A stretch of DNA of 64,000 nt from Dyadobacter sp. (GTDB lineage Bacteria > Bacteroidota > Bacteroidia > Cytophagales > Spirosomataceae), in NCBI RefSeq assembly GCF_017744695.1, contig NZ_JAGIAS010000004.1, positions 393,303 through 457,302 of the forward strand, written 5' to 3'. A program made the position numbers and the translations under genes. Shown here piece by piece: positions 1 to 64,000 of the stretch. Below the pieces are notes generated by a model that had not been told where the DNA came from, searched no databases, and saw nothing but the letters and a program-made list of their open reading frames with translations. How positions within the stretch are numbered: the first letter of the stretch is position 1; each line of letters begins with the position of its first letter.

Positions 1-60
1 AACTCTCCATACCTCATACTTCCTGAAATCTCTCATAGTGTGTTAATTGTAATCTGCTTT

Positions 61-95
61 TAGCTTATAGCCTATCGCCTAAAGCCTATCGCTTA
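61..95. repeat. Degenerate heptamer tandem array
   Basis: Five consecutive 7-bp units are visible at 61-67, 68-74, 75-81, 82-88 and 89-95: TAGCTTA, TAGCCTA, TCGCCTA, AAGCCTA and TCGCTTA. The array sits just downstream of the leuC stop. It belongs to the same class as the arrays at 61436-61470 and 50926-50967. The remaining bases from 1 to 101 show no gene; leuD and leuB may lie to the left of the window. Confidence 0.7.
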
Positions 96-101
96 ATACC
101 C

Positions 102-1505
102 TCAAAGCAACGTCCTCGGATCCGTAACCACGCCCGTTACCGCTGCGGCGGCGGCTACGAGCGGGCTTGCGAGCAACGTACGTGCGCCTGGGCCCTGGCG
201 ACCTTCGAAGTTACGGTTGGAGGTACTTACCGCATACTTACCGGCAGGGACCTTGTCGTCGTTCATTGCGAGACAAGCCGAGCAGCCAGGCTGACGCAAT
301 TCGAAACCAGCTTCGGTCAAAATATCCAGAATACCTTCTTCTTTAATTTGTGCCTCCACAATGTGCGAGCCCGGAACGATCCACGCCGTTACATTATCAG
401 CCTTCTTGCGGCCCTTCACGATTGAAGCGAATGCTCGGAAGTCCTCGATACGGCCATTGGTACAGCTACCGATGAAAACGTAATCGATTTTCTTGCCTAG
501 CATATTTTCGTTCTCATGGAAGCCCATGTAGTTCAGCGACTTATCGTAAGTAGCCTTACCACCTTCTACCTGATCCGAAGTAGGGATCGCGCGGGTGATA
601 CCCTGGCCCATTCCCGGGTTGGTACCGTACGTGATCATCGGCTCGATGTCGGCTGCATCGAAGTTATATTCTTTGTCAAAAACAGCGCCTTCGTCTGTTT
701 TTAAAGTCTTCCAGTAAGCCAATGCCTTGTCCCACTTCTCGCCCTTCGGAGCCTGCTCGCGGCCGTTGATGTAGGCAAAAGTCGTTTCGTCGGGAGCGAT
801 CATACCGCCGCGGGCACCCATTTCGATGCTCATGTTGCAGACGGTCATACGGCCTTCCATCGACATATTTTCGAAAACATCCCCTGCATACTCAACGAAG
901 TAACCCGTCGCACCGGCAGTTGTCAATTTCGAAATGATATAAAGCGTCACGTCTTTCGGCGTCACGCCTTTGCCCAGCTGGCCATTTACGTTTACACGCA
1001 TTTTCTTCGGCTTGGGCTGCATAATGCATTGCGACGAAAGTACCATTTCCACCTCCGAAGTACCGATACCGAACGCGATCGCGCCGAAAGCACCATGGGT
1101 AGAAGTGTGCGAGTCACCGCAAACGATAGTCATACCTGGTAGCGTAATACCATTCTCAGGTCCCACCACGTGGACGATACCATTGCGGGCGTGACCCAAT
1201 CCCCAGTGTGAAATGCCGTATTTCGCAGCATTCGCTTCGAGGGCTTTCAACTGATTGGCTGAAAGCGGGTCCTGAACCGGAAGGTGCTGGTTAATGGTCG
1301 GGGTGTTGTGGTCGGCCGTCGCGAAAGTACGCTCAGGGTACATCACACCGATACCTCTGGTTTCGAGTCCTAGGAAAGCAACGGGGCTCGTTACTTCATG
1401 GATAAAGTGGCGGTCGATGAAGAACACATCCGGACCATCCTCGATTTTACGGACAACGTGGGCATCCCACACTTTGTCGAAAAGGGTACTCGCTTGATTA
1501 CTCAT
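102..1505 (-). CDS. leuC: 3-isopropylmalate dehydratase large subunit
   Basis: Isomerises 2-isopropylmalate to 3-isopropylmalate in leucine synthesis, as a heterodimer with LeuD in the cytoplasm. The protein has 467 residues from the start used here, the normal family length. The 4Fe-4S ligands are visible as Cys348 (SCTNGR) and Cys408/Cys411 (PGCSAC), almost exactly the positions known for E. coli LeuC. The frame is open upstream to 1592. That extension is rejected because the family begins at [14 protein letters not shown] and because a TAATTTG -7-like element at about 1595-1601 would put the transcription start inside it. leuD is not in the window and presumably follows to the left. The gene is separated from ilvA by about 2.8 kb of unrelated genes. 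Confidence 0.97.
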
Positions 1506-1685
1506 TTTGATTAAAATTAGAATTTCGCCTCGTCGTTCGGCTTCAAAGAAAGAGCTGATAATCAACGCCTTTCTCAGAAGGAGAACCGACATTACAAATT
1601 ACCGCATATTTAAACGAATATGTATAACGGTAACGGTTCAAAAAATAGTGATTTTGGTTTGGGTGTAGGGTTTGAGCGGAAATCT

Positions 1686-1991
1686 TTATTCCAAATCGTC
1701 ATGTTCCATCAGCGGCTCTTGCCGATTGTCCCAAAAGAAAAGAACGTGTATTTGATCACCTTCGACTTCGTAGAAAAATGAGCAGTTCTTGTGAATCCAG
1801 CCTTTGCGAACGTTTGGATTTTGCCGGGTGCCTTTGAAGATGAAAGGAGTGAGACTTATCGTATCTAAGACATGAATTACCCTGCGGTTAAATTGCCTGG
1901 CAACGTTTTTACCAAACCTTGATTCAATTTGGTCATAAATGGCATCGAATGTTTCGACGGCCGTGGGCGCCAAGATCACCTCATAAGTCAC
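1686..1991 (-). CDS. ParE/RelE-type toxin of a type II TA pair
   Basis: A 101-residue protein with the ParE/RelE fold pattern: N-terminal strand (YEVILAPTAVETF), a helix pair, then basic strands with NPNVRKGWIHKN and FYEVEGDQIHVLFFWDNRQ near the C-terminus. Family members are mRNA interferases or gyrase poisons; which applies here cannot be read from the sequence. Its start overlaps the end of the upstream small gene by 11 bp, the usual antitoxin-toxin arrangement with translational coupling. The pair sits between the AraC gene and leuC, so it may be a recent arrival in the branched-chain amino acid cluster. Confidence 0.8.
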   Translation of the reverse strand: MTYEVILAPTAVETFDAIYDQIESRFGKNVARQFNRRVIHVLDTISLTPFIFKGTRQNPNVRKGWIHKNCSFFYEVEGDQIHVLFFWDNRQEPLMEHDDLE

Positions 1992-2187
1992 TATCCGGTT
2001 TTCTGTTTCTGAATTCGTCCAATGTCATGTAATGACCGGCCTGTATCTCCTCCCTCCCGGTCTGAATTCCTTTCAACACGTGTTCCGGCAGTTCTTCGTC
2101 TTTGTAAAACGGAACTTGCATTGCTTCCAGAAAAGCGATTACCGCCTTTTCCTGATCTTTGGTCGGATAAACGTGTATTGCCTCCAT
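1981..2187 (-). CDS. Putative antitoxin of type II TA pair
   Basis: A 68-residue acidic protein directly upstream of the ParE/RelE-type toxin. It overlaps the toxin by 11 bp. The N-terminal half has an alternating strand-helix pattern (IHVYPTKDQEKAVIAFLEAM). The C-terminal part (GREEIQAGHYMTLDEFRNRK) resembles the toxin-wrapping tails of Phd/ParD-like Bacteroidota antitoxins. No clear helix-turn-helix is visible. The call rests mainly on size and position. A second frame open through 1991-2215 is considered a shadow. Confidence 0.7.
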   Translation of the reverse strand: MEAIHVYPTKDQEKAVIAFLEAMQVPFYKDEELPEHVLKGIQTGREEIQAGHYMTLDEFRNRKPDSDL

Positions 2188-2248
2188 TTGCTGATTCCAA
2201 TATTAGTGTAAACAAAGATAGTCATTTACCTTCATTGGCACAGCCCCT

Positions 2249-3097
2249 TCACCCCTGCCGTTTCGGCGTCGTCCCGTACTTCTCTTTATAAGTCTTGATA
2301 AAATGCGAAACGCTCTCGTAACCGATCTCGGTACTGATCTCCGACACGTTCTTCGTACTATTCCTCAACAGAAAATCGGCATAATCCAGCCGCTTGTTTT
2401 TCAGCCATAATGCAGGCGAAGTGTTGAATTCGTCCTGAAAGTCCCGTTTAAATGCGGAGAGGCTACGGCCGGAAAGGCGTGCAAGCTCATTTAGCGTCAG
2501 CGGTTTCAAATAGTAGCTGTTCATTAAAAACGAAAGATCTACCTTTTCACCTTTATACAGGCTGTACAAAATACCCCGCAGCTGGCTTGAATTATCCAGC
2601 TCCATTAAATGAAGCAGCAGTTCCTGGAATTTCAGTCTTAGAAAGTGGTTCTTCAACTCCGTCCGCGAGCGGAAATAAGGGAATACCGATTGGATGAACT
2701 TCTCGAAGTTATCATCCGACTTCAAGAGCAAAATCGGATATTCAACGCTTTCAGCATTTTTTTGCACATCGAAAAGCTCCGGGTGCAGACCCACGAATTC
2801 TTTTAAAAGCTTTTCATCAAAGAAGAAAACCAGACTTTTATAAGCCTCGTGGATGGACTCCGACATCAAGTAAAAACCCCTCTGAATGAACAGAATATCC
2901 CCTTTTTCGACATGCACTTCCTGGGTCGGACTGGTAAATTTCTTCTCACCTTCCAGCACTACAATCACCGCATGCTCCTCAAAAAACACATCGTATTTGG
3001 AAGGATACACCTCATTCCGATACGCCACGAAGGTCATGTCCTGAATTTTCAGGGACTCGAATTCCTGGGAGCTGATATCGGATGGTACGCGGAGCAT
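2249..3097 (-). CDS. AraC-family transcriptional regulator
   Basis: A 282-residue regulator. The N-terminal half is a cupin-like sensing domain (about residues 25-120; VVLEGEKKF, VEKGDILFIQRGFY). The C-terminal 100 residues carry the two AraC helix-turn-helix motifs: LTLNELARLSGRSLSAFKRDF and VSEISTEIGYESVSHFIKTY, ending in the typical KYGTTPKR. The ligand is unknown. The gene lies 14 bp downstream of the secreted beta-barrel-like gene on the same strand, so they are probably co-transcribed. It is not obviously tied to branched-chain amino acid synthesis. Confidence 0.93.
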   Translation of the reverse strand: MLRVPSDISSQEFESLKIQDMTFVAYRNEVYPSKYDVFFEEHAVIVVLEGEKKFTSPTQEVHVEKGDILFIQRGFYLMSESIHEAYKSLVFFFDEKLLKEFVGLHPELFDVQKNAESVEYPILLLKSDDNFEKFIQSVFPYFRSRTELKNHFLRLKFQELLLHLMELDNSSQLRGILYSLYKGEKVDLSFLMNSYYLKPLTLNELARLSGRSLSAFKRDFQDEFNTSPALWLKNKRLDYADFLLRNSTKNVSEISTEIGYESVSHFIKTYKEKYGTTPKRQG

Positions 3098-3111
3098 GGT
3101 TGGGCAGAAAG

Positions 3112-4278
3112 TTATTTCCGGCTTTTGAAAAGTTTGTTCAGATTGAGGTAGTAGTTCAAACTGATGCGCGGGCGATTGAAAAACGTAACCTCGTCTGAAA
3201 CCAACGATGAAAAATTTGCAAAATGGGAGACTTCGAAACTGAATTGCCTCCGAAAAGAAACTCCAACATGCGGCCCCAAAATGGACGTTCGCCAGCTATC
3301 CAAGGGAAAGCTGTATTCAAAACCAATGTTAGGTCGAAAATCACCAGAACCCATGTAAGTTCCTGCACCAAGCTCCAAGGTATTCAAACTGATTTTTTCG
3401 TCCGGGATGTAATTGTACACCTTGCTCACAGAGATACCGGGCATTGTCGCAAACAGTATCTTGAAATACCTGTTGTGAAATCTTCTCGGCAAATTCACAC
3501 GCAATCCAACCCCAAATGTAGGCGTTGCTCCTAAGTTGACATCGGTTTCCTCCCAGGCTTCAATACCGCCCATCACAAATGCATCTATCTCCATTTCCGA
3601 TTCGGCAGCAACGCCTTTGCTCTGCTTTCGCGAGGTATTCACCCCATTGTATCGGTCGACATAACGCCCCAACTCCTTCGCAGAATAGCCACGAACAGGG
3701 CCATTGTCGGCACCGTCGCCAAGCAATACAGGCAATTGGCGCACATACTCGTCGTATTGAATGAGGTACTTTTTCCCGCCAGTTAGTCTGTAAAAAGGAT
3801 AATTGAACAATTCCGTCAGCTTCCCGTCTTTTTCCAGAAAGAAATGCGACTGTTCAGTCGGATCCAGGTATTCCAATAGGGTTGCTTTGGGGCCTGAGGT
3901 TATCTCCCGTAAATAAACGGTTACCGAGTCCTTAGCCTCGAGAGACGGAGCCAACTCGTAGGTTTTGCTCAAATCGATGTTTAGTATCCCAATTCTTTTA
4001 CTGACATAATGCTCGCTGAGCGGCGCAAGGTAGAACTTAGCTGCTATGTCCGGGCCTACTTTTTCGATTCCACCATCCTTCTCCTTCGTGAAATCGATGG
4101 CCATCGGGCTCGTACCCCAGCCGTCGTAACGAATAAATCCCCTGACCGTGTCGCCTTGGGGTGACACAATATAGCTATTCAGCATCTTTCCCTGCCCAAA
4201 GCTGCGGGAAAAGGCCATCAAAATAACTAACGCACCGACAAGTACACAATGCGATTTTCGTCGTAAACCTGAGCTCAT
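3112..4278 (-). CDS. Secreted, possibly outer-membrane beta-barrel protein of unknown function
   Basis: A 388-residue protein that I cannot assign to a named family. It has a clear Sec signal peptide (basic n-region, hydrophobic VLVGALVILMAFS, cleavage near SFGQ). The middle part (about 30-200) is strand-rich with repeated K/D/G turns. The last 170 residues alternate glycines and aromatics (VGLRVNLP, ELGAGTYMGSGDFRPNIGFEY, PRISLNYYLNLN) in the manner of Bacteroidota outer-membrane beta-barrels. It lies 19 bp downstream of ilvA and 14 bp upstream of the AraC gene. Confidence 0.65.
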   Translation of the reverse strand: MSSGLRRKSHCVLVGALVILMAFSRSFGQGKMLNSYIVSPQGDTVRGFIRYDGWGTSPMAIDFTKEKDGGIEKVGPDIAAKFYLAPLSEHYVSKRIGILNIDLSKTYELAPSLEAKDSVTVYLREITSGPKATLLEYLDPTEQSHFFLEKDGKLTELFNYPFYRLTGGKKYLIQYDEYVRQLPVLLGDGADNGPVRGYSAKELGRYVDRYNGVNTSRKQSKGVAAESEMEIDAFVMGGIEAWEETDVNLGATPTFGVGLRVNLPRRFHNRYFKILFATMPGISVSKVYNYIPDEKISLNTLELGAGTYMGSGDFRPNIGFEYSFPLDSWRTSILGPHVGVSFRRQFSFEVSHFANFSSLVSDEVTFFNRPRISLNYYLNLNKLFKSRK

Positions 4279-4297
4279 AGAAAATACCCTCTATTTT

Positions 4298-5554
4298 TTA
4301 CACCATAAACTGAAACAAATCCGGCTGATCATTCAAATACTCGTAAACCACCCGGTTCGCATCCATTCGCTCGATCAGCGGGGCAAAGTCTTCCCGGCTT
4401 TTCAACTCAATACCGACCAATGCAGGTCCCTGCTCCCGGTTGGTTTTCTTGACGTATTCAAATCGAGCAATATCATCATTTGGTCCGAGGACATTCAAAA
4501 ACTCCCGGAATGCACCGGAGCGTTGCGGGAAGCGGATAATGAAATAATGCTTCAACCCTTCATAAAGCAACGATCGCTCCTTGATTTCCTCGGTGCGGGT
4601 AATGTCATTGTTACCGCCGCTGATCAGAACTACGACATTCTTTCCCTTAATATCTTCCTTAATCAAATCCAATGCAGCCACGGTCAATGCCCCGGCAGGT
4701 TCGGCGACGATCGCTTCTTCATTATAAAGTTGCAGGATCGACGAGCATACCTTTCCTTCCGGCACAAGCAGGATTTGATTCAAACTCTTGCTGCAAATAT
4801 CAAACGTAATGTCGCCTGCACGCTTCACTGCCGCTCCATCCACAAACTTGTCGATATTATCCAGCGTTACTACATGCCCCTCCTGAATGGATTTGTGCAT
4901 AGTTGGTGACCCTTCAGGCTCCACACCTATGAGCTGTGTTTTAGGGGAGAGTTGTTTGAAAACCGTGGAAATGCCCGACGCCAACCCGCCTCCGCCAATA
5001 GCCATCAGCAGGTAATCGATTTTGAAATCGGCGTCTTTAAAAATTTCCAGACCAACGGTCCCCTGGCCTTCAATCACCTGCAAATCATCGAATGGATGCA
5101 CAAAAACGGCATTGGTACTGTCGCGGTAGGCCATCGAAGCGTGGTACGCGTCGTCATAGGTATCACCTACCAAATGGATTTCAATCCATTCCTGACCAAA
5201 CAGTCTTACCTGCTTCACTTTCTGGGCCGGCGTGGTGGTAGGCATAAAAATCGCACCTTTCACCTCCATTTTCCGGCACGCGTATGCTACGCCTTGCGCG
5301 TGGTTGCCCGCGCTCGCACACACGACCCCGCCCGCGAGGGCTTCGGGCGTGAGGCTCGCCATTTTGTTGTAGGCACCGCGGATTTTGTAAGAGCGAACGG
5401 TTTGGAGGTCTTCTCTTTTGAGATAAATATTAGCCCCGTACTGCTCCGAAAGATGTGCATTAAAAAATATCGGTGTGTGGTTAATCACCCCGCGCAGGCG
5501 TTCGGCGGCGAGGAATATGTTATCGAGAGTCGGAACGGAATGTGAAGTGCTCAT
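4298..5554 (-). CDS. ilvA: Threonine ammonia-lyase (threonine dehydratase)
   Basis: Deaminates threonine to 2-oxobutanoate, the first committed step of isoleucine synthesis. The protein has 418 residues. The PLP lysine is Lys57 in VRSYKIRGAYNK, and the glycine-rich phosphate loop reads AIGGGGLASG. There is one C-terminal ACT-like regulatory segment (HYFIIRFPQRSGAFREFLNVL), the short form common in Bacteroidota and Gram-positives. The start at 5554 is preferred. An in-frame ATG at 5599 would add 15 residues, but their codons lie across an intrinsic-terminator hairpin (5571-5596). The gene is last of the ilv run and may be partly insulated from ilvC by that terminator. Confidence 0.96.
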   Translation of the reverse strand: MSTSHSVPTLDNIFLAAERLRGVINHTPIFFNAHLSEQYGANIYLKREDLQTVRSYKIRGAYNKMASLTPEALAGGVVCASAGNHAQGVAYACRKMEVKGAIFMPTTTPAQKVKQVRLFGQEWIEIHLVGDTYDDAYHASMAYRDSTNAVFVHPFDDLQVIEGQGTVGLEIFKDADFKIDYLLMAIGGGGLASGISTVFKQLSPKTQLIGVEPEGSPTMHKSIQEGHVVTLDNIDKFVDGAAVKRAGDITFDICSKSLNQILLVPEGKVCSSILQLYNEEAIVAEPAGALTVAALDLIKEDIKGKNVVVLISGGNNDITRTEEIKERSLLYEGLKHYFIIRFPQRSGAFREFLNVLGPNDDIARFEYVKKTNREQGPALVGIELKSREDFAPLIERMDANRVVYEYLNDQPDLFQFMV

Positions 5555-5570
5555 AAATGATTCTGAAACA

Positions 5571-5596
5571 AAAGAGCTTTGCAAAAAGCAAAGCTC
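5571..5596 (-). terminator. Intrinsic terminator between ilvC and ilvA
   Basis: On the minus strand a perfect 9-bp stem GAGCTTTGC / GCAAAGCTC with loop TTTTT is followed directly by TTTTG. It ends 17 bases before the ilvA start codon, about the same spacing as the ilvD attenuator to ilvD. It would end or reduce ilvDBNC transcription before ilvA. An upstream in-frame ATG at 5599 reads through it. Confidence 0.75.
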
Positions 5597-5607
5597 CATT
5601 TTCTATC

Positions 5608-5639
5608 CCGTTGCCGTTGACTTAAGTCAACGGCAACGG
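5608..5639. repeat. Perfect 32-bp palindrome, REP-like
   Basis: A perfect 32-bp inverted repeat with no loop, centred at 5623/5624. Its core CCGTTGACTTAAGTCAACGG (5614-5633) matches the palindrome family at 32640-32848. It lies in the ilvC-ilvA gap just upstream of the terminator. No T-run follows it on the coding strand, so it is better seen as a REP-like element than as a second terminator. Confidence 0.8.
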
Positions 5640-5655
5640 ATTATTTTTGAAACAA

Positions 5656-6702
5656 TTAGTTTCTTTCTGGGCGAAGACCGCGAACAGTAGAACCTGCCTG
5701 CCACATTTCCGATTCGCGCAATTCAGCCAATTCAGCTTCCAGCTTCACGCGGTAGTCAGGCTGTGAGTTGCGGGTGATAGAGATTGTAGCTTGCTCGCCG
5801 CTCTTTACAGAGTTGTAAAGTTGCTCGAAAACAGGCTTGGTAGCGTCGCGGAAAGGTTTCCACCAGTCCAAAGCACCACGCTGTGCAGTAGTAGAGCAGT
5901 TAGCGTACATCCAGTCCATACCGTTTTCTGCAACCAATGGCATCAACGATTGAGTCAGCTCTTCAACAGTTTCGTTGAATGCTTCCGATGGTGTGTGGCC
6001 ATTTGAACGCAACACTTCGTATTGTGCAGCGAAAATACCCTGGATAGCACCCATCAAAGTACCACGCTCACCGGTAAGGTCGGAAGTTACTTCACGGTAG
6101 AAATCAGTTTCGAACAGGTAACCTGAACCTACACCGATACCCATTGCGATACATTTCTCACGCGCTTTGCCGGTAGCATCCTGGAATACCGCGAAAGAAG
6201 AGTTCAAGCCTTTTCCTTCTACGAACAGGCGGCGAAGTGAAGTTCCCGATCCTTTTGGAGCAACCAGGTACACATCCACGTCAGCAGGAGGAACGATGCC
6301 GGTCTGATCTTTATAAGTTACACCGAAACCGTGTGAGAAATACAGTGATTTTCCAGCAGTAAGGTGTTTTTTAACAGTTGGCCAAAGTTCGATCTGAGCT
6401 GCGTCAGAAAGCAAGTAGCAAATGATGGTTCCTTTTGCAAGCGCCTCTTCGATGTCGAAAAGGGTTTCGCCTGGTACCCATCCGTCAGCAACGGCTTTGT
6501 CCCAAGACTTACCACCTTTACGCTGACCAACGATTACATTGAAACCGTTGTCACGCATGTTCAAGCTTTGGCCTGGGCCTTGTACGCCGTAACCAATTAC
6601 AGCGATGGTTTCGTTAGAAAGTACTTCGCGTGCTTTTTCAAGAGGAAATTCTTCACGGGTTACTACTTCTTCTTCGACCCCGCCGAAATTTAATTTTGCC
6701 AT
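5656..6702 (-). CDS. ilvC: Ketol-acid reductoisomerase (NADP+)
   Basis: Converts 2-acetolactate and 2-aceto-2-hydroxybutanoate to the dihydroxy acids of valine and isoleucine synthesis, using NADPH and Mg2+. The 348-residue protein has an N-terminal Rossmann motif IGYGVQGPGQ (about residues 37-46), SHGFGVTY, and the C-terminal knotted domain with SDLTGERGTLMGAIQGIF and ANCSTTAQRGALDWW. These are the features of the Bacteroidota class with the GYGVQGPGQ signature. The gene follows ilvN by 64 bp on the same strand. Confidence 0.97.
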   Translation of the reverse strand: MAKLNFGGVEEEVVTREEFPLEKAREVLSNETIAVIGYGVQGPGQSLNMRDNGFNVIVGQRKGGKSWDKAVADGWVPGETLFDIEEALAKGTIICYLLSDAAQIELWPTVKKHLTAGKSLYFSHGFGVTYKDQTGIVPPADVDVYLVAPKGSGTSLRRLFVEGKGLNSSFAVFQDATGKAREKCIAMGIGVGSGYLFETDFYREVTSDLTGERGTLMGAIQGIFAAQYEVLRSNGHTPSEAFNETVEELTQSLMPLVAENGMDWMYANCSTTAQRGALDWWKPFRDATKPVFEQLYNSVKSGEQATISITRNSQPDYRVKLEAELAELRESEMWQAGSTVRGLRPERN

Positions 6703-6766
6703 TGATTATTGATTGGATTATTGATTTACTACGAATTTAAAAGCAATACTACTAAAAACTGGCCGA

Positions 6767-7300
6767 CTATTGGTAATACTCCCACTCAGCTTCGGGCAGA
6801 TAATCTACCAGTGTCTGAGGCGATTTGCTCACCGCCACCCGCCCCGAGCGAACGAATTCGAGGATCTCGTGGGGTTTGATATAGTCGAAAAATTCAAAGA
6901 TCTCTTCTTCGGTACCGGTCTTCTGGATGATCACATAAGTGAGGTGCCAGTACACGACCCAGGCCTTGTAAGTCTTGTTGATCGTCTCGATATCGAGCGG
7001 CTTGGCGCCGATCGGCGTCGAAACCTTGAACAATGCGATCTCGTTGTACGCGATGTCCTCATTGAGGTACCCGAAAACCGCGAGTACTTCAATAATCTTG
7101 CGGATCTGGCGGACCAGTTTCTCTACTGCGTCGCGCGACTCATGGCGGATGACGATCGTAAACCGGGAAATACCCTTACGCTCGGTTTCCGAAACGGTTA
7201 AGCTGTCGATATTGATCCGTCGCCGGGTGAATATCGTTGTGATCTTGTTGAGAATACCGATTGTATTTTCGGTAAAAACACAAATGGTGTATGATGTCAT
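6767..7300 (-). CDS. ilvN: Acetolactate synthase small (regulatory) subunit
   Basis: A 177-residue regulatory subunit of acetohydroxyacid synthase. The N-terminal ACT domain reads YTICVFTENTIGILNKITTIFTRRRINIDSLTVS, split here as TENTIGILNKI and INIDSLTVS. The C-terminal half is the IlvN/IlvH-specific domain. It confers valine feedback control on the IlvB catalytic subunit, encoded 19 bp upstream. The order ilvB-ilvN-ilvC is the usual operon order. Confidence 0.95.
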   Translation of the reverse strand: MTSYTICVFTENTIGILNKITTIFTRRRINIDSLTVSETERKGISRFTIVIRHESRDAVEKLVRQIRKIIEVLAVFGYLNEDIAYNEIALFKVSTPIGAKPLDIETINKTYKAWVVYWHLTYVIIQKTGTEEEIFEFFDYIKPHEILEFVRSGRVAVSKSPQTLVDYLPEAEWEYYQ

Positions 7301-7319
7301 AATTTCCTTCTCTTTTATA

Positions 7320-9080
7320 TTATTCCAAACGGATATCTGCTACACAGGCACCCGTTGGCACCATCGGGAACACGTTTTCCTCTTTCTCAACCAATACTTC
7401 GAGCAGGTAAGGCTTGTCGGAAGCCAGCATGGTGTCCAGCGACGCGTGCAAATCCTCGCGTTTCGCGCAGGTATGGCCATCGATACCGAAACCTTTTGCG
7501 ATCGTAATGAAATCCGGGTTTTGCAACTCCACGAACGAATAGCGTTTCTGGTGGAAAAGCTGTTGCCACTGGCGTACCATTCCGAGGAAGTTGTTGTTCA
7601 GAATGATAATCTTCACCGGCAGGCCGCTTTGTGCAATCGTACCCAGCTCCTGAATGGTCATCTGGAAACAACCGTCACCGATAATCGCAACTACTTCACG
7701 GTCGGGCGCACCCACTTTCGCTCCGAATGATGCCGGCAATGCGTAACCCATTGTTCCCAAACCGCCCGAAGTAATGTACGAGCTCGGTTTTTTGAACTGG
7801 TAGTAGCGTGCCGCCATCATCTGGTGCTGGCCTACATCTGCTACGATCACCGCTTCACCTTTGGTTTTATCAGAAAGCGTGCGGATTACTTCCGCCATTT
7901 TGATTTTCTCCGTGGTAGGAGCCAATTCCGGCTGCGTGATTTTCTGGTCTTCAATGGCGTCGTACTTCTTGAATTCTGCTTTCCAAGCTTCGTGATTATT
8001 CTCGTTCACCAATGGAAGCAACAATTCCAACGCAATTTTAGCATCACCCACTACGGGTGCATCCGCCTTCATGATCTTGTCGATCTCCGCCGGGTCGATT
8101 TCAATGTGTACCACTTTGGCCTGTTTCGCATAGCGGCTCAAATCACCGGTAACGCGGTCATCGAAACGCATTCCGACAGCGATAATGAGGTCGCATTGGT
8201 TGGTCAGGACGTTGGTACCGTAGTTTCCGTGCATTCCCAGCCAGCCTACATAGTTGGGATGGTCAACCGACATGGAGGAAAGCCCCAGCAAAGTCGATGC
8301 AACAGGAATATCCGTTTTTTCAACGAAGCGGATCAATTCTTGTTCCGCACCGGCAATCTGCACGCCGTGACCTACAAACAGGAATGGGCGTTTCGCCTGG
8401 TTGATCAGCTTCGCAGCTGCCGCCAGTTGCTCTTCTTTAGGAGCCATGCGCGGGTGATAACTCAGCAATGTTTCCACCTTTTTGTGTACAAAAGGCTTAG
8501 TCATCAGCTTCTGCTGTGCATCCTTGGTAATATCAATCAAAACCGGCCCCGGACGGCCTGATTTTGCTATATAAAATGCCTTGGCAATGATTTCAGGGAT
8601 CTCATCCGCATTGGTGACCTGATAATTCCATTTGGTAATGGGAATCGTGATACCCATTACATCCGTCTCCTGGAATGCGTCGGTACCGAGCAAGTGCGAA
8701 GCGACCTGGCCGATAATGCAGACCATCGGCGTCGAGTCGATGATCGCGTCGGCGATACCTGTCACGAGGTTGGTAGCACCCGGGCCCGACGTTACCAGAC
8801 AAACCCCTACCTCACCTGTAATGCGTGCAAAGCCTTCCGCCGCGTGAGCAGCGCCTTGCTCGTGGCGCACGAGAATGTGGTTGACCTGATCCTGATAGTC
8901 ATAGATCGCATCGTACACCGGCATAATCGCGCCGCCCGGATAGCCGAAAATGGTTTTCACCCCTTCCGCAATCAGCGACTGGATCACCGCATGCGAGCCA
9001 TTGATCAGCTCCGGCTTGGCCACCGAAACCACCGGTTCCGAGCCCTGAATTGTTGCAGTTTGATTTTCATTAAATCCCAT
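7320..9080 (-). CDS. ilvB: Acetolactate synthase large (catalytic) subunit
   Basis: A thiamine diphosphate enzyme condensing pyruvate with pyruvate or 2-oxobutanoate. It has 586 residues, the usual length. The catalytic glutamate lies in VRHEQGAAHAAEGFAR. The central FAD-type domain is present. The ThDP/Mg2+ motif begins GDGCFQMTIQELGT and ends about 30 residues later in ILNNNFLGM. The gene lies 40 bp downstream of ilvD and 19 bp upstream of ilvN in the same transcription unit, so it should be under the attenuator upstream of ilvD. Confidence 0.97.
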   Translation of the reverse strand: MGFNENQTATIQGSEPVVSVAKPELINGSHAVIQSLIAEGVKTIFGYPGGAIMPVYDAIYDYQDQVNHILVRHEQGAAHAAEGFARITGEVGVCLVTSGPGATNLVTGIADAIIDSTPMVCIIGQVASHLLGTDAFQETDVMGITIPITKWNYQVTNADEIPEIIAKAFYIAKSGRPGPVLIDITKDAQQKLMTKPFVHKKVETLLSYHPRMAPKEEQLAAAAKLINQAKRPFLFVGHGVQIAGAEQELIRFVEKTDIPVASTLLGLSSMSVDHPNYVGWLGMHGNYGTNVLTNQCDLIIAVGMRFDDRVTGDLSRYAKQAKVVHIEIDPAEIDKIMKADAPVVGDAKIALELLLPLVNENNHEAWKAEFKKYDAIEDQKITQPELAPTTEKIKMAEVIRTLSDKTKGEAVIVADVGQHQMMAARYYQFKKPSSYITSGGLGTMGYALPASFGAKVGAPDREVVAIIGDGCFQMTIQELGTIAQSGLPVKIIILNNNFLGMVRQWQQLFHQKRYSFVELQNPDFITIAKGFGIDGHTCAKREDLHASLDTMLASDKPYLLEVLVEKEENVFPMVPTGACVADIRLE

Positions 9081-9120
9081 GACCTCTATTTTATTTAGTC
9101 GGATGAATCTTCACTAATGC

Positions 9121-10806
9121 TTACGCTTCGTCAGTCACGCAACCTTCGCTGGCTGATTTCACGGTTCTGATATATCTTCCCAGCATCCCTTTCGTAAAGC
9201 GTGGCGCGGGTTGTACCCAGGCTGCTTTGCGGGATGCCATTTCTTGGTCGGAAATGTGCAGGGTCAGTACGCGGGTATTGGCGTCAATAGAAATTCGGTC
9301 GCCGTCTTTAACCAATGCGATTGGGCCGCCGTCAAATGCTTCCGGGGTAATGTGGCCCACTACGAAACCGTGTGTGCCGCCTGAGAAACGACCGTCGGTG
9401 ATCAATGCGATCTTGTCGCCCAATCCTGCACCCATTACCGCAGAAGTAGGTTTCAGCATTTCCGACATACCCGGACCGCCTTTCGGGCCTGCATTACGGA
9501 TTACCACCACGTGGCCGGCTTTAATTTCACCTTTGGCAAGCATTTCGATGATCTCCGATTCGTGCTCGCACACTTTCGCTTCGCCGTCGAATGTCAGACC
9601 TTCCTTACCGGTAATTTTCGCAACCGCTCCTTCTGGCGCCAGGTTACCGTAAAGTACCTGAATGTGACCTGTCTGCTTAATCGGCGTTTCGATTGGGAAC
9701 ACCATTTTCTGGGTTTCAAAATTCAAGTCAGGTGCTTCGGCGAGGTTTTCGGCGACAGTTTTACCCGTAACTGTCATGCAATCTCCGTGAATGAGTCCTA
9801 CGGAATACAAATACTTGGTAACAGCGGGAACACCCCCGATTTCCAGAATATCTTCCATAAAGTATTTACCGCTAGGTTTCAAATCCGCGATAAACGGCGT
9901 GCGGTCTGAAATCGCCTGAATGTCATCCAGAGTCAAAGGAATACCCGCTGCGCGAGCGATTGCGAGGTAATGCAATGCCGCGTTGGTAGAGCCGCCGAGC
10001 GCCATTACCACTGTCAATGCGTTTTCCAGTGATTTTTTAGTAATAATATCTTTCGGAGTAATGTTCAGTTCGAGCAATTTCTTCATAGCCGCACCGATCT
10101 TCTTGCATTCCTCCTGCTTGCCTTCGTGGGTAGCCGGGTAAGAGCTGCTGAATGGCAAGCTCAATCCCATTGCCTCGATCGAAGAAGCCATCGTATTGGC
10201 CGTGTACATCCCGCCGCAAGCGCCCTGGCCAGGGATCGAATTCTGGATTACTCCTTTATAATCTTCGTCAGAAATATTGTTGGCAAACTTCTTGCCTAAT
10301 GCTTCGAATGCCGAAACAATGTCCAGCTTCTGTCCTTTATAATGTCCGGAACGGATCGTTCCGCCGTACACCATAATGGCAGGACGATCCAAGCGGGCCA
10401 TCGCCATAATAGCGCCAGGCATGTTTTTATCACAACCTACGACCGCGATCACACCATCATACCATTGTGCAGCCACCACGGTTTCGATCGAATCCGCGAT
10501 AATGTCGCGGCTCGGCAGCGAGTAACGCATACCGTCGTTTCCGTTGGTCATACCATCCGAAACACCGATAGTGTTGAAGATCAGGCCGACCATATCATTC
10601 GCATTCACCCCTTGTTTCACATACACCGACAAACCGTTCAGGTGCATGTTGCACGGATTACCTTCGTAACCAGTGCTGGCAATCCCGATCTGGGGTTTAA
10701 CAAAGTCTTCTTCTTTCAAACCAATTCCATAAAGCATCGCCTGCGCGGCCGGATTGGTTACTTCCTGGGTTAGGGTCTTCGAAAATCTGTTTAATTCTGT
10801 CGCCAT
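9121..10806 (-). CDS. ilvD: Dihydroxy-acid dehydratase
   Basis: Dehydrates dihydroxyisovalerate and dihydroxymethylvalerate to the 2-oxo acids. It is an Fe-S enzyme of the IlvD/Edd family. The length is 561 residues from [10 protein letters not shown]. Cluster cysteines are visible in [13 protein letters not shown] and [17 protein letters not shown], and the C-terminal half carries [15 protein letters not shown]. The in-frame upstream ATG at 10842 is rejected because it lies inside the attenuator hairpin. This is the first structural gene of the ilv unit, 18 bases after the terminator T-tract. Confidence 0.97.
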
Positions 10807-10823
10807 TGGTGAATGATTGTATT

Positions 10824-10862
10824 TAAAATAAAAACACCCCACTCGGTTGGGTGAGTGAGGTG
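10824..10862 (-). terminator. ilv attenuator terminator
   Basis: On the minus strand CACCTCACTC (10862-10853) pairs with GAGTGGGGTG (10844-10835) through ten pairs, one of them G-U. The loop has 8 nt and the stem is followed by TTTTTATTTT, a canonical intrinsic terminator placed before ilvD. Its 5' arm is shared with an antiterminator: CTCACTCAC (10859-10851) can pair with GTGAGTGGG (10889-10881), nine pairs with one G-U, and the two structures exclude each other. Confidence 0.9.
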
Positions 10863-10885
10863 CCAGTTATGTGCTATCATCCCAC

Positions 10886-10939
10886 TCACGCTTGCGGCGT
10901 GACGATAATTAGGACCGGGACGATAAGAGTCAATTTCAT
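10886..10939 (-). CDS. ilv leader peptide, too short for ordinary ORF calling
   Basis: A 17-residue open frame, MKLTLIVPVLIIVTPQA, with ATG at 10939-10937 and TGA at 10888-10886. Nine of the 17 residues are Leu, Ile or Val, the three products of the downstream pathway, and seven of these are packed into 9 consecutive codons (LIVPVLIIV). The stop codon lies inside the 5' arm of the antiterminator (10881-10889), so a ribosome finishing the peptide would mask that arm. This is the arrangement known from enterobacterial ilv and leu operons. No Shine-Dalgarno is seen, which is normal for this phylum. Confidence 0.88.
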   Translation of the reverse strand: MKLTLIVPVLIIVTPQA

Positions 10940-10993
10940 TTTTAGCGTAACCTTTGAGTCTAGCGAAATTTCGCTGCTTTTGACTTGGTGTTA

Positions 10994-11025
10994 CAAATTA
11001 GCGGCCTATCTTTTTATTTTCCAAA
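10994..11025 (-). promoter_or_regulatory. Promoter of the ilv operon
   Basis: On the minus strand TTTG (11025-11022) lies 21 bases before TAATTTG (11000-10994). This is close to the Bacteroidota sigma consensus TTTG-N19..21-TAnnTTTG, although the -7 element lacks one T. Transcription would start near 10988 and give a leader of about 180 nt before ilvD. A perfect 14-bp palindrome AGCGAAATTTCGCT (10962-10975) lies in the leader between the start and the leader peptide. Confidence 0.6.
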
Positions 11026-11104
11026 CATTCAGAGCTTTTTTTGTTGTTAATCTACGATAAATACCAAATTTCTTCCCGGTATAAGATCCTTATCGGAAAA
11101 CATT

Positions 11105-11112
11105 TAATTTTG
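11105..11112 (+). promoter_or_regulatory. Putative -7 element of murQ promoter
   Basis: TAATTTTG fits TAnnTTTG exactly and lies 23 bases before the murQ start codon. No convincing TTTG -33 box is seen at the expected distance. Confidence 0.5.
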
Positions 11113-11135
11113 AATTCCAAAAACAACGAACCACA

Positions 11136-11939
11136 ATGCTGACAACCGAATCGTCTTCGAACTACAATGACCTCGAAAAAATGAGCGTCCACGATATCCT
11201 GACCTCCATTAACCGCGAGGATCAGACCGTGCCTCTGGCCGTTCAGAAATCGATCCCGCAGATCGAGGCGTTGGTTGAGCAGATCGTTCCGAGGATGAAA
11301 AACGGCGGCCGCCTTTTCTATATCGGTGCCGGTACCAGCGGACGATTGGGCGTGGTGGACGCCTCAGAATGCCCGCCTACATTCGGCGTGCCATTCGACC
11401 TGGTCGTAGGAATCATTGCCGGTGGCGATACTGCCATTCGCAAGGCCGTCGAAAATGCGGAAGACGACTGGAACCAGGCGTGGAAAGATCTCGCGGCCTA
11501 TGCGCCAAATGAAAATGATACATTAATAGGGATCGCAGCATCCGGCCGTACGCCTTATGTAATCGGAGGACTGAATGAGGCACGTAATGCAGGTTTGCTG
11601 ACTGGCTGCGTAGTCTGCAACGACGGCTCCGCGGTTGCCAAAGCGTGCGAATACCCGGTCGAAATAGTAGTTGGACCCGAATTTTTGACCGGAAGTACGA
11701 GGATGAAATCCGGTACCGCCCAAAAACTGGCGCTGAACATGATTTCAACGTCGGTTATGATCCGGCTCGGCAAAGTAAAAGGGAACAAAATGGTGGATAT
11801 GCAGCTCACCAATGAAAAACTGGTCAACAGGGCGTTGCGTATGATCATTGATGAACTGAATATCTCGCCCGATGAGGCGCAATCACTGCTGGATGCGCAC
11901 GGAAGCGTCCGCGCCGCCATCGAATCGGTTAGAAAATAA
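11136..11939 (+). CDS. murQ: N-acetylmuramic acid 6-phosphate etherase
   Basis: Cleaves the lactyl ether of MurNAc 6-phosphate to give GlcNAc 6-phosphate and D-lactate in cell-wall recycling. The 267-residue protein is a SIS-domain etherase with FYIGAGTSGRLGVVDASECPPTFG (split: YIGAGTSGRLGVVDASE), GIAASGRTPYVIGGL and EFLTGSTRMKSGTAQKLALN. These are the hallmark MurQ motifs. It is slightly shorter than the roughly 298-residue E. coli protein, as is common in this phylum. It converges with the MDR oxidoreductase gene, the stop codons being 2 bp apart with no terminator between them. Confidence 0.95.
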   Translation: MLTTESSSNYNDLEKMSVHDILTSINREDQTVPLAVQKSIPQIEALVEQIVPRMKNGGRLFYIGAGTSGRLGVVDASECPPTFGVPFDLVVGIIAGGDTAIRKAVENAEDDWNQAWKDLAAYAPNENDTLIGIAASGRTPYVIGGLNEARNAGLLTGCVVCNDGSAVAKACEYPVEIVVGPEFLTGSTRMKSGTAQKLALNMISTSVMIRLGKVKGNKMVDMQLTNEKLVNRALRMIIDELNISPDEAQSLLDAHGSVRAAIESVRK

Positions 11940-11941
11940 CC

Positions 11942-12952
11942 TTATACCGAAAGCACAATCTTGCCGAACTGCTGCCCGGAATCCATATAACGCAGCGCCT
12001 GTTCGGCTTCTTCGAGTGGAAACACCTTGTCGAGGACTGGTACAATCTGCTTTTCAGCCACGAATTGTACCATGTCGGCAAATTCCTGCTCAGTTCCCAT
12101 GGTGCTGCCGTATATATTAAGTTGTTTGAAAAACACCTTCGCCGGAACGATGTCGGTGATATTGCCGGTCCCTCCGCCATAGAAGCAAATCCGGGCGCCA
12201 GGAGCGGCGATATCGATCAGCTTTGCGAAACCGGGGCCGCCGGCGCTGTCGATAATTACATTAAAATAGCCGGTCTTCGGGCCACGGGCCTTCACCAGCA
12301 AATCACGGAACCAGGTCGGATTTTTATAATTGATCCCGCCTTTCGCGCCCATTTCGATCGCTTTCTGTATTTTCTGATCGGAGCCTGAGGTTACCCACAC
12401 TTCCGCACCAGCGGCAATGGCAATCTGAATCGCAAAAAGCGCCACACCTCCGCCCGCGCCCGTCACAAGCACGCGATCGCCTTCTGTAAACCGGCAACGC
12501 GTCATGAGCGAGCGCCAGGCCGTAAGTCCGCCCATGGGCAACGCAGCCGCTTCTTCAAACGACAAATGCGCCGGCTTTTCGGCTAAGTACTTTGCTTCCG
12601 TTTTGACATATTCCGCAAATGTGCCATTATCCGGCAGACCGAGAATTTTGTGGTCTTCACTGTAAAAACCGGGATTATCGCCCCAGTTCTGGGACGGATT
12701 GATGATCACCTCTTTTCCGATCCAGCTTTTAGCGACACCGTCACCCACTTCGGTCACAATGCCCGCGCCATCGGATCCGGGGATAATAGGGGTTGTAATT
12801 CTTGGATAGAGGCCTTTTTGTATCCACACATCCCGGTGGTTGAGCGATGCGGCTTTCAATTCCACGATCACTTCTCCGGGACCCGGGTTCGGTTTTTGGA
12901 TTTCTTCAATCACCAGCGGCTCATGAAGGTTCTTTAATACTGCGGCTTTCAT
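11942..12952 (-). CDS. Medium-chain dehydrogenase/reductase, quinone-oxidoreductase type
   Basis: A 336-residue MDR-superfamily oxidoreductase. It has the N-terminal GroES-like domain (SLNHRDVWIQKG, PIIPGSDGAGIV) and a Rossmann domain with VLVTGAGGGVALFAIQIA at about residues 160-177. The Asn-His-Arg-Asp context in place of the catalytic zinc cysteine, and the lack of a structural zinc loop, point to the zinc-free branch. The substrate cannot be inferred. It appears monocistronic, and the NIPSNAP gene upstream has its own terminator. Confidence 0.88.
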   Translation of the reverse strand: MKAAVLKNLHEPLVIEEIQKPNPGPGEVIVELKAASLNHRDVWIQKGLYPRITTPIIPGSDGAGIVTEVGDGVAKSWIGKEVIINPSQNWGDNPGFYSEDHKILGLPDNGTFAEYVKTEAKYLAEKPAHLSFEEAAALPMGGLTAWRSLMTRCRFTEGDRVLVTGAGGGVALFAIQIAIAAGAEVWVTSGSDQKIQKAIEMGAKGGINYKNPTWFRDLLVKARGPKTGYFNVIIDSAGGPGFAKLIDIAAPGARICFYGGGTGNITDIVPAKVFFKQLNIYGSTMGTEQEFADMVQFVAEKQIVPVLDKVFPLEEAEQALRYMDSGQQFGKIVLSV

Positions 12953-12965
12953 AATGGTGGTTTTT

Positions 12966-13020
12966 AAACAAAAAATGATGAACCGGCTTGTCCGGAATGG
13001 AACCTGCCCAATTCATCATT
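12966..13020 (-). terminator. Terminator after the NIPSNAP gene
   Basis: On the minus strand AATGATGAA (13020-13012) pairs with TTCATCATT (12982-12974), with a large partly structured loop, and is followed by a T-rich tract. It separates the NIPSNAP gene from the downstream oxidoreductase gene. Confidence 0.6.
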
Positions 13021-13047
13021 TCAAAATGACTTGAACCGTTTCGGATG

Positions 13048-13836
13048 CTATATATCCGAATATTCGGTGGGATACAAGAAGAAGCTGGTGTTTTTTGAGA
13101 CGTTGTTCTGATACTCCGGATTTACTTTCAGCTTGTTCCATTCCGCATCTTCGGTGAACGATTTCCAATGCGCGTCACGTGATGCTTTGTTCTCGAAAGT
13201 AGTCATGTACATCAGGTTCGGCATGTGGCTGCCCGCGATTACTTCAGCATAGAATACCGCATTGAAACCGAGGCGTTTGAACAACGGAACTTCGCCGCCT
13301 ACATTGAACATCTTCACCTTGTTCTGGTAAATTTTCTCAGTATGCCCTTCATAACTACGCAGTTCGTACACCCTTTCGCTTTTCGGTCCCGTCAGGTTGG
13401 GCTTCATGTGCACGGGCGCTTCCGTGAAGGCCTGGAGTACTATTGACTCAAAGCGTGCATACGGCGGATTTTTGTAATTCGCTTCGATATAGTCCTTTCC
13501 TGCCGAAGCATATGCGGCATCTTTGTCCAAAGTTTTAGGCAAAGTCAGCAGGAGTTCGAGGGATTTAATGGGGGTCAAGACATAAATCAGCTTTCCTGCC
13601 ATAGTATCCGTCGGCACGGGCTTAAAAACACCTACATTCTTGATTCCGGCGCGATGGGCTGCGGGAACATATGCATCTTTCAGGAAAGCTTCCACGCGTG
13701 CTTCCTGATCCGCGTTTTTAAGGTGATAGATTTTGATCTCGTAAAATTCCCGCTTTGGAGCTGCCGCTACGGCGCTCAATGCAACCACGAGCAGCAAAAG
13801 GGTAAAAAGGAAATGAAGGTTTCGGTAATTGGACAT
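13048..13836 (-). CDS. Exported NIPSNAP-family protein
   Basis: A 262-residue protein with a Sec signal peptide (NLHFLFTLLLLVVALSAVAAA). Two tandem NIPSNAP-type ferredoxin-like domains follow. The first begins FYEIKIYHLKN (about 30-130). The second begins RVYELRSYEGHTEKIYQNKV and ends in NLMYMTTFENKASRDAHWKSF (about 155-255). The molecular function of the family is unclear; Bacteroidota and Verrucomicrobia often carry secreted copies. The start at 13836 places the signal peptide at the N-terminus. A further in-frame ATG at 13875 adds 13 residues and is less likely. Confidence 0.88.
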   Translation of the reverse strand: MSNYRNLHFLFTLLLLVVALSAVAAAPKREFYEIKIYHLKNADQEARVEAFLKDAYVPAAHRAGIKNVGVFKPVPTDTMAGKLIYVLTPIKSLELLLTLPKTLDKDAAYASAGKDYIEANYKNPPYARFESIVLQAFTEAPVHMKPNLTGPKSERVYELRSYEGHTEKIYQNKVKMFNVGGEVPLFKRLGFNAVFYAEVIAGSHMPNLMYMTTFENKASRDAHWKSFTEDAEWNKLKVNPEYQNNVSKNTSFFLYPTEYSDI

Positions 13837-13937
13837 AGTCGTCAAAATGACATTTAATAGTGATTTAACCACCAAAAAAGACTTTGTCCCCGGAAGTTTA
13901 CCCTATTTCCATTCGTACTAATTTTTTTCGAAGCGCA

Positions 13938-14969
13938 TCAGAATTTCGGGCACGAAAGCTGCCGCTTGCGGGTTTTCGGACGCTTAGGTTTTGATTCAAG
14001 CGGTGCGAAAACGTAGGAAAGTGAAATTTCATGCGCACCGCCGCTCCCTGCACCCAATGTAGAAATGGTTAGGTCATAGCTATAACCGATCGAAAACTTA
14101 TCCTGGCGATAGCCTGCCAGGAATATCAGCGATTCATGGTTATTGATGTTCTGCTCGTATTTCTTAAAAGGAATCCCACGGTACCATGCTCCAATGACCA
14201 GGGGCTCGATCGTCACATACATGCCGGCATCGAACTGGTCGTATTTGCCCTGCTTTTTATACATGATAGCGGGAGAAATTGTCTTTTCCTTATCGATTTC
14301 GTCGCCCAGGAATGTATAACCCGCAAATGGAATGCGCAAACCTGCCTGCAAACTGGCCTTCACCGGCAGACGTGCCTCTGTAAGTTCTGAAAATGCCTGA
14401 TTGGGACGGTTAAGGTGATGTGCCGAAATACCTGCCCAATACCAGTCGGAATAGAGCATTGCACCCGCACCGAAATCGGCGTAAAACACATTAGGGCCGC
14501 CTTTTGCAAATGGATCTTCCGAAGGCTGGCCGGTCAACCCGCCATTATTATATTGGTCTCCGAATGTCAACCCGAAGTAATCGAGCGTTCGCGAGGCAAA
14601 ACCACCCTGAATGCCAAGGCGCAGCGAAGTCAGTTCGTTGAACTGGATCTGGTAAGAGTATTGCAACGCCGCTTCGGTCGATTTAAGGTTTCCCAACCCC
14701 TGGCTGTCCATGGTCACCAGCACGCCCAAACCGCTGTTGTAGTTGGGCAGGAATACGTCGGCTCCTATCGAAGTAGTCACGAAGTTCGCCGACAATGAAG
14801 GCCATTGGTTACGGTAATTGATGGTTGCACGAGGCGCCAGCGCCCCTCCGGCCAACGCCGGGTTTAAGTACAACGGGTTTGCATAGAACTGCGAAAATTG
14901 CGGATCCTGGCTCCAACCTTTCAGGCAAAGCAGTGTCAGTAGGAAGAGAGTAAGTAAACGCTTGATCAT
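13938..14969 (-). CDS. PorP/SprF-family type IX secretion outer-membrane protein
   Basis: A 343-residue outer-membrane beta-barrel with signal peptide (MIKRLLTLFLLTLLCLKGWSQ). The family signature follows at the mature N-terminus: QDPQFSQFYANPLYLNPALAG. Internal strands such as IGADVFLPNYNSGLG and the closing AHEISLSYVFA match the family. Members act at the cell surface with type B CTD substrates of the type IX secretion system. The gene is divergent from the 956-residue type-B-CTD protein, the usual partner arrangement. A TAATTTG-like -7 element occurs about 75 bp upstream. Confidence 0.93.
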   Translation of the reverse strand: MIKRLLTLFLLTLLCLKGWSQDPQFSQFYANPLYLNPALAGGALAPRATINYRNQWPSLSANFVTTSIGADVFLPNYNSGLGVLVTMDSQGLGNLKSTEAALQYSYQIQFNELTSLRLGIQGGFASRTLDYFGLTFGDQYNNGGLTGQPSEDPFAKGGPNVFYADFGAGAMLYSDWYWAGISAHHLNRPNQAFSELTEARLPVKASLQAGLRIPFAGYTFLGDEIDKEKTISPAIMYKKQGKYDQFDAGMYVTIEPLVIGAWYRGIPFKKYEQNINNHESLIFLAGYRQDKFSIGYSYDLTISTLGAGSGGAHEISLSYVFAPLESKPKRPKTRKRQLSCPKF

Positions 14970-15192
14970 AGATTTATTGGCTTGCCGCTTGCCGAAAAAC
15001 GGACACGTTCCGGGCTCAAAAAAATTACCTGATTAATTTCACAAATTATCCTCAAATTGCGTATTAATATTCAAATTAGAGTGGTTTTTACGACATTACC
15101 GCACAAAATTTTAACATTTTATTTTCGTTAGTAATGTCGGGTAACTTGAATATTCTTTGAGACGGTAGGGGTGTTTGAACAAGTAACGAAAC

Positions 15193-18063
15193 ATGGGGCG
15201 ATTTTATAATAGATACCACCGATTTTTTTATGTCCTCTGCCTGCTCATGCTCCTCATCGGTGCAGGTGCCATGGCTCAAAAGCCCTTTCTGGTAAAAAAC
15301 CAGTGCATGCTGAACCCCGACTGCGAGGCGGACTCCACTTCATTCAGCGATACGGTGAAAGTGGCTACCAAGTGGCAATGGAGCTTCGGCGAAGGTGGCG
15401 CTACCGATACCCGGCGCAATGCGCAGCATTCCTACCAGTCGCCCGGAGCATACACGGTTACACTGGTCCGGACGCTCGCGAACGGCACTAGTGAAACTGT
15501 CACACAAGTAGTTAATATCGGTGAAATTCCCCCTCCATTCCAGCAATGGCGCCGGGACACCACCATTTGTAAAGGGGACACGATTACGCTCGACCCGTAC
15601 CCGAGCGGAGCCCCAGCAGGAGCCCAATATATCTGGTACCCCAAAGGAGATACGACGCAAACGCTGAGAGTGGATAGCTCCGGCTGTTACTCCGTGGAGG
15701 TGATCGTAAATGGCTGTAAGATACAGGACCGGATCAATGTCAAGATTTGTATGGAACCCCAGGCGCAGGAAGGCTCCAAATGGTATTTCGGGGGAAATGC
15801 GGGACTTGATTTTTCCAACACGCCTCCCAGCCCGCTAACAGATGGTAAACTGAACACCCCGGAAGGAACTTCGTCCATTGCCAATTCGAAAGGGCAGCTA
15901 CTCTTCTACTCCGACGGTATTAAAATATGGAATAAGAACGGGGATGAAATGACCTGTACGTTCGGGGCGTGCGCGCCCATGAAGGGTAGTCCCAACTCGA
16001 CACAATCTGTGCTCATTGTGCCCCAGCCGACTTGCAGAGGGTGCGAATACCTCTATAATGTATTTACAACTTCGGATATTAATGGTGAGAAGCTGCTAAC
16101 CGTAAGCGTCGTCGATATGCGTCGCAATCACGGTCTGGGTCAGATTATTGAGCAGAACACCACTCTTCAAACACCCACCACGGAACGCATTGCCTCCGTT
16201 CGTAATAATGCCGACAGCACTTACTGGGTCATTTCCCACGACTATGGCACCAACAAATTTCGCATTTTCCACGCCACCACAGGCGGGCTAGTGGAAGTTG
16301 CCGCACCCGAGCTCGGTATGCCGCACGACAGTACCAATAAGGCCGAGGGTTATATGAAATTCTCGTCGCCCGACAGTACCACCGGCCTTCGTCAGCTCGC
16401 CGTGGTCATTCCAGGCCCAGCACGCAACTATGTGGAGTTGTTCAGTTTTGACGATTCGACGGGCGTATTAACCTACAAAAAAACAATGGACCTCGGCCCC
16501 GCGCCACCCATTGCATATGGTATCGAATTTTCGCCTACCGGTGAGAAAATGTACGTCTCATTCCAGGGCGAAAACGGCACAAAATCCCTTTTAAAACAGT
16601 ATGACCTCACATTGCCCGATAGTTTGGTCATCGAAACGGCCATTACCATCGACAGTTCCGCCACGCAAAAATTCGGGGCTTTGCAGTTCGGGCCGGATGG
16701 GCGGATCTACATGGCTATTCAAGGGAGTGAATACCTGGCGACGATAGGCGAACCAGAAGGAAATTCGTTAACCGGCGTCGACTATGAACGCGACGGGGCC
16801 AATCTGGGCGGTAAAAAAAGTCAGTTGGGTCTTCCGAATATGGTCCAGGATTTTACTCAGGAATCACAAGGCCCAGGTTTTGAGGCAGACGGCTTCTGTA
16901 CCAATGAGCCTACCAAGTTCCAGGCCAGTCCGATGTGTGACCCGATCGAAGATACCTATTCCTGGGATTTCCTCGGGAACGGTCAGTTTACTACGCCTTC
17001 CAAAACACAACAGACTACTTACACTTACACAAAACCGGGCACCTACATGGTGGCTATGCGTGCTACCAACAAATGTACCGACACGACAATCGTGCAGGCG
17101 GTTACCATTTATGAAACGCCTTCCAATATCGACCTCGGCAAGGACAAAGACACTTGCGGTGCCTATGTCCCGCTGGACATGAAGGTCAAGGCGGAAATTT
17201 ACAGATGGATCTACCGCGGCCGGGTCGTAGGTCGTGGCCCTACCTACAACGCCACATCTACGGGCCGCTACATTGCCATCGCCTTCAACGGCCCGCAAGG
17301 TGATTGCTACGCAGCCGACACGATCGAAATTACATTGCGGAAACCGCCTGCCTTCTCCATTGGGCCCGATACGACCTTGTGCCGTGACAGCTCTGTTGTC
17401 CTTCGCGTGGAAAGCGACCGCTGGATCGAATTTAAATGGAGCAACGGTGAGGAAACCCGCGAAGTGACGATTGGCCAACCCGGGCAATATATAGTGGTAG
17501 TAAAAGACAGAAATGACTGCTACAACTCCGATACCGTCAAAATAGGCGAGCGTCCTTCTCCTATTCTGGGCCTGGCGCCAGAAAATTTCATTTGTATTCC
17601 CGATGGCCAATCAGTCGTACTTGATGCCAATGGAAGGGAATCCTACGAATATCTCTGGCCGCATTCCGGCGACACGACGAAAACAATTACTGTCAACCAG
17701 GAAGGGAAATACACGGTTCGGGCCACTAACAAGGAGGGCTGTGTTGTCGAACAATCTACCGAAGTGATTGACAAATGCGAGCCGCGGTTCTTCATCCCCG
17801 ACGCGTTCACCCCCGATGGCGAAGGGCACAATGAGATCCTGCAAGTGTTCGGAGCATATTATACCAATTTTTCGATGCGCATTTACAACCGCTGGGGCGA
17901 GGTTATTTTCGCCACTACCGATATCGAGGCGCGTTGGGACGGTACTTATAAGGGCCTGAAAGTACAGCCCGGAAGCTACCCTTATATCATTTCCTACGAA
18001 GCACTTTATTATCCCGAACGCAACCCGGTCATGAAGCGCGGATCGGTAATGGTGATCCGCTAG
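15193..18063 (+). CDS. Large secreted PKD protein with type B (CHU_C) C-terminal sorting domain
   Basis: A 956-residue surface protein. It has a signal peptide (FFYVLCLLMLLIGAGAMAQ), a PKD domain at about 40-110 (WQWSFGEGG, SPGAYTVTLV), and a beta-propeller-like region at about 190-560 (WYFGGNAGLDF, GRIYMAIQGSEY). A second PKD domain lies at about 570-645 (YSWDFLGNGQF, KPGTYMVAMRATN), followed by three short Ig-like repeats, each with a conserved DTT/CRD turn. The C-terminus has the gliding motility-associated CHU_C signature (FFIPDAFTPDGEGHNE, MRIYNRWGEVIF, WDGTYKG, GSYPYIISY), which directs export by type IX secretion. It is paired with the divergent porP/sprF gene. It is probably an adhesin or surface-coat protein, though no ligand can be named. 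Confidence 0.93.
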   Translation: MGRFYNRYHRFFYVLCLLMLLIGAGAMAQKPFLVKNQCMLNPDCEADSTSFSDTVKVATKWQWSFGEGGATDTRRNAQHSYQSPGAYTVTLVRTLANGTSETVTQVVNIGEIPPPFQQWRRDTTICKGDTITLDPYPSGAPAGAQYIWYPKGDTTQTLRVDSSGCYSVEVIVNGCKIQDRINVKICMEPQAQEGSKWYFGGNAGLDFSNTPPSPLTDGKLNTPEGTSSIANSKGQLLFYSDGIKIWNKNGDEMTCTFGACAPMKGSPNSTQSVLIVPQPTCRGCEYLYNVFTTSDINGEKLLTVSVVDMRRNHGLGQIIEQNTTLQTPTTERIASVRNNADSTYWVISHDYGTNKFRIFHATTGGLVEVAAPELGMPHDSTNKAEGYMKFSSPDSTTGLRQLAVVIPGPARNYVELFSFDDSTGVLTYKKTMDLGPAPPIAYGIEFSPTGEKMYVSFQGENGTKSLLKQYDLTLPDSLVIETAITIDSSATQKFGALQFGPDGRIYMAIQGSEYLATIGEPEGNSLTGVDYERDGANLGGKKSQLGLPNMVQDFTQESQGPGFEADGFCTNEPTKFQASPMCDPIEDTYSWDFLGNGQFTTPSKTQQTTYTYTKPGTYMVAMRATNKCTDTTIVQAVTIYETPSNIDLGKDKDTCGAYVPLDMKVKAEIYRWIYRGRVVGRGPTYNATSTGRYIAIAFNGPQGDCYAADTIEITLRKPPAFSIGPDTTLCRDSSVVLRVESDRWIEFKWSNGEETREVTIGQPGQYIVVVKDRNDCYNSDTVKIGERPSPILGLAPENFICIPDGQSVVLDANGRESYEYLWPHSGDTTKTITVNQEGKYTVRATNKEGCVVEQSTEVIDKCEPRFFIPDAFTPDGEGHNEILQVFGAYYTNFSMRIYNRWGEVIFATTDIEARWDGTYKGLKVQPGSYPYIISYEALYYPERNPVMKRGSVMVIR

Positions 18064-18109
18064 CCTTTCCTTTGCAGATTAAATCAATTATTTTTGGTTA
18101 AATAATATC

Positions 18110-18142
18110 AAACCAGCCGCCATTAAACCGGACGGCTGGTTT
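18110..18142 (+). terminator. Terminator after the PKD protein gene
   Basis: A 10-bp stem AAACCAGCCG-type (18110-18119 with 18133-18142) encloses a 13-nt loop, followed by TTC. It separates the CHU_C protein gene from ruvB, whose ATG is 22 bases further on. Confidence 0.6.
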
Positions 18143-18163
18143 TCACTATCTGTTCAACCGACT

Positions 18164-19189
18164 ATGCGCCAGGATTATCTGTCCGGAGATAAAGAAAACC
18201 TTTCCAATACCGATAAAGACATCGAACGCGCACTGCGACCGTTGTCTTTCGAGGATTTTACCGGACAGGACAAGATTCTCGAAAACCTGAGAATATTTGT
18301 GCAGGCTGCCCGCCAGCGGGGCGACGCGCTCGACCACGTGCTGCTGCATGGCCCTCCGGGTTTGGGGAAAACTACATTATCAAATATTATTGCCAATGAG
18401 CTCGGTTCGGGGATCAAGATCACATCCGGCCCGGTACTCGATAAACCCAGCGATCTCGCCGGCCTGCTGACCAACTTACAGGAGCACGACGTCCTTTTCA
18501 TCGACGAAATCCACCGCCTGAACCCCATCGTGGAGGAATACCTGTATTCGGCCATGGAGGATTATAAAATCGATATTATGCTCGATAGCGGGCCAAATGC
18601 CCGCAGCATCCAGATCGGCCTGAATCCCTTCACGCTCATAGGCGCTACTACGCGCGCGGGTATGCTTACGTCCCCTTTGCGTGCGCGGTTCGGGATCAAT
18701 GCGAGGCTCGAATATTACGATGCACAGTTACTATCATCCATTCTGAAACGTTCGGCGGCCATTCTGGGCACTCCTTTGGAAGAAGATGCTGCATATGAAA
18801 TTGCCCGACGCAGCCGCGGCACCCCACGCATCGCCAATAACCTGCTGCGCAGGACCCGCGATTTCGCGCAGGTAAAAGGTAATGGCCGCATTACCGTAGC
18901 CATCGCCGAAATGGCCTTACAGGCGCTGGATGTGGATCAAAACGGACTGGATGAAATGGATAACCGCATTTTGAGCACCATTATTCAGAAATTCAAAGGC
19001 GGACCAGTTGGCTTATCCACTATTGCCACTGCCTGTGGTGAAGAAGCCGATACGATTGAGGAAGTATATGAGCCGTTTCTGATTCAGGAAGGTTATATCA
19101 AACGCACGTCCCGCGGCCGTGAAGTGACCGAAAAAGCATTCAGACATCTGGGTATTTTACCGCGGCACCGCTCGGGCGAATTGTTCTGA
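18164..19189 (+). CDS. ruvB: Holliday junction branch migration helicase RuvB
   Basis: The AAA+ motor of the RuvABC resolvasome. The 341-residue protein has [15 protein letters not shown] at the N-terminus, Walker [10 protein letters not shown], Walker [11 protein letters not shown], sensor 1 [16 protein letters not shown], arginine-finger region [16 protein letters not shown], and the C-terminal winged helix ending [15 protein letters not shown]. Length and motifs are standard. It has its own short upstream region behind a terminator. The Nudix gene follows on the same strand after 88 bp. Confidence 0.97.
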
Positions 19190-19244
19190 GCGTTAACTTT
19201 TTAAGAAGTTCTAACATTCACGTACAACATAACCCTGAAAATTG

Positions 19245-19252
19245 TAATTTTG
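19245..19252 (+). promoter_or_regulatory. Putative -7 element upstream of Nudix gene
   Basis: TAATTTTG matches TAnnTTTG exactly and lies 25 bases before the Nudix start codon. The -33 element is not clear. Confidence 0.45.
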
Positions 19253-19277
19253 CGGTAAATTAGCGTAACCGCCTCCT

Positions 19278-19703
19278 ATGATCGAAGTACTGGTTTCCGA
19301 AAAGTTGGTAGTGAGAGTGCCCTGTGCTGTAATTGAACATAATGGAAAAGTACTCGCCGGGCAACGAAGCGCAGCCTTGTCGTTTCCTCTCCAATGGGAA
19401 TTCCCCGGAGGAAAGCTCGAAAAAGGTGAAACCGACGAGCAAGCATTGCTCCGTGAGATCATGGAGGAGCTCAATGTAACTGTCGAAATCGTCGATAAAC
19501 TTCCGGAAACTTCCAAAGACCAAGGCTGGCGTGAGATCGTGTTGGTGCCGTTCGTTTGCAAAGTGGACACCATTGATTTTGTCCTCACCGAGCACGAGCA
19601 AATCCTCTGGCTGGATGCCGAAGACCTACCTACCCTCGACTGGACAGAGGCCGATCTGAATGTGATCCAAAACTACTACGATTACCTAGCGGCTAAAAGT
19701 TAA
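19278..19703 (+). CDS. Nudix hydrolase, MutT-like (8-oxo-dGTP type)
   Basis: A 141-residue Nudix protein. The Nudix box reads GGKLEKGETDEQALLRE followed by IMEEL, matching GX5EX7REUXEEXGU except at the final glycine position. The preceding VLAGQRSAALSFPLQWEFPGG is typical of MutT-like (deoxy)nucleoside triphosphate pyrophosphohydrolases. An oxidised-nucleotide clean-up role is likely; the precise substrate is inference. Its 3' end overlaps the convergent dihydroorotase gene by 18 bp. Confidence 0.88.
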   Translation: MIEVLVSEKLVVRVPCAVIEHNGKVLAGQRSAALSFPLQWEFPGGKLEKGETDEQALLREIMEELNVTVEIVDKLPETSKDQGWREIVLVPFVCKVDTIDFVLTEHEQILWLDAEDLPTLDWTEADLNVIQNYYDYLAAKS

Positions 19704-21047
19704 CCGCTTTCCTTTCACCGTTTCATCAAATTTCCCGTTTTCATAAACCAGGTGTCCCGACACGAACGTGTGCGTAATGCGCGAATGGAATTCCGTGCCT
19801 TCAAACGGCGACCAACCGCATTTGGAGTAAATGTTGGATTTGTCAACCTGCGTGGTAGCATTCAAATCGACAAGGATCAGATCCGCCCAATAACCTTCAC
19901 GGACGTAGCCACGATCTTTGATATTGAAAAGATCGGCCACTGCGTGGCTCATTTTTTCGGCTACGCGGTCAATCGAAATCTTTCCTGCTTTGCTTAATTC
20001 AAGCATTACGTTCAAAGTATGCTGTACCAGCGGCAAGCCTGAGGGTGCCTGCCAGTAATGCTGTGCTTTTTCCTCAATCGTATGCGGTGCGTGGTCGGTT
20101 GCTATCACGTCGATACGGTTGTCCAGCACCGCTTGCAGGATCGCTTCCTTGTGGTGCGGCGCCTTGATCGCGGGATTGCATTTGATATCATTTCCCAATC
20201 TCCGGTAATCCTCTGCGTCGAACCACAAATGATGTACGCATGCTTCGGCTGTTACCAGCTTGGGCTGCCCGTTCGCGAGCAGAATTTTACCGTTGCTTCG
20301 GATGCCAGGTTCAAACAAATGTACTTCATTACCCGTAGAAATGTGCAGGATATGCAGGCGCGTCCCGTGCTTGTGCGCAAGTGAGCTTGCGAAAGTGGAT
20401 GATTTGAGACAGGCCTCCTCATTCCGGATCAATGCATGAATGTCATACGGTACATCATCGCCGTACTTATCCTTGAAATAAGCCATCCGGGCCTTTACGG
20501 TCGGCTCGTCTTCACAATGCGTTGCAATAATGCAGGGGGCGTTGGCGAAAAGCTTTTCGAGCACCTCCGGCGCGTCGACGAGCATATTACCTGTGGAAGA
20601 GCCCATAAATATTTTGATACCGCATACTTGTGTGGGATCAGTACGCATTACCTCATCATAGTTGTCGTTCGACGCGCCCATGAAGAAGGAATAGTTCGCC
20701 AGGGAAGTGTTGGCGCCGATTTGGTATTTATCTTCCAGCAACTGCTGTGTCAGCGTGTTCGGAACCGTATTCGGCATTTCCATAAAAGAGGTAACCCCTC
20801 CGGCAACGGCCGCTTTCGATTCGGTGTAGATATTCGCCTTGTGCGTGAGCCCCGGCTCGCGAAAATGTACCTGGTCGTCGATCACACCGGGCATCAGAAA
20901 GAGCCCCTTTGCATCAATCACTTTGTCCGCTTGCACATGCTGCATATCCCTTTCGATTTTTTTAATGTGACCATTTTCAATTAGTACGTCTAAATACTGA
21001 ACCTGGTTTTCATTTACGACCTGGGCATTTAAGATCAGCGTTGTCAT
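19686..21047 (-). CDS. pyrC: Dihydroorotase
   Basis: Amidohydrolase cyclising carbamoyl aspartate in pyrimidine synthesis. The protein has 453 residues from MTTLILNAQV. Metal-binding motifs are visible: DDQVHFREPGLTHK (HxH replaced by the usual class I HFR form), MEMPNTVPN, ATHCEDE, LHILHIST and VIATDHAPHT. The closest relatives are class I enzymes, so allantoinase is the main alternative. The start at 21047 is chosen over 21104 because a TACCTTTG promoter element at 21076-21083 lies between them. It overlaps the Nudix gene tail-to-tail by 18 bp. Confidence 0.92.
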   Translation of the reverse strand: MTTLILNAQVVNENQVQYLDVLIENGHIKKIERDMQHVQADKVIDAKGLFLMPGVIDDQVHFREPGLTHKANIYTESKAAVAGGVTSFMEMPNTVPNTLTQQLLEDKYQIGANTSLANYSFFMGASNDNYDEVMRTDPTQVCGIKIFMGSSTGNMLVDAPEVLEKLFANAPCIIATHCEDEPTVKARMAYFKDKYGDDVPYDIHALIRNEEACLKSSTFASSLAHKHGTRLHILHISTGNEVHLFEPGIRSNGKILLANGQPKLVTAEACVHHLWFDAEDYRRLGNDIKCNPAIKAPHHKEAILQAVLDNRIDVIATDHAPHTIEEKAQHYWQAPSGLPLVQHTLNVMLELSKAGKISIDRVAEKMSHAVADLFNIKDRGYVREGYWADLILVDLNATTQVDKSNIYSKCGWSPFEGTEFHSRITHTFVSGHLVYENGKFDETVKGKRLTFSR

Positions 21048-21075
21048 GTGCGGCGGCGATTGGATTGATGTCGTG

Positions 21076-21083
21076 CAAAGGTA
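21076..21083 (-). promoter_or_regulatory. -7 element of dihydroorotase promoter
   Basis: Minus-strand TACCTTTG, an exact TAnnTTTG match, lies 28 bases before the dihydroorotase start at 21047. It supports that start over the upstream in-frame ATG. Confidence 0.55.
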
Positions 21084-21122
21084 TTCAGACCGGTTGAAAT
21101 TCACTCATTGAATCACACAAAA

Positions 21123-21815
21123 ATGAACCTGAAACAACTCATCCGTGATTTTGCAGACCTGCTGTTTCCCCGTTGCTGTGAGAGCTGCGACCGGGTATTG
21201 CAAGGAAATGAAGCGACCATCTGCACGCTTTGCCGCATTTCGTTGCCGCGTGTCATGACCGATGGCTTGAACAGCGAATCACTCGCATTCAAGTTTGTGA
21301 ACCTTCCCGAAGTGCATTCAACCCATTCATTTTTACTTTTTACAAAGCGAGGTAAGGTACAGAGGCTTTTACATGCGCTGAAATACAAGGGGAACAAGGA
21401 TGTCGGGATATTGCTCGGGCAGATGTTCGGTCAGGAATTGAAAGCAATGGGGCATGTACCGGAAGCAGAGATTATCCTGAGCATCCCGCTTCATCCTAAA
21501 AAGCGGAAGCAACGAGGCTACAATCAAAGCGATCTGCTTGCGGAAGGCTTTTCCAGAGCGACAGGCATCCCGTGGTCCGGGGCAATGCTTGAGCGTATTA
21601 AGTACACGGCCACACAAACCGGCAAAACCAAAATGGAAAGAAGGGAAAACGTGCAAGGCGTATTTACTGTGAAACAGGGCTTTGCGCCCAGGAGCGTAAT
21701 CCTGATCGACGATGTACTTACTACCGGAGCAACTTTGGAGGAATGTGCCAGAACCTTACTGGCCGTCGGTTGCAAGCGGTTTCATATCCTTACCATCGCA
21801 TTGGCCCAGCATTAA
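21123..21815 (+). CDS. comF: ComF-family phosphoribosyltransferase-like protein
   Basis: A 230-residue protein. The N-terminal zinc ribbon has two Cys pairs (FPRCCESCDRV, ICTLCRISL) and is followed by a phosphoribosyltransferase domain with the PRPP loop VILIDDVLTTGATLEE at about residues 190-205. HPKKRKQRGYNQSDLLAEG is the family's basic strand. ComF is needed for DNA uptake in naturally competent bacteria, but it is widespread in non-competent ones, so the role here is uncertain. The first in-frame ATG at 21108 is also possible. Transcription runs divergently from the dihydroorotase gene. Confidence 0.92.
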   Translation: MNLKQLIRDFADLLFPRCCESCDRVLQGNEATICTLCRISLPRVMTDGLNSESLAFKFVNLPEVHSTHSFLLFTKRGKVQRLLHALKYKGNKDVGILLGQMFGQELKAMGHVPEAEIILSIPLHPKKRKQRGYNQSDLLAEGFSRATGIPWSGAMLERIKYTATQTGKTKMERRENVQGVFTVKQGFAPRSVILIDDVLTTGATLEECARTLLAVGCKRFHILTIALAQH

Positions 21816-21816
21816 A

Positions 21817-21856
21817 ACAAAAGTGCCGCGATTCCGGAGAACCGCGGCACTTTTGT
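21817..21856. terminator. Bidirectional terminator between comF and gldJ
   Basis: A 14-bp perfect stem ACAAAAGTGCCGCG / CGCGGCACTTTTGT with a 12-nt loop. Flanking A and T runs make it work on both strands for the converging comF and gldJ-like genes. Confidence 0.88.
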
Positions 21857-21873
21857 TTATATTATCTTAAATC

Positions 21874-23142
21874 CTACTCTTTGTGTGTTCCGGTCGCGAT
21901 CATCGCGCAACGGAAACCTACCATCGCAGTAGCGGAATCCTGATCCATGTAACGGCGTGTTCCCGGAGACAGCCAGTAAGCCACGTCAGCCCATGAACCA
22001 CCTTTATAAACTCTCAGTTTGTCGTCAACCATTGAGTTGTTGTTCTTGCTATCGTAGTTTTTGGCCTCATCCTGGTAGCCATCGCGACGGAAAGAGTTCA
22101 GGTCGTTTACATCGCTGTTTGAAAGCGGACGATACACGTCATAAACCCACTCGCTTACGTTACCTGCCATGTCGTAAAGACCGTTGTCGTTAGCAGGATA
22201 CGACCGGATTTCCTGTGTGATGATCGCTCCGTCATTGGATTTACCCGCGATACCGGCATAGTCACCAGGACCACGTTTGAAGTTTGCGAGCATTGTTCCT
22301 TGTTTCCGGCCACGCGGGTTACGCATCGTAGAACCATCCCATGGATAAATTCTTGAGTTAGCCTGGTTCTCATCCGAATATTGTGTTCCGATCATCGCCA
22401 TAGCAGCATATTCAAACTCGGCCTCTGTCGGAAGGCGGTATGGAGGCATTACGTAGCCACTTTCGATGCGAAGTTGTGGTGCAGGAGCGTCAGCAGCTGC
22501 AACAGCCTCGCCTTCCGCTTTTTTCTTCTTGCCGAAAGAGAACCCCTTTTTCTTCTTACCACCTGCGGCAGCTGCGCCCTTGGCGTTATTAGCCTGGCTC
22601 ACGGCAGCGGTACGCCATGCACAGTAGTCATTGGCCTGAACCCACGATACACCAACCACCGGATAGAGGCGGAAGCCGGGGTGACGCAGGTACATCGTCA
22701 CATAAGAGTCATTGAATGACAGTTCGTTATACCAAACTGTTGTATCAGGAAGCGCCTTGGCGTAAAACTCCTCCGAAGAATCTTTCTGGATCGCATTCAG
22801 GTATTCGAGGTAGTGAACGTTTGCCACTTCCGTCTGGTCCATGTAGAACGACTGGATACTGACAGTCCGTTTCGGGTTATCCCGGCGTGCCATCACATCT
22901 TCTTCCAAAGAACCCATCGTAAAACGGCCACCTTCAATGTACACTAGGTCAGGACCGGCTGGCAAAGCTTTGTACTGCTTTACTTCAAACCCGTCTTTGC
23001 CGTTGTAAGCCAAGCCTGTTTTGGAGCTGGTCTTGCCAGGTTTCAAGCTGGTTGGCTTCTTTTTACTACACGCAGTTGCCGCTAATAACACTATCAGAAT
23101 CAGCGCGATCGACCGGGTACCCATCTTTTGCATGCAAATCAT
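21874..23142 (-). CDS. gldJ: GldJ-like gliding/type IX secretion lipoprotein (SUMF/FGE fold)
   Basis: A lipoprotein of up to 422 residues. The signal peptide ends in a lipobox (IVLLAATAC-SKKK). The formylglycine-generating-enzyme-like fold carries FEVKQYKALPAGPDLVYIEGG (GPDLVYIEGGRFTMGS), EEDVMARRDNPKR, SFYMDQTEVANVHYLEYLN, PYRLPTEAEFEYAAM, GLYDMAGNVSEWV and GFRCAM. The EEDVM and FYMDxTEVAN wording fits GldJ better than GldK. GldJ is needed for gliding and stabilises the type IX machinery. An unusual Lys/Ala-rich insertion lies at about residues 190-230. In-frame starts at 23142, 23133 and 23124 are all compatible with the signal peptide. Confidence 0.78.
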   Translation of the reverse strand: MICMQKMGTRSIALILIVLLAATACSKKKPTSLKPGKTSSKTGLAYNGKDGFEVKQYKALPAGPDLVYIEGGRFTMGSLEEDVMARRDNPKRTVSIQSFYMDQTEVANVHYLEYLNAIQKDSSEEFYAKALPDTTVWYNELSFNDSYVTMYLRHPGFRLYPVVGVSWVQANDYCAWRTAAVSQANNAKGAAAAGGKKKKGFSFGKKKKAEGEAVAAADAPAPQLRIESGYVMPPYRLPTEAEFEYAAMAMIGTQYSDENQANSRIYPWDGSTMRNPRGRKQGTMLANFKRGPGDYAGIAGKSNDGAIITQEIRSYPANDNGLYDMAGNVSEWVYDVYRPLSNSDVNDLNSFRRDGYQDEAKNYDSKNNNSMVDDKLRVYKGGSWADVAYWLSPGTRRYMDQDSATAMVGFRCAMIATGTHKE

Positions 23143-23190
23143 TGCTTTAAAGTGACTTAAGTGTTTGGTATTTTATAGTATGCGAAACCG

Positions 23191-23198
23191 CAAATGTA
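23191..23198 (-). promoter_or_regulatory. Putative -7 element of gldJ-like gene
   Basis: Minus-strand TACATTTG is an exact TAnnTTTG match, about 50 bases before the first possible start at 23142. It leaves all three candidate starts inside the transcript. Confidence 0.45.
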
Positions 23199-23255
23199 TG
23201 AAATCAATCGATATTATTTTTAAAAATCAATTATCAGGTAACCGAGGCCCGCTTG

Positions 23256-26200
23256 CTACCGGGTCATTTCCATCAACACCTGGCGTGCCTGATCAATGCT
23301 TTTGATATCTTCACAAATCAGTATCAGCTTGCCTTTCTGATCTTTAAGCGAAATTTGCTTAGGGTGTTTTTTAATGTAATCGATCACCTGCCCGAACTTC
23401 GCCGACTGAAAGAATTCGTCATTCTGCGAAGTAACGAAGTAGCCTTTCATCGTATTGCTTTTCAAAGTCAGTTTTTCGAACTGCAAAGCCTCTGCCTCCC
23501 AGCGTAAACGCACCGTTTTCAGCAAATCCTGCACCTCATGCGGCACCGGGCCAAAACGGTCGAGGATTTCTTTCTCAAATTTCCCGAGCTCGTCCTCTGT
23601 CGCAATATTATCGAGGCGGGTATATAACGACAACCTTTCGGAAATATTTTTGACGTAATCATCCGGTATCAATGTCGCGAAATCGGTTTCGATCTGCGTG
23701 TCCGGTACCAGGTTTTTCGGCAGGCTGAATACTCCTTCGAACAGGTCCTTGAATTCGTTACTTTTCAGTTCCTGAACGGCCTCGTCGAGCATTTTGTGGT
23801 AGAGTTCGTAACCCAGATCATTCACAAAACCGCTTTGCTCCGCGCCCAGCAGGTTACCCGCACCGCGGATGTCGAGGTCACGCATCGCTACTTTAAATCC
23901 GTCGCCTAGATCCGAAAACTCTTCCAAGGTCTGTAAACGTTTCCGCGAATCGCTCGCCAACGTCGATACCGACGGCGTGAGCAGGTAACAAAATGCCTTC
24001 CGGTTGGAGCGTCCCACGCGCCCGCGCATTTGGTGCAGGTCGGAGAGCCCGAACATGTGCGCGGAGTTGATAATGATGGTATTCGCATTCGCGATATCGA
24101 TCCCGGATTCGATGATATTGGTCGAAACCAGAATGTCGTACTCGCCTTCGATGAAGTTCATCATTACTTTTTCCAGCTTGTCACCGTCCATTTGTCCGTG
24201 TGCGACGCCTATGCGTACATCGGGCACGAGGCGAAGAATAATGTTCGCAATCGATTCAATATCATTGACCCGGTTGTGAACAAAAAACACTTGTCCACCC
24301 CGCTGCACCTCAAAACTGATCGCGTCGCGGATAAATTCCTCACTGAATGTATGTACTTCCGTCGTTACAGGCTGCCTGTTGGGCGGCGGCGTCGCGATTA
24401 CTGAAAGGTCACGCGCGCCCATGAGCGAGAAATGCAGCGTACGCGGAATCGGGGTTGCGGTAAGCGTGAGCACGTCCACATTCACGCGCATTTCCTTCAA
24501 CCTGTCTTTGGCTTTTACCCCAAACTTCTGCTCCTCATCGACGATCAACAGGCCGAGGTCTTTGAATTTGACATCCTTATTCAAAATCCGGTGGGTACCG
24601 ATCAAAATATCGATTTTTCCTTCCTCGGCTTGTTTCAATGTATCCTTGATCTCTTTCGCAGATTTGAAGCGGTTGATATACCCCACCCGGGCCGGAAAAT
24701 CGGCAAGTCGCTCGCTGAATGTCTTGAAATGCTGCATGGCCAGAATCGTCGTAGGAACGAGTACGGCCACCTGCTTGCTGTCGCAAACCGCCTTGAATGC
24801 GGCCCGGATCGCGATTTCGGTTTTACCAAAGCCTACATCCCCACACACCAGCCGGTCCATCGGGTGACCTTTTTCCATATCATCCTTCACATTGGCGGTC
24901 GCGGTTGCCTGGTCGGGCGTATCTTCATATATAAAGGACGATTCGAGCTCTACTTGCAGGTAATTATCCTTCGAGAACGGGAACCCGGGCGCCTGACGGC
25001 GTTTGGCATACAATGCGATCAGTTCGTGCGCAATGTCTTTGAGCTGCTTCTTAACCTTCGATTTTTTAGCCTCCCATTCGCCCGAGCCCAATTTGCTCAT
25101 CGCAGGCGGAGTCCCTTCTTTACCGGTGTATTTCGCGATTTTGTGCAGGTTATGCACACTCACGTAGAGCAAATCGTTATCTCGATAAATAAGCCGCACC
25201 GCTTCCTGCTCCTTCCCATTCACATCCTTCCGCTCCATTCCGGCAAAACGGCCGATCCCGTAGTCAACGTGCGTGACGAAATCACCTACCTGCAAGGATT
25301 TCAGCTCTTTCAAGGTCATCGCCTTGGATTTGCTGAACTTCTCTTTCAGGCGATATTTATGAAAACGGGCGAAAATCTGGTGATCGGTATAGCACGCCAC
25401 TTTCAGGTTTTCGTCCACAAAACCTTCCCGCAGCGAAATGTGCATCGGCCTGAATTTCACGAACGGGTCGAGGTCCTCGAAAATGCGTTCCAGACGATCG
25501 AGCTGCTTGGGTTGCTCGGCAACGATGATATTCACATAGCCTTTGTTCTGATTATCAGACAAATCATCCAAAAGCCGCTTAAAATCCTTGTTAAAAGAAG
25601 GCTGCGGTTTCGAAGAATAGGGCAGCTTGATTTCGGTTTTAAAATAGGATTTCTTACCGAATTCAACCGTTTTGAACTTCTTGACCTGATTCAGAAATCC
25701 GCGGCGTGTTTCGAAAAGCTCCTGCGGGTTCGAAACGATCTGTACACCACCCCCTGTCACTTCTTCCAGCGCTTTTTCGGCCCTTTCAAAGCATTTTTCA
25801 ATCACCTCCAAAGTCAATTCCGCATCCTTGAACCAAATAGCGGTTTCATCGGCAAAGAAACTCAGGAACGAATCACGTGTTTCATGCGAGAGCTTTTGCT
25901 GGATATCCGGCACGATATTGATTTGCTTCGCACTTTCGATGGAGAGCTGCGTATCAGGGTCGAACGAGCGGATACTTTCCACTTCGTCGCCAAAGAGCTC
26001 GATCCGGAACGGATGCTCATTGGCGAACGAAAATACGTCGAGAATACCCCCACGCACCGAAAACTGACCTGCTTCGAACACAAAATCAGTGATCTCGAAA
26101 CCGTAACTATTCAAAAACTCAGTCAGAAATGCAGGATCCAGCTTTTCGCCGACTTTGACCGAAAAAGTATTGGCTTTCAGTGACCGCTTGTTGATCACTT

Positions 26201-26603
26201 TCTCAAACAATGCTTCCGGATAAGTCACAATCTGCACCGGCGTGCTGCGGCCTGCGCTGAGCTTGTTCAGTATTTCGCCGCGCATGAGCACATTGGCGTT
26301 GTCTACCTCTTCGTAATGGTAAGGTCTTTTATAAGATGTAGGATAAAAAAGGACCTCGGTAGCGCCCAACAGGTTTTGCAGGTCGTTCTGAAAATAAGCT
26401 GCTTCCTCGCGATCGCTAAGGATGTACAATGCCGGTGCCTTCTTCTTGTGCTGCACGGCCGCGGCAATCACCGCATCGAGGCTTCCTACCAATCCCTTTA
26501 TCTGCACATGCGCCGCTTCCGCGTCCCTTGAGGCGATCTGCGCGGTCAGCACATCCATGTAGCTGTCGCCTCCGTATAGTGTTAATAAGTCTTTAACTTC
26601 CAA
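23256..26603 (-). CDS. mfd: Transcription-repair coupling factor Mfd
   Basis: A DNA translocase that removes stalled RNA polymerase and recruits UvrA to lesions. It has 1115 residues. The N-terminal UvrB-like modules (IVTYPEALFEKVI) are followed by the RNA polymerase interaction domain (GDFVTHVDYGIGRFAGMER). The helicase core follows: GDVGFGKTEIAIRAAF (Walker A), VDEEQKFGVKAKDRLK (DEEQ box), LTLTATPIPRTL, NIIESGIDIANANTII and QMRGRVGRSNRKAFCY. The C-terminal TRCF domain closes the protein. Length and order are standard. It is divergent from pnuC. Confidence 0.97.
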   Translation of the reverse strand: MEVKDLLTLYGGDSYMDVLTAQIASRDAEAAHVQIKGLVGSLDAVIAAAVQHKKKAPALYILSDREEAAYFQNDLQNLLGATEVLFYPTSYKRPYHYEEVDNANVLMRGEILNKLSAGRSTPVQIVTYPEALFEKVINKRSLKANTFSVKVGEKLDPAFLTEFLNSYGFEITDFVFEAGQFSVRGGILDVFSFANEHPFRIELFGDEVESIRSFDPDTQLSIESAKQINIVPDIQQKLSHETRDSFLSFFADETAIWFKDAELTLEVIEKCFERAEKALEEVTGGGVQIVSNPQELFETRRGFLNQVKKFKTVEFGKKSYFKTEIKLPYSSKPQPSFNKDFKRLLDDLSDNQNKGYVNIIVAEQPKQLDRLERIFEDLDPFVKFRPMHISLREGFVDENLKVACYTDHQIFARFHKYRLKEKFSKSKAMTLKELKSLQVGDFVTHVDYGIGRFAGMERKDVNGKEQEAVRLIYRDNDLLYVSVHNLHKIAKYTGKEGTPPAMSKLGSGEWEAKKSKVKKQLKDIAHELIALYAKRRQAPGFPFSKDNYLQVELESSFIYEDTPDQATATANVKDDMEKGHPMDRLVCGDVGFGKTEIAIRAAFKAVCDSKQVAVLVPTTILAMQHFKTFSERLADFPARVGYINRFKSAKEIKDTLKQAEEGKIDILIGTHRILNKDVKFKDLGLLIVDEEQKFGVKAKDRLKEMRVNVDVLTLTATPIPRTLHFSLMGARDLSVIATPPPNRQPVTTEVHTFSEEFIRDAISFEVQRGGQVFFVHNRVNDIESIANIILRLVPDVRIGVAHGQMDGDKLEKVMMNFIEGEYDILVSTNIIESGIDIANANTIIINSAHMFGLSDLHQMRGRVGRSNRKAFCYLLTPSVSTLASDSRKRLQTLEEFSDLGDGFKVAMRDLDIRGAGNLLGAEQSGFVNDLGYELYHKMLDEAVQELKSNEFKDLFEGVFSLPKNLVPDTQIETDFATLIPDDYVKNISERLSLYTRLDNIATEDELGKFEKEILDRFGPVPHEVQDLLKTVRLRWEAEALQFEKLTLKSNTMKGYFVTSQNDEFFQSAKFGQVIDYIKKHPKQISLKDQKGKLILICEDIKSIDQARQVLMEMTR

Positions 26604-26660
26604 TTATGTCAAATGCTGTGCAGCCTCAACCGCAGTGAACGTAAACGCAAAAAGCCGTTT

Positions 26661-26674
26661 CGGGAAATTTCCCG
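26661..26674. repeat. 14-bp perfect palindrome in the mfd-pnuC gap
   Basis: CGGGAAATTTCCCG is a perfect palindrome in the divergent intergenic region, 57 bp upstream of mfd and 137 bp upstream of pnuC. It could be an operator; nothing in the sequence identifies a regulator. Confidence 0.45.
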
Positions 26675-26810
26675 ACCGGCAAAACAAATAACAATGGCTG
26701 GCCGCATTTTGTTGCTGTAACCAACCGGGCTACAAAAATAGCCGTAAATCATTCCGTGTGAAAATCGGTCAGATCATTTTATTTTTACCTTTTCTCATCT
26801 CAATTCCCTC

Positions 26811-27425
26811 ATGACCGACTGGCTTAATCAACCTGTTTCGTTGGCAGGACTACCTACCACAATACTCGAAATCCTGGGTTTCATCACCGGCGCGATCTGC
26901 GTTTACCTCAACACCCGCCAGAATGTGCTCGGCTGGTTTTTCGGGATTATCAATGCGGTGTTGTACGGAGTGGTTTTCTGGCAGGTAAGATTATATGCCG
27001 ACATGGGCTTGCAGGGTTATTACTTCCTGACAAGCATCTACGGCTGGTGGATGTGGAAATTCGGCGGACAAAACCACGACGGCCTGCGCGTTACGCGCAC
27101 ACCCGTGAAGCTCTACCCGATTTTCGGGTTGATTTTTATCGCAGTAACCGTCTCCTGGGGCTTTTTACTCGGCAAATTTACCAATGCGAGCCTCACCTAC
27201 GCCGACTCCGCACTGACGATCGCCAGCCTGATCGGCCAATGGATGATGGCCCGCAAATACCTCGAAAACTGGATCATCTGGATCATCGCCGACGCGGCTT
27301 ATGTGGTTGTGTATTTCTACAAAGACCTCCACCTCACTGCAATTTTGTACGGCGTCTTTCTCATACTTGCGGTTACCGGATTCGTACAGTGGCGTAGGGA
27401 CGTTGTCAGGTATGGTCATGTGTAG
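26811..27425 (+). CDS. pnuC: PnuC-family nicotinamide riboside transporter
   Basis: A 204-residue inner-membrane protein with about seven hydrophobic segments. The PnuC family pattern is clear: LEILGFITGAICVYLNTRQN, WFFGIINAVLYGVVFWQ, GLQGYYFLTSIYGWWMWKFG, and a second half ending NWIIWIIADAAYVVVYFYKD. It transports nicotinamide riboside, or a related vitamin precursor in some family members. No riboswitch is visible upstream. The last residues (RYGHV) and the stop codon lie inside the decamer repeat array that begins at 27405. Confidence 0.9.
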   Translation: MTDWLNQPVSLAGLPTTILEILGFITGAICVYLNTRQNVLGWFFGIINAVLYGVVFWQVRLYADMGLQGYYFLTSIYGWWMWKFGGQNHDGLRVTRTPVKLYPIFGLIFIAVTVSWGFLLGKFTNASLTYADSALTIASLIGQWMMARKYLENWIIWIIADAAYVVVYFYKDLHLTAILYGVFLILAVTGFVQWRRDVVRYGHV

Positions 27426-27590
27426 TAAGGAATGGTCATTGGTAGCCAGGTATGGTCATTGATGGTCAGGTGTAGTCATGAATGACTTGGTAGTTAGGAA
27501 TTAGTCTTGTCTAAATCTCCTCCACTCAGGCTACACTTGACAACTCCTGACTATTCTTGACAACGCATGACAGTTCCTGACAACACATGA
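27405..27590. repeat. Inverted pair of degenerate 10-bp tandem arrays
   Basis: The left array has eight units in strict 10-bp register from 27405 to 27484, for example GTCAGGTATG, GTCATGTGTA, GTCATTGGTA and GTCATGAATG. The right array has six units in 10-bp register from 27531 to 27590 (CTACACTTGA, CAACTCCTGA, CTATTCTTGA, CAACGCATGA, CAGTTCCTGA, CAACACATGA). The right units are reverse complements of the left consensus GTCANGNNTN, so transcripts can fold into a long imperfect hairpin. The spacer contains TAGTCTTGTCTAAATC, related to the centre of the copy at 29113-29197. It lies between the convergent pnuC and barstar genes. Confidence 0.85.
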
Positions 27591-27621
27591 CAAAAACTAA
27601 CGCCCGATTATGAGCGACGTA

Positions 27622-28068
27622 TCAGTCGAGCGTGTCGAACGGGATTTCCTGATCTTCGAGCAATGTGCGGATGCGTGCCGAGTCCTGAAAGACGATTTGC
27701 AGTTCCTTTTTCGCAACACCTTCCTCTTCTTCATCCAGCCATTTCCAGTCTTCGGCTGTGGCGTCGAAAATATCAATGATCGTCAGAAGTTTTTCTTCCG
27801 ATTTTTCCTTCGAAAGCCACTCGCCTGAATTTCCGATGTAAATAATGACCTTCTTTTCATGGATCCATTCGAGGTCATTCAGCATCTCGTCGAGTGCATC
27901 GAGGTTTTTGCCGGAATAATCGGGAAAATGCATGGCAGCGGCGATCGCATCGTGGAAATCTTTGATGGATGTTGCTTTGGCTCCGTCAATATGGGCTACA
28001 AATGCACCCAGGAACGTTTTACGGACATCAGATTCTTCCCGGGCCAGCAGGAAGTGTGTGTTTTTCAT
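27622..28068 (-). CDS. Barstar-family (ribonuclease inhibitor-like) protein
   Basis: A 148-residue acidic protein. The barstar core runs from FVAHIDGAKATSIKDFHDAI to about residue 80, with FPDYSGKNLDALDEMLNDLEW matching the family's helix that plugs the barnase active site. Barstar-like proteins inhibit guanyl-specific ribonucleases; here no barnase-type gene is adjacent. The C-terminal tail (WLDEEEEGVAKKELQIVFQD) is acidic and of unknown role. The gene stands alone between the decamer arrays and the exported TIM-barrel gene. Confidence 0.85.
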   Translation of the reverse strand: MKNTHFLLAREESDVRKTFLGAFVAHIDGAKATSIKDFHDAIAAAMHFPDYSGKNLDALDEMLNDLEWIHEKKVIIYIGNSGEWLSKEKSEEKLLTIIDIFDATAEDWKWLDEEEEGVAKKELQIVFQDSARIRTLLEDQEIPFDTLD

Positions 28069-28138
28069 AGAGTCGTTGATTTAAAACACTGCAAGTTAGA
28101 GAAAAATGGCCGTGCAAAACCATCCTTTCAGCAGTGTT

Positions 28139-29074
28139 TTATTTCAAATACCGCTTTCTTAACAAATGCATCATATGGACATTGATACCCCACTGATCTG
28201 ATAGCGGCTGGTGCGTAAAAGGCACCGTCGGCTGGTAATTTGGCGGCCCGAATTCAGTCAGGACGGTCAGCGTTTCACCACTTTTGACTTTGTATTCCAC
28301 CACTTTGTCCCACCAGGCCAGATGCGCCTTCACAGCGGCCTCCCACTCGGGCGCACGCGGGTCGTTTACCTGCGGGCCTTCCTCATGCCCTACGCGCGAG
28401 TGTATGTGGCCCACGCGTGTGAGCGCGAGCTGAACGGTTTCCTCCTGGTCCTGCAAGAGGCTTTCATGTACATTGCACCAATGAGAAATATCGAGCGTAA
28501 GCCTCAATGCAGGATTTTTCTCAATAAAATTTCTGGCTACGTGTGCGGCGAAAAGCATGCGTCCCCGATGGGTTTCATGGTAAATAGGAATGCCGCTTTT
28601 GGTCGAAGCCTCGGTGGTATGGTCGATAAATGCCTTGTTTTGTTCGTAAGTAAAATGGTCGCGGCCGCTGTGGCAATTGATGTAAAGCGGCTTCACCGGC
28701 CATTGCGTGGTAGCAGCATCGATCTGCGATTTGAATGCATTCAAATGCGTTTTATAATCCCGCTCACCCGATCCGCAGAGAAACCCGACTTCAAGGTTAT
28801 GCTTTTTCAATGCCTCAAAAAGCTCTTTCTGTTTGTCTTTCGAACCCTGCCACCACATCTCAATGCCATCATAACCTTCTTTTTTAACAGCAGCACAAAA
28901 CTGGTCGGTCGTACCCTGAAAGCCCCAGTTGGTACCGAGTACTTTCAATGATAGTTTATTTTCAAACTGCACGACCGCTTTATTCGCATCGGCTATGGAT
29001 TCAAAAGTGGTCAATGCGCCGGCTGTGGTGACTGCGGCGGCTGTGGTGTTATTAATGAAATCCCGGCGGGTCAT
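28139..29074 (-). CDS. Tat-exported sugar phosphate isomerase/epimerase-like TIM barrel
   Basis: A 311-residue protein with a twin-arginine type leader (MTRRDFINNTTAAAVTTAGA). It has the xylose isomerase-like TIM-barrel fold: LKVLGTNWGFQGT, GYDGIEMWWQGS, YINCHSGRD, LTLDISHWCNVHESLL, GHIHSRVGHEEGPQVNDP and VLTEFGPPNY. The Glu, His and Asp residues of the metal site are conserved. Exported members of this superfamily act on free or keto-sugars rather than phosphates. It is the last gene of the minus-strand run that includes the DUF1549 and DUF1501 proteins. Confidence 0.83.
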   Translation of the reverse strand: MTRRDFINNTTAAAVTTAGALTTFESIADANKAVVQFENKLSLKVLGTNWGFQGTTDQFCAAVKKEGYDGIEMWWQGSKDKQKELFEALKKHNLEVGFLCGSGERDYKTHLNAFKSQIDAATTQWPVKPLYINCHSGRDHFTYEQNKAFIDHTTEASTKSGIPIYHETHRGRMLFAAHVARNFIEKNPALRLTLDISHWCNVHESLLQDQEETVQLALTRVGHIHSRVGHEEGPQVNDPRAPEWEAAVKAHLAWWDKVVEYKVKSGETLTVLTEFGPPNYQPTVPFTHQPLSDQWGINVHMMHLLRKRYLK

Positions 29075-29082
29075 TTTAATGT

Positions 29083-29106
29083 TGAATGATTGAATGACTG
29101 AATGAT
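29083..29106. repeat. Octamer tandem repeat TGAATGAY
   Basis: Three consecutive 8-bp units TGAATGAT, TGAATGAC and TGAATGAT, followed by a partial TGAATA. It lies directly upstream of the TIM-barrel gene and next to the decamer array. Confidence 0.7.
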
Positions 29107-29112
29107 TGAATA

Positions 29113-29197
29113 GTCGGTATGGTCAGGGGTGGTCATTAGTCAGGTATTGTTCTAAATCAACTAATGACCATTCCTGACTACACTTGACAAGGCCTGG
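29113..29197. repeat. Second inverted pair of decamer arrays
   Basis: The left units are GTCGGTATG, GTCAGGGGTG, GTCATTA and GTCAGGTATT (29113-29148). The right units run in 10-bp register up to the neighbouring gene: CATTCCTGAC, TACACTTGAC, AAGGCCTGGC, TATTTCTTGG. The centre TTCTAAATC matches the centre of the 27405-27590 element. The stop codon of the DUF2231-cytochrome gene (29198-29200) lies inside the right array, as the pnuC stop does in the other copy. Confidence 0.8.
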
Positions 29198-30742
29198 CTA
29201 TTTCTTGGACGCCGCAACCGGCTTGGTCGCCGTGCTATCGCCTGCTTTCAGGAACTGCGCCACCTCGGCCTCGCTGAAGCCGTTGACGATCTGCAAGCCC
29301 GGCGACTGCTTCGCTGCTTGTGCTACGGCGCTATCGGTCACACCCGATTGCCAGACGTAAATCGAACGCAGGCCCTTCATTGCTGCGATGTTTTTCAATC
29401 CCGCATCGCCCATTTTCGTGTCGATCACATTCAGATATTCCAAATGCGGCAGGCTTTTGATCTGTCCAATGCCCTGGTCGGTCACACCGGTGTGTTCCAG
29501 ATGTAGCTTCGTGAGATTCTTCAATTTGGCGATTTCCTTCAGTCCGCCATCTGTAATCTGGGTACCACCCAGTTTCAGCCAGGTTACCTGCTCTGCAACA
29601 GGCAAAAGCAATGCGATGTCCTTGTCGCTGAACTGCGGCGCATTGACAGCACTCACTTCCAGCAGATTCTGGTCTTGTGATAATGTATTGACAATCAACC
29701 CTGCTTTCCGCAAAGCCTGGATATCACTTTCTTTCGCTGGGGAAACCTTCAATGAGGCGATGGCCGATTCCTTCTGCTTAACCCCACCGGAGCCGCCGGT
29801 CGCAGAACCACCGCCCAAAGACGCCAATGCAGGCTTTACCTGATCAGGTACAGTCAGTTCCGACACTTTTTTATCCGCGGGAGCCCCCTGGTCAATCCAC
29901 CAGGATAGCAAGGCGATCTGCTCAGTGCTCAGCTGTGGTTTGCCTTTTGGAGGCATGTGGTTATCATCGCTTTCGTCCAGCAGGCAGCGTTTGATCATGT
30001 CGCTCTCGGCACCTTTGCCTGCCACCAATGCAGGGCCATTTTCACCGCCTTTCATGAGCAAAGCCAGCCCATCCATCCGCAAATCACCCTTTTTCTTGCT
30101 TGCATTGTGGCATTGGGTACAGCGCGCTTCGAGTATCGGCTGGACAATATCTTTATAAACAACCGCCTGCTGCACATCGGTTATCGGCTTAATTTCCTTC
30201 ACTTTTTCTTCCATTGGGTCCATTCCTGCGAGACTGCGGAACGGCTCCGGCGTGTATTGGGTGAGGTAGCCATCGCCGTGCGTCAGCGAACCGCCGTCGT
30301 GGCCGGCCGTCATGGTCAGTAACAACGCCACAGCGAATGCAGGCAAGTAAACCGCTTTGCCAAAAGCTATTTTCCCGGCTAACCTGTTCGATTTGACGAG
30401 CCATGCAATCCAGGCAAACACCGCCACACCAATGCCTTTCCACATGTGTGCGCCCAGAAGATCTTCGTCATACCCCCCGCCCAACGACAACAGGTAACCC
30501 GCAACGCAGGCAAAAGTGGCGCTCACCGCCGACCAAAACAGCACAAAAACCACCGTAGATTCACTCACTGAAACCTTGCCGGTCCTACGACCGATCTCGA
30601 TAAAGGCTGCAATCAAGAGAAAACCAATAGGTAAATGCACCAGCACAGGGTGAAATCGCCCGATAAAAAGTGCCCATGGCGACGCTTCAAGAAGAGGAAT
30701 AAGCATACCGGAAATCAACATTAAGGGGTTAGGATTATTCAA
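29198..30742 (-). CDS. DUF2231 membrane / c-type cytochrome / leucine-rich repeat protein
   Basis: A 514-residue three-part protein. Residues 1-150 form four or five membrane segments of the DUF2231 type (FHPVLVHLPIGFLLIAAF). A planctomycete-type cytochrome domain (PSCyt1) follows, with heme motif CTQCH at 208-212 and a candidate axial Met263 in NHMPPKGKP. Residues about 385-495 hold leucine-rich repeats (LKEIAKLKNLTKLHLEHTGV). The arrangement suggests a membrane-anchored periplasmic electron carrier with a protein-binding tail. It lies 11 bp downstream of the rhamnose mutarotase gene. Confidence 0.85.
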   Translation of the reverse strand: MNNPNPLMLISGMLIPLLEASPWALFIGRFHPVLVHLPIGFLLIAAFIEIGRRTGKVSVSESTVVFVLFWSAVSATFACVAGYLLSLGGGYDEDLLGAHMWKGIGVAVFAWIAWLVKSNRLAGKIAFGKAVYLPAFAVALLLTMTAGHDGGSLTHGDGYLTQYTPEPFRSLAGMDPMEEKVKEIKPITDVQQAVVYKDIVQPILEARCTQCHNASKKKGDLRMDGLALLMKGGENGPALVAGKGAESDMIKRCLLDESDDNHMPPKGKPQLSTEQIALLSWWIDQGAPADKKVSELTVPDQVKPALASLGGGSATGGSGGVKQKESAIASLKVSPAKESDIQALRKAGLIVNTLSQDQNLLEVSAVNAPQFSDKDIALLLPVAEQVTWLKLGGTQITDGGLKEIAKLKNLTKLHLEHTGVTDQGIGQIKSLPHLEYLNVIDTKMGDAGLKNIAAMKGLRSIYVWQSGVTDSAVAQAAKQSPGLQIVNGFSEAEVAQFLKAGDSTATKPVAASKK

Positions 30743-30753
30743 AAATCAATGCA

Positions 30754-31074
30754 TTACAACCTGAACACTTCCGGACAAGGAATGGCCACAGGAGAATTGT
30801 CAGAGTTGACTTCCATGATATCGGCCATATAGTCCCACCACCTTTTCATGATGGGCAATGCGGGGAGGCTGGCAGTGGTGTCGTTAGCATCCAGTTTTTG
30901 AAATGCGAACAGCGCGAGCGTGGCTTCGTCGAGGAAAATATAATATTCCGTGATGCCTGCTTCTTTTAAAAGCTGGCTGAGTTCCGGCCATATTTCGTCG
31001 TGTCGCTTTTTGTATTCTACTTCAAATCCGGGTTTGAGCTGCATCCGGAATGCCTTCACTGTTTCCTCCGTCAT
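30754..31074 (-). CDS. rhaM: L-rhamnose mutarotase
   Basis: A 106-residue protein of the RhaM family, which interconverts the alpha and beta anomers of L-rhamnose. Conserved elements are RMQLKPGFEVEYKKRHDEIW (catalytic His within KRHDEIWPEL), ITEYYIFLDE and the tryptophan pair in MKRWWDYMADIM. It has no signal peptide, so it is cytoplasmic. Its place between the DUF1501 and DUF2231-cytochrome genes is the best clue that the locus handles a deoxy-sugar or rhamnose-containing glycan. Confidence 0.93.
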   Translation of the reverse strand: MTEETVKAFRMQLKPGFEVEYKKRHDEIWPELSQLLKEAGITEYYIFLDEATLALFAFQKLDANDTTASLPALPIMKRWWDYMADIMEVNSDNSPVAIPCPEVFRL

Positions 31075-31109
31075 GGTTTGTATTCAATACTGCTAAAAGA
31101 TGTGACTAA

Positions 31110-32591
31110 TTATGCGATCACTTGTTTTACAACTTTCCCTTCGGTGTCCGTCAGTCTGAAATTCCGTCCCTGGAACGGATAGGTGAATTTCTCATGGTCA
31201 AAACCCATCAAATGCAGGATCGTGGCCTGCAAATCGTGCACATGAACGCGATCTTTCACACCATAATAGCCCAATTCGTCGGTTTCGCCGTGACTGTATC
31301 CTTGCTTGACACCGCCTCCTGCCATCCACATCGTGTAGGCTTCCAGGTGGTGGTCGCGGCCCATGTAAGGCATTACCACGCCATTACGGTTCTCCTGCAT
31401 GGGCGTCCGGCCAAATTCTGCTCCAAATACCACGAGCGTTTCTTCCAGCAGTCCGCGCATTTTCAAATCCTTGATCAATGCGGCAATGGGCCTATCGGAA
31501 ATCTGGCATTTGGAACGTAACCCACCTTCCACGTTGTCCGTGGCGTTGGTTCCGTGACCGTCCCAGCCCCAGTCGAAAAGCTGCACAAACCGGACGTCGT
31601 TTTCGATGAGCTTCCGGGCAAGCAGACAGTTCATACCAAAGCTGCCTTCTCCGGCTTTTACTCCATACATATCCAGAATAAATTGCGGCTCTTTGGCCAC
31701 ATCCATTACCTCGGGCACGGACATCTGCATCCGGAAAGCCATTTCATATTGGCTGATCCGCGTCAAAATTTCGGGGTCCTGTACCTCTTCGTAAGTCTGC
31801 CGGTTAATTTCGTTGATCGCGTCAATCGTCTTTTTGCGGATATTCCGGTTCATTCCGTTCGGGTCGGTCACGTACAGCACCGGGTCGCCGCCGGTGCGGC
31901 ATTGCACGCCCTGGTATACCGATGGAAGAAATCCGCTTCCATACACGCTTTTCCCCGCATCAGGCTGACGACCACCGGAAGCCAGCACGATAAACCCTGG
32001 CAAGTTGCGGTTTTCGGAACCCAGCCCATACACTGCCCATGCACCCAGGCTTGGACGTCCCAGTCGCGGACTGCCCGTGTGTAGGAGCAGCTGCGCTGGC
32101 GCGTGGTTGAACTGGTCGGTGTGCATGGCCTTCAGAAAGGTAATTTCATCGGCGACAGTCTGCAAATACGGCAGATAATCCGACAGCCAGGCACCGGATT
32201 GGCCATATTGCGCAAATTTTCCCTGCGGCCCGAGCATCTTGGGCACGCCCTGGATGAATGCAAACTTCTTGCCTTCCAAAAATTCGGCGGGACAGTCTTT
32301 ACCGTGGTATTTGACGAGCTCCGGCTTGTAGTCAAAAAGTTCGAGTTGCGAGGGCGCGCCAGCCATGTGGATGTAAATCACCCGTTTGGCTTTCGGGGCA
32401 AACTGCGGGATACCGCTCCCGGCGAGCGATTCCGATGCCCCTGCAACCTCACCTGCTTTCGACGAGCCGCAAGAACCCAGCAGCGAGCCCAAGCCTAGTG
32501 CGCCCAGCCCAAAGCCGGCCGATTGCAAAAAGTGGCGGCGTGTTTGGCGCTGCACGTCGGCGTATTGTAGTTCTTTAAGTAGCTTTTCCAT
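31110..32591 (-). CDS. DUF1501 Tat-exported protein (sulfatase-like fold)
   Basis: A 493-residue DUF1501 protein. The leader has a twin-arginine (RRHFLQSAGFG) followed by a hydrophobic stretch and Cys (GSLLGSCG), so it may be a Tat lipoprotein. The alkaline-phosphatase-like fold is indicated by VIYIHMAGAPSQLELFDYKP, RFVQLFDWGWDGHGTN, VVFGAEFGRTPMQEN and GRDHHLEAYTMWMAGGG. DUF1501 proteins are abundant in Planctomycetes next to DUF1549/DUF1553 cytochromes; their reaction is unproven. It is the gene after the DUF1549/DUF1553 gene, beyond the palindromic repeat cluster. Confidence 0.9.
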   Translation of the reverse strand: MEKLLKELQYADVQRQTRRHFLQSAGFGLGALGLGSLLGSCGSSKAGEVAGASESLAGSGIPQFAPKAKRVIYIHMAGAPSQLELFDYKPELVKYHGKDCPAEFLEGKKFAFIQGVPKMLGPQGKFAQYGQSGAWLSDYLPYLQTVADEITFLKAMHTDQFNHAPAQLLLHTGSPRLGRPSLGAWAVYGLGSENRNLPGFIVLASGGRQPDAGKSVYGSGFLPSVYQGVQCRTGGDPVLYVTDPNGMNRNIRKKTIDAINEINRQTYEEVQDPEILTRISQYEMAFRMQMSVPEVMDVAKEPQFILDMYGVKAGEGSFGMNCLLARKLIENDVRFVQLFDWGWDGHGTNATDNVEGGLRSKCQISDRPIAALIKDLKMRGLLEETLVVFGAEFGRTPMQENRNGVVMPYMGRDHHLEAYTMWMAGGGVKQGYSHGETDELGYYGVKDRVHVHDLQATILHLMGFDHEKFTYPFQGRNFRLTDTEGKVVKQVIA

Positions 32592-32626
32592 TTGAAATTT
32601 GGTTGCCTTAACCGATTTTTATTCCT

Positions 32627-32848
32627 GCCCCGGCGCTTTCCGTCGGCTAAAGTCGACGGTATTAGATTCCCCTTTTTAGTTTTCTCTACCCTTCCTTTAT
32701 TCCTGCCTTGGTCGCTTTTCCGTCGACTGAAGTCGACGGTACTAGATTGCTTCGCTATCGTCGACTTTAGTCGGCGGGAAGGCGAACGAAATAGCGAACC
32801 GCCTGAGGCCCCCGCCCCCATTCTATTACCGTTGACTTCAGTCAACGG
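32627..32848. repeat. Cluster of four REP-like palindromes
   Basis: Hairpins with stems of 7-8 bp and 4-nt loops lie at 32640-32659 (CCGTCGGCTAAAGTCGACGG), 32720-32739 (CCGTCGACTGAAGTCGACGG), 32759-32776 (inverted copy of the first) and 32829-32848 (CCGTTGACTTCAGTCAACGG). The first two sit in a longer direct repeat of about 50 bp (TTTATTCCTGCC...GCTTT...TAGATT) spaced about 80 bp apart. The cluster fills most of the 267-bp gap between the DUF1549/DUF1553 and DUF1501 genes. Confidence 0.85.
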
Positions 32849-32858
32849 AAAAGGGCTA

Positions 32859-35612
32859 TTATTCCTTGGTAACAACGTTATCGAGATTGAGCAGGACGTT
32901 CGCTGAAACCGTCAGGGCGGCCAGTTCCGGGGATTTTTCTTTTCCGTAAACCAAAATACTGTCCACTTCCGAAGGCTTTTGCCGGTATTCCCTGAGTGCG
33001 TCTTGATATACTTTCATGAGCACATTCAGACTCTTGGGTTCAATAGGTTTGAAAGTAAGGAGGCGGTACCCCTCTTTAAGCTGCTGCTCAGGCGTCTTAC
33101 CCCGGGTCTTCATTTTGGAAGCCAGTTTTTCGGCTGCCTCGAGGTACACCGGGTCATTCAGGGTTACCAATGCCTGCAAGGGGGTGTTTGTAATGATCCT
33201 CCTCGACTGGCAAAATTCACGGCTCGGCGCATCGAAGGTGGTCATCGACGGGTATGGAGCTGTTCTTTTCCAATAGGTATAAACTCCCCGGCGGTATTTG
33301 TCCTCGCCCTCGCTGACTACCCAGCTCTCGCCACTGTACGGCGACTGCCAGATTTTGTCAGGTTGTGGCGGCATTACGCTGGGGCCATACATTTTACCCG
33401 AAATGAGCCCGCTGCATGCGAGTGCCTGGTCGCGCACCTGCTCGGCGCTCAAGCGTACACGAGGCCCGCGTGAGAGCCACACATTGTACGGATCTTTTTC
33501 TTTCCGATGTCCATCCGAGCGGGAGTCCTGCCGGTAGGTGGCCGACATGACGATCGTTTTCAACAATTTCTTGACACTCCATTTATAATCATCCATGAAC
33601 GAGACCGCCAGCCAGTCGAGCAGCTCAGGGTGCGAAGGCTCAGCACCTTGTGAGCCGAAATCCTCGACGGTTTCCACAATCCCTCTTCCGAAAAGTTGCT
33701 CCCAGAAACGGTTCACGATGACACGCCCGGTCAACGCATTGTCGAGGCTCACAATCCATTTGGCAAGGCCAAGCCGATCGCGGGAAGCGTCCTTCGGCAG
33801 TGGCGACAGGAGTTTAGGCACATCGGGTTTCACCTCGGGCCCTTTCACCATCCAGTTTCCGCGGACAAATACATTGGTTTTTCGGGCAAAATCACCCTTC
33901 CCTTCCCAGAGTACGGGCATACTTTCAGTGGGCCGTGTCAATGCCGTAGCATAGTCAGAAACGATCTGCTCATAACCCGGTTGACCGGCCCCCGGTAATG
34001 CCTTTTGAAATGCTGCCCACGATATGCGTACCCATTCCTCCGGTGCTTTGGGGCTATTTAATGAAAGGTAAACGTCATGTTTTCCGCTGGTTTTCATGAT
34101 TGGCGCCACAATTACCGTGTCGCGGGTCGGCACTTTAATCGTCGAAAGCACCGGGCCGTCGAGCTTATCCAAACGCAGGGTTAATACAGCATTTTCGACT
34201 TTTGTACCGATGTTCATCAGCACATTGTCGGCACCGGTAAGGTTCACCTGCGGAATGCGCGCATTCCCTTTGTCTTTCACGCCATAGTACGAAATCACCA
34301 GCACGGTCGACTGGTCGCCTTTTACAAAGTTATGCGCATTGATTTTCGGCTCCACCACCTTCATAAATTGCGTTTTGGCTTCCAGCTCCTTCGGATCGTA
34401 CTTCCGCACCCATTCCTTCACCCGCTCGAAACGAAGCGAATCTTCTCCCTTGTAAAACCGCAGCTTCGGCCATTCGTCCCACACATCCTCGTCGCGCGAG
34501 TTATTGAAGAATGCAGCGTACTTATAATATTCATCATGCGGAATAGGGTCGTAAGGGTGGCTGTGGCATTGAATGCAGGCGAATGTTGTCCCCTGCCAAA
34601 CCTCCCAGGTAGTATTCACCCGGTCGATCAATGCAGCTGTACGAAACTCTTCGTCGTCGGTTCCACCTTCATTATTCGTCATGGTATTCCGGTGAAAACC
34701 AGTGGCTATCACATTTTGCTCGACGGGAAAGCCATCTTTTTTTTCCGGCAAAAGATCCCCTGCCAACTGTTCGATTGTAAACCGGTCGAACGGCTTATCT
34801 TCATTGAAGGATTTAACCACATAATCGCGGTACCGCCACATGGTGCGGCCCCCATCGCTTTCGTAGCCTTTCGTGTCGGCATAACGTGCGAGGTCCATCC
34901 ACATCGATGTCCATTTTTCTCCGTATGCGGGCGATTGGAGCAACTTATCCACCACCTTTTCGTATGCGCCGGGGGACTTGTCGTTTTCGAAATCCTGCAC
35001 TTCCTTTTCCGTCGGCGGCAGGCCGGTGATATCGAGGCTCACACGACGAAGCAAGGTGGCGCGGTCGGCTTCCGGTGAGGTTTTAAGGCCTTCTTCTTTC
35101 AGCTTTTTAGCGACAAAATGGTCGATTTCGTTTTTTGCCCATGCCTTATCACCTGTATTCAGCAAGCCAAACAGATTGGATATACTATTCAGGGAAGGCA
35201 CATCCGGCTTTTCAATTTTCTTATATGCCCAATGCGTTTCCCATTTCGCACCTTCGTTGATCCACTGTTTCAGGATACCGATTTCCTTATCGTTGAGCGG
35301 TGTCCCGTTTTTCGGCATTTTTTCGTCAGGATCGTCCGTCAGAATGCGCCGGATCATCTCGCTGGCATCGGCATCGCCGCGCACGACCGGTATCTTACCC
35401 GATTTGCCCGGTTCCAACATCTCATGCTCGAACAGGAAGCTCACGTCCCCGGCCTTTTTCACGCCGCCGTGGCAGCCCATGCAATGTTTGTTAAGAATCG
35501 GTTTTACATCGACATTGTAATCCACCTTTTTTTCCCAGGGAAACCCTGCCCATGAAAAGTACATTACCGGCATCGCCACTACCACTAAACCGATCAAAAA
35601 TCTGGTCTGCAT
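32859..35612 (-). CDS. Exported DUF1549/DUF1553 planctomycete-type cytochrome protein
   Basis: A 917-residue protein. It has an N-terminal signal anchor (FLIGLVVVAMPVMYFSWAG) and a PSCyt1 domain with CMGCH at 44-48 and a candidate Met ligand in DEKMPKNG. DUF1549 (PSCyt2, about 155-380) has a second CIQCH at about 346-350. A beta-sandwich linker follows, then DUF1553 (PSD1, about 620-860) with TGRVIVNRFWEQLFGRGIV and RLSAEQVRDQALACSGL. It probably carries two covalent hemes in the periplasm or at the surface. The family's function is unknown; a role in oxidative attack on glycans is only a hypothesis. It heads the gene run after susD and has its own promoter-like element. Confidence 0.9.
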   Translation of the reverse strand: MQTRFLIGLVVVAMPVMYFSWAGFPWEKKVDYNVDVKPILNKHCMGCHGGVKKAGDVSFLFEHEMLEPGKSGKIPVVRGDADASEMIRRILTDDPDEKMPKNGTPLNDKEIGILKQWINEGAKWETHWAYKKIEKPDVPSLNSISNLFGLLNTGDKAWAKNEIDHFVAKKLKEEGLKTSPEADRATLLRRVSLDITGLPPTEKEVQDFENDKSPGAYEKVVDKLLQSPAYGEKWTSMWMDLARYADTKGYESDGGRTMWRYRDYVVKSFNEDKPFDRFTIEQLAGDLLPEKKDGFPVEQNVIATGFHRNTMTNNEGGTDDEEFRTAALIDRVNTTWEVWQGTTFACIQCHSHPYDPIPHDEYYKYAAFFNNSRDEDVWDEWPKLRFYKGEDSLRFERVKEWVRKYDPKELEAKTQFMKVVEPKINAHNFVKGDQSTVLVISYYGVKDKGNARIPQVNLTGADNVLMNIGTKVENAVLTLRLDKLDGPVLSTIKVPTRDTVIVAPIMKTSGKHDVYLSLNSPKAPEEWVRISWAAFQKALPGAGQPGYEQIVSDYATALTRPTESMPVLWEGKGDFARKTNVFVRGNWMVKGPEVKPDVPKLLSPLPKDASRDRLGLAKWIVSLDNALTGRVIVNRFWEQLFGRGIVETVEDFGSQGAEPSHPELLDWLAVSFMDDYKWSVKKLLKTIVMSATYRQDSRSDGHRKEKDPYNVWLSRGPRVRLSAEQVRDQALACSGLISGKMYGPSVMPPQPDKIWQSPYSGESWVVSEGEDKYRRGVYTYWKRTAPYPSMTTFDAPSREFCQSRRIITNTPLQALVTLNDPVYLEAAEKLASKMKTRGKTPEQQLKEGYRLLTFKPIEPKSLNVLMKVYQDALREYRQKPSEVDSILVYGKEKSPELAALTVSANVLLNLDNVVTKE

Positions 35613-35648
35613 TGGTTTAACTTTAAATAATTATTTTAACAAGAATTA

Positions 35649-35680
35649 CAAAAATACCAAGAGGCTTATCAATACGGAAA
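35649..35680 (-). promoter_or_regulatory. Promoter of the DUF1549-DUF1501-rhaM run
   Basis: Minus-strand TTTC (35680-35677), 20 bases, then TATTTTTG (35656-35649), an exact TAnnTTTG match. It lies 37 bases upstream of the DUF1549 start and allows expression apart from susCD. Confidence 0.55.
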
Positions 35681-35892
35681 CAATTGTCTGTACAAACACT
35701 TAAAATGTTTACACAAAGCCTCGGAAAACGATTGATATCCCTTTGAAAGAGCATTCAATATAACCGGGAAACCCCGTCGCGACCCAACCTAATGAACAAG
35801 CAGCCTATTTGGGTTATCCTACTGATTCCATGGCTAAAAGACTGAATTTAAATAAAATTACCCACTAAATCAGGTCGGCGACGAGGTATTCG
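35657..35892. other. Intergenic gap between susD and the DUF1549 gene
   Basis: The whole 280-bp gap (35613-35892) holds no open frame of interest, no RNA gene and no strong hairpin. Apart from the promoter at 35649-35680 I see only AT-rich sequence. Confidence 0.5.
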
Positions 35893-37461
35893 TTATTGCC
35901 AAATCGCGTTCTGCTTCACATTAGGGTTACCCAGCAATTCCTTTTGCGGCAGCGGTAGTACATAATCGCGTTCCTTAGGCACCCGATCGAGGTTGTATTT
36001 CTCCGCAAAGTGCTTGATTTCCTTCCCGAGATAATCTACCGGCCCTCCCAACTTGCTTTTCCGGCGCAGCTCGGGGTACATGACCTGTTCAAAGACAAAC
36101 TCCTGCATCCGCTCGTGGATGATCGCGTCGCGTAAGGCCGACTGACTGAGGCCTTTCAATGCAGCCAGTCCGGCGCGGGCACGTACCTTGTTGATCGAGG
36201 CGAATGCGTCGCCCTGCCCGCTTTCGTTACAAGCTTCCGAGTGTCCGAGCAGAATGTCAGCCAAGCGAATGTAAATCGTGTTTTTCTCGGTAGCGGCATT
36301 GCTTTTGTCCAGCTCGACGATCTTTGCAGCCCATGCTTTCCCGAATATCATCTGCGCCGGGTCATTCGGATTTGCATCCGATTTCACCACGCCACCAAAG
36401 CGCGACAGGTTATAATCGGCTTTTTCGCTCCAATGAACAATCGGGTAAGCACCGTTGATCTTTCCGAAACGGCCCGTTGGGTAACTTTCGATAAACGTTC
36501 CCTCAATGCGCTTGTCTTTCGGATCATAATTCGCACGAAACTCCTGGGTGGCACTGATCCAGCTCCATCCCGACCCGCCCAGTTCGCTGGGGAAATCCTC
36601 CGGGTTGAAGTGCATCGAATGTACGTTGAACTCGTTCGGGTTGGCCGTGGCCGAAACCTGCGCTTCGAAGATCCTCTCGCCCTGGTTTTCATGAGTAAGG
36701 TCAAAATTGTGAGAGAAATCGGTGAACAGCGTCAGGCCACTGTTATTAATGATATCCTCGCCGGTGGCCTTCGCTTCGGCCCATTTTTCATCCCAAAGCT
36801 GCGTTTTCATGAGGATCGACTTGGCGGCCCATTTCGTCGCACGACCAATATCCGCACCGGTATAGCTGGCTGGCAACACTTCGGCTGCCGCCTTGGTATC
36901 GGCATAAATCTGCTCGATCACCGCCGCCTTACCACCGCTATTGGACGGCAATTCCGAAATATTCTGTGTTGATTTGGTCGTCAACGGCACATTATCGAAG
37001 TAGCTTATCAAACTGTAATAATAGAATGCACGCAGAAACAGTGCTTCCCCTTTGACCCGCTTGATTAAAGCCTCGTTCGACGGATCTTTCATAGCATCGG
37101 CGGTTTCGATGATCGCATTCGCCCGGTTAATCGAACGATAGCAGATTCCCCAGTAGGCCTCAATGTATTCATCGGCAGGGTTCACATTACCCAGGTTGTA
37201 TTGCAACGGCCCCTTCTCCCATCCTACCTGGTAACCTATCAGACATTCAAATACATAACGATCGTAGAAATAACCAGAGTATTGCGAATTGAGGTCGTCG
37301 TAAACCGCATTCACGCCCAGCACCAGCTCCGTAGCCGTTTTGTAGAAGGTATCCGGATTGATAAAATCGGGCTTCTCCTTCAAATCCGAGCAGCCCGCCA
37401 CAGCGAACAGCAATGCCGAAAGTCCCGTCAATCTGATTTTATATAAAAATGACTTTTTCAT
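35893..37461 (-). CDS. SusD/RagB-family glycan-binding lipoprotein
   Basis: A 522-residue outer-membrane lipoprotein with lipobox LLFAVAGCSDL. It has the SusD tetratricopeptide-like fold: YWGICYRSINRANAIIETAD, GEALFLRAFYYYSLISYFDNVPL and IADILLGHSEACN. The C-terminus has the usual Arg-Arg-X-Lys segment (YPELRRKSKLG) and YVLPLPQKELLGNPNVKQN. It caps the adjacent SusC transporter and binds the incoming oligosaccharide or other nutrient. It lies 26 bp downstream of susC. The ligand cannot be deduced from sequence. Confidence 0.95.
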   Translation of the reverse strand: MKKSFLYKIRLTGLSALLFAVAGCSDLKEKPDFINPDTFYKTATELVLGVNAVYDDLNSQYSGYFYDRYVFECLIGYQVGWEKGPLQYNLGNVNPADEYIEAYWGICYRSINRANAIIETADAMKDPSNEALIKRVKGEALFLRAFYYYSLISYFDNVPLTTKSTQNISELPSNSGGKAAVIEQIYADTKAAAEVLPASYTGADIGRATKWAAKSILMKTQLWDEKWAEAKATGEDIINNSGLTLFTDFSHNFDLTHENQGERIFEAQVSATANPNEFNVHSMHFNPEDFPSELGGSGWSWISATQEFRANYDPKDKRIEGTFIESYPTGRFGKINGAYPIVHWSEKADYNLSRFGGVVKSDANPNDPAQMIFGKAWAAKIVELDKSNAATEKNTIYIRLADILLGHSEACNESGQGDAFASINKVRARAGLAALKGLSQSALRDAIIHERMQEFVFEQVMYPELRRKSKLGGPVDYLGKEIKHFAEKYNLDRVPKERDYVLPLPQKELLGNPNVKQNAIWQ

Positions 37462-37487
37462 AACAAACTGATTTTCAATTTGAAATA

Positions 37488-40400
37488 TTAAATACCAAGA
37501 TTAACGCCCACTGTGAACATCCGCGACCGCGGGTAAGCGTCGTAATCATCGCCGCGGTTCAGGTTATTCTGGCCCTGGTTGTTCACCTCGGGATCGAAAC
37601 CTTTATAATTGGTGATCAGAAAGAGGTTCTGCCCGCTCACATACACGCGCGCACTGCGGATGTAGGCACTCTTGACCGGAAGTGTATACCCGAGCGAGAG
37701 GTTCTGCAAACGAACGAACGAGCCGTCCTGGATAAAGAATGACGACCGGCGGAAAGAAATGAAGTCGCGGCGGCCATCAATTACCGGGCGCGGCGCATTC
37801 GGGTTCTCGGGCGTCCAGGAGTCGGTCAGGATATTGGCGATCTGATTGATTTTCTGCACGCCGTCACCCATTTCGGATTGTTGCAGGTTACGGATCTTGT
37901 TGCCGTGCACGCCTCGGAAGAATATCGAAAGATCGAAACCTTTGTATTTCACGCTGGAATTGAAGCCCCAGGTCAGTTTCGGGTTCGGGTCACCGATGAT
38001 CTTGAAATCGTCGGTGGTGTATTTGCCGTCGCCGTTTACATCTTCATACTTGGGATAACCTGCTTTGGCTGAATAGCTTTTACCCTCCTCGTCCGATTGG
38101 AACAGGCCAATGTAGTTGTACCCGCTCCATACACCGATCGGGTTGCCGCCCTGCACCCAGCTGCCGAGCACACCAAGGTGTCCGCTGGTACTGTTCGAAA
38201 AGAACGGTGTACTCATGCCCAGGTCGAGGATTTTGTTTCTTAAAATGGAAACATTGCCACCCAGATCCCAAGTCAATGCATTGTTACTGACCAGCTTATA
38301 ATTCGCTGAAAATTCGAGGCCTTTGTTACTCAGCGAGCCGGAATTGAGCATGATAGTGCTGAAACCGGTACTTTGCGGGATAGAGACGTCGAGTAACAGG
38401 TCGGTGGTTTTGTTTTTAAATGCATCGATTGTCAGACTGAGGCGGTTGTTCAGCAATGCAAAATCCAATCCGACGTTGAGCATCGAAGTACTCTCCCACT
38501 TCAAATCCGAGTTCGGAATGCGGTTCGGCCCGTAGCCCGAAACGAGCGCAGGCACTCCGCCGAATACGTAATTGTAAGGCACCAGCCCGGCTACCGATCG
38601 ATAAACCGGGATCTGCGAATTACCGGTAAGCCCATAACTTGCGCGGATCTTGAAATCATCAAAAATCTTTCCTAAGCCCGAATTTTTGAAAAAATCCTCA
38701 TTCACCATACGCCAGCCGATCGCCGCCGAAGGGAAGGTAGCCCATTTGTTATTAGGCCCGAATTTGGACGAGCCATCGCGGCGAAGCGTCACGGTAAGCA
38801 AGTAACGGTCTTTCAAATTGTAGTTAACCCGGCCCAGCATCGACATCAGTTCCCATTCCACACGTCCCGAACTCGGTACCAGCGGCCGGCTACCGTTTTG
38901 CATATTCACCGCATCGATATCATCGGAAGGAAGTCCGCGGGTAGCATTGGCTTCGAAATAATTGATCTCTTTTTGGTAGGTATAGCCGAGTGTAACGTCG
39001 AGGTAATGCCCTTTGGCAATTTCTTTATTATAAGTTAAAATATTCTCATTCAGAATGTTGTTCGAATTACGATTTGCTTTCTGCAACTCTCGGCCATTCT
39101 GGCGACCGATATAAGTATAGTTGTTATAAAAAGTCGTACGTCGCGCATTCACAATATCCAGGCCCAGGCTCGTGCGGAATTTCAGGCCTTCCAGGATATT
39201 CACGTTCAGCGCCGAAGTACCGAAAAGGCGGTTGGTAAAATCCTTATCATAACCCTCTACGGCCTCAGCCAATGGGTTGGTCATGAAACGCTGGTCGTAG
39301 CTCGCATACTGGTATCCTCCGTTCTGGTCATAAACCGGGCCGGTAGGGTCCAGGCCCAGTGCGGTGATGACGATACCACCGGGTCCGCCGCGGTCGGTAG
39401 GCACATTGCTGCTGCCCGACCGGTTGAACGACCAGCTGTTGCTCAACGTAGCCTTGCCTTTGAGGAAATCGTTATCCAGGTTCATACGGAAACCATAGCG
39501 ATTGAAATCCGTATTCTTAATGATCCCTTTGTTGTTCAAATAATTACCTACAAATGCATAGCGCATGCCTTTATTGCCACCGGTAAACGAAAGCTGGTGA
39601 TTAGACAGCCCGCCGGTGCGAGAAATCACATCCCACCAGTTGGTCCCCGCACCTATCTGCGCAATTTGTGCATCGGTGTAACGCGGGTTGCCGCCCTGGC
39701 TACGTTCCAGCATATTAATGTAGCGTGCGTAATCGGCGCCGTTGAGCACCTCCACTTCTCGCGCGATAGTCTGAAATGAGTAGGAACCGTCGTAATCCAC
39801 ACGGCTCTGGCCTTCCTTGCCGCGTTTGGTAGTAATCAAAATCACGCCGTTGGCGCCGCGGGATCCGTAAATGGAGGTCGCCGAGGCATCTTTCAGTATT
39901 TCAATGGATTCGATTTCGTTGGGGTTAATGGTCGCCATCGCATTGGTTGGCTGACGGTTGCCGCTGGTACCCAATGCGCCGTTGTCGGGATAAATGGGGA
40001 AGCCGTCGATGACGTAAAGCGGCTCACTACCGCTGTTAATCGAGTTGGCGCCGCGCACGCGGATCGAAATCCCTCCTCCGGGCGCTCCTGAGGTTTGCGT
40101 CACCTGCACACCCGGTGCCCGCGACTGGATCGCCTGATCCACCGAGGTAACCGGCATTTCGCGGATCGCATCGCCTTTAATACTGGCCACCGAGCCCGTC
40201 AGGTCGCTTTTCCGTACCGATCCATAACCCACAACCACCACTTCTTCAAGCGACTGGTTATCTGGCTGCATGGTTACCGAAATATTCGTCTGGCCGCCTA
40301 CGGTCACCTCCTGCGGCTTGTAACCTACAAAACTGAAAACCAGCACCGCATTCTGCTCCGTCACGTCGAGTGCGAATGCGCCGTCCTGGTCGGTAGTAGT

Positions 40401-40916
40401 TCCCTTTTGGGTGCCTTTGATGATCACACTCACGCCCGGCAGCCCGGCATTGTTTTCGTCTATTACCCTACCTTTCACCATCGCCAAGGCGGGTGTTGTA
40501 AGGGCTTCGGCAGGTTCCATCTGCTGCGGCTCTGTCACGGCGCCGGTTTCGGCGGTGAGCAATATGCGGCCTGCGGTAAGTTCATAGGCAATATGCAGCG
40601 GGTCGAGCAGCGTAGTCAGTGCAGTCGACAGCTTCTGCCGGTTGATATGTACATCAATGGTCCGCTCTGCGCGAATGTTTTTCTGGCTGTACGCAAACTT
40701 CACATCGGCCTGCTCTTCGATGTCACGCAGGACATTTCTCAGCTCCGCATTCTGTGCATGGATTGTCACCATTCTCTCCATGATCTCCTGTGCGCGCCCC
40801 TCGCTCGCGGCGTGGGTGAGCGACGTGAAAACCACTGCAAAAAGGATTTGGGCAAATGTTATTTTCATGACCATGCATAGTGATGCACACCATTTTAACT
40901 GTTGGGTTTTTTGCAT
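37488..40916 (-). CDS. SusC/RagA TonB-dependent transporter with STN signalling domain
   Basis: A 1142-residue outer-membrane transporter. After the signal peptide come an STN (secretin/TonB N-terminal) domain at about 45-120 (RNVLRDIEEQADVKFAYSQK), a carboxypeptidase-regulatory-like domain (VKGRVIDENNAGLPGVSVII) and the SusC TonB-box region (LEEVVVVGYGSVRKSDLTGSV). The plug domain (IQSRAPGVQVTQTSGAPGGG) and a long beta-barrel ending FTVGVNLGI complete it. The STN domain means it can signal to a FecR anti-sigma factor, and a fecR-sigma pair is encoded directly upstream. It is the uptake component of the locus. Confidence 0.96.
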   Translation of the reverse strand: MQKTQQLKWCASLCMVMKITFAQILFAVVFTSLTHAASEGRAQEIMERMVTIHAQNAELRNVLRDIEEQADVKFAYSQKNIRAERTIDVHINRQKLSTALTTLLDPLHIAYELTAGRILLTAETGAVTEPQQMEPAEALTTPALAMVKGRVIDENNAGLPGVSVIIKGTQKGTTTDQDGAFALDVTEQNAVLVFSFVGYKPQEVTVGGQTNISVTMQPDNQSLEEVVVVGYGSVRKSDLTGSVASIKGDAIREMPVTSVDQAIQSRAPGVQVTQTSGAPGGGISIRVRGANSINSGSEPLYVIDGFPIYPDNGALGTSGNRQPTNAMATINPNEIESIEILKDASATSIYGSRGANGVILITTKRGKEGQSRVDYDGSYSFQTIAREVEVLNGADYARYINMLERSQGGNPRYTDAQIAQIGAGTNWWDVISRTGGLSNHQLSFTGGNKGMRYAFVGNYLNNKGIIKNTDFNRYGFRMNLDNDFLKGKATLSNSWSFNRSGSSNVPTDRGGPGGIVITALGLDPTGPVYDQNGGYQYASYDQRFMTNPLAEAVEGYDKDFTNRLFGTSALNVNILEGLKFRTSLGLDIVNARRTTFYNNYTYIGRQNGRELQKANRNSNNILNENILTYNKEIAKGHYLDVTLGYTYQKEINYFEANATRGLPSDDIDAVNMQNGSRPLVPSSGRVEWELMSMLGRVNYNLKDRYLLTVTLRRDGSSKFGPNNKWATFPSAAIGWRMVNEDFFKNSGLGKIFDDFKIRASYGLTGNSQIPVYRSVAGLVPYNYVFGGVPALVSGYGPNRIPNSDLKWESTSMLNVGLDFALLNNRLSLTIDAFKNKTTDLLLDVSIPQSTGFSTIMLNSGSLSNKGLEFSANYKLVSNNALTWDLGGNVSILRNKILDLGMSTPFFSNSTSGHLGVLGSWVQGGNPIGVWSGYNYIGLFQSDEEGKSYSAKAGYPKYEDVNGDGKYTTDDFKIIGDPNPKLTWGFNSSVKYKGFDLSIFFRGVHGNKIRNLQQSEMGDGVQKINQIANILTDSWTPENPNAPRPVIDGRRDFISFRRSSFFIQDGSFVRLQNLSLGYTLPVKSAYIRSARVYVSGQNLFLITNYKGFDPEVNNQGQNNLNRGDDYDAYPRSRMFTVGVNLGI

Positions 40917-41090
40917 ATTTTTGAAGGTTCTATTTGTGAAAAACAGGACATCCGCCCGCTTACCGTCTGTCCAGGATCACGTAAGCAGGCATTCCCGAAG
41001 CCGGTAGTGGTGGTACACTATCGGTTTCTTTGTTGTTAGGTCGGTGGGTAGTTTTATAGGTTCATAGTTAAGGGTTTAGGGATTGAAAAC

Positions 41091-42143
41091 TTAGTCACAG
41101 CCGCGACCGTTGATTAGAATGCGTGTCCCTTTCACTTCGTAGTCTGCGCCGTTCGATTTGCAAATGAGCGCCAGCTTGTCGTAAAGCTGCATATCGGTAA
41201 GATCGCCGGTGAAGCTGCAATGCGCGATGCGGTCGTTCGCGAAGACGATCTCGATCCCGTACGTTTCCTGCAATGTCGCCGCTATTTTTTCCAGTTTTTC
41301 GTCATCGAAATTCATTTTAGCCTCCTCGGCCGCGGGTAATGCTTTCACCGGCTCCGGCACGAGGCCCGTCATCAAATGCCGGCTTTCGGCGAAATAGGTT
41401 ACCCGCTGATTTGGCGTGAGCACGACACCATTATCTTGATTATCAACCGGGTCGCTATCATTAAATGCCTCCCGGTTTTCAAATACCGACACTTTGCCGG
41501 TCACAACTTCCACTTCCAGCGCCCTGTCCTTCGCATTGTTTTTGATCCTGAAACTCGTCCCGAGCACGCGGGTGATGATTTTGCCGCTGTACACAAGGAA
41601 AGGTTGGTCGGGATTGCGGGTAATTTCAAAGAATGCATTGCCCGTGAGCTGCACCGTGCGCTTATCGCCGGTGAATGCGGCCGGGAAAACGATTTTCGCG
41701 CCCGGTTCCAGGGTTACCGTACTTCGGTCGCTCAATGTCAGCCGTTTGGGAAGATCGGTCGTGTTCTCTTCGGTGATCAAGCGGCTGTTCGGTGCCTGAA
41801 CGAACATTTTTTCTTGCATCACACCCGGCTTACGACCCCGGTTACCAAAAAACACCCAGAAACTGACGACCAGCAATATCGCCGCAGCTGCCGAGAGGTA
41901 TACCGAGGCCTTGCGCCACCATGTCCGTACCACCGCCGGCTCGGAGTATTCGACCGGGGAGGTTTCCACCGCCAGTCTGCCCAGCATTCTCTCTTCCATT
42001 TCACGTTTTTCCTGGTCGTTGAGCACCGCCATTCCGTCGGCATTGAGGCTCTCGTACCACAAATGGATTTTCAGGATTTCTTCTTTCGTGCAATGCCCTT
42101 CCCGGTATTTCAGGAGCAGCGCCTGCCATTCGTTGTTGTTCAT
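41091..42143 (-). CDS. FecR-family anti-sigma factor
   Basis: A 350-residue inner-membrane protein. The cytoplasmic N-terminus (about 1-80) is followed by a single membrane segment (VYLSAAAAILLVVSFWVFF). The periplasmic FecR domain has TLSDRSTVTLEPGAKIVFP and RTVQLTGNAFFEITRNPDQPF. The C-terminal DUF4974 domain (NFDDEKLEKIAATLQETYGI) contacts the STN domain of the cognate SusC. It holds the adjacent ECF sigma factor inactive until substrate is sensed. It lies between the sigma gene and susC. Confidence 0.95.
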   Translation of the reverse strand: MNNNEWQALLLKYREGHCTKEEILKIHLWYESLNADGMAVLNDQEKREMEERMLGRLAVETSPVEYSEPAVVRTWWRKASVYLSAAAAILLVVSFWVFFGNRGRKPGVMQEKMFVQAPNSRLITEENTTDLPKRLTLSDRSTVTLEPGAKIVFPAAFTGDKRTVQLTGNAFFEITRNPDQPFLVYSGKIITRVLGTSFRIKNNAKDRALEVEVVTGKVSVFENREAFNDSDPVDNQDNGVVLTPNQRVTYFAESRHLMTGLVPEPVKALPAAEEAKMNFDDEKLEKIAATLQETYGIEIVFANDRIAHCSFTGDLTDMQLYDKLALICKSNGADYEVKGTRILINGRGCD

Positions 42144-42313
42144 TGATGTGTATCGGGTAAATCAGGCCTTTGAACGATAAGCCGAAGAAATGGCGCGAAT
42201 CCCTAAATAGATTTAGAAAATATTTGAATTGTGCAATTTAGAAGCCTCCTATGCGCGAAAGTTCTTTGAAAAGGATAAAGAGGGTAGAAGGGAGGAAGGG
42301 GACGAAGGAGCGG

Positions 42314-42889
42314 CTAGAATATGCCTGAGGCGGCGAGGAGCAGCACCATCACCTCCTTTAAATGCGTGCGCACCAATCGTACCGACTTGGTGAGGTGGTA
42401 TTCAACCGCTTTTTCGGAGAGACCGAAATGGGCGGCAATGCGGGAAATGGGCCAGTATTCCAGTTTATGCAGACGAAAAATTTCGCGTGTTTTTTCTGGA
42501 AGAATGTGCAGGCATTCATCGATCACGCGCAACAACTCATCCAGCGCGAGCTGGTTTTCCGTATTCAGATCGCCGATAGTATCCACGGAGTCGTAATAAT
42601 CGAGGTATTCGAAGCCCCGGCCTTTGATACGGATGTGGTCGATGACCTCGTAACGAACCGCTGCAAACAGGTAGTAATTCAGGTTTTCGATGCGCTGTGT
42701 ATCCCTTTCACGCCATAGCCGGAGGAAAATGTCCTGCACGATCTCCTCCGCCGCTTCCTTGTTCCGCAGCTTGCGGTTCGCGACAAGGAACATGTCGTAC
42801 CAATAGGCCTTGTAAATCGCGGTAAAAGCTTCCGCATCCCCATTTTGCAATGCGAGAAGCAGGTGGCCGGCCTTGTCGTTATCCACCAT
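42314..42889 (-). CDS. ECF RNA polymerase sigma-70 factor (FecI-like)
   Basis: A 191-residue ECF sigma factor of the Bacteroidetes sigma-70 family. Region 2 contains FTAIYKAYWYDMFLVANRKL and EIVQDIFLRLWRER. Region 4 contains ILPEKTREIFRLHKLEYWPI and the helix-turn-helix IAAHFGLSEKAVEYHLTKSV. It should drive the downstream susCD genes when released by FecR. A TAACTTTG promoter element lies 44 bases upstream. The 170-bp gap to fecR contains a purine-rich stretch related to the one at 46679-46754. Confidence 0.95.
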   Translation of the reverse strand: MVDNDKAGHLLLALQNGDAEAFTAIYKAYWYDMFLVANRKLRNKEAAEEIVQDIFLRLWRERDTQRIENLNYYLFAAVRYEVIDHIRIKGRGFEYLDYYDSVDTIGDLNTENQLALDELLRVIDECLHILPEKTREIFRLHKLEYWPISRIAAHFGLSEKAVEYHLTKSVRLVRTHLKEVMVLLLAASGIF

Positions 42890-42932
42890 TACAGCTTGGG
42901 TTATCGTTGGGTGTCGGGAAATAGGATTGTGG

Positions 42933-42940
42933 CAAAGTTA
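42933..42940 (-). promoter_or_regulatory. -7 element of the ECF sigma gene promoter
   Basis: Minus-strand TAACTTTG is an exact TAnnTTTG match, 44 bases before the sigma gene start codon. Confidence 0.55.
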
Positions 42941-43215
42941 TATTATTTGCTTTTATTATCCAGTATTTAAAATTGTAATAAAAGAAGAGCCGGTTGATTA
43001 TCCGCAGTTATGCGGCTGCTCATTTCCCCCTGTTTTTGGTTGCATTACCCATTGATTTTGGCCAGCTTCGGCCTCCTCACAAAACTATTCACCGATGAAA
43101 ATACGATCAAAGAAACACCTTGTTATGGTGCGGAACCCGCGAAAGCACTCCGAATGCCTCGAATAGTGTGCATTAAGGACACCTAAGACAGGGTTATCTG
43201 TCAATCCTTAAAAAC
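42941..43215. other. Intergenic region upstream of the sigma gene
   Basis: The 326-bp gap 42890-43215 contains the sigma-gene promoter and otherwise AT-rich sequence. A 23-codon frame at 43095-43166 was seen but is not supported. No RNA gene or strong hairpin is visible. Confidence 0.5.
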
Positions 43216-43473
43216 ATGTTCATCATGCAAACATCACAATTATTCTACGGGTCGGATGCGCAATTATTAGCGTACGGCAAAGAAGTAAGCGAATTGTTAA
43301 ACAGTGAAAGCCCCGAAGACTGGGCCGTTGAACTCTGGTCTATGTTCGGAGGATTTATGATTGCGCAAAAGGAACTGGGGTTTAGTTCTGAGATCAGTAA
43401 CACGTTTTTTTCGTTTAGAGATTTGCTGTTTTTCTTTGAGAAAATTGAAAAGATTAGGCACGACCGTCAATAA
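43216..43473 (+). CDS. Hypothetical small protein
   Basis: An 85-residue protein I do not recognise. It has no signal peptide. It is rich in aromatic and acidic residues (ELWSMFGGFMIAQKELGF, FFSFRDLLFFFEKIEKI) and probably all-helical. It stands alone between the sigma gene and a cluster of palindromic repeats, with no same-strand neighbour. An internal Met at 43225 is an alternative start. It is supported only by an intact frame with sensible composition. Confidence 0.45.
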   Translation: MFIMQTSQLFYGSDAQLLAYGKEVSELLNSESPEDWAVELWSMFGGFMIAQKELGFSSEISNTFFSFRDLLFFFEKIEKIRHDRQ

Positions 43474-43499
43474 CTGGTAGCCAAAACGAAAATTCTTGC

Positions 43500-43718
43500 G
43501 GTGCGCTGCACCTAAAATCGTTTAATATCGACTATTTCTGTAAGTATTTCGGGGCTCTGCCCCTATTGGTTTCAATTTTCATGCGCATGGAAGGCGCAGC
43601 AAGCCGAAAAACTTATAGACAAGAAACAATTCAAAGAAAACGAAAGGTGCAGAGCACCGCAATACTTTTAGTAATAGTCGCGGGGCATTCGCACGCAAAA
43701 TGTGAGGTGCAGCGCACC
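43500..43718. repeat. Cluster of GGTGC-GCACC palindromes
   Basis: Three hairpins GGTGC-n3-GCACC lie at 43500-43512, 43646-43658 and 43706-43718, with GGGGC-TCT-GCCCC at 43551-43563. The second and third copies are in the opposite orientation to the first, judging by the asymmetric loops and the flanking CCGC/GCGG. The cluster fills the gap downstream of the PVC-type cytochrome gene. It is a different family from the GTCGAC-type palindromes. Confidence 0.75.
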
Positions 43719-43749
43719 GTGATAAATGTTTTGCATGCGCGGTCGCCTA

Positions 43750-46659
43750 TCATTTAAAATTCAGCAAATACCCCGTCAAATCAGCCAGATCCTGCTCGTT
43801 TAGCCCCAGTGCCGTCGGCTCCGGCATTAGCGACGATGGCATTTTTTCCCGCGTTTTGATCTGATCGGCCTTGATCGTATGCTGCTGACCGGCGGCATCT
43901 TTCAGTACCACGTTCGCGCCGTCGCTCATGAGGAAGCCGAAATAAGTATCGCCCTTTTTGGTCACGATGGTGTAGCTTTCATAGCCAAAAACCATGCTCG
44001 CAGACGGATTCACGATGGCATCCAGCAGTCCCGCCTTGTCGAACTTTTTATGGATAGTGGTCAAATCCGGCCCGATTTCGGCGCCGGTTTTGCCGTGTTT
44101 ATGGCAGGCAGCGCAGGTGGTGGAGAAGACCTTTTCGCCGTGTGCCGGGTCCGCATTCATTCTGGAAATGAAGTCGGTTTTCAAAACCTTGCCGTTTCTC
44201 GGGAAAAACTGGCTGGCGACCACGCGTACGTTCTGGTCGGGGTTTTTGAAAATGATTTCGCTCACGGATTTAGCGATCGTGTCGGGCAACTGTCCTTGCA
44301 CGCGCATATCCACGAGAATATTGCCGCCATTCATGTCCGAAGCCATTTGGCGGGCGGTTTCGATGCGCTGGGGCATGGGTTGGGTTTGGTCTGCGACGGT
44401 CTTTTTGAGGTCGAGCATACGTTTGTAGGCGGGCGTCATGACCTGGGCAGTGGCTTCTTCCCAGTTCATCAGATCGGCCCAGTCATTGCTTTTGCGGAAG
44501 TTGATCCAATAGGAAGCCTGCGAAGCAACATCCGGTAATTTGGATTTGGACAATGCGATCATCGCCTCGGCTGCTTTTTTATCTTTGATGAAACCAATAG
44601 CTGTCAAAGCCTTACGCCGCTCGGACTCGGAAACTTTATCTGAACCGGCCCGTACTTTCAACTCTTCCACCGCAGAAACCGGGTGTAAGCGCCACGCGAG
44701 GCCCGAGCGCTGCGGTCTCCAATTGGACGGATCTGCTTTAAATGCCTCGCGCACATATGTGTAGACTTTCTCTTCTTTCCCATCGGCAGCAGTGCCAATG
44801 GCTTCGAGCATCCAGGGATCCTTGCCGTCGTAGTTTTTAATCAGATTTGAAATACTATTAAATGATTCACTATAAGGAACATCACGCAATGCTATTCCTA
44901 CTTCGCGACGCACAGCAGGATCGGTGTCTTTGGACATTTGTTCGAAATAAGGATTCGCTTTACCGGTCGATTTTAATGCACGAAAAGCCGTGAGCCGCTG
45001 CATCGCATTAGGTGAATTAAGGAGCTTGACCACCTCCGCATTGCCTTGCTCTCCCAATTGCGCTAACAGCCAGATTGCCCGCGCCTGATGGTATGGATTT
45101 TCAGCATTCAATAGCTTCTTCACATCCGGTACCACCGCCTCTCCCTTTGCTTTTAACCCCTCGAAAGCCAATGCACGGACATTGATCGCCGGGTTTTGCA
45201 ATGCATTGATGAGGCCCATTGTGGTAGTAAAATCCAGTTTTGGGGTAGTTAACTTTCTCCCTTTTGGGGTAATGCGGTAAATGCGCCCATAGCCCTTTTT
45301 GTCCTTCATGGCATGGCCACCTACGACGGGATCGTACCAATCGGCGATGTAAATGGCACCGTCGGGTCCCACGGCCACATCCGACGGGCGGAACCATTTG
45401 CGGTAATCCTGGTCGGTTTCGTACCATTCGTACCGCTCCGAAACTTTGGGGAATGAGCTGATCAGGTCGCGGCGGTGCAATGCAAAGCCCGCACCCTGCG
45501 GCTTGGGTTGGTAGGCGAATATCACATTCCGGCCAGCTTCGCAGCTCAGCAATGTCCCGCGGTAGTTTTTACCTAACCCATCTCCCTCATAAAACACAAT
45601 TCCCGTAGGCGACCCGGCCCCGGAATTGTCTCCGGCCGGCATGACGCCCGGGTCTTCCTGGTGCCAGTGCGTAGCGAAAATATCCTGTCCGGGGCGGCGG
45701 TCGGCTTGCCAGTAACGCGTACCGTCCGCCGAAAAGTAGCCAGCATTGCCATTTTCCTGCAAAAATGAGACGCGGCAGGTGATCACCTGGTCGTCGTTAT
45801 CGTTCTGCCACATATTGCCATAGCTATCGAGGCACACCTCGTAGCTGTTGCGGAAGTTGTGGCCCAGCACTTTCAGGCCTGTACCATCCGGATTAATGCG
45901 CAATGCAAGCCCGCCGACCCAAATCCGGCCGTCGTCCGACTTCTGGTTACCTTCATTCTTTTTATTATAAGGCGTCCCGCCAACGTAAAGGCTGCCGCTG
46001 CGCAATGTCCAGCCACTTTTGTCAGTGACTTTATGCGGACCTGCGTTGCCGGTATTGAAATAATACTTGCCATCCGGCCCGACAATCAGCGAATGCAATG
46101 AATGATCGTGGTCGAAACCACCGAACCCCGTCAGGAAAACCTCCCGTTTGTCCGGTTTATCATCGCCATTCGTGTCCGTGTACACCAGCAGGTTAGGCGC
46201 ACAGGAAACGATAGTTTTGTTTCCAATAACCGCAATCCCGAGTGGTGCCGTCAGCAGTGAATCTTCGACATACACTTTGGAAGATTCAGCTTTCCCATCT
46301 CCATCCCGATCTTCGAGGATCATCACCCGGTCACCTTTTTGCTTGTGGCTCAGGCGCTCGGCAGGTTTGGTATTAAAATCCCTGTAATTGACTGCCTCCG
46401 TAATCCATACCCGGCCTTTGGCATCGATATCCATGTTGGTCGGGTTGTAGAACATCGGCGCTTCGGCCCATAATGTGGCTTCGAGGTCATCGGGCACGTA
46501 CAGGCGCGAGGAATCGTCGGCCGTCACAACTGGTAAGGACGATCGTTGCTGCGGTTGAGGATTATTTTTAATTGATACAATACTGAAGACAGAAGCTAGT
46601 AATATGCTGGCTGCCCAAATACCGGTTTTATAGAGCGGTAATGCGTTGGTAATGTTCAT
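43750..46659 (-). CDS. PVC-type heme-binding CxxCH protein (membrane-bound dehydrogenase-like)
   Basis: A 969-residue exported protein. The signal sequence (GIWAASILLASVFSIVSI) is followed by a six-bladed beta-propeller of the glucose/sorbosone dehydrogenase type (about 60-420; WITEAVNYRDFN, LHSLIVGPDGKYYFNTGNAG, VGPDGAIYIADWYDPVVGGH). HEAT-like repeats follow (about 440-780). The C-terminal heme domain has CAACH (CAACHKHGKTGAEIGPDL) and MVFGYESYTIVTKKGDTYFG. These proteins are typical of Planctomycetes and Verrucomicrobia and may oxidise sugars with electron transfer to the C-terminal heme; this is unproven. The start at 46659 is chosen because the in-frame extension to 46758 crosses an inverted repeat. 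Confidence 0.9.
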   Translation of the reverse strand: MNITNALPLYKTGIWAASILLASVFSIVSIKNNPQPQQRSSLPVVTADDSSRLYVPDDLEATLWAEAPMFYNPTNMDIDAKGRVWITEAVNYRDFNTKPAERLSHKQKGDRVMILEDRDGDGKAESSKVYVEDSLLTAPLGIAVIGNKTIVSCAPNLLVYTDTNGDDKPDKREVFLTGFGGFDHDHSLHSLIVGPDGKYYFNTGNAGPHKVTDKSGWTLRSGSLYVGGTPYNKKNEGNQKSDDGRIWVGGLALRINPDGTGLKVLGHNFRNSYEVCLDSYGNMWQNDNDDQVITCRVSFLQENGNAGYFSADGTRYWQADRRPGQDIFATHWHQEDPGVMPAGDNSGAGSPTGIVFYEGDGLGKNYRGTLLSCEAGRNVIFAYQPKPQGAGFALHRRDLISSFPKVSERYEWYETDQDYRKWFRPSDVAVGPDGAIYIADWYDPVVGGHAMKDKKGYGRIYRITPKGRKLTTPKLDFTTTMGLINALQNPAINVRALAFEGLKAKGEAVVPDVKKLLNAENPYHQARAIWLLAQLGEQGNAEVVKLLNSPNAMQRLTAFRALKSTGKANPYFEQMSKDTDPAVRREVGIALRDVPYSESFNSISNLIKNYDGKDPWMLEAIGTAADGKEEKVYTYVREAFKADPSNWRPQRSGLAWRLHPVSAVEELKVRAGSDKVSESERRKALTAIGFIKDKKAAEAMIALSKSKLPDVASQASYWINFRKSNDWADLMNWEEATAQVMTPAYKRMLDLKKTVADQTQPMPQRIETARQMASDMNGGNILVDMRVQGQLPDTIAKSVSEIIFKNPDQNVRVVASQFFPRNGKVLKTDFISRMNADPAHGEKVFSTTCAACHKHGKTGAEIGPDLTTIHKKFDKAGLLDAIVNPSASMVFGYESYTIVTKKGDTYFGFLMSDGANVVLKDAAGQQHTIKADQIKTREKMPSSLMPEPTALGLNEQDLADLTGYLLNFK

Positions 46660-46678
46660 GGTGTTATTGAAGGAGAAT

Positions 46679-46754
46679 GGAGAAAAGGGAGGAAGGAGGA
46701 AAGGAAAAAGAATTAACTCGAAAAAGAATCCCTCCTCCTTCGTCCCTTTACTCC
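46679..46754. repeat. Purine/pyrimidine inverted repeat
   Basis: A 21-bp arm at 46679-46699 (GGAGAAAAGGGAGGAAGGAG plus G) is matched by its inverted copy at 46734-46754 with 19 of 21 positions paired. The purine-rich arm shows a loose 7-bp rhythm. It lies between the exported TIM-barrel gene and the cytochrome gene that follows it. A related purine stretch occurs at about 42280-42310. Confidence 0.7.
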
Positions 46755-46761
46755 TCATATA

Positions 46762-47646
46762 TCACGTTAAAAATAAGCCTTTAAGGTAATTCAGGTTATG
46801 CTGGTAGGCCGGGATAATCTCCGCGCCCTGCGGCGTGGCGCCTTCGATCTGCATCCAGCCTTCGTAACCGATCTCTTTCACCGCTTTCGCTACCCGTGGC
46901 CAGTCGAGCGGGCCTTCACCGAGGCGCTGGCCGTTTTCTTTCATATGTATTTCGCAGATCAGGTCCTTGCCGAGCATCGGAATTTCCTTGAAAATATCAT
47001 GACCGGCGTCGGTTGAATTGCGGAAATCGTAATACACCTTCACCGCCTTGGAGCCTACTGCATTGATAATGTTCAAATGCTCCTGCCCACTCAACCACGA
47101 TTCGATTCCCAGTGTAATGCCTTGCTTCTCGGCATGTGGGGCGACTTTTTTCAGGCGTTCAATCACCGCTTTTTTGCCGGCATCGTCATTTCGCAGGTCA
47201 CCTTCTGAAAAGAATGCGAGCAGAATCACTTTCACACCCAATGCCTTGGCTGCGTCAACACTGTTCCAAACCCATTCTTCCGTTTTGGGCTGCGATTTAT
47301 AAGGCACACGGTTGAGTTCGCCGATCGCCAGGCTCGAAACCTGCACACTTGTACGCGCGGACGCCTCGCGGATCGCCTGCAAGGTTTCGGGTACCGAGAG
47401 GCCCTTTTCGTCCTTCCCGGTGTTATAACTCACCTGAATGCCTTGCAAGCCGATTTGCTTCGCCCTATCGAATGCTTCCGGGCTTAGCTGGCGTCCTACC
47501 GACCAGTCGCATGCGCCGATCTGGTATTTCGGTGCCGTGAAGCGGCCTGTTTTAAGAACATTATCCTCATCAAATGCCGTCGATGCCAGCAGTAGCGCAC
47601 TGCTCTTGAGCATTTCCCGCCGGCTAAGCACCAAACCGTCCATCAT
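46762..47646 (-). CDS. Exported sugar phosphate isomerase/epimerase-like TIM barrel
   Basis: A 294-residue protein with a twin-arginine-like leader (LSRREMLKSSALLLASTAF). The AP-endonuclease-2/xylose isomerase-like TIM barrel reads YQIGACDWSVGRQLSPEAF, IGLQGIQVSYNTG, GVKVILLAFFSEGDLR, ITLGIESWLSGQEHL, KVYYDFRNSTDAGHD, ICEIHMKENGQRLGEGPLDW and GWMQIEGATPQGA. The metal-ligand Glu, Asp, His and Glu positions look intact. It lies 102 bp upstream of the cytochrome-dehydrogenase gene and is likely co-transcribed with it. It resembles, but is not close to, the TIM-barrel protein at 28139-29074. Confidence 0.85.
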   Translation of the reverse strand: MMDGLVLSRREMLKSSALLLASTAFDEDNVLKTGRFTAPKYQIGACDWSVGRQLSPEAFDRAKQIGLQGIQVSYNTGKDEKGLSVPETLQAIREASARTSVQVSSLAIGELNRVPYKSQPKTEEWVWNSVDAAKALGVKVILLAFFSEGDLRNDDAGKKAVIERLKKVAPHAEKQGITLGIESWLSGQEHLNIINAVGSKAVKVYYDFRNSTDAGHDIFKEIPMLGKDLICEIHMKENGQRLGEGPLDWPRVAKAVKEIGYEGWMQIEGATPQGAEIIPAYQHNLNYLKGLFLT

Positions 47647-47726
47647 TACAGTCAGATTTTGAAATACTTAAAGAATATCTTCAAAATGTGCTGTGGCCGG
47701 GTTTCTACTTATGACCGAGTGCGGCC

Positions 47727-48086
47727 CTACCGGCTGAATGCGTCCTCGATATGGCGAATATCGGTCGAACCATCGGGTAGCCTGAGAATCGAAACAATGT
47801 CGAAACGGACGTCATTTTCCCAATCGGTGTCGAAAATATATTGCTCCGCCGCCCGCATGACGAGCTTTGCTTTGGTCGCATTCACGAATTCTTCGGGCAT
47901 GCCGAATGCAGTGCCTGTTCGGGTTTTGACTTCCACGAAAACCAGCATATCGTCTTTGGCGACGATCAGGTCGATTTCGGACTGCCTGCTCCGGTAATTT
48001 CTGGCGATGATTTTAAAACCTTTTTCGAGAAGGAAGGACGCCGCGGTGGTTTCTCCCCAGCGGCCCAGGTCATTGTGCGCTGCCAT
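47727..48086 (-). CDS. YraN/UPF0102-family putative endonuclease
   Basis: A 119-residue protein of the UPF0102 family with a restriction-endonuclease-like fold. The sequence shows LGRWGETTAASFLLEKGFKI, NYRSRQSEIDLIVAKDD (the E-x-D of the nuclease core) and LVFVEVKTRTGTAFG. The conserved E-D-EVK pattern suggests an intact active site. The substrate is unknown; Holliday junction processing has been suggested for relatives. The start at 48086 leaves out seven upstream residues in frame. It lies 24 bp downstream of the second toxin gene. Confidence 0.92.
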   Translation of the reverse strand: MAAHNDLGRWGETTAASFLLEKGFKIIARNYRSRQSEIDLIVAKDDMLVFVEVKTRTGTAFGMPEEFVNATKAKLVMRAAEQYIFDTDWENDVRFDIVSILRLPDGSTDIRHIEDAFSR

Positions 48087-48109
48087 AATGTGTGTTTTGT
48101 AAATCAATA

Positions 48110-48442
48110 CTAGTCTTTATCAACACCCGACAAGAGTTGTTTCAAAGCTCCCATGGTAATGGATTCCCTTTCGCTTTTATCATAAATAGACAAAAGTGTG
48201 ACCGATTTCTTCGTGATATGAACGTAGGTAACGACGCGCGCTCCGCCCGATTTCCCTCTTCTTTTGGATTTGATGGAAAGCCGTACTTTGTAACAACCCA
48301 TACCCAAGGGAACCCCTTGCTGCGGGTCTGATTTTAACAACTGTATCAACTCGAAACAATCGGCTGATAGAGACGGGTACTTTTTTGAAAGTTGTTTAAG
48401 CTCCGACTCAAACTCTTTCGTCGTTTTGACAAAGTAACTCAT
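48110..48442 (-). CDS. RelE/HigB-like toxin of a second TA pair
   Basis: A 110-residue basic protein. The RelE-fold pattern is VKTTKEFESELKQLSKKYPSL, then YKVRLSIKSKRRGKSGGARVV (basic strand-loop) and VTYVHITKKSVTLLSIYDKSE. These are typical of RelE-like mRNA interferases of Bacteroidota. Its start overlaps the end of the upstream small gene by 35 bp. Confidence 0.8.
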   Translation of the reverse strand: MSYFVKTTKEFESELKQLSKKYPSLSADCFELIQLLKSDPQQGVPLGMGCYKVRLSIKSKRRGKSGGARVVTYVHITKKSVTLLSIYDKSERESITMGALKQLLSGVDKD

Positions 48443-48638
48443 TCAGGAACTCTTCTGCGTCCCTGGTCTCCAATTTTCCCTGTTTTAGTAACTCTATGTC
48501 GTCAACAATGTCAATTGCGTCGTCCAAAATTTTGAAGTGGATTGGCAAAAGTGGCTTTACTTTGACATACGGGAGCCTTCTGAGCAAGCCGAGTACGAAT
48601 TGAGCTCTTTCCTCTTTAATATCCAGTAATACCTTCAT
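48408..48638 (-). CDS. Putative antitoxin of the second TA pair
   Basis: A 76-residue protein from MKVLLDIKEERAQFVLGLLR to the DAEEFLNELLCQNDERV end. The region ILDDAIDIVDDIELLKQGKL is acidic and helical, as expected for an antitoxin that wraps the basic toxin. The start at 48638 is chosen because the frame above it up to 48788 has unlikely composition. It overlaps the toxin gene by 35 bp. Confidence 0.68.
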   Translation of the reverse strand: MKVLLDIKEERAQFVLGLLRRLPYVKVKPLLPIHFKILDDAIDIVDDIELLKQGKLETRDAEEFLNELLCQNDERV

Positions 48639-48818
48639 AACCACAGAATTTAGTTGCACTAACAAATTTAACGAACATTTAGCTAATAAATTAGCGTTGT
48701 GAAACCGGGACATATGTGTACAATTTTTCATGAACCGGATATTGCCGGCCTGATATTTAGACGTCACGGTCACAAATTGGTAACACATTCGTCCCGATTA
48801 TTTTTTTGATACAATAAA

Positions 48819-49541
48819 ATGAATACCCTGATCAATAAAAAAGTGAGTTTCCAAAACCTGGGTCTGATTGATTATCAGGAGGCTTGGGATTATCAGGAGC
48901 GAATTTTTGCTGAAACGTTGGCGATCAAGACGCAGAACCGCGGGCTGGAAGCGGAAAACCAGCAGCTGACGCCTAATTTTCTGCTTTTCTGCCAGCACCC
49001 CCATGTATATACGTTAGGCAAGAGCGGCAAACCGGACCATTTGTTACTGGCAGAGGAAGATTTGGCGGCCAAACAGGCGAAGTACTATAAAATCAACCGC
49101 GGTGGGGACATTACCTACCACGGACCAGGCCAAATCGTTGGTTACCCAATCCTGGACCTCGACAATTTCTTTACGGACATACACGTATACATGCGTACGC
49201 TCGAAGAGGCAATTATCCTCACGCTAGCAGAATACAATGTGCAAGCGGGGCGCATTGCCGGATTAACGGGCGTTTGGATTGACTTTGAGGAACAAAAAAA
49301 TCCGAGAAAGATCTGCGCATTGGGTGTGAAAGCGAGTCGCTGGGTGACCATGCATGGGTTTGCGCTGAATGTCAATACAGATTTGTCGTATTTCGGGAAT
49401 ATCGTACCGTGCGGGATCGACGACAAGGCGGTTACGTCGCTGGCGGCGGAGCTGGGCAGGGAAGTAGATTTGGAAGAAGTTTCAGTAAAATTAAAAAAAC
49501 ATCTGGCGCATTTGTTCAGCATGGAATGGGAAGCAGTGTAA
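48819..49541 (+). CDS. lipB: Octanoyl-ACP:protein N-octanoyltransferase
   Basis: Transfers octanoate from acyl carrier protein to lipoyl domains. The 240-residue protein carries FLLFCQHPHVYTLGKSG, KINRGGDITYHGPGQIVGYP and KICALGVKASRWVTMHGFAL, with the catalytic lysine (GVKASRW) and cysteine (VPCGIDDKAVTSL). Length is normal. Its stop overlaps the start of the next gene by one base (TAATG), so the two are translationally coupled. Confidence 0.96.
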   Translation: MNTLINKKVSFQNLGLIDYQEAWDYQERIFAETLAIKTQNRGLEAENQQLTPNFLLFCQHPHVYTLGKSGKPDHLLLAEEDLAAKQAKYYKINRGGDITYHGPGQIVGYPILDLDNFFTDIHVYMRTLEEAIILTLAEYNVQAGRIAGLTGVWIDFEEQKNPRKICALGVKASRWVTMHGFALNVNTDLSYFGNIVPCGIDDKAVTSLAAELGREVDLEEVSVKLKKHLAHLFSMEWEAV

Positions 49542-49954
49542 TGAAGAAGGATATTATTTTTCACCCCGTAAAAGGGGTACAGGTGGCGATCGTACGCAGT
49601 ACGAATGAATTGAACGCCGAAGAATGGAATGTGATTGTGATCAATCGCAACGACGATCCGGTTACGAGCGTCTTTGTGACCTCGAAAGGTTACAGCAATA
49701 GTGAATCCGGGGATAATACCGACCAGCGAACGTCGACATTAAGACATTTCTTTCCCGAAATACCCGCGGGCGGACATGTGGTCGTAGAGCCGATCATGCC
49801 CGATGTTTTTCACCTGAACAATGAATTTTGGATCAGCTATTTCATCGGCAGCCAAATTTACGACAAGAAATTCATTTTCGTACCCGACAGTATCATCGAG
49901 GAAAATATGATGACGATCGATCCTCCGGGGCTGGAAGGCGTTTTGCACGAGTAA
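49541..49954 (+). CDS. Conserved hypothetical protein coupled to lipB
   Basis: A 137-residue protein from MKKDIIFHPVKGVQVAIV. I cannot name a family with certainty. It is strand-rich (WNVIVINRNDDPVTSVFVTS, HVVVEPIMPDVFHLNNEFW, KFIFVPDSIIEENMM) with no signal peptide or membrane segment. Its ATG overlaps the lipB stop codon (TAATG). The context points to a cytoplasmic accessory protein, but no function can be assigned. Confidence 0.82.
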   Translation: MKKDIIFHPVKGVQVAIVRSTNELNAEEWNVIVINRNDDPVTSVFVTSKGYSNSESGDNTDQRTSTLRHFFPEIPAGGHVVVEPIMPDVFHLNNEFWISYFIGSQIYDKKFIFVPDSIIEENMMTIDPPGLEGVLHE

Positions 49955-50186
49955 CGATCAGGCGAATGGATAGCGGTAGTCAAGCATTGTCAGGTGTTGG
50001 GTTAGGCAGTTCGATAATTAGGTAGGGTTGTTTGGTAATTAGTATTGGAATAGCAGGAATCATGAATTGTCACTCTTGATATTTTCAGTCATATTGAAAA
50101 TTCAGATCGGGCTTAGCAAACGATTCCGAACCACACTTCACCGAACCTGACCAAAACTGACACTTTCCACCTAACCGACCCACGCT
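49955..50186. repeat. Third, weaker decamer-type array region
   Basis: The gap begins with G/T-rich 10-bp-register units (GTCAAGCATT, GTCAGGTGTT and degenerate followers) from about 49989 and ends with C/A-rich units such as CGAACCTGAC and CAAAACTGAC near 50140-50160. The layout is the same as at 27405-27590 but more degenerate. No gene or RNA is seen. Confidence 0.55.
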
Positions 50187-50921
50187 ATGACAGAAGATTT
50201 TAAACGCCGCGCCAAAAACTTTCTCCTCCTCGACATTGAAACCGTGTGTTCGCATGCCAGCTACGACGAGCTTCCCGAACGAATGCAAAAGCTTTGGGAC
50301 AAAAAGGCGCTAACGCTCAAAAAAGGAGACGAAACCGCCACCAACGCCGATTGGTTTTACGACCGCGGTGCCATTTACGCGGAGTTTGGGAAAATCATTT
50401 GCATTGCCTTCGGCGCTTACTATTGGAACGAAAAAGACGAGATTGCGTTTAAAGTGAGTAGCTTCGCCGGAAACGACGAAGTTCAGTTGCTGCTGCAATT
50501 CAAGGCGTTGATTGAAAAATACCCCGCCGAACAGCTGGTCCTCTGCGCCCACAACGGCAAAGAATTCGACTTCCCGTTCATTTGCCGACGGATGCTGATC
50601 CACCGCATCGAAATCCCCAAAGCATTACAGATTACGGGTAAAAAACCCTGGGAACTTCTCCACCAGGACACGATGGATCTGTGGAAATTCGGTGATTACA
50701 AAAGTTACACCTCGCTCGATTTGCTGGCCGCCGTTTTTGATATTCCCGGAAGCAAGAACGAAATGAGCGGCGACCAGGTAACAAAGGTTTACTACGAGGA
50801 AAATGATCTGGCTAAAATTTCGCGATATTGCAGGGAGGACGTAGTAGTGCTGGCACAATTGTATTTGCGGCTGCATTGCCTTGACCAAATACCCGAAGCA
50901 AATATCGTACGGGTAGAATAA
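50187..50921 (+). CDS. PolB-type 3'-5' exonuclease domain protein
   Basis: A 244-residue stand-alone DEDDy-type exonuclease. The metal-binding motifs are ExoI FLLLDIETV, ExoII CAHNGKEFDFPFICRRM and ExoIII YCREDVVVLAQLYLR. The sequence between fits the DNA_pol_B_exo2-like family found alone in Bacteroidota. It is likely cytoplasmic and acts on DNA or RNA 3' ends; the biological substrate is not known. It lies upstream of the RNase R gene on the same strand, separated by a heptamer array. Confidence 0.9.
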   Translation: MTEDFKRRAKNFLLLDIETVCSHASYDELPERMQKLWDKKALTLKKGDETATNADWFYDRGAIYAEFGKIICIAFGAYYWNEKDEIAFKVSSFAGNDEVQLLLQFKALIEKYPAEQLVLCAHNGKEFDFPFICRRMLIHRIEIPKALQITGKKPWELLHQDTMDLWKFGDYKSYTSLDLLAAVFDIPGSKNEMSGDQVTKVYYEENDLAKISRYCREDVVVLAQLYLRLHCLDQIPEANIVRVE

Positions 50922-50925
50922 CCGC

Positions 50926-50967
50926 GGTCGGCGGTCGGCGGTCGGCGGTCGGCAGTCGGCAGTCGGC
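50926..50967. repeat. Heptamer tandem array (GGTCGGC)4(AGTCGGC)2
   Basis: Four perfect GGTCGGC units (50926-50953) and two AGTCGGC units (50954-50967) lie between the exonuclease and RNase R genes. The period of 7 is shared with arrays at 61-95 and 61436-61470. Confidence 0.9.
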
Positions 50968-51030
50968 AAACAACAGCGGCCCAAAAACCTAGTTCCGAGA
51001 GAAACGCGGGACATTTTATACATTGAATAC

Positions 51031-53412
51031 ATGAGAGATAAAAAGAGTAAAAAGAAACTCCAACCTGAAAGAAGAGAGGCTGCTACGCCTCATCATATCG
51101 TTTCTTACATAGATAATTTAAAGGCCGATATCGCCGCGTTCTTCGATTTGAATGCCGAGCATGCGTTCAGGCCTTTCGATGTGCACGACCATTTCGGGGT
51201 CCACGACAAAAAAGTGCGCCTGCTCTTCAACGAGATCCTGCACGAACTGGAACAGGACGGGCGATTAATATATCATAAAAACGGCACCTACACCGCGGTT
51301 CCGCTTAAAGCCAAACCTCAGGGAATGACTGGCCGCGTAGATCGCGTCAATAAGGGTTTCGCATTCGTCGTGATCGACGGACGAGACGACGATATTTATG
51401 TGGATGTGGAATTGCTGAATGGCGCCTGGGATGGTGATATCGTGCAAATACAGCCGCTTTCGAGAAATACGCGTAATTCGAGATCACGCGGCGATTCGGG
51501 CCGCAACAGAACGGAAGGGCGTGTTACTGAAATCGTGGAGCGTTCCAATGCAGAAATTGTCGGTATTATAGAGATTAACCCGCGTTTCGCGGTTGTCCAG
51601 CCCGATAACAAGAAACTTTTTGACCCGATTTTCCTCGAACCAGACGAAGTGGGGGAAGCGCATCACGGCGACAAAGTGATCGTCAGAGTAACCGAATGGC
51701 CCACGCGCAGAAGCCAGGCAGAGGGCGAGATCGTTTCCGTGCTGGGCAAAGCAGGTAACAACGACGTGGAAATGCACGCGATCCTTGCGGAGTTCGGACT
51801 GCCTTATCACTTTCCCGAAATTGTGGAAGCCGAGGCCGGGAAGATTCCCGATAAAATTGCCAAAAAGGATATTGCCAAACGTCGCGACATCCGCGATGTA
51901 CTGACGTTCACCATCGACCCCGTCGATGCCAAGGACTTCGACGACGCATTGTCCGTAAGATACCTGGACGAAGACGTGGTAGAAGTAGGCGTGCATATTG
52001 CCGATGTTTCCCATTATGTTCTGCCCGGTACTGAGCTGGAAAAAGAGGCATTTCGCCGCGCGACGTCGGTTTACCTTGTTGACCGTACGGTACCGATGCT
52101 GCCCGAAAAGCTTTCAAACAACCTTTGCTCGTTGCGCCCGCACGAGGATAGGCTGGCATTTTCAGCGATTTTTGAGATTACATCCAAAGGCAAATTGCTG
52201 AAAGAGTGGTTCGGGAGAACGGTAATCCATTCTGATCGCCGTTTTACCTACGAAGAAGCACAGGCCGTGCTCGATTCCGGAGAGGGCGATTTCCCGAAAG
52301 AACTGGATACATTGAACAAACTGGCGAAAGTCTTCCGAAAAGAACGCTTTAAAAAGGGTGCCATCAATTTCGAAACCCCGGAAGTCCGTTTCCGCCTCGA
52401 TCCGGAAGGCCGTCCATTGGGTATTTACACCAAAGAACGCCACGACTCGAACAAGCTGATCGAAGAATTTATGCTGCTGGCCAACAAGCGTGTAGCAGAA
52501 TATGTGTACTCGTTATCCAAAGGCGAAAACAAGAACACCATGGTTTACCGCATTCACGAAGCGCCGGATCCCGATCGCTTACAGACTTTCGCCAATTTTG
52601 TGGCGAAGCTTGGATTGAAGCTGGAAGTCGAAGAGGAAGGCAAAATCGCGAAATCGATGAACGAGATGCTGGCGAAAGTGGAAGGCAAACCCGAGCAAAA
52701 TCTGATCGAATCCCTGGCTGTGCGTACGATGGCCAAAGCGCGTTACAGCACCGAAGACATCGGTCACTTCGGACTCGCATTCAGGCGGTACTCGCACTTC
52801 ACCTCGCCCATTCGCCGCTATCCGGACGTGATGGCGCACAGGCTGTTGCAGCATTACCTCGACGGCGGCAGCAATGTCGATAAAGAAGCTTACGAAATCG
52901 CTTCGAAACATTCCTCCGAACGCGAACGGCTCGCTGCCGAAGCGGAAAGGGCTTCGATCAAATACAAGCAGGTCGAGTTCATGAGTATGATGGATCCCGA
53001 GAAGGAGTTCGACGGTATCATTACCGGCGTGACCGAGTTCGGTATTTTCGTGGAAATCACGGAAACCGCTTCGGAAGGGCTTATCCGCATGACCGACCTG
53101 GGCGATGATTATTATGAACTCGATAAAGAGAATTACCGCGTCATCGGCCAGCATACCAAGAAAATATATGCATTCGGCGACGCGGTGAAAGTGAAAGTGA
53201 AGGAGACCAATCTCGCACGCAGGAGCATGGACTTGTACCTGGCCGGCACTAAACCGGGCCGCAGAAGCGAATTCAGCCGTCCGAGTTTCGACAGGGATGG
53301 TGATCGCAGGCCGCGCGAGCGCAAGCCTAAGGAGGCTCGCGGCTCCGGGCGTGTGAAGCGGGGTTCGGGGGGTAGTGGTAATTCGCCGAAACCTAAGCGC
53401 CGGAGACGGTAG
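51031..53412 (+). CDS. rnr: Ribonuclease R
   Basis: A processive 3'-5' exoribonuclease that degrades structured RNA. It has 793 residues. An N-terminal winged-helix and cold-shock region (about 15-220; GRVDRVNKGFAFVVIDGRDD) precedes the RNB catalytic domain (FTIDPVDAKDFDDALSVRYL, ETPEVRFRLDPEGRP, FRRYSHFTSPIRRYPDVMAHR). An S1 domain follows (FDGIITGVTEFGIFVEITET). The C-terminal tail is basic and Arg/Gly-rich. The stop abuts the convergent small gene at 53413 with no gap. Confidence 0.97.
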   Translation: MRDKKSKKKLQPERREAATPHHIVSYIDNLKADIAAFFDLNAEHAFRPFDVHDHFGVHDKKVRLLFNEILHELEQDGRLIYHKNGTYTAVPLKAKPQGMTGRVDRVNKGFAFVVIDGRDDDIYVDVELLNGAWDGDIVQIQPLSRNTRNSRSRGDSGRNRTEGRVTEIVERSNAEIVGIIEINPRFAVVQPDNKKLFDPIFLEPDEVGEAHHGDKVIVRVTEWPTRRSQAEGEIVSVLGKAGNNDVEMHAILAEFGLPYHFPEIVEAEAGKIPDKIAKKDIAKRRDIRDVLTFTIDPVDAKDFDDALSVRYLDEDVVEVGVHIADVSHYVLPGTELEKEAFRRATSVYLVDRTVPMLPEKLSNNLCSLRPHEDRLAFSAIFEITSKGKLLKEWFGRTVIHSDRRFTYEEAQAVLDSGEGDFPKELDTLNKLAKVFRKERFKKGAINFETPEVRFRLDPEGRPLGIYTKERHDSNKLIEEFMLLANKRVAEYVYSLSKGENKNTMVYRIHEAPDPDRLQTFANFVAKLGLKLEVEEEGKIAKSMNEMLAKVEGKPEQNLIESLAVRTMAKARYSTEDIGHFGLAFRRYSHFTSPIRRYPDVMAHRLLQHYLDGGSNVDKEAYEIASKHSSERERLAAEAERASIKYKQVEFMSMMDPEKEFDGIITGVTEFGIFVEITETASEGLIRMTDLGDDYYELDKENYRVIGQHTKKIYAFGDAVKVKVKETNLARRSMDLYLAGTKPGRRSEFSRPSFDRDGDRRPRERKPKEARGSGRVKRGSGGSGNSPKPKRRRR

Positions 53413-53664
53413 TTAGTGCTGCTCCGCACATTTTGCTGCAATGACTCGCCGTTTTAGGTCATCGACACGTTCGGCGAGTCGTTGCATTCCTTCCAGCCAG
53501 GCTGCCGTTAATGTTTCCTGGTCTTCTTTTATGACTAAATTTCGCTTAAACTCCGCTCTCTCCTCGTCGGTTTTTAGCAATACCCACTGTCTGTAATAAG
53601 GACGTAAAACCTCTGAGACCAAACTTTCCGGATCTAATCTCCCAGAATTTGATTGATTTGCCAT
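53413..53664 (-). CDS. Small hypothetical protein, second of a pair
   Basis: An 83-residue, mostly helical charged protein (RRVIAAKCAEQH end; EERAEFKRNLVIKEDQETL middle). I do not recognise a family. Its start overlaps the end of the upstream 58-residue gene by 31 bp, and its stop touches the RNase R stop. The tight overlap suggests the two are translated together. Confidence 0.6.
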   Translation of the reverse strand: MANQSNSGRLDPESLVSEVLRPYYRQWVLLKTDEERAEFKRNLVIKEDQETLTAAWLEGMQRLAERVDDLKRRVIAAKCAEQH

Positions 53665-53810
53665 ATTCTATCAAGTATGTAGTTAATATGTTGTTCCTTT
53701 TGCTCTTCCGTCATACTACGAATGTCGTCGTTAAACACGGCATAGAAGTCGAGTATCTCAAATAAATCTCGTCGCTCTTCTTCCAGATCTTTTCTTTCAG
53801 CATCAGACAT
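53634..53810 (-). CDS. Small acidic hypothetical protein, first of a pair
   Basis: A 58-residue acidic protein from MSDAERKDLEEERRDLFEIL to HINYILDRIWQINQILGD, predicted helical. The family is unknown. It overlaps the 83-residue gene by 31 bp. An upstream in-frame ATG at 53879 adds a hydrophobic stretch and is less likely. The pair could be a small regulatory or TA-like unit, but nothing specific supports that. Confidence 0.55.
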   Translation of the reverse strand: MSDAERKDLEEERRDLFEILDFYAVFNDDIRSMTEEQKEQHINYILDRIWQINQILGD

Positions 53811-53937
53811 AAATTTAACCAATAAAAGCAAACAAAAGCATTTCACCGAAGGTAGAAAGTCGCCCGGCGTACCTTCCATTTGATGTACATATGCCTATTT
53901 GGCTTATCAAATGGTGTTATCCACAAAATTCTGCTCT

Positions 53938-54834
53938 ATGACCCCCAAAATTTTCCTGCTCCTTTTCATTTCCCTGATATCGCTTGCGACCAACGCCCAA
54001 AAAACATCCGATAAAGAAGAATGGCAATCCCTCTTCAACGGCAAGGATCTCACGGGTTGGGATGTGAAAATCGCTGGCCACAAGGTGAATGATAATTACA
54101 AAAACACCTTCCTGGTAGAGGATAAGATGATCCGCGTGAACTACAAGGAATACGACAAGTTCACGACCGAGTACGGCCATATGTATTATAACAAGCCCTA
54201 TTCGCATTATAAAATCAGGCTTCAATACCGTTTTACCAGCAGCCAGGTTCCTGGCGGAGCTTCGTGGAATGTTCGGAACAGTGGTATTATGCTGCATTCG
54301 CAATCCGCGGCAAGCCTCGGACTCGATCAGGATTTCCCGATCTCCCTGGAAATGCAATATCTCGGCGGTCTCAATGCAGGCGAGCGGCACACAGGTAACC
54401 TTTGCACACCAGGAACGATCGTCGATGTCGACGGCAAACTGGCCGAAGCGCATTGCATAGACTCCGACTCCAAAACCTACAATGGCGACCAATGGGTGGA
54501 CGCTGAGGCAATCGTACTGGGAGATTCGATCGTTTACCATATGATCGGCGGCGACACGGTGCTCGTTTACACCAACCCGCGTATCGGCGGTGGGTATGTC
54601 GGCAAAAACCATACGTTCAGGGACGGCAAGGTGGGCAATGAAGCCGAATGGATCAAAAAGGACGGGACGAAACTCGGCAGCGGCTACATTGCACTACAAG
54701 CCGAAAGCCATCCGATTGATTTCCGAAATATCGAATTGCTCAATTTGAAGGGCTGTATGGACCCGAAGGCTACGAATTATAAGTCCTATTATGTAGCCGC
54801 CGACAATTCAACTTGTACCTATAAAAAGAAATAA
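53938..54834 (+). CDS. Exported DUF1080 (3-keto-disaccharide hydrolase-type) protein
   Basis: A 298-residue protein with a signal peptide (MTPKIFLLLFISLISLATNAQ). The DUF1080 concanavalin-like fold begins EEWQSLFNGKDLTGWDVKI and continues with GHMYYNKPYSHYKIRLQYRF, NSGIMLHSQS and GYIALQAESHPIDFRNIELL. Family members include hydrolases of 3-keto-glycosides. The C-terminus carries one Cys-rich motif (GCMDPKATNYKSYY, then DNSTCTY) of a kind found at the ends of Bacteroidota secreted proteins. It is on the same strand as gldG, 108 bp upstream of it. Confidence 0.88.
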   Translation: MTPKIFLLLFISLISLATNAQKTSDKEEWQSLFNGKDLTGWDVKIAGHKVNDNYKNTFLVEDKMIRVNYKEYDKFTTEYGHMYYNKPYSHYKIRLQYRFTSSQVPGGASWNVRNSGIMLHSQSAASLGLDQDFPISLEMQYLGGLNAGERHTGNLCTPGTIVDVDGKLAEAHCIDSDSKTYNGDQWVDAEAIVLGDSIVYHMIGGDTVLVYTNPRIGGGYVGKNHTFRDGKVGNEAEWIKKDGTKLGSGYIALQAESHPIDFRNIELLNLKGCMDPKATNYKSYYVAADNSTCTYKKK

Positions 54835-54880
54835 CCCAGGTCACTCAGGCAATAAAACCTGATTGATTTTCGGTTTTTTA

Positions 54881-54888
54881 TATTTTTG
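54881..54888 (+). promoter_or_regulatory. -7 element upstream of gldG
   Basis: TATTTTTG, an exact TAnnTTTG match, lies after the DUF1080 gene stop and about 55 bases before gldG, so gldG has its own promoter. Confidence 0.55.
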
Positions 54889-54891
54889 CAG

Positions 54892-54921
54892 GAATGGACG
54901 GTTCGTCTGAATCGTCCATTC
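54892..54921 (+). promoter_or_regulatory. Hairpin in the gldG 5' leader
   Basis: A perfect 9-bp stem GAATGGACG / CGTCCATTC with a 12-nt loop, just downstream of the putative -7 element and 21 bases before gldG. There is no T-run directly after it, so it may be an RNA-stability or regulatory hairpin. Confidence 0.45.
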
Positions 54922-54942
54922 TTCGTTTAAAAATCAGCCTTT

Positions 54943-56601
54943 GTGCTAATGAAAAACAACATTACCCGGTTTGTACTGCTTGTGGTTGTCCTGGCCGGGA
55001 TCAACTGGCTGGCTTCGTCTTTCTTTTTCAGGTGGGATCTTACGGAAGATAAGCGGTACAGCATTTCCGATGCTACCAAGCAGCTTCTGGGAAGTCTGGA
55101 AAAGGATGTAGTCGTGAATGTGTATCTCACCGGCGACTTTCCCGCAGGTTTCGAGCGCCTCGAAAGCGCTACCCGGGAAACTTTGGAGGAGTTTAAAACT
55201 TACGCCAACGGCCATCTGATCGTCAATTACTCCGATCCTTCCGACGCATTCAGTGAAGAGCAGCGCCAAAAACAATATATGAGCCTGATCGACCGCGGGC
55301 TGAATCCCACCAATGTTTTCGCGAACGAAGATGGTAAGCGCACCGAAAAGATCATTTTCCCGGGCGTAATCGTTCAGGCAGATACGCTCTCCGTGCCGGT
55401 TCAACTATTGAAAGGAAATAAAGCAAGTACGCCGGAGGAGCAATTGAACCAATCCTACGAAGGTGTGGAATTCGAACTGGCGTCCGCGATACGCGTGCTG
55501 GCGAATCCCGAGCGCAAAAAAGTAGGTTTTGTAGTAAGCCATACGAAAATTTCCCCCGCCCGTTTGAGCGATATTATAGCTACGATCCAGCAGAGCTACG
55601 ACGTTTTTCTGGACATGAACAATCCGGAGTCATACCAAGGCCTCGACGCATTGATTGTCATGAAACCCGACAGTGCGTTCTCAGAGGACGAAAAATACAA
55701 GCTTGATCAATATGTAGTAGGAGGGGGTAAGGCGCTGTTTTTTGTAGATGGCGCACGTGTTGACAGCGTGAGCCTGGACGGTAATTACGCACAGCCACTC
55801 GACCTTAATCTCGGCGACCTGTTTTTTAAATGGGGTATCAGATTAAATACCAATCTCGTCAAAGATCTCAACTGCGCGCAAATCCTTCTGAATGTGGGTA
55901 ATGTAGGTGATAACCCGGAAATCCGGCCCATGCCCTGGCGCTTCTTCCCGCTCCTGAATAATTTCGGCGCGCATACCGTTACCCGTAATCTGAATGCGGT
56001 TTACACAAGATTTCTGAGTTCCATCGACTCCGTCGGCGGAGCGGGCGGCATTGCCAAAACACCTTTGCTGATGACCTCGCCTTACACGCAGCTCGTGAAT
56101 GCGCCCGCGCTCGTGGGTTACAATGAGGCGCGCAAAGACCCGCAACCTTCCGAGTACCGTTCGGGGATCAAACTCGCCGGCGTGCTGCTCGAAGGATCAT
56201 TTACATCACTCTTTCAAAACCGCATTCTGCCCGGTGATCCGCGTGCGGCGAAGTTTAAGGCGGCCGGTAACGGAGGAAAAGTGATTATCTGCTCCGACGG
56301 CGACCTGATCGTGAACGACTATGATTATAAAAGGAATGCACCCTTGCCGCTTGGCTACGACCGTGTAACCAAGCAGACATTCGGGAACAAGGATTTTGTA
56401 CTCCATGCACTGGATTATATGACCGACGCCAACGGTCTCATTAATGCGCGCGGCAAACAGATCGCCATCCGGGCTTTGGATAAAATCCAGATTCAGGAAA
56501 ACCGTAAGTTCTGGCAGGCATTGAACCTTCTACTTCCCGTAGTACTAATTGGCATTTTCGGCGCGGTTAGGTATTATCTGAGGATCCGAAAATTTGGGTG
56601 A
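54943..56601 (+). CDS. gldG: Gliding-motility ABC transporter component GldG
   Basis: A 552-residue membrane protein. It has an N-terminal membrane segment (FVLLVVVLAGINWLASSFFF), a long periplasmic part of the ABC_transp_aux type (DLTEDKRYSISDATKQLLG, VNVYLTGDFPAGFERLESAT, QSYEGVEFELASAIRVLAN, YVVGGGKALFFVDGARVDS) and a C-terminal membrane segment (LLLPVVLIGIFGAVRYYLRI). It works with GldA and GldF in an ABC complex needed for gliding in some Bacteroidota. gldF is not next to it here; dnaN follows, as in many relatives. The start may be the second Met at 54949. Confidence 0.92.
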   Translation: MLMKNNITRFVLLVVVLAGINWLASSFFFRWDLTEDKRYSISDATKQLLGSLEKDVVVNVYLTGDFPAGFERLESATRETLEEFKTYANGHLIVNYSDPSDAFSEEQRQKQYMSLIDRGLNPTNVFANEDGKRTEKIIFPGVIVQADTLSVPVQLLKGNKASTPEEQLNQSYEGVEFELASAIRVLANPERKKVGFVVSHTKISPARLSDIIATIQQSYDVFLDMNNPESYQGLDALIVMKPDSAFSEDEKYKLDQYVVGGGKALFFVDGARVDSVSLDGNYAQPLDLNLGDLFFKWGIRLNTNLVKDLNCAQILLNVGNVGDNPEIRPMPWRFFPLLNNFGAHTVTRNLNAVYTRFLSSIDSVGGAGGIAKTPLLMTSPYTQLVNAPALVGYNEARKDPQPSEYRSGIKLAGVLLEGSFTSLFQNRILPGDPRAAKFKAAGNGGKVIICSDGDLIVNDYDYKRNAPLPLGYDRVTKQTFGNKDFVLHALDYMTDANGLINARGKQIAIRALDKIQIQENRKFWQALNLLLPVVLIGIFGAVRYYLRIRKFG

Positions 56602-56605
56602 CTCA

Positions 56606-56628
56606 CGGACGGAGCTTCCGTAATTTTT
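56606..56628 (+). terminator. Terminator between gldG and dnaN
   Basis: A short stem ACGGA / TCCGT followed by AATTTTTT, placed after the gldG stop and just before the dnaN promoter element. Confidence 0.5.
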
Positions 56629-56630
56629 TA

Positions 56631-56638
56631 TACTTTTG
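56631..56638 (+). promoter_or_regulatory. -7 element of dnaN promoter
   Basis: TACTTTTG, an exact TAnnTTTG match, about 71 bases before the dnaN start. No good -33 box is seen. Confidence 0.5.
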
Positions 56639-56709
56639 TTCCCTACAACAAAGTTTTTCCGGAATCTTCCGCATATAAATCTATCAACTAAACACTTACG
56701 TCACGAATT

Positions 56710-57834
56710 ATGAAGTTTGTCGTTTCGTCATCAGTTCTACTCAAACAGCTGTCAGCTATAAACGGTGTCGTTTCAACGAACCCAATTGTGCCAATCCTTG
56801 AAAATTTCCTCCTTACACTGGAAGGAAATTCACTGACCGTGACTGCATCCGATCTTCAAACCGTAATGATTACGGAAATTGAAGTGGAATCATCCGAAAA
56901 AGGAGCTATTGCCATTCCAGCAAAGTTGTTGCTCGACACCCTCCGCGGCCTGCCCGAGCAACCGATCACCTTGCAAGTGAATGCTGAAACATTTGGTACC
57001 GAAATTATTTCCGATAACGGCCGTTACAAACTATCGGGCGAAAACCCGATCGATTTCCCGAAAACACCGGTTGTGAACCGTGGCCAGTCCGTGGATTTCT
57101 CTTCCACCGCTTTGGGGTCGGCTATTTCAAACACATTGTTCGCAACCAGCACCGACGATCTCCGCCCGGCTATGACAGGGGTTTTCGTTCAAATGGGCGC
57201 TGAAAGCGCAACTTTTGTAGCTACTGATGGTCACCGCCTCGTGCGTTACCGCCGTACCGATATTAAATCGGACATCGATACTTCAATGATTATCCAGCGG
57301 AAAGCATTGAACCTGCTGAAAAGCTGTCTGCCTTCGGACGACGTTCCTGTAAAAGCGGAATTCACTTCTTCGAATGCATTTTTCAGCTTCGGCAACATCC
57401 GCATGATCTGCCGTTTGATCGATGAGCGTTTCCCGGATTACGAAAACGCGATCCCGACCAACAATCCGAATACGCTGACCATTAACCGTCTGGAAATCCT
57501 CAGCTCGCTGAGACGTATTTCGATCTACTCCAACCGGACTACCCATCAGGTGCGCATGAAAATGGCGCTGAACGACCTGGTAATTTCCGCGGAAGACCTT
57601 GACTATTCGAACGAAGCCAACGAGCGCCTGATGTGCGAATACAATGGCGACGATATGGAGATCGGTTTCAATGCGAAATTCCTGATCGAAGTACTGGGTA
57701 ACCTTTCGAGCAAAACCATCACCTTCGAACTTTCCGCTCCGAACCGCGCCGGACTCATTATCCCAGTGGATCAGGAGGAAAACGAAGATATCCTGATGCT
57801 CGTGATGCCCGTAATGCTGAACACTTACGTTTAG
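56710..57834 (+). CDS. dnaN: DNA polymerase III beta sliding clamp
   Basis: The processivity clamp of replication, a 374-residue protein with three clamp domains. The N-terminus MKFVVSSSVLLKQLSAINGV is typical. GAIAIPAKLLLDTLRGLPEQ, DDLRPAMTGVFVQMGAES, ATDGHRLVRYRR and the C-terminal LVMPVMLNTYV match the family. It lies between gldG and the blaI-type gene and ends in a clear terminator. Confidence 0.97.
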   Translation: MKFVVSSSVLLKQLSAINGVVSTNPIVPILENFLLTLEGNSLTVTASDLQTVMITEIEVESSEKGAIAIPAKLLLDTLRGLPEQPITLQVNAETFGTEIISDNGRYKLSGENPIDFPKTPVVNRGQSVDFSSTALGSAISNTLFATSTDDLRPAMTGVFVQMGAESATFVATDGHRLVRYRRTDIKSDIDTSMIIQRKALNLLKSCLPSDDVPVKAEFTSSNAFFSFGNIRMICRLIDERFPDYENAIPTNNPNTLTINRLEILSSLRRISIYSNRTTHQVRMKMALNDLVISAEDLDYSNEANERLMCEYNGDDMEIGFNAKFLIEVLGNLSSKTITFELSAPNRAGLIIPVDQEENEDILMLVMPVMLNTYV

Positions 57835-57855
57835 AATCTTCAATACCTATATTTC

Positions 57856-57885
57856 AAAGTCCGGCCTCTCAGTCGGACTTTTTTT
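57856..57885 (+). terminator. Terminator after dnaN
   Basis: Stem AAAGTCCG / CGGACTTT with a 10-nt loop followed by a T-run, 20 bases after the dnaN stop. Confidence 0.85.
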
Positions 57886-57935
57886 GTATTATAATTTCCT
57901 CAAAAACAATATTTTACATACAGTTCAACGTTAAT

Positions 57936-57951
57936 TACGAAAAAAATCGTA
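57936..57951. promoter_or_regulatory. BlaI-type operator 1
   Basis: TACGA-AAAAAA-TCGTA, a perfect 16-bp inverted repeat, first of three sites with the same half-sites and spacing upstream of the blaI-type gene. Confidence 0.8.
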
Positions 57952-57966
57952 GTAAAGGCTTGCATG

Positions 57967-57982
57967 TACGATTTTTTTCGTA
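57967..57982. promoter_or_regulatory. BlaI-type operator 2
   Basis: TACGA-TTTTTT-TCGTA, 16 bp, starting 31 bp after operator 1. It probably overlaps the promoter. Confidence 0.8.
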
Positions 57983-57991
57983 GACATTTGG

Positions 57992-58007
57992 TACGAAGAT
58001 CATCGTA
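57992..58007. promoter_or_regulatory. BlaI-type operator 3
   Basis: TACGA-AGATCA-TCGTA, 16 bp, starting 25 bp after operator 2 and ending 13 bases before the start codon. The spacer differs but the half-sites are identical, which argues for selection on the half-sites. Confidence 0.8.
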
Positions 58008-58020
58008 ATTAACTAATAGC

Positions 58021-58395
58021 ATGTATATCAAGCCCACCGACTCCGAACTGGAAATCCTGAACTACCTTTGGCAGGCAGGTCCAAGTACCGTCCGTGCCGT
58101 GCATGATGCCCTTTCAGAAACCAAGGATGTTGGCTATACCACCACCTTGAAACTCATGCAGATCATGCATGACAAAGGGCTGCTCTATCGCACGGAGCAA
58201 GGACGATCGCATATTTACGTGGCGCTTCTCGGCAAAGAGGAGACGCAGCAAAATCTGGTAGGTAAAATGGTTGAAACCCTCTTTCAGGGCTCTGCTGCTC
58301 AAATGGTGATGCAGGCACTGGGGAATCACACTACCTCCAAAGAAGAACTGGATGAAATTCGCGAGTTATTAAATAACCTGGAAAACAACCGTTAG
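58021..58395 (+). CDS. BlaI/MecI/CopY-family winged-helix repressor
   Basis: A 124-residue dimeric repressor. The N-terminal winged helix (DSELEILNYLWQAGPSTVRA, VGYTTTLKLMQIMHDKGLL) binds DNA, and the C-terminal helices (EELDEIRELLNNLE) dimerise. It is followed after 2 bp by the M56 peptidase gene, the standard BlaI-BlaR1 pairing. Three TACGA-N6-TCGTA repeats upstream are the probable operators, giving autoregulation. The signal is unknown. Confidence 0.94.
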   Translation: MYIKPTDSELEILNYLWQAGPSTVRAVHDALSETKDVGYTTTLKLMQIMHDKGLLYRTEQGRSHIYVALLGKEETQQNLVGKMVETLFQGSAAQMVMQALGNHTTSKEELDEIRELLNNLENNR

Positions 58396-58397
58396 CC

Positions 58398-60302
58398 ATG
58401 AAATTCTTCTCAAATCTGTTACCCGGTCCGGCCGTTTCCGCATTTGGCTGGACGCTTATCCACTCGATCTGGCAGGGAACACTGCTGATGCTGGTCGCTG
58501 TCGCCGCATTCTATTTTTTGAGAAAAAAATCTGCCAATACGCGCTACCTCGCGGGTGTCGGCTTCCTTTTCGCACAAGTTGTCGCCTCTGTTGGAACATT
58601 CATTTATTACTATCCTAAAACCACCAGCGCGGTTTCCAATGTAAAGGCCCTGGCGCGCTACACCGCATTATCCGCATCCCGCACATGGGCGGAAGTCTCC
58701 CGGGACCTGCCCCTCACATTTAAAGTGCAAATGTGGCTCACCGCCCATTTACACGAGCTCGTCATTTGCTGGCTCATCGGCTCCGGCATTCTTTTGCTGC
58801 GTTTCGCCGGCGGCTGGATATTCACGGAAAGGCTGCGTATTAATGCCAAAATCGTCATGGACAAAGAGTGGCGGGCAAGGTTTGGCGTGATCATTGCCAA
58901 AATGAATATTTCCAAAGCCGTGGAGTTCCGTGAAACCGCAAAAGTACTCACACCCATGGTGATAGGCACATTCAGCCCGGTAGTACTGATCCCGATCGGC
59001 TTGCTGTCCGGGTTTTCCACAGCACAGGTCGAAGCTATCCTCGCACATGAGCTGGCGCATATCCGCAGGAACGATTACCTGATCAATATGCTGCAATCGT
59101 TCGTGGAGGTTATCTTTTTCTTCCATCCTGCGATCTGGTGGCTGTCCGAAAAAGTGCGCGCCGAACGAGAGCATTGCTGCGACGACATCGCGCTGGCCGT
59201 TTGCGGCGACAAAATGTCCCTCGCCCATGCCCTGGTGAAAGTGGCCGAGTGGCAGGCAACCCCGGGATTGGCTATGACTTTTGCTTCCAAAAAACCATTG
59301 TTACTACACCGTGTACAACGTGTTTTAGGTTTAAATCCCAAACCCGTCCGCACATTTTCGAGCCTTCCGGCGATGATTTTTGCAATTGGGCTGGTAATTG
59401 GTATTTCGGCATACGCTGTGGCACAAAAGGTTGAAAAGGATAAGGAAAGAAAAGCCGCCAAGCACATGACCATTAAAAAACGGAAACCTGCGAAAACGGA
59501 TATCCACGCAGAGCATGAAATGGAGGAAATGGCGGAAGTAACTGTTGATGAAGGTATTCTCGAAAATATAGAAGCGGATTTGGCTCACGTAGAGATTGAT
59601 ATTGAAGCCCCTGAGCCCGACTTCGGACAAACCGGTAATGACACTCTGGACAAAAAGCTGTGGGATCTTAGCCACAAGATCAGGGCAATGGAGGATGATT
59701 TGAAACCTTATCATGCAAGATTGCAGGAGTTGCATCGCGAAAGAGAAAAATACCTGTTCGAAGTAGAGCGGTTTCAACGCGAGATCGAGAAAATTGAATG
59801 GAAAAAACGCCGTGCAGAGGAACTGAGATCCGATTTGATGGAAAAGAGATCTGTCATTTTCAATCAGGATGGCAAGGAATCGAAACTCAGCGACGCAGAA
59901 TTGGACAAGCAGTTAGCCGATTTTGAGCAGCAGATCAAGGCCCAGGAACAGGTTATTTCAGATCTCAACAATCAGATTTCCAATACCACAAAAGAAGTTT
60001 TAAAGGCCGAAGAGCCTGAACGGAAAATCCAAAGGGAAATTGAAGAGGTGAATTATAAAATCAGCGAGCTGGGTATGAACATTGGGCGGGAAAACGCGAT
60101 GTATATGAAAATGCGCGGTCTCGAAGAGCCTCCGCGTGCACCGCGGGTTGCGCGTAGCGGGCGTATGCGACGTGCGGGAACTCCTCCTCCCCCACCCCCT
60201 GCCCCGGTAGCCGCGCCCGCGAAAGTGACTCCCGCTCTGCCCGCAAAACCGGCACCGGCAGCCAAACCACCGCTTCCTCCTAAAAAGGATCCGAAAGACT
60301 GA
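58398..60302 (+). CDS. M56-family (BlaR1-like) membrane metallopeptidase with coiled-coil and proline-rich tail
   Basis: A 634-residue protein. Membrane segments occupy about 15-80 and 118-140. The zinc peptidase motif is HELAH at 217-221, with the downstream AEREHCCDD at about 255-263. A fourth membrane segment lies at about 325-345 (MIFAIGLVIGISAYAVAQ). From about 410 to 560 it is strongly helical and charged (coiled coil), and the tail from about 595 is Pro/Ala/Lys-rich. Unlike BlaR1 it has no penicillin-binding sensor domain, so the signal is probably not a beta-lactam. It should cleave the BlaI-type repressor encoded just upstream. Confidence 0.9.
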   Translation: MKFFSNLLPGPAVSAFGWTLIHSIWQGTLLMLVAVAAFYFLRKKSANTRYLAGVGFLFAQVVASVGTFIYYYPKTTSAVSNVKALARYTALSASRTWAEVSRDLPLTFKVQMWLTAHLHELVICWLIGSGILLLRFAGGWIFTERLRINAKIVMDKEWRARFGVIIAKMNISKAVEFRETAKVLTPMVIGTFSPVVLIPIGLLSGFSTAQVEAILAHELAHIRRNDYLINMLQSFVEVIFFFHPAIWWLSEKVRAEREHCCDDIALAVCGDKMSLAHALVKVAEWQATPGLAMTFASKKPLLLHRVQRVLGLNPKPVRTFSSLPAMIFAIGLVIGISAYAVAQKVEKDKERKAAKHMTIKKRKPAKTDIHAEHEMEEMAEVTVDEGILENIEADLAHVEIDIEAPEPDFGQTGNDTLDKKLWDLSHKIRAMEDDLKPYHARLQELHREREKYLFEVERFQREIEKIEWKKRRAEELRSDLMEKRSVIFNQDGKESKLSDAELDKQLADFEQQIKAQEQVISDLNNQISNTTKEVLKAEEPERKIQREIEEVNYKISELGMNIGRENAMYMKMRGLEEPPRAPRVARSGRMRRAGTPPPPPPAPVAAPAKVTPALPAKPAPAAKPPLPPKKDPKD

Positions 60303-60305
60303 GCA

Positions 60306-60336
60306 AAAAGGGCAGCGACTGAATCGCTGCCCTTTT
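60306..60336. terminator. Bidirectional terminator after the M56 gene
   Basis: A 13-bp perfect stem AAAAGGGCAGCGA / TCGCTGCCCTTTT with a 5-nt loop serves the convergent M56 and ferredoxin-reductase genes. Confidence 0.9.
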
Positions 60337-60354
60337 CATTGTATAGAGAAATTC

Positions 60355-61431
60355 CTATTCTACTTCGATCACTACATCGTCGCTCATCGGGTGTGTCACG
60401 CACGTGAGAATAAATCCTTCATTAAGCTCCGCTTCCGAAAGCGCATCCTCTTCATCCATTTGTACTTTCCCGGATGTGCACCGGCCCATACACGCAGTAC
60501 ACATACCGGCCTGACACGAATAGGGCAGATCGATATCCATATTCAACGCCGCTTCCAGCACCGTTTCATGCGGCTTTACGGGCAATTTATATTCAGTACC
60601 TTCATAAAACAACGTGATTTCACGCGTTTTGGGAGAATCGTCGTCCTCTGCTTCCGGTTCTACCGTCACCTCGCCCGGCTTCACAGACGTAGCCGTGGCA
60701 AAGCTCTCCTTCCGGATCTTGCCCTCGGACACCGCCAGGATCGAAAGTGCGCGATGCGCTTCTTCCATCATATCTTCCGGGCCGCACAGGAAGTATTCCG
60801 CCTCTTTTTTGTCCAATGTTGGAAGCTTTTCGATAATTTTCAGCACGTGGCTTTTATTCAACCGTCCGGTTTCGCCTTCCCAGCCTTCGCTAGGCTGGCT
60901 TAATGTATGTACGACGGTAAAACGATTCCCGTATTTGCGCTCCAGAGCCGCAATTTTGTCCTTGAAAATAATGCTGTCCTCTCTCCGACTACCGTAAATC
61001 AGAAAAACTTCGCTTTCCGGTTCCACCATCAGAACGGATTTCAAAATCGAAAACAACGGAGTAATACCGCTTCCCGCACCAATAAATACTACCTGGCGTG
61101 TTTGGTCATCGGCTTGTTTGGGAAAGAAATGGCCCATCGGCTCCAGTGCTTCCAGCACATCCCCTTCTTTTATCGTGTCGAGCAGGAGGTTAGAGGCATA
61201 ACCACCCGGTACCCGCTTAATGGTAATCGCCAGGGAAACGTCCGTGTAAGGCGAACTCGACATCGAGTACGACCTTCGGATCTTTTTATCTTCAAAAGGC
61301 AGCAACAACGTCAGGAACTGCCCCGGTCGATATTGAACTACTTCATTAATCGGGTGCCAGAAATGGATAGTCGCAGCTTCCTCCGTTTCTTTCTCTATCT
61401 CTTTTACTTTTAAAAAATAGTATTTGCTCAT
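60355..61431 (-). CDS. PaaE-like NAD(P)H reductase with C-terminal 2Fe-2S ferredoxin
   Basis: A 358-residue flavoprotein. An FAD-binding barrel (KIRRSYSMSSSPYTDVSLAI) is followed by a nucleotide-binding domain (QVVFIGAGSGITPLFSILKS, EYFLCGPEDMMEEAHRAL). An Asp/Glu-rich linker leads to a plant-type 2Fe-2S domain with cysteines in YSCQAGMCTACMGRCTSGKV and one more near the end (FILTCVTHP). It supplies electrons to an oxygenase or similar partner; in phenylacetate catabolism this partner is PaaABCD, none of which is in the window. The true partner is therefore unknown. Confidence 0.92.
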   Translation of the reverse strand: MSKYYFLKVKEIEKETEEAATIHFWHPINEVVQYRPGQFLTLLLPFEDKKIRRSYSMSSSPYTDVSLAITIKRVPGGYASNLLLDTIKEGDVLEALEPMGHFFPKQADDQTRQVVFIGAGSGITPLFSILKSVLMVEPESEVFLIYGSRREDSIIFKDKIAALERKYGNRFTVVHTLSQPSEGWEGETGRLNKSHVLKIIEKLPTLDKKEAEYFLCGPEDMMEEAHRALSILAVSEGKIRKESFATATSVKPGEVTVEPEAEDDDSPKTREITLFYEGTEYKLPVKPHETVLEAALNMDIDLPYSCQAGMCTACMGRCTSGKVQMDEEDALSEAELNEGFILTCVTHPMSDDVVIEVE

Positions 61432-61435
61432 TGTT

Positions 61436-61470
61436 TGGCTGTAAGCTTTAAGCGGTAGGCCCTAGGCTTA
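61436..61470. repeat. Degenerate heptamer tandem array
   Basis: Five 7-bp units TGGCTGT, AAGCTTT, AAGCGGT, AGGCCCT and AGGCTTA in strict register, just upstream of the reductase gene. On the other strand they read like the AGCCTA units at 61-95. Confidence 0.65.
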
Positions 61471-61512
61471 TTTATTCAAAAAAAGGTGTGCTATTGCAAT
61501 GTAAAACAACAC

Positions 61513-61545
61513 AAAAGCCTCACAGGTAACACCCATGAGGCTTTT
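61513..61545 (-). terminator. Terminator after the aminotransferase gene
   Basis: A 10-bp perfect stem AAAAGCCTCA / TGAGGCTTTT with a 13-nt loop, 18 bases after the aminotransferase stop. Confidence 0.85.
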
Positions 61546-61562
61546 ATGATTTCATTTTGATG

Positions 61563-62780
61563 TTATTTCAAAGTCGCAACCGCGTCTTTAATGCGTTTTA
61601 CCGCTTCTTCCAGTGCTTCATCAGCAGCGGCGGTCGAGATACGAATGCAGTTTGGCGCTCCGAAACCCGAACCTGCTACGGTCGAAACATAAGATTTGTT
61701 CAAAAGCCAGTTGGCAAAATCATCGGAATCTTTGATCAGCGTTTCACCATCCGATTTCCCGAAGTAATAGCTCACATCCGGGAATGCATAGAAGGCGCCT
61801 TGCGGTACATTCACTTTGAAACCCGGAATCTCTTTCAGCAAGCCCACCACCAGGTCACGACGACGGTGGTATGCCTTCGCCATTTCGATAGAAGGCTCTT
61901 TCGGGCCGTTGAATGCAGCAGTCGCCGCTTTCTGCGCGATCGAGTTCGTTCCCGAAGTTACCTGGCCTTGCAGTTTTTCAACACCGTCCGCGATCCATTT
62001 GGCCGCCGCGATGAAGCCGATCCGCCAGCCTGTCATCGCATAACCTTTCGCAACACCGTTTACAGTAATCACGCGGTCTTTCAATGCTGGGATGGAACCG
62101 ATACTGAAATGCCCTTCTTCGGTAAAGTTGATGTATTCATAGATTTCGTCAGCCAGCACGTAAACACCTTCGTGTTTTTCGAGTACTGCCGCGATTTCTC
62201 TCAATTCTTTTTCTGAGTAAACAGCGCCCGTCGGGTTGTTCGGCGAAGCGTACATCACCACTTTCGTACGTGGCGTGATGGCTGCCTCCAATTGAGCAGC
62301 TGTTACTTTGAAATCGTTTTCGAAAGCACCGTCGATAATTACGGATTTACCTTCGGCCAGTTTCACCATTTCGGAATAGCTCACCCAGTAAGGTGCGAAG
62401 ATCACCACTTCGTCGCCCGGATTTACCAGAACCTGGACCACGTTCGCGAGTGAATGCTTGGCACCGGTCGAAACCACGATATTTTCAGGTTTCCAATCTA
62501 TATTATTGTCGCGCTTTAACTTATCAGCAATAGCCTTTCGCAGATCAGGGTAACCTGCTACGGGTGAGTAACCATGAAAACCATCGTCGATGGCTTTTTT
62601 AGCGGCCTCGCAAATGTGTGCGGGCGTCTTGAAGTCTGGCTCACCAACGCTCAGACTGATCACTTTGTGGCCTTGTGCGGCCAGTTCACGGGCCATTTTG
62701 GTCATCGCCAGCGTCGAAGATTCTTCGAGCGCGTTGATCCGGTCGGCCAACAACCGGGTTTGCTCTGCTACTGCGGACAT
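61563..62780 (-). CDS. aspC: Class I aspartate aminotransferase
   Basis: A PLP enzyme of 405 residues. SLSVGEPDFKTPAHICEAAK, the substrate loop YASPNNPTGAVYSEKEL and the PLP lysine Lys245 in TVNGVAKGYAMTGWRIGF are visible; Arg374-type ligation is in APNCIRIS. It belongs to the Igamma aspartate aminotransferase subgroup, which uses aspartate and sometimes prephenate or other acids. The exact substrate range is inference. It has its own promoter and terminator. Confidence 0.9.
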   Translation of the reverse strand: MSAVAEQTRLLADRINALEESSTLAMTKMARELAAQGHKVISLSVGEPDFKTPAHICEAAKKAIDDGFHGYSPVAGYPDLRKAIADKLKRDNNIDWKPENIVVSTGAKHSLANVVQVLVNPGDEVVIFAPYWVSYSEMVKLAEGKSVIIDGAFENDFKVTAAQLEAAITPRTKVVMYASPNNPTGAVYSEKELREIAAVLEKHEGVYVLADEIYEYINFTEEGHFSIGSIPALKDRVITVNGVAKGYAMTGWRIGFIAAAKWIADGVEKLQGQVTSGTNSIAQKAATAAFNGPKEPSIEMAKAYHRRRDLVVGLLKEIPGFKVNVPQGAFYAFPDVSYYFGKSDGETLIKDSDDFANWLLNKSYVSTVAGSGFGAPNCIRISTAAADEALEEAVKRIKDAVATLK

Positions 62781-62837
62781 TGCAATGTTTTAATTAAGTT
62801 AAAGAAGGTACTGCGAACTGTATCAACAAATTGCCCG

Positions 62838-62845
62838 CAAAGGTA
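62838..62845 (-). promoter_or_regulatory. -7 element of the aminotransferase promoter
   Basis: Minus-strand TACCTTTG, an exact TAnnTTTG match, 57 bases upstream of the aminotransferase start. The same octamer is used upstream of the dihydroorotase gene. Confidence 0.5.
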
Positions 62846-62962
62846 CGGCTTTTTTGGCAGTTGCATTGTATTATGTTAAGAAAGATTTATCGGCAACGCA
62901 TTAGTTAGCAGGCAGAGGGCTCTAATTGCTTGAAATGGCGCCACCAACAACGATATTTGTCC

Positions 62963-64000
62963 ATGGACACACCAATTACCATCGAAGAAATCATTTTCCT
63001 GGCCACCGTGCCGGAGGACCTGCGCCCGGCATTCCTGCGCGTCGCGAACGGCCTGCACGATCGTGCGGAATACCCGAGAGAGAAGGTATTCCTGATGCTC
63101 GTCAAAATGCTGAATGATCCAAAAAAGTATGCTTATTCCAAAAACAAGCTCACGAATCTGGCCAAAACGGTTTTCGATCTCAAAAAAGCAGGAACGGAAA
63201 TCACACTCACCGACGCCGGCAAAGAACTGATTTACAATGAAGAATCAGTACTGACCCTCGTAGAAAAAGAGCCTCAGGCAAAAAACACTTTCCATCTCCG
63301 CGAAGACAAGCTGGATTACGCTGTTTTCGGTAAAGAGCATATCGAAAAAGGCGCATTACTACAAATGGAAACGGCCGTTAGCTTACCCATATCGGTCGCT
63401 GGTGCATTAATGCCCGACGCACACCAGGGTTACGGATTACCGATCGGCGGCGTATTAGCCACGGAAGCCGATAAAGTAATCCCCTACGCCGTGGGTGTCG
63501 ACATTGCCTGCCGCATGTGTATGTCGGTATTCGATATTCCGACCGATTACCTCAAACGCGAGCCGCATTTCCTGAAAAAGATCCTGACTGAAAATACCAA
63601 ATTCGGCATGGGCGGGGAAACCGCGCGGAAATACGACGAAAGCATCATGGACCAGCCTGAATGGGAAGCCACCAAAACGATCCGTTCTTTGAAAGACAAG
63701 GCTTACCGGCAGCTAGGTACGTCCGGCACCGGCAATCATTTTGTAGAATGGGGCATCGTAGAAGTATTTGAAAATGATCCGCTTTTGAATTTACCGAAAG
63801 GCGAGTACCTCTCCCTGCTCTCGCATTCCGGCTCACGCGGCTTCGGAGGAACTGTCGCCAATTATTATTCCAAACTGGCCATGCAAAAAACGGTACTGCC
63901 CAAGCAGGCCGCGCATTTGGCGTGGCTGGATTTGAACACGGAAGAAGGCCAGGAATACTGGATCGCGATGAACCTTGCGGGCGAATATGCTTCGGCCAAT
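62963..64000 (+). CDS. rtcB: RtcB-family RNA ligase, 3' end cut by the window edge
   Basis: An open frame of 346 codons running off the window, so incomplete. It belongs to the RtcB RNA 3'-phosphate/5'-OH ligase family: MPDAHQGYGLPIGG (about 151-163), AVGVDIACRMCMSVF (176-190), LGTSGTGNHFVEWG (251-264) and LLSHSGSRGFGGT (285-297). The N-terminal 110 residues (TVPEDLRPAFLRVANGLHDR) form a domain not seen in E. coli RtcB. The metal motif reads GVDIACRM rather than the common GVDIGCG, marking a subfamily found in Bacteroidota. Repair or tRNA maturation is the likely role. Confidence 0.9.
   Translation, partial: MDTPITIEEIIFLATVPEDLRPAFLRVANGLHDRAEYPREKVFLMLVKMLNDPKKYAYSKNKLTNLAKTVFDLKKAGTEITLTDAGKELIYNEESVLTLVEKEPQAKNTFHLREDKLDYAVFGKEHIEKGALLQMETAVSLPISVAGALMPDAHQGYGLPIGGVLATEADKVIPYAVGVDIACRMCMSVFDIPTDYLKREPHFLKKILTENTKFGMGGETARKYDESIMDQPEWEATKTIRSLKDKAYRQLGTSGTGNHFVEWGIVEVFENDPLLNLPKGEYLSLLSHSGSRGFGGTVANYYSKLAMQKTVLPKQAAHLAWLDLNTEEGQEYWIAMNLAGEYASAN

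Follow-up and report, generated by a model that had tools for sequence, protein, structure and literature searches.

The window, a 64,000-nt stretch of Dyadobacter sp. DNA, carries on its minus strand a cluster of genes for the synthesis of branched-chain amino acids (BCAA). The first gene of the cluster is ilvD, coding for dihydroxy-acid dehydratase (9121–10806; TIGR00110, 712.5 bits with a cut-off of 618.15), and its product is 99% identical to the IlvD of D. jiangsuensis. It is followed by ilvB and ilvN for the large and small subunits of acetolactate synthase (7320–9080, TIGR00118, and 6767–7300, TIGR00119), ilvC for ketol-acid reductoisomerase (5656–6702, TIGR00465), ilvA for threonine ammonia-lyase (4298–5599, NF006390) and leuC for the large subunit of 3-isopropylmalate dehydratase (102–1592, TIGR00170), all on the same strand. 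Beyond the window the series continues after leuC with leuD, a LeuA-like protein, leuB and leuA, identified by eye from the translations of locus L172. Altogether the cluster covers the synthesis of Leu, Ile and Val (by family searches, and by eye for the genes outside the window). Two LeuA-like proteins are encoded in it (L172, 6166–7320 and 8682–10244), one of which, judged by eye, may be a citramalate synthase or another related synthase. The gap between ilvA and leuC (window 2249–4278 and 1686–1991) holds, also by eye, an AraC-type gene, a gene of unassigned function and a short ParE-like ORF on the same strand, and because these three ORFs interrupt the series, its transcription as a single messenger is only inferred.

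The region in front of ilvD (11025 to 10806, minus strand) contains, in this order, a promoter, a palindrome, a short leader ORF, three RNA strands numbered 2, 3 and 4, a T-run and finally the start codon (ATG) of ilvD. The promoter, with coordinates obtained by script, is formed by a -33 element TTTG (11022–11025) and a -7 element TAATTTG (10994–11000) separated by 21 nt, a combination of the Bacteroidota type. Ahead of ilvD, the pattern TTTG-N20-22-TAnTTTG recurred in 47 of 48 Dyadobacter genomes. An ungapped comparison of 77 distinct sequences anchored on the palindrome showed T at -25 and at -21 in 99% of them. The 14-bp palindrome AGCGAAATTTCGCT (10962–10975, assigned to neither strand) was read from the sequence and is a candidate operator. 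The leader ORF, MKLTLIVPVLIIVTPQA, runs from ATG to TGA (10939–10886, read directly and by script) and has 17 codons, nine of them for Leu, Ile or Val (L/I/V). Its stop codon (10888–10886) lies within GTGAGTGGG (10889–10881). An intrinsic terminator sits between this ORF and ilvD. A GTG at 10842 was considered as an alternative start of ilvD and rejected because it falls inside the terminator, the ATG at 10806 being preferred.

The end of the leader ORF and the terminator are connected by a set of overlapping helices. Strand 1 (TCACGC, 10897–10902) is the 5' arm of a protector hairpin and pairs with 10891–10886. Strand 2 (GCGTGAGTGGG, 10881–10891), which contains the stop codon, is both the 3' arm of the protector and the 5' strand of an antiterminator, strand 3 (CACCTCACTCAC, 10851–10862) is common to the antiterminator and the terminator, and strand 4 (GAGTGGGGTG, 10835–10844) is the 3' arm of the terminator. 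The protector, TCACGC-CGCAA-GCGTGA, is made of the last leader codons plus the stop codon, and the GTGA in its 3' arm is also part of the antiterminator strand. The antiterminator pairs GTGAGTGGG with CTCACTCAC (10859–10851) in 9 bp including one G-U, and the terminator pairs CACCTCACTC (10862–10853) with strand 4 in 10 bp, also including one G-U, followed by the U-tract TTTTTATTTT (10825–10834, read directly and by script). Helices 1:2, 2:3 and 3:4 compete with one another, and four strands competing in this way are the layout of classical attenuators. An earlier note on this stretch had called the element a complete attenuator of the ilv operon. The parts that it named, i.e. the promoter, the frame with nine Leu/Ile/Val codons, the embedded stop codon, the two mutually exclusive pairings of the segment near 10851–10862 and the 10-bp terminator before ilvD, were all recovered at the coordinates that it gave and are kept in relatives (see below), and its claim of completeness has to be amended, the protector hairpin having been overlooked.

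We have compared the ilvD upstream regions of 170 loci, coming from 90 of 102 matching genomes (30 + 60 loci) and from 80 of 584 further matches. One locus without the motif (L057) was left out, and the 169 usable loci, two of which (L044 and L134) hold only 19 nt, comprised 151 distinct sequences. Strands 2 and 3 were found before ilvD in 46 of the 48 Dyadobacter genomes, G008 and G013 being without them. For the alignment, CCTC[AG]CTC was searched at 170 nt or less from ilvD, a filter that itself selects for strand 3. This gave 55 sequences, from which L048 and L049 were removed because their match lies in coding sequence. The remaining 53 rows include seven loci from Spirosomaceae other than Dyadobacter. 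In this alignment the protector was paired in 92.1% of 318 cells, versus 19–65% when the same structure was slid by 1–3 columns, the antiterminator in 97.5% of 477 cells (36–52% slid) and the terminator in 97.0% of 530 cells (34–57% slid). Changes on both sides of a pair were found in 8 cells of the protector and in 8 cells of the terminator, where column pair 92/120 was A-U in 45 of the 53 rows and G-C in the other 8, and in none of the antiterminator.

Each helix was also compared with 500 shuffles, a procedure that takes no account of the kinship among rows. The protector was reached by 0 shuffles in cells paired, 0 in both-side cells and 2 in covariation score, and the terminator by 0 in all three. 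By the number of pairs with a both-side change (145 shuffles reaching the protector and 389 the terminator) and by the number of pair types (167 and 500) neither helix stood above the shuffles. The antiterminator led clearly on no measure, with 40 shuffles reaching its cells paired and 500 reaching the others. Inside the 53-row family this helix is thus conserved without covariation, since none of its pairs changed on both sides and its values did not exceed those of the shuffles. RNAalifold, run on the complete alignment, predicted 11 pairs, of which eight belong to the terminator and three connect strands 1 and 2 in a shifted register. A longer pairing present in the lowest-energy fold of the window, TTATCGTCCC:GGGATGATAG, was paired in 74.8% of cells of the 53 rows (30–57% slid) and is not general; it may strengthen the protector in some species.

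A covariance model trained on the 53 rows matched 46 of the 48 Dyadobacter genomes exactly once each, at ilvD, a recovery that is circular because the same rows trained the model. Neither G052 nor G057 was in the training set, and the model found ilvD in both (E values of 3e-4 and 3.5e-3); their leaders read MNSYKAINIILVIILLCQTV and MLNNTSIVNLVLLLIPNRV. Further matches in G110, G106, G072 and G048 (at 604757), and a second one in G050, were not located before ilvD, had no such leader and were discarded as chance.

All 53 selected rows have an ORF ending at the hairpin, as the search required a stop there, with ATG as the start in 52 and GTG in one. The stop is a TGA within strand 2 in 33 rows, and TAA or TAG in or beside the hairpin loop in the other 20. 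On average L/I/V make up 50% of the leader in these selected relatives, and L/I/V-poor leaders also exist, e.g. L112 with 4 of 17. The position of the codon grid relative to the hairpin was that of the window in 36 of the 53 rows, the remaining 17 being rounded to the nearest codon. Along this grid the share of L/I/V was 0.66, 0.74, 0.89 and 0.36 at codons -8 to -5, codon -5 being mostly Pro, and 0.79, 0.89, 0.85, 0.87 and 0.87 at codons -4 to 0, the last value being partly forced because GTC-ACG holds the hairpin arm. Inside the hairpin it was 0.04 at +1 and then 0.06, i.e. a fall from 87% to 4% across the boundary. Codon -3 was Leu in 45 of 53 rows and CTA in 30. CTA represented 36.1% of the 169 Leu codons of the leaders, counts that are not independent because the rows share ancestry. 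Its share was 3.1% when 36 long ORFs of the window, none overlapping another, were treated as genes, and 3.0% in 30 ilvD genes with 1235 Leu codons. The leu leader of E. coli uses the rare Leu codon CUA, a feature that the Dyadobacter leader shares with it.

In the models, where the ribosome footprint was set at 16 nt counted from the P site, stalling at the control codons covers strand 1, and a ribosome at the stop codon covers strand 2. An alternative is a leader that senses its own peptide, with the nascent chain stalling the ribosome like an arrest peptide in place of uncharged tRNA, and the partial conservation of V-T at the hairpin (Val in 46 of 53 rows, then Thr in 46 of 53) could be read in that way. 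We regard this as highly improbable, since the GTC-ACG behind this conservation is also kept as RNA in the hairpin arm, the peptide otherwise varies freely among L, I and V, and the bias towards the rare codon CTA points to tRNA supply rather than to the nascent peptide.

The whole leader folded better than chance (z = -4.07, with 0 of 200 shuffles as good), and the leader without strand 4 and the U-tract was no better than its shuffles (z = -0.86, 40 of 200 as good). With a ribosome modelled as stalled at codon -3, strand 2 was free, and in every one of the 53 rows the antiterminator came out as the best fold as long as strand 4 was missing. With a ribosome at the stop codon the terminator formed in all 53, and the same was true for the untranslated full RNA, so that termination is the predicted default without translation. 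In untranslated RNA folded up to strand 3, the protector appeared in 28 of the 53 rows, and in 13 when the ribosome stalled early. Once strand 4 was present, equilibrium favoured the antiterminator in the stalled RNA of only 10 of the 53 rows, the RNA of the window not being among them, and therefore the starved state must be held kinetically. The earlier note had proposed that starvation frees the antiterminator and that full translation allows termination. Both folds came out as claimed in the models, with the restriction that the first of them must be kinetic.

Taken together, the comparison of sequences and the modelled folds make it very probable that the ilv-leu leader is a ribosome-mediated transcription attenuator sensing branched-chain aminoacyl-tRNA. 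RNA polymerase would start near 10988–10985 with a ribosome translating the leader behind it, both the start and this coupling being presumed. A shortage of Leu-, Ile- or Val-tRNA would stall the ribosome in codons 9–13 (V-L-I-I-V, including the rare CTA), where it would cover strand 1, the free strand 2 would pair with strand 3 in the antiterminator, and the polymerase would continue into ilvD. With charged tRNAs the ribosome would reach the stop codon and mask strand 2, strands 3 and 4 would pair, and transcription would end near 10825. If the leader is not translated, strand 1 or an upstream stretch would sequester strand 2, and here too the terminator would form.

A riboswitch or a T-box, sensing the amino acid or the tRNA directly, might also account for a structured leader that ends in a terminator ahead of genes for amino-acid synthesis. 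We consider this extremely unlikely here. No T-box, riboswitch or known Rfam leader matched at gathering scores anywhere in the window, a search of 10700–11100 at E values up to 10 gave only two weak and irrelevant Rfam matches, and the ORF occupies about half of the leader RNA, counted from its ATG to the U-tract.

The same organization was searched for in other lineages with a joint signature of six L/I/V in eight codons followed by a terminator. It was carried by 29 of the 48 distinct upstream sequences from Dyadobacter and by 16 of 101 others, and was absent from 149 reverse complements and 745 dinucleotide shuffles (0 in each). Nine of these 16 loci are outside Spirosomaceae: two Saprospiraceae, two Sinomicrobium, Saonia, one Chitinophagaceae, one Sphingobacteriales, one Bacteroidia MAG and one Ignavibacteriae MAG. 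In many of these loci strands 2, 3 and 4 differ in sequence together and the competition is kept, for example as GTTGATACAG:CTGTATCAAC in Sinomicrobium L107. The upstream antiterminator helix was better than shuffles (p < 0.05) in 12 of 18 loci and no better (p > 0.1) in the other six (L151, L152, L101, L090, L088 and L141). The pooled p of 2e-11 for the 18 loci is optimistic because loci and terminator arms were hand-picked and some loci are related. The stop codon was fully within strand 2 in 10 of 15 placeable leaders, partly in L090 and outside in L042, L106, L084 and L101.

The leader and the terminator were missing in two Dyadobacter loci, L013 (from G008) and L123 (from G013), where a promoter-like element and the palindrome stay close before ilvD. 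The upstream sequences of L036 and L055 are identical to those of L013 and L123, and the promoter of L013 deviates from the TTTG/TAnTTTG pattern. Similarly, eight Spirosoma loci examined (L045–L049, L052, L066 and L067) lacked leader and terminator and had a promoter-like element and the palindrome directly before ilvD. These Spirosoma loci, together with L013 and L123, are natural comparison strains. The alignment of relatives suggested in the earlier note thus found the LIV codons and both pairings kept, the antiterminator being without covariation inside the 53 rows and the eight Spirosoma loci without the leader.

The palindrome itself was found 5' of ilvD in all 48 Dyadobacter genomes. 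Its distance to the -7 element was constant in the 77 distinct sequences, including those of Spirosoma, when a relaxed pattern was used, and it lies probably just downstream of the transcription start. The sequence AGCGAAWWTTCGCT occurred once in the 7.8-Mb genome G000, and among the 48 Dyadobacter genomes it was found once in 43 and twice in five, as compared with a match to the reversed pattern in four of the 48. A half-site-like TTACGCT is located 3' of the palindrome in Dyadobacter (window 10944–10950), and a similar TTACGC is found 5' of it in Spirosoma relatives (loci such as L050 and L051), which suggests extra contacts by the protein that would bind the palindrome.

The fixed distance of the palindrome from the promoter, and its persistence where the leader is missing, could mean that a DNA-binding protein at this site is what controls the cluster, with a terminator that is constitutive or protein-controlled and an L/I/V-rich ORF that is incidental. 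This is quite unlikely as the whole explanation, given that the L/I/V codons, the CTA bias and the position of the stop are kept in register with the hairpin and that the joint signature never appeared on the 149 reverse strands. Protein control may well exist in addition to the attenuator.

Twelve further regions from relatives, with 14 sites of the palindrome, were picked among the matches listed. In these it was located before leuA in three (L173, L174 and L184), before the gene for malate synthase in five (L175, L176, L177, L180 and L182), before that for PEP carboxykinase in two and inside coding sequence in two. In four of the 12 it adjoined the gene of an XRE/IrrE regulator. Family searches covered one malate synthase, both PEP carboxykinases and the four regulators, the other neighbours being assigned by eye. 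All four regulators have HTH_3 and Peptidase_M78/IrrE domains, an architecture that we liken to that of RamB; the two proteins scanned reached 34.4 and 46.7 bits with the RamB model (NF038139), a weak similarity far below its cut-off of 700 bits. G000 encodes a homologue of the regulator with 53% identity, near which there was no palindrome with fewer than three mismatches. The XRE/IrrE regulator, distantly RamB-like, may bind the palindrome as its operator and link BCAA synthesis with acetyl-CoA metabolism. In the open-licence literature, a search for RamB and Bacteroidetes gave no such regulator among the best 10 of 53 matches.

The enterobacterial ilv, leu and trp attenuators have in common with the Dyadobacter element a leader with control codons, strands 1-2-3-4 and a terminator before a biosynthetic operon. 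The Dyadobacter leader differs from them in matching no Rfam leader family and in having a compact 6-bp protector that ends at the stop codon, and the window differs in its stop codon inside the antiterminator strand and its Bacteroidota promoter. Such attenuators were reportedly predicted also in Bacteroidetes/Chlorobi in a comparative study by Vitreschak and colleagues in 2004. In Flavobacterium psychrophilum, strong indications of attenuation by leader peptides have been reported upstream of amino-acid operons (PMC9723704). These elements resemble ours in phylum, in the mechanism proposed and in being new 5' elements without Rfam hits; those conserved beyond the species include pheA and hisG, and the main text of that paper has no word beginning with 'ilv'. 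In B. thetaiotaomicron, sORFs reminiscent of attenuating leader peptides have been mentioned (PMC7366714), and a table of RNAs from Bacteroidetes that are likely to regulate in cis includes the Bacteroid-trp motif RF01692 (PMC2864571). Unlike the Dyadobacter ilv leader, this motif by its name concerns trp, and the window contained no match to it. By its title, a paper on S. aureus describes layers of control over BCAA synthesis, with the protein CodY and a leucine-rich attenuator peptide (PMC5794164), in this case in another phylum and with another regulator. The open-licence literature searched contained no description of this ilv element and none of attenuators in Dyadobacter. The kind is already known, and its ilv member in Dyadobacter, with the details given here, appears to be undescribed in that literature.

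As a tentative extension, which we hold to be possible rather than probable, BCAA synthesis in Spirosomaceae might be under two layers of control. One would be an ilv attenuator class spread throughout Bacteroidota, usually with the stop codon in the antiterminator strand, and the other the distantly RamB-like XRE/IrrE regulator acting at the palindrome downstream of the transcription start and tying BCAA to the glyoxylate shunt and gluconeogenesis. In this view the attenuator would be a removable cassette, with two Dyadobacter genomes and Spirosoma keeping the operator only.

The leader peptide is below the length of routine gene calling and no Rfam family matches the element. What the locus offers is a well-resolved putative ilv-leu attenuator, with natural variants and absences, for a phylum where the papers cited here mention such control without dissecting it. 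Since ribosome-mediated attenuation needs a ribosome close behind the polymerase, the locus would make transcription-translation coupling in Bacteroidota directly testable, and working attenuators, if true, would imply that ribosomes follow closely behind the polymerase in this phylum.
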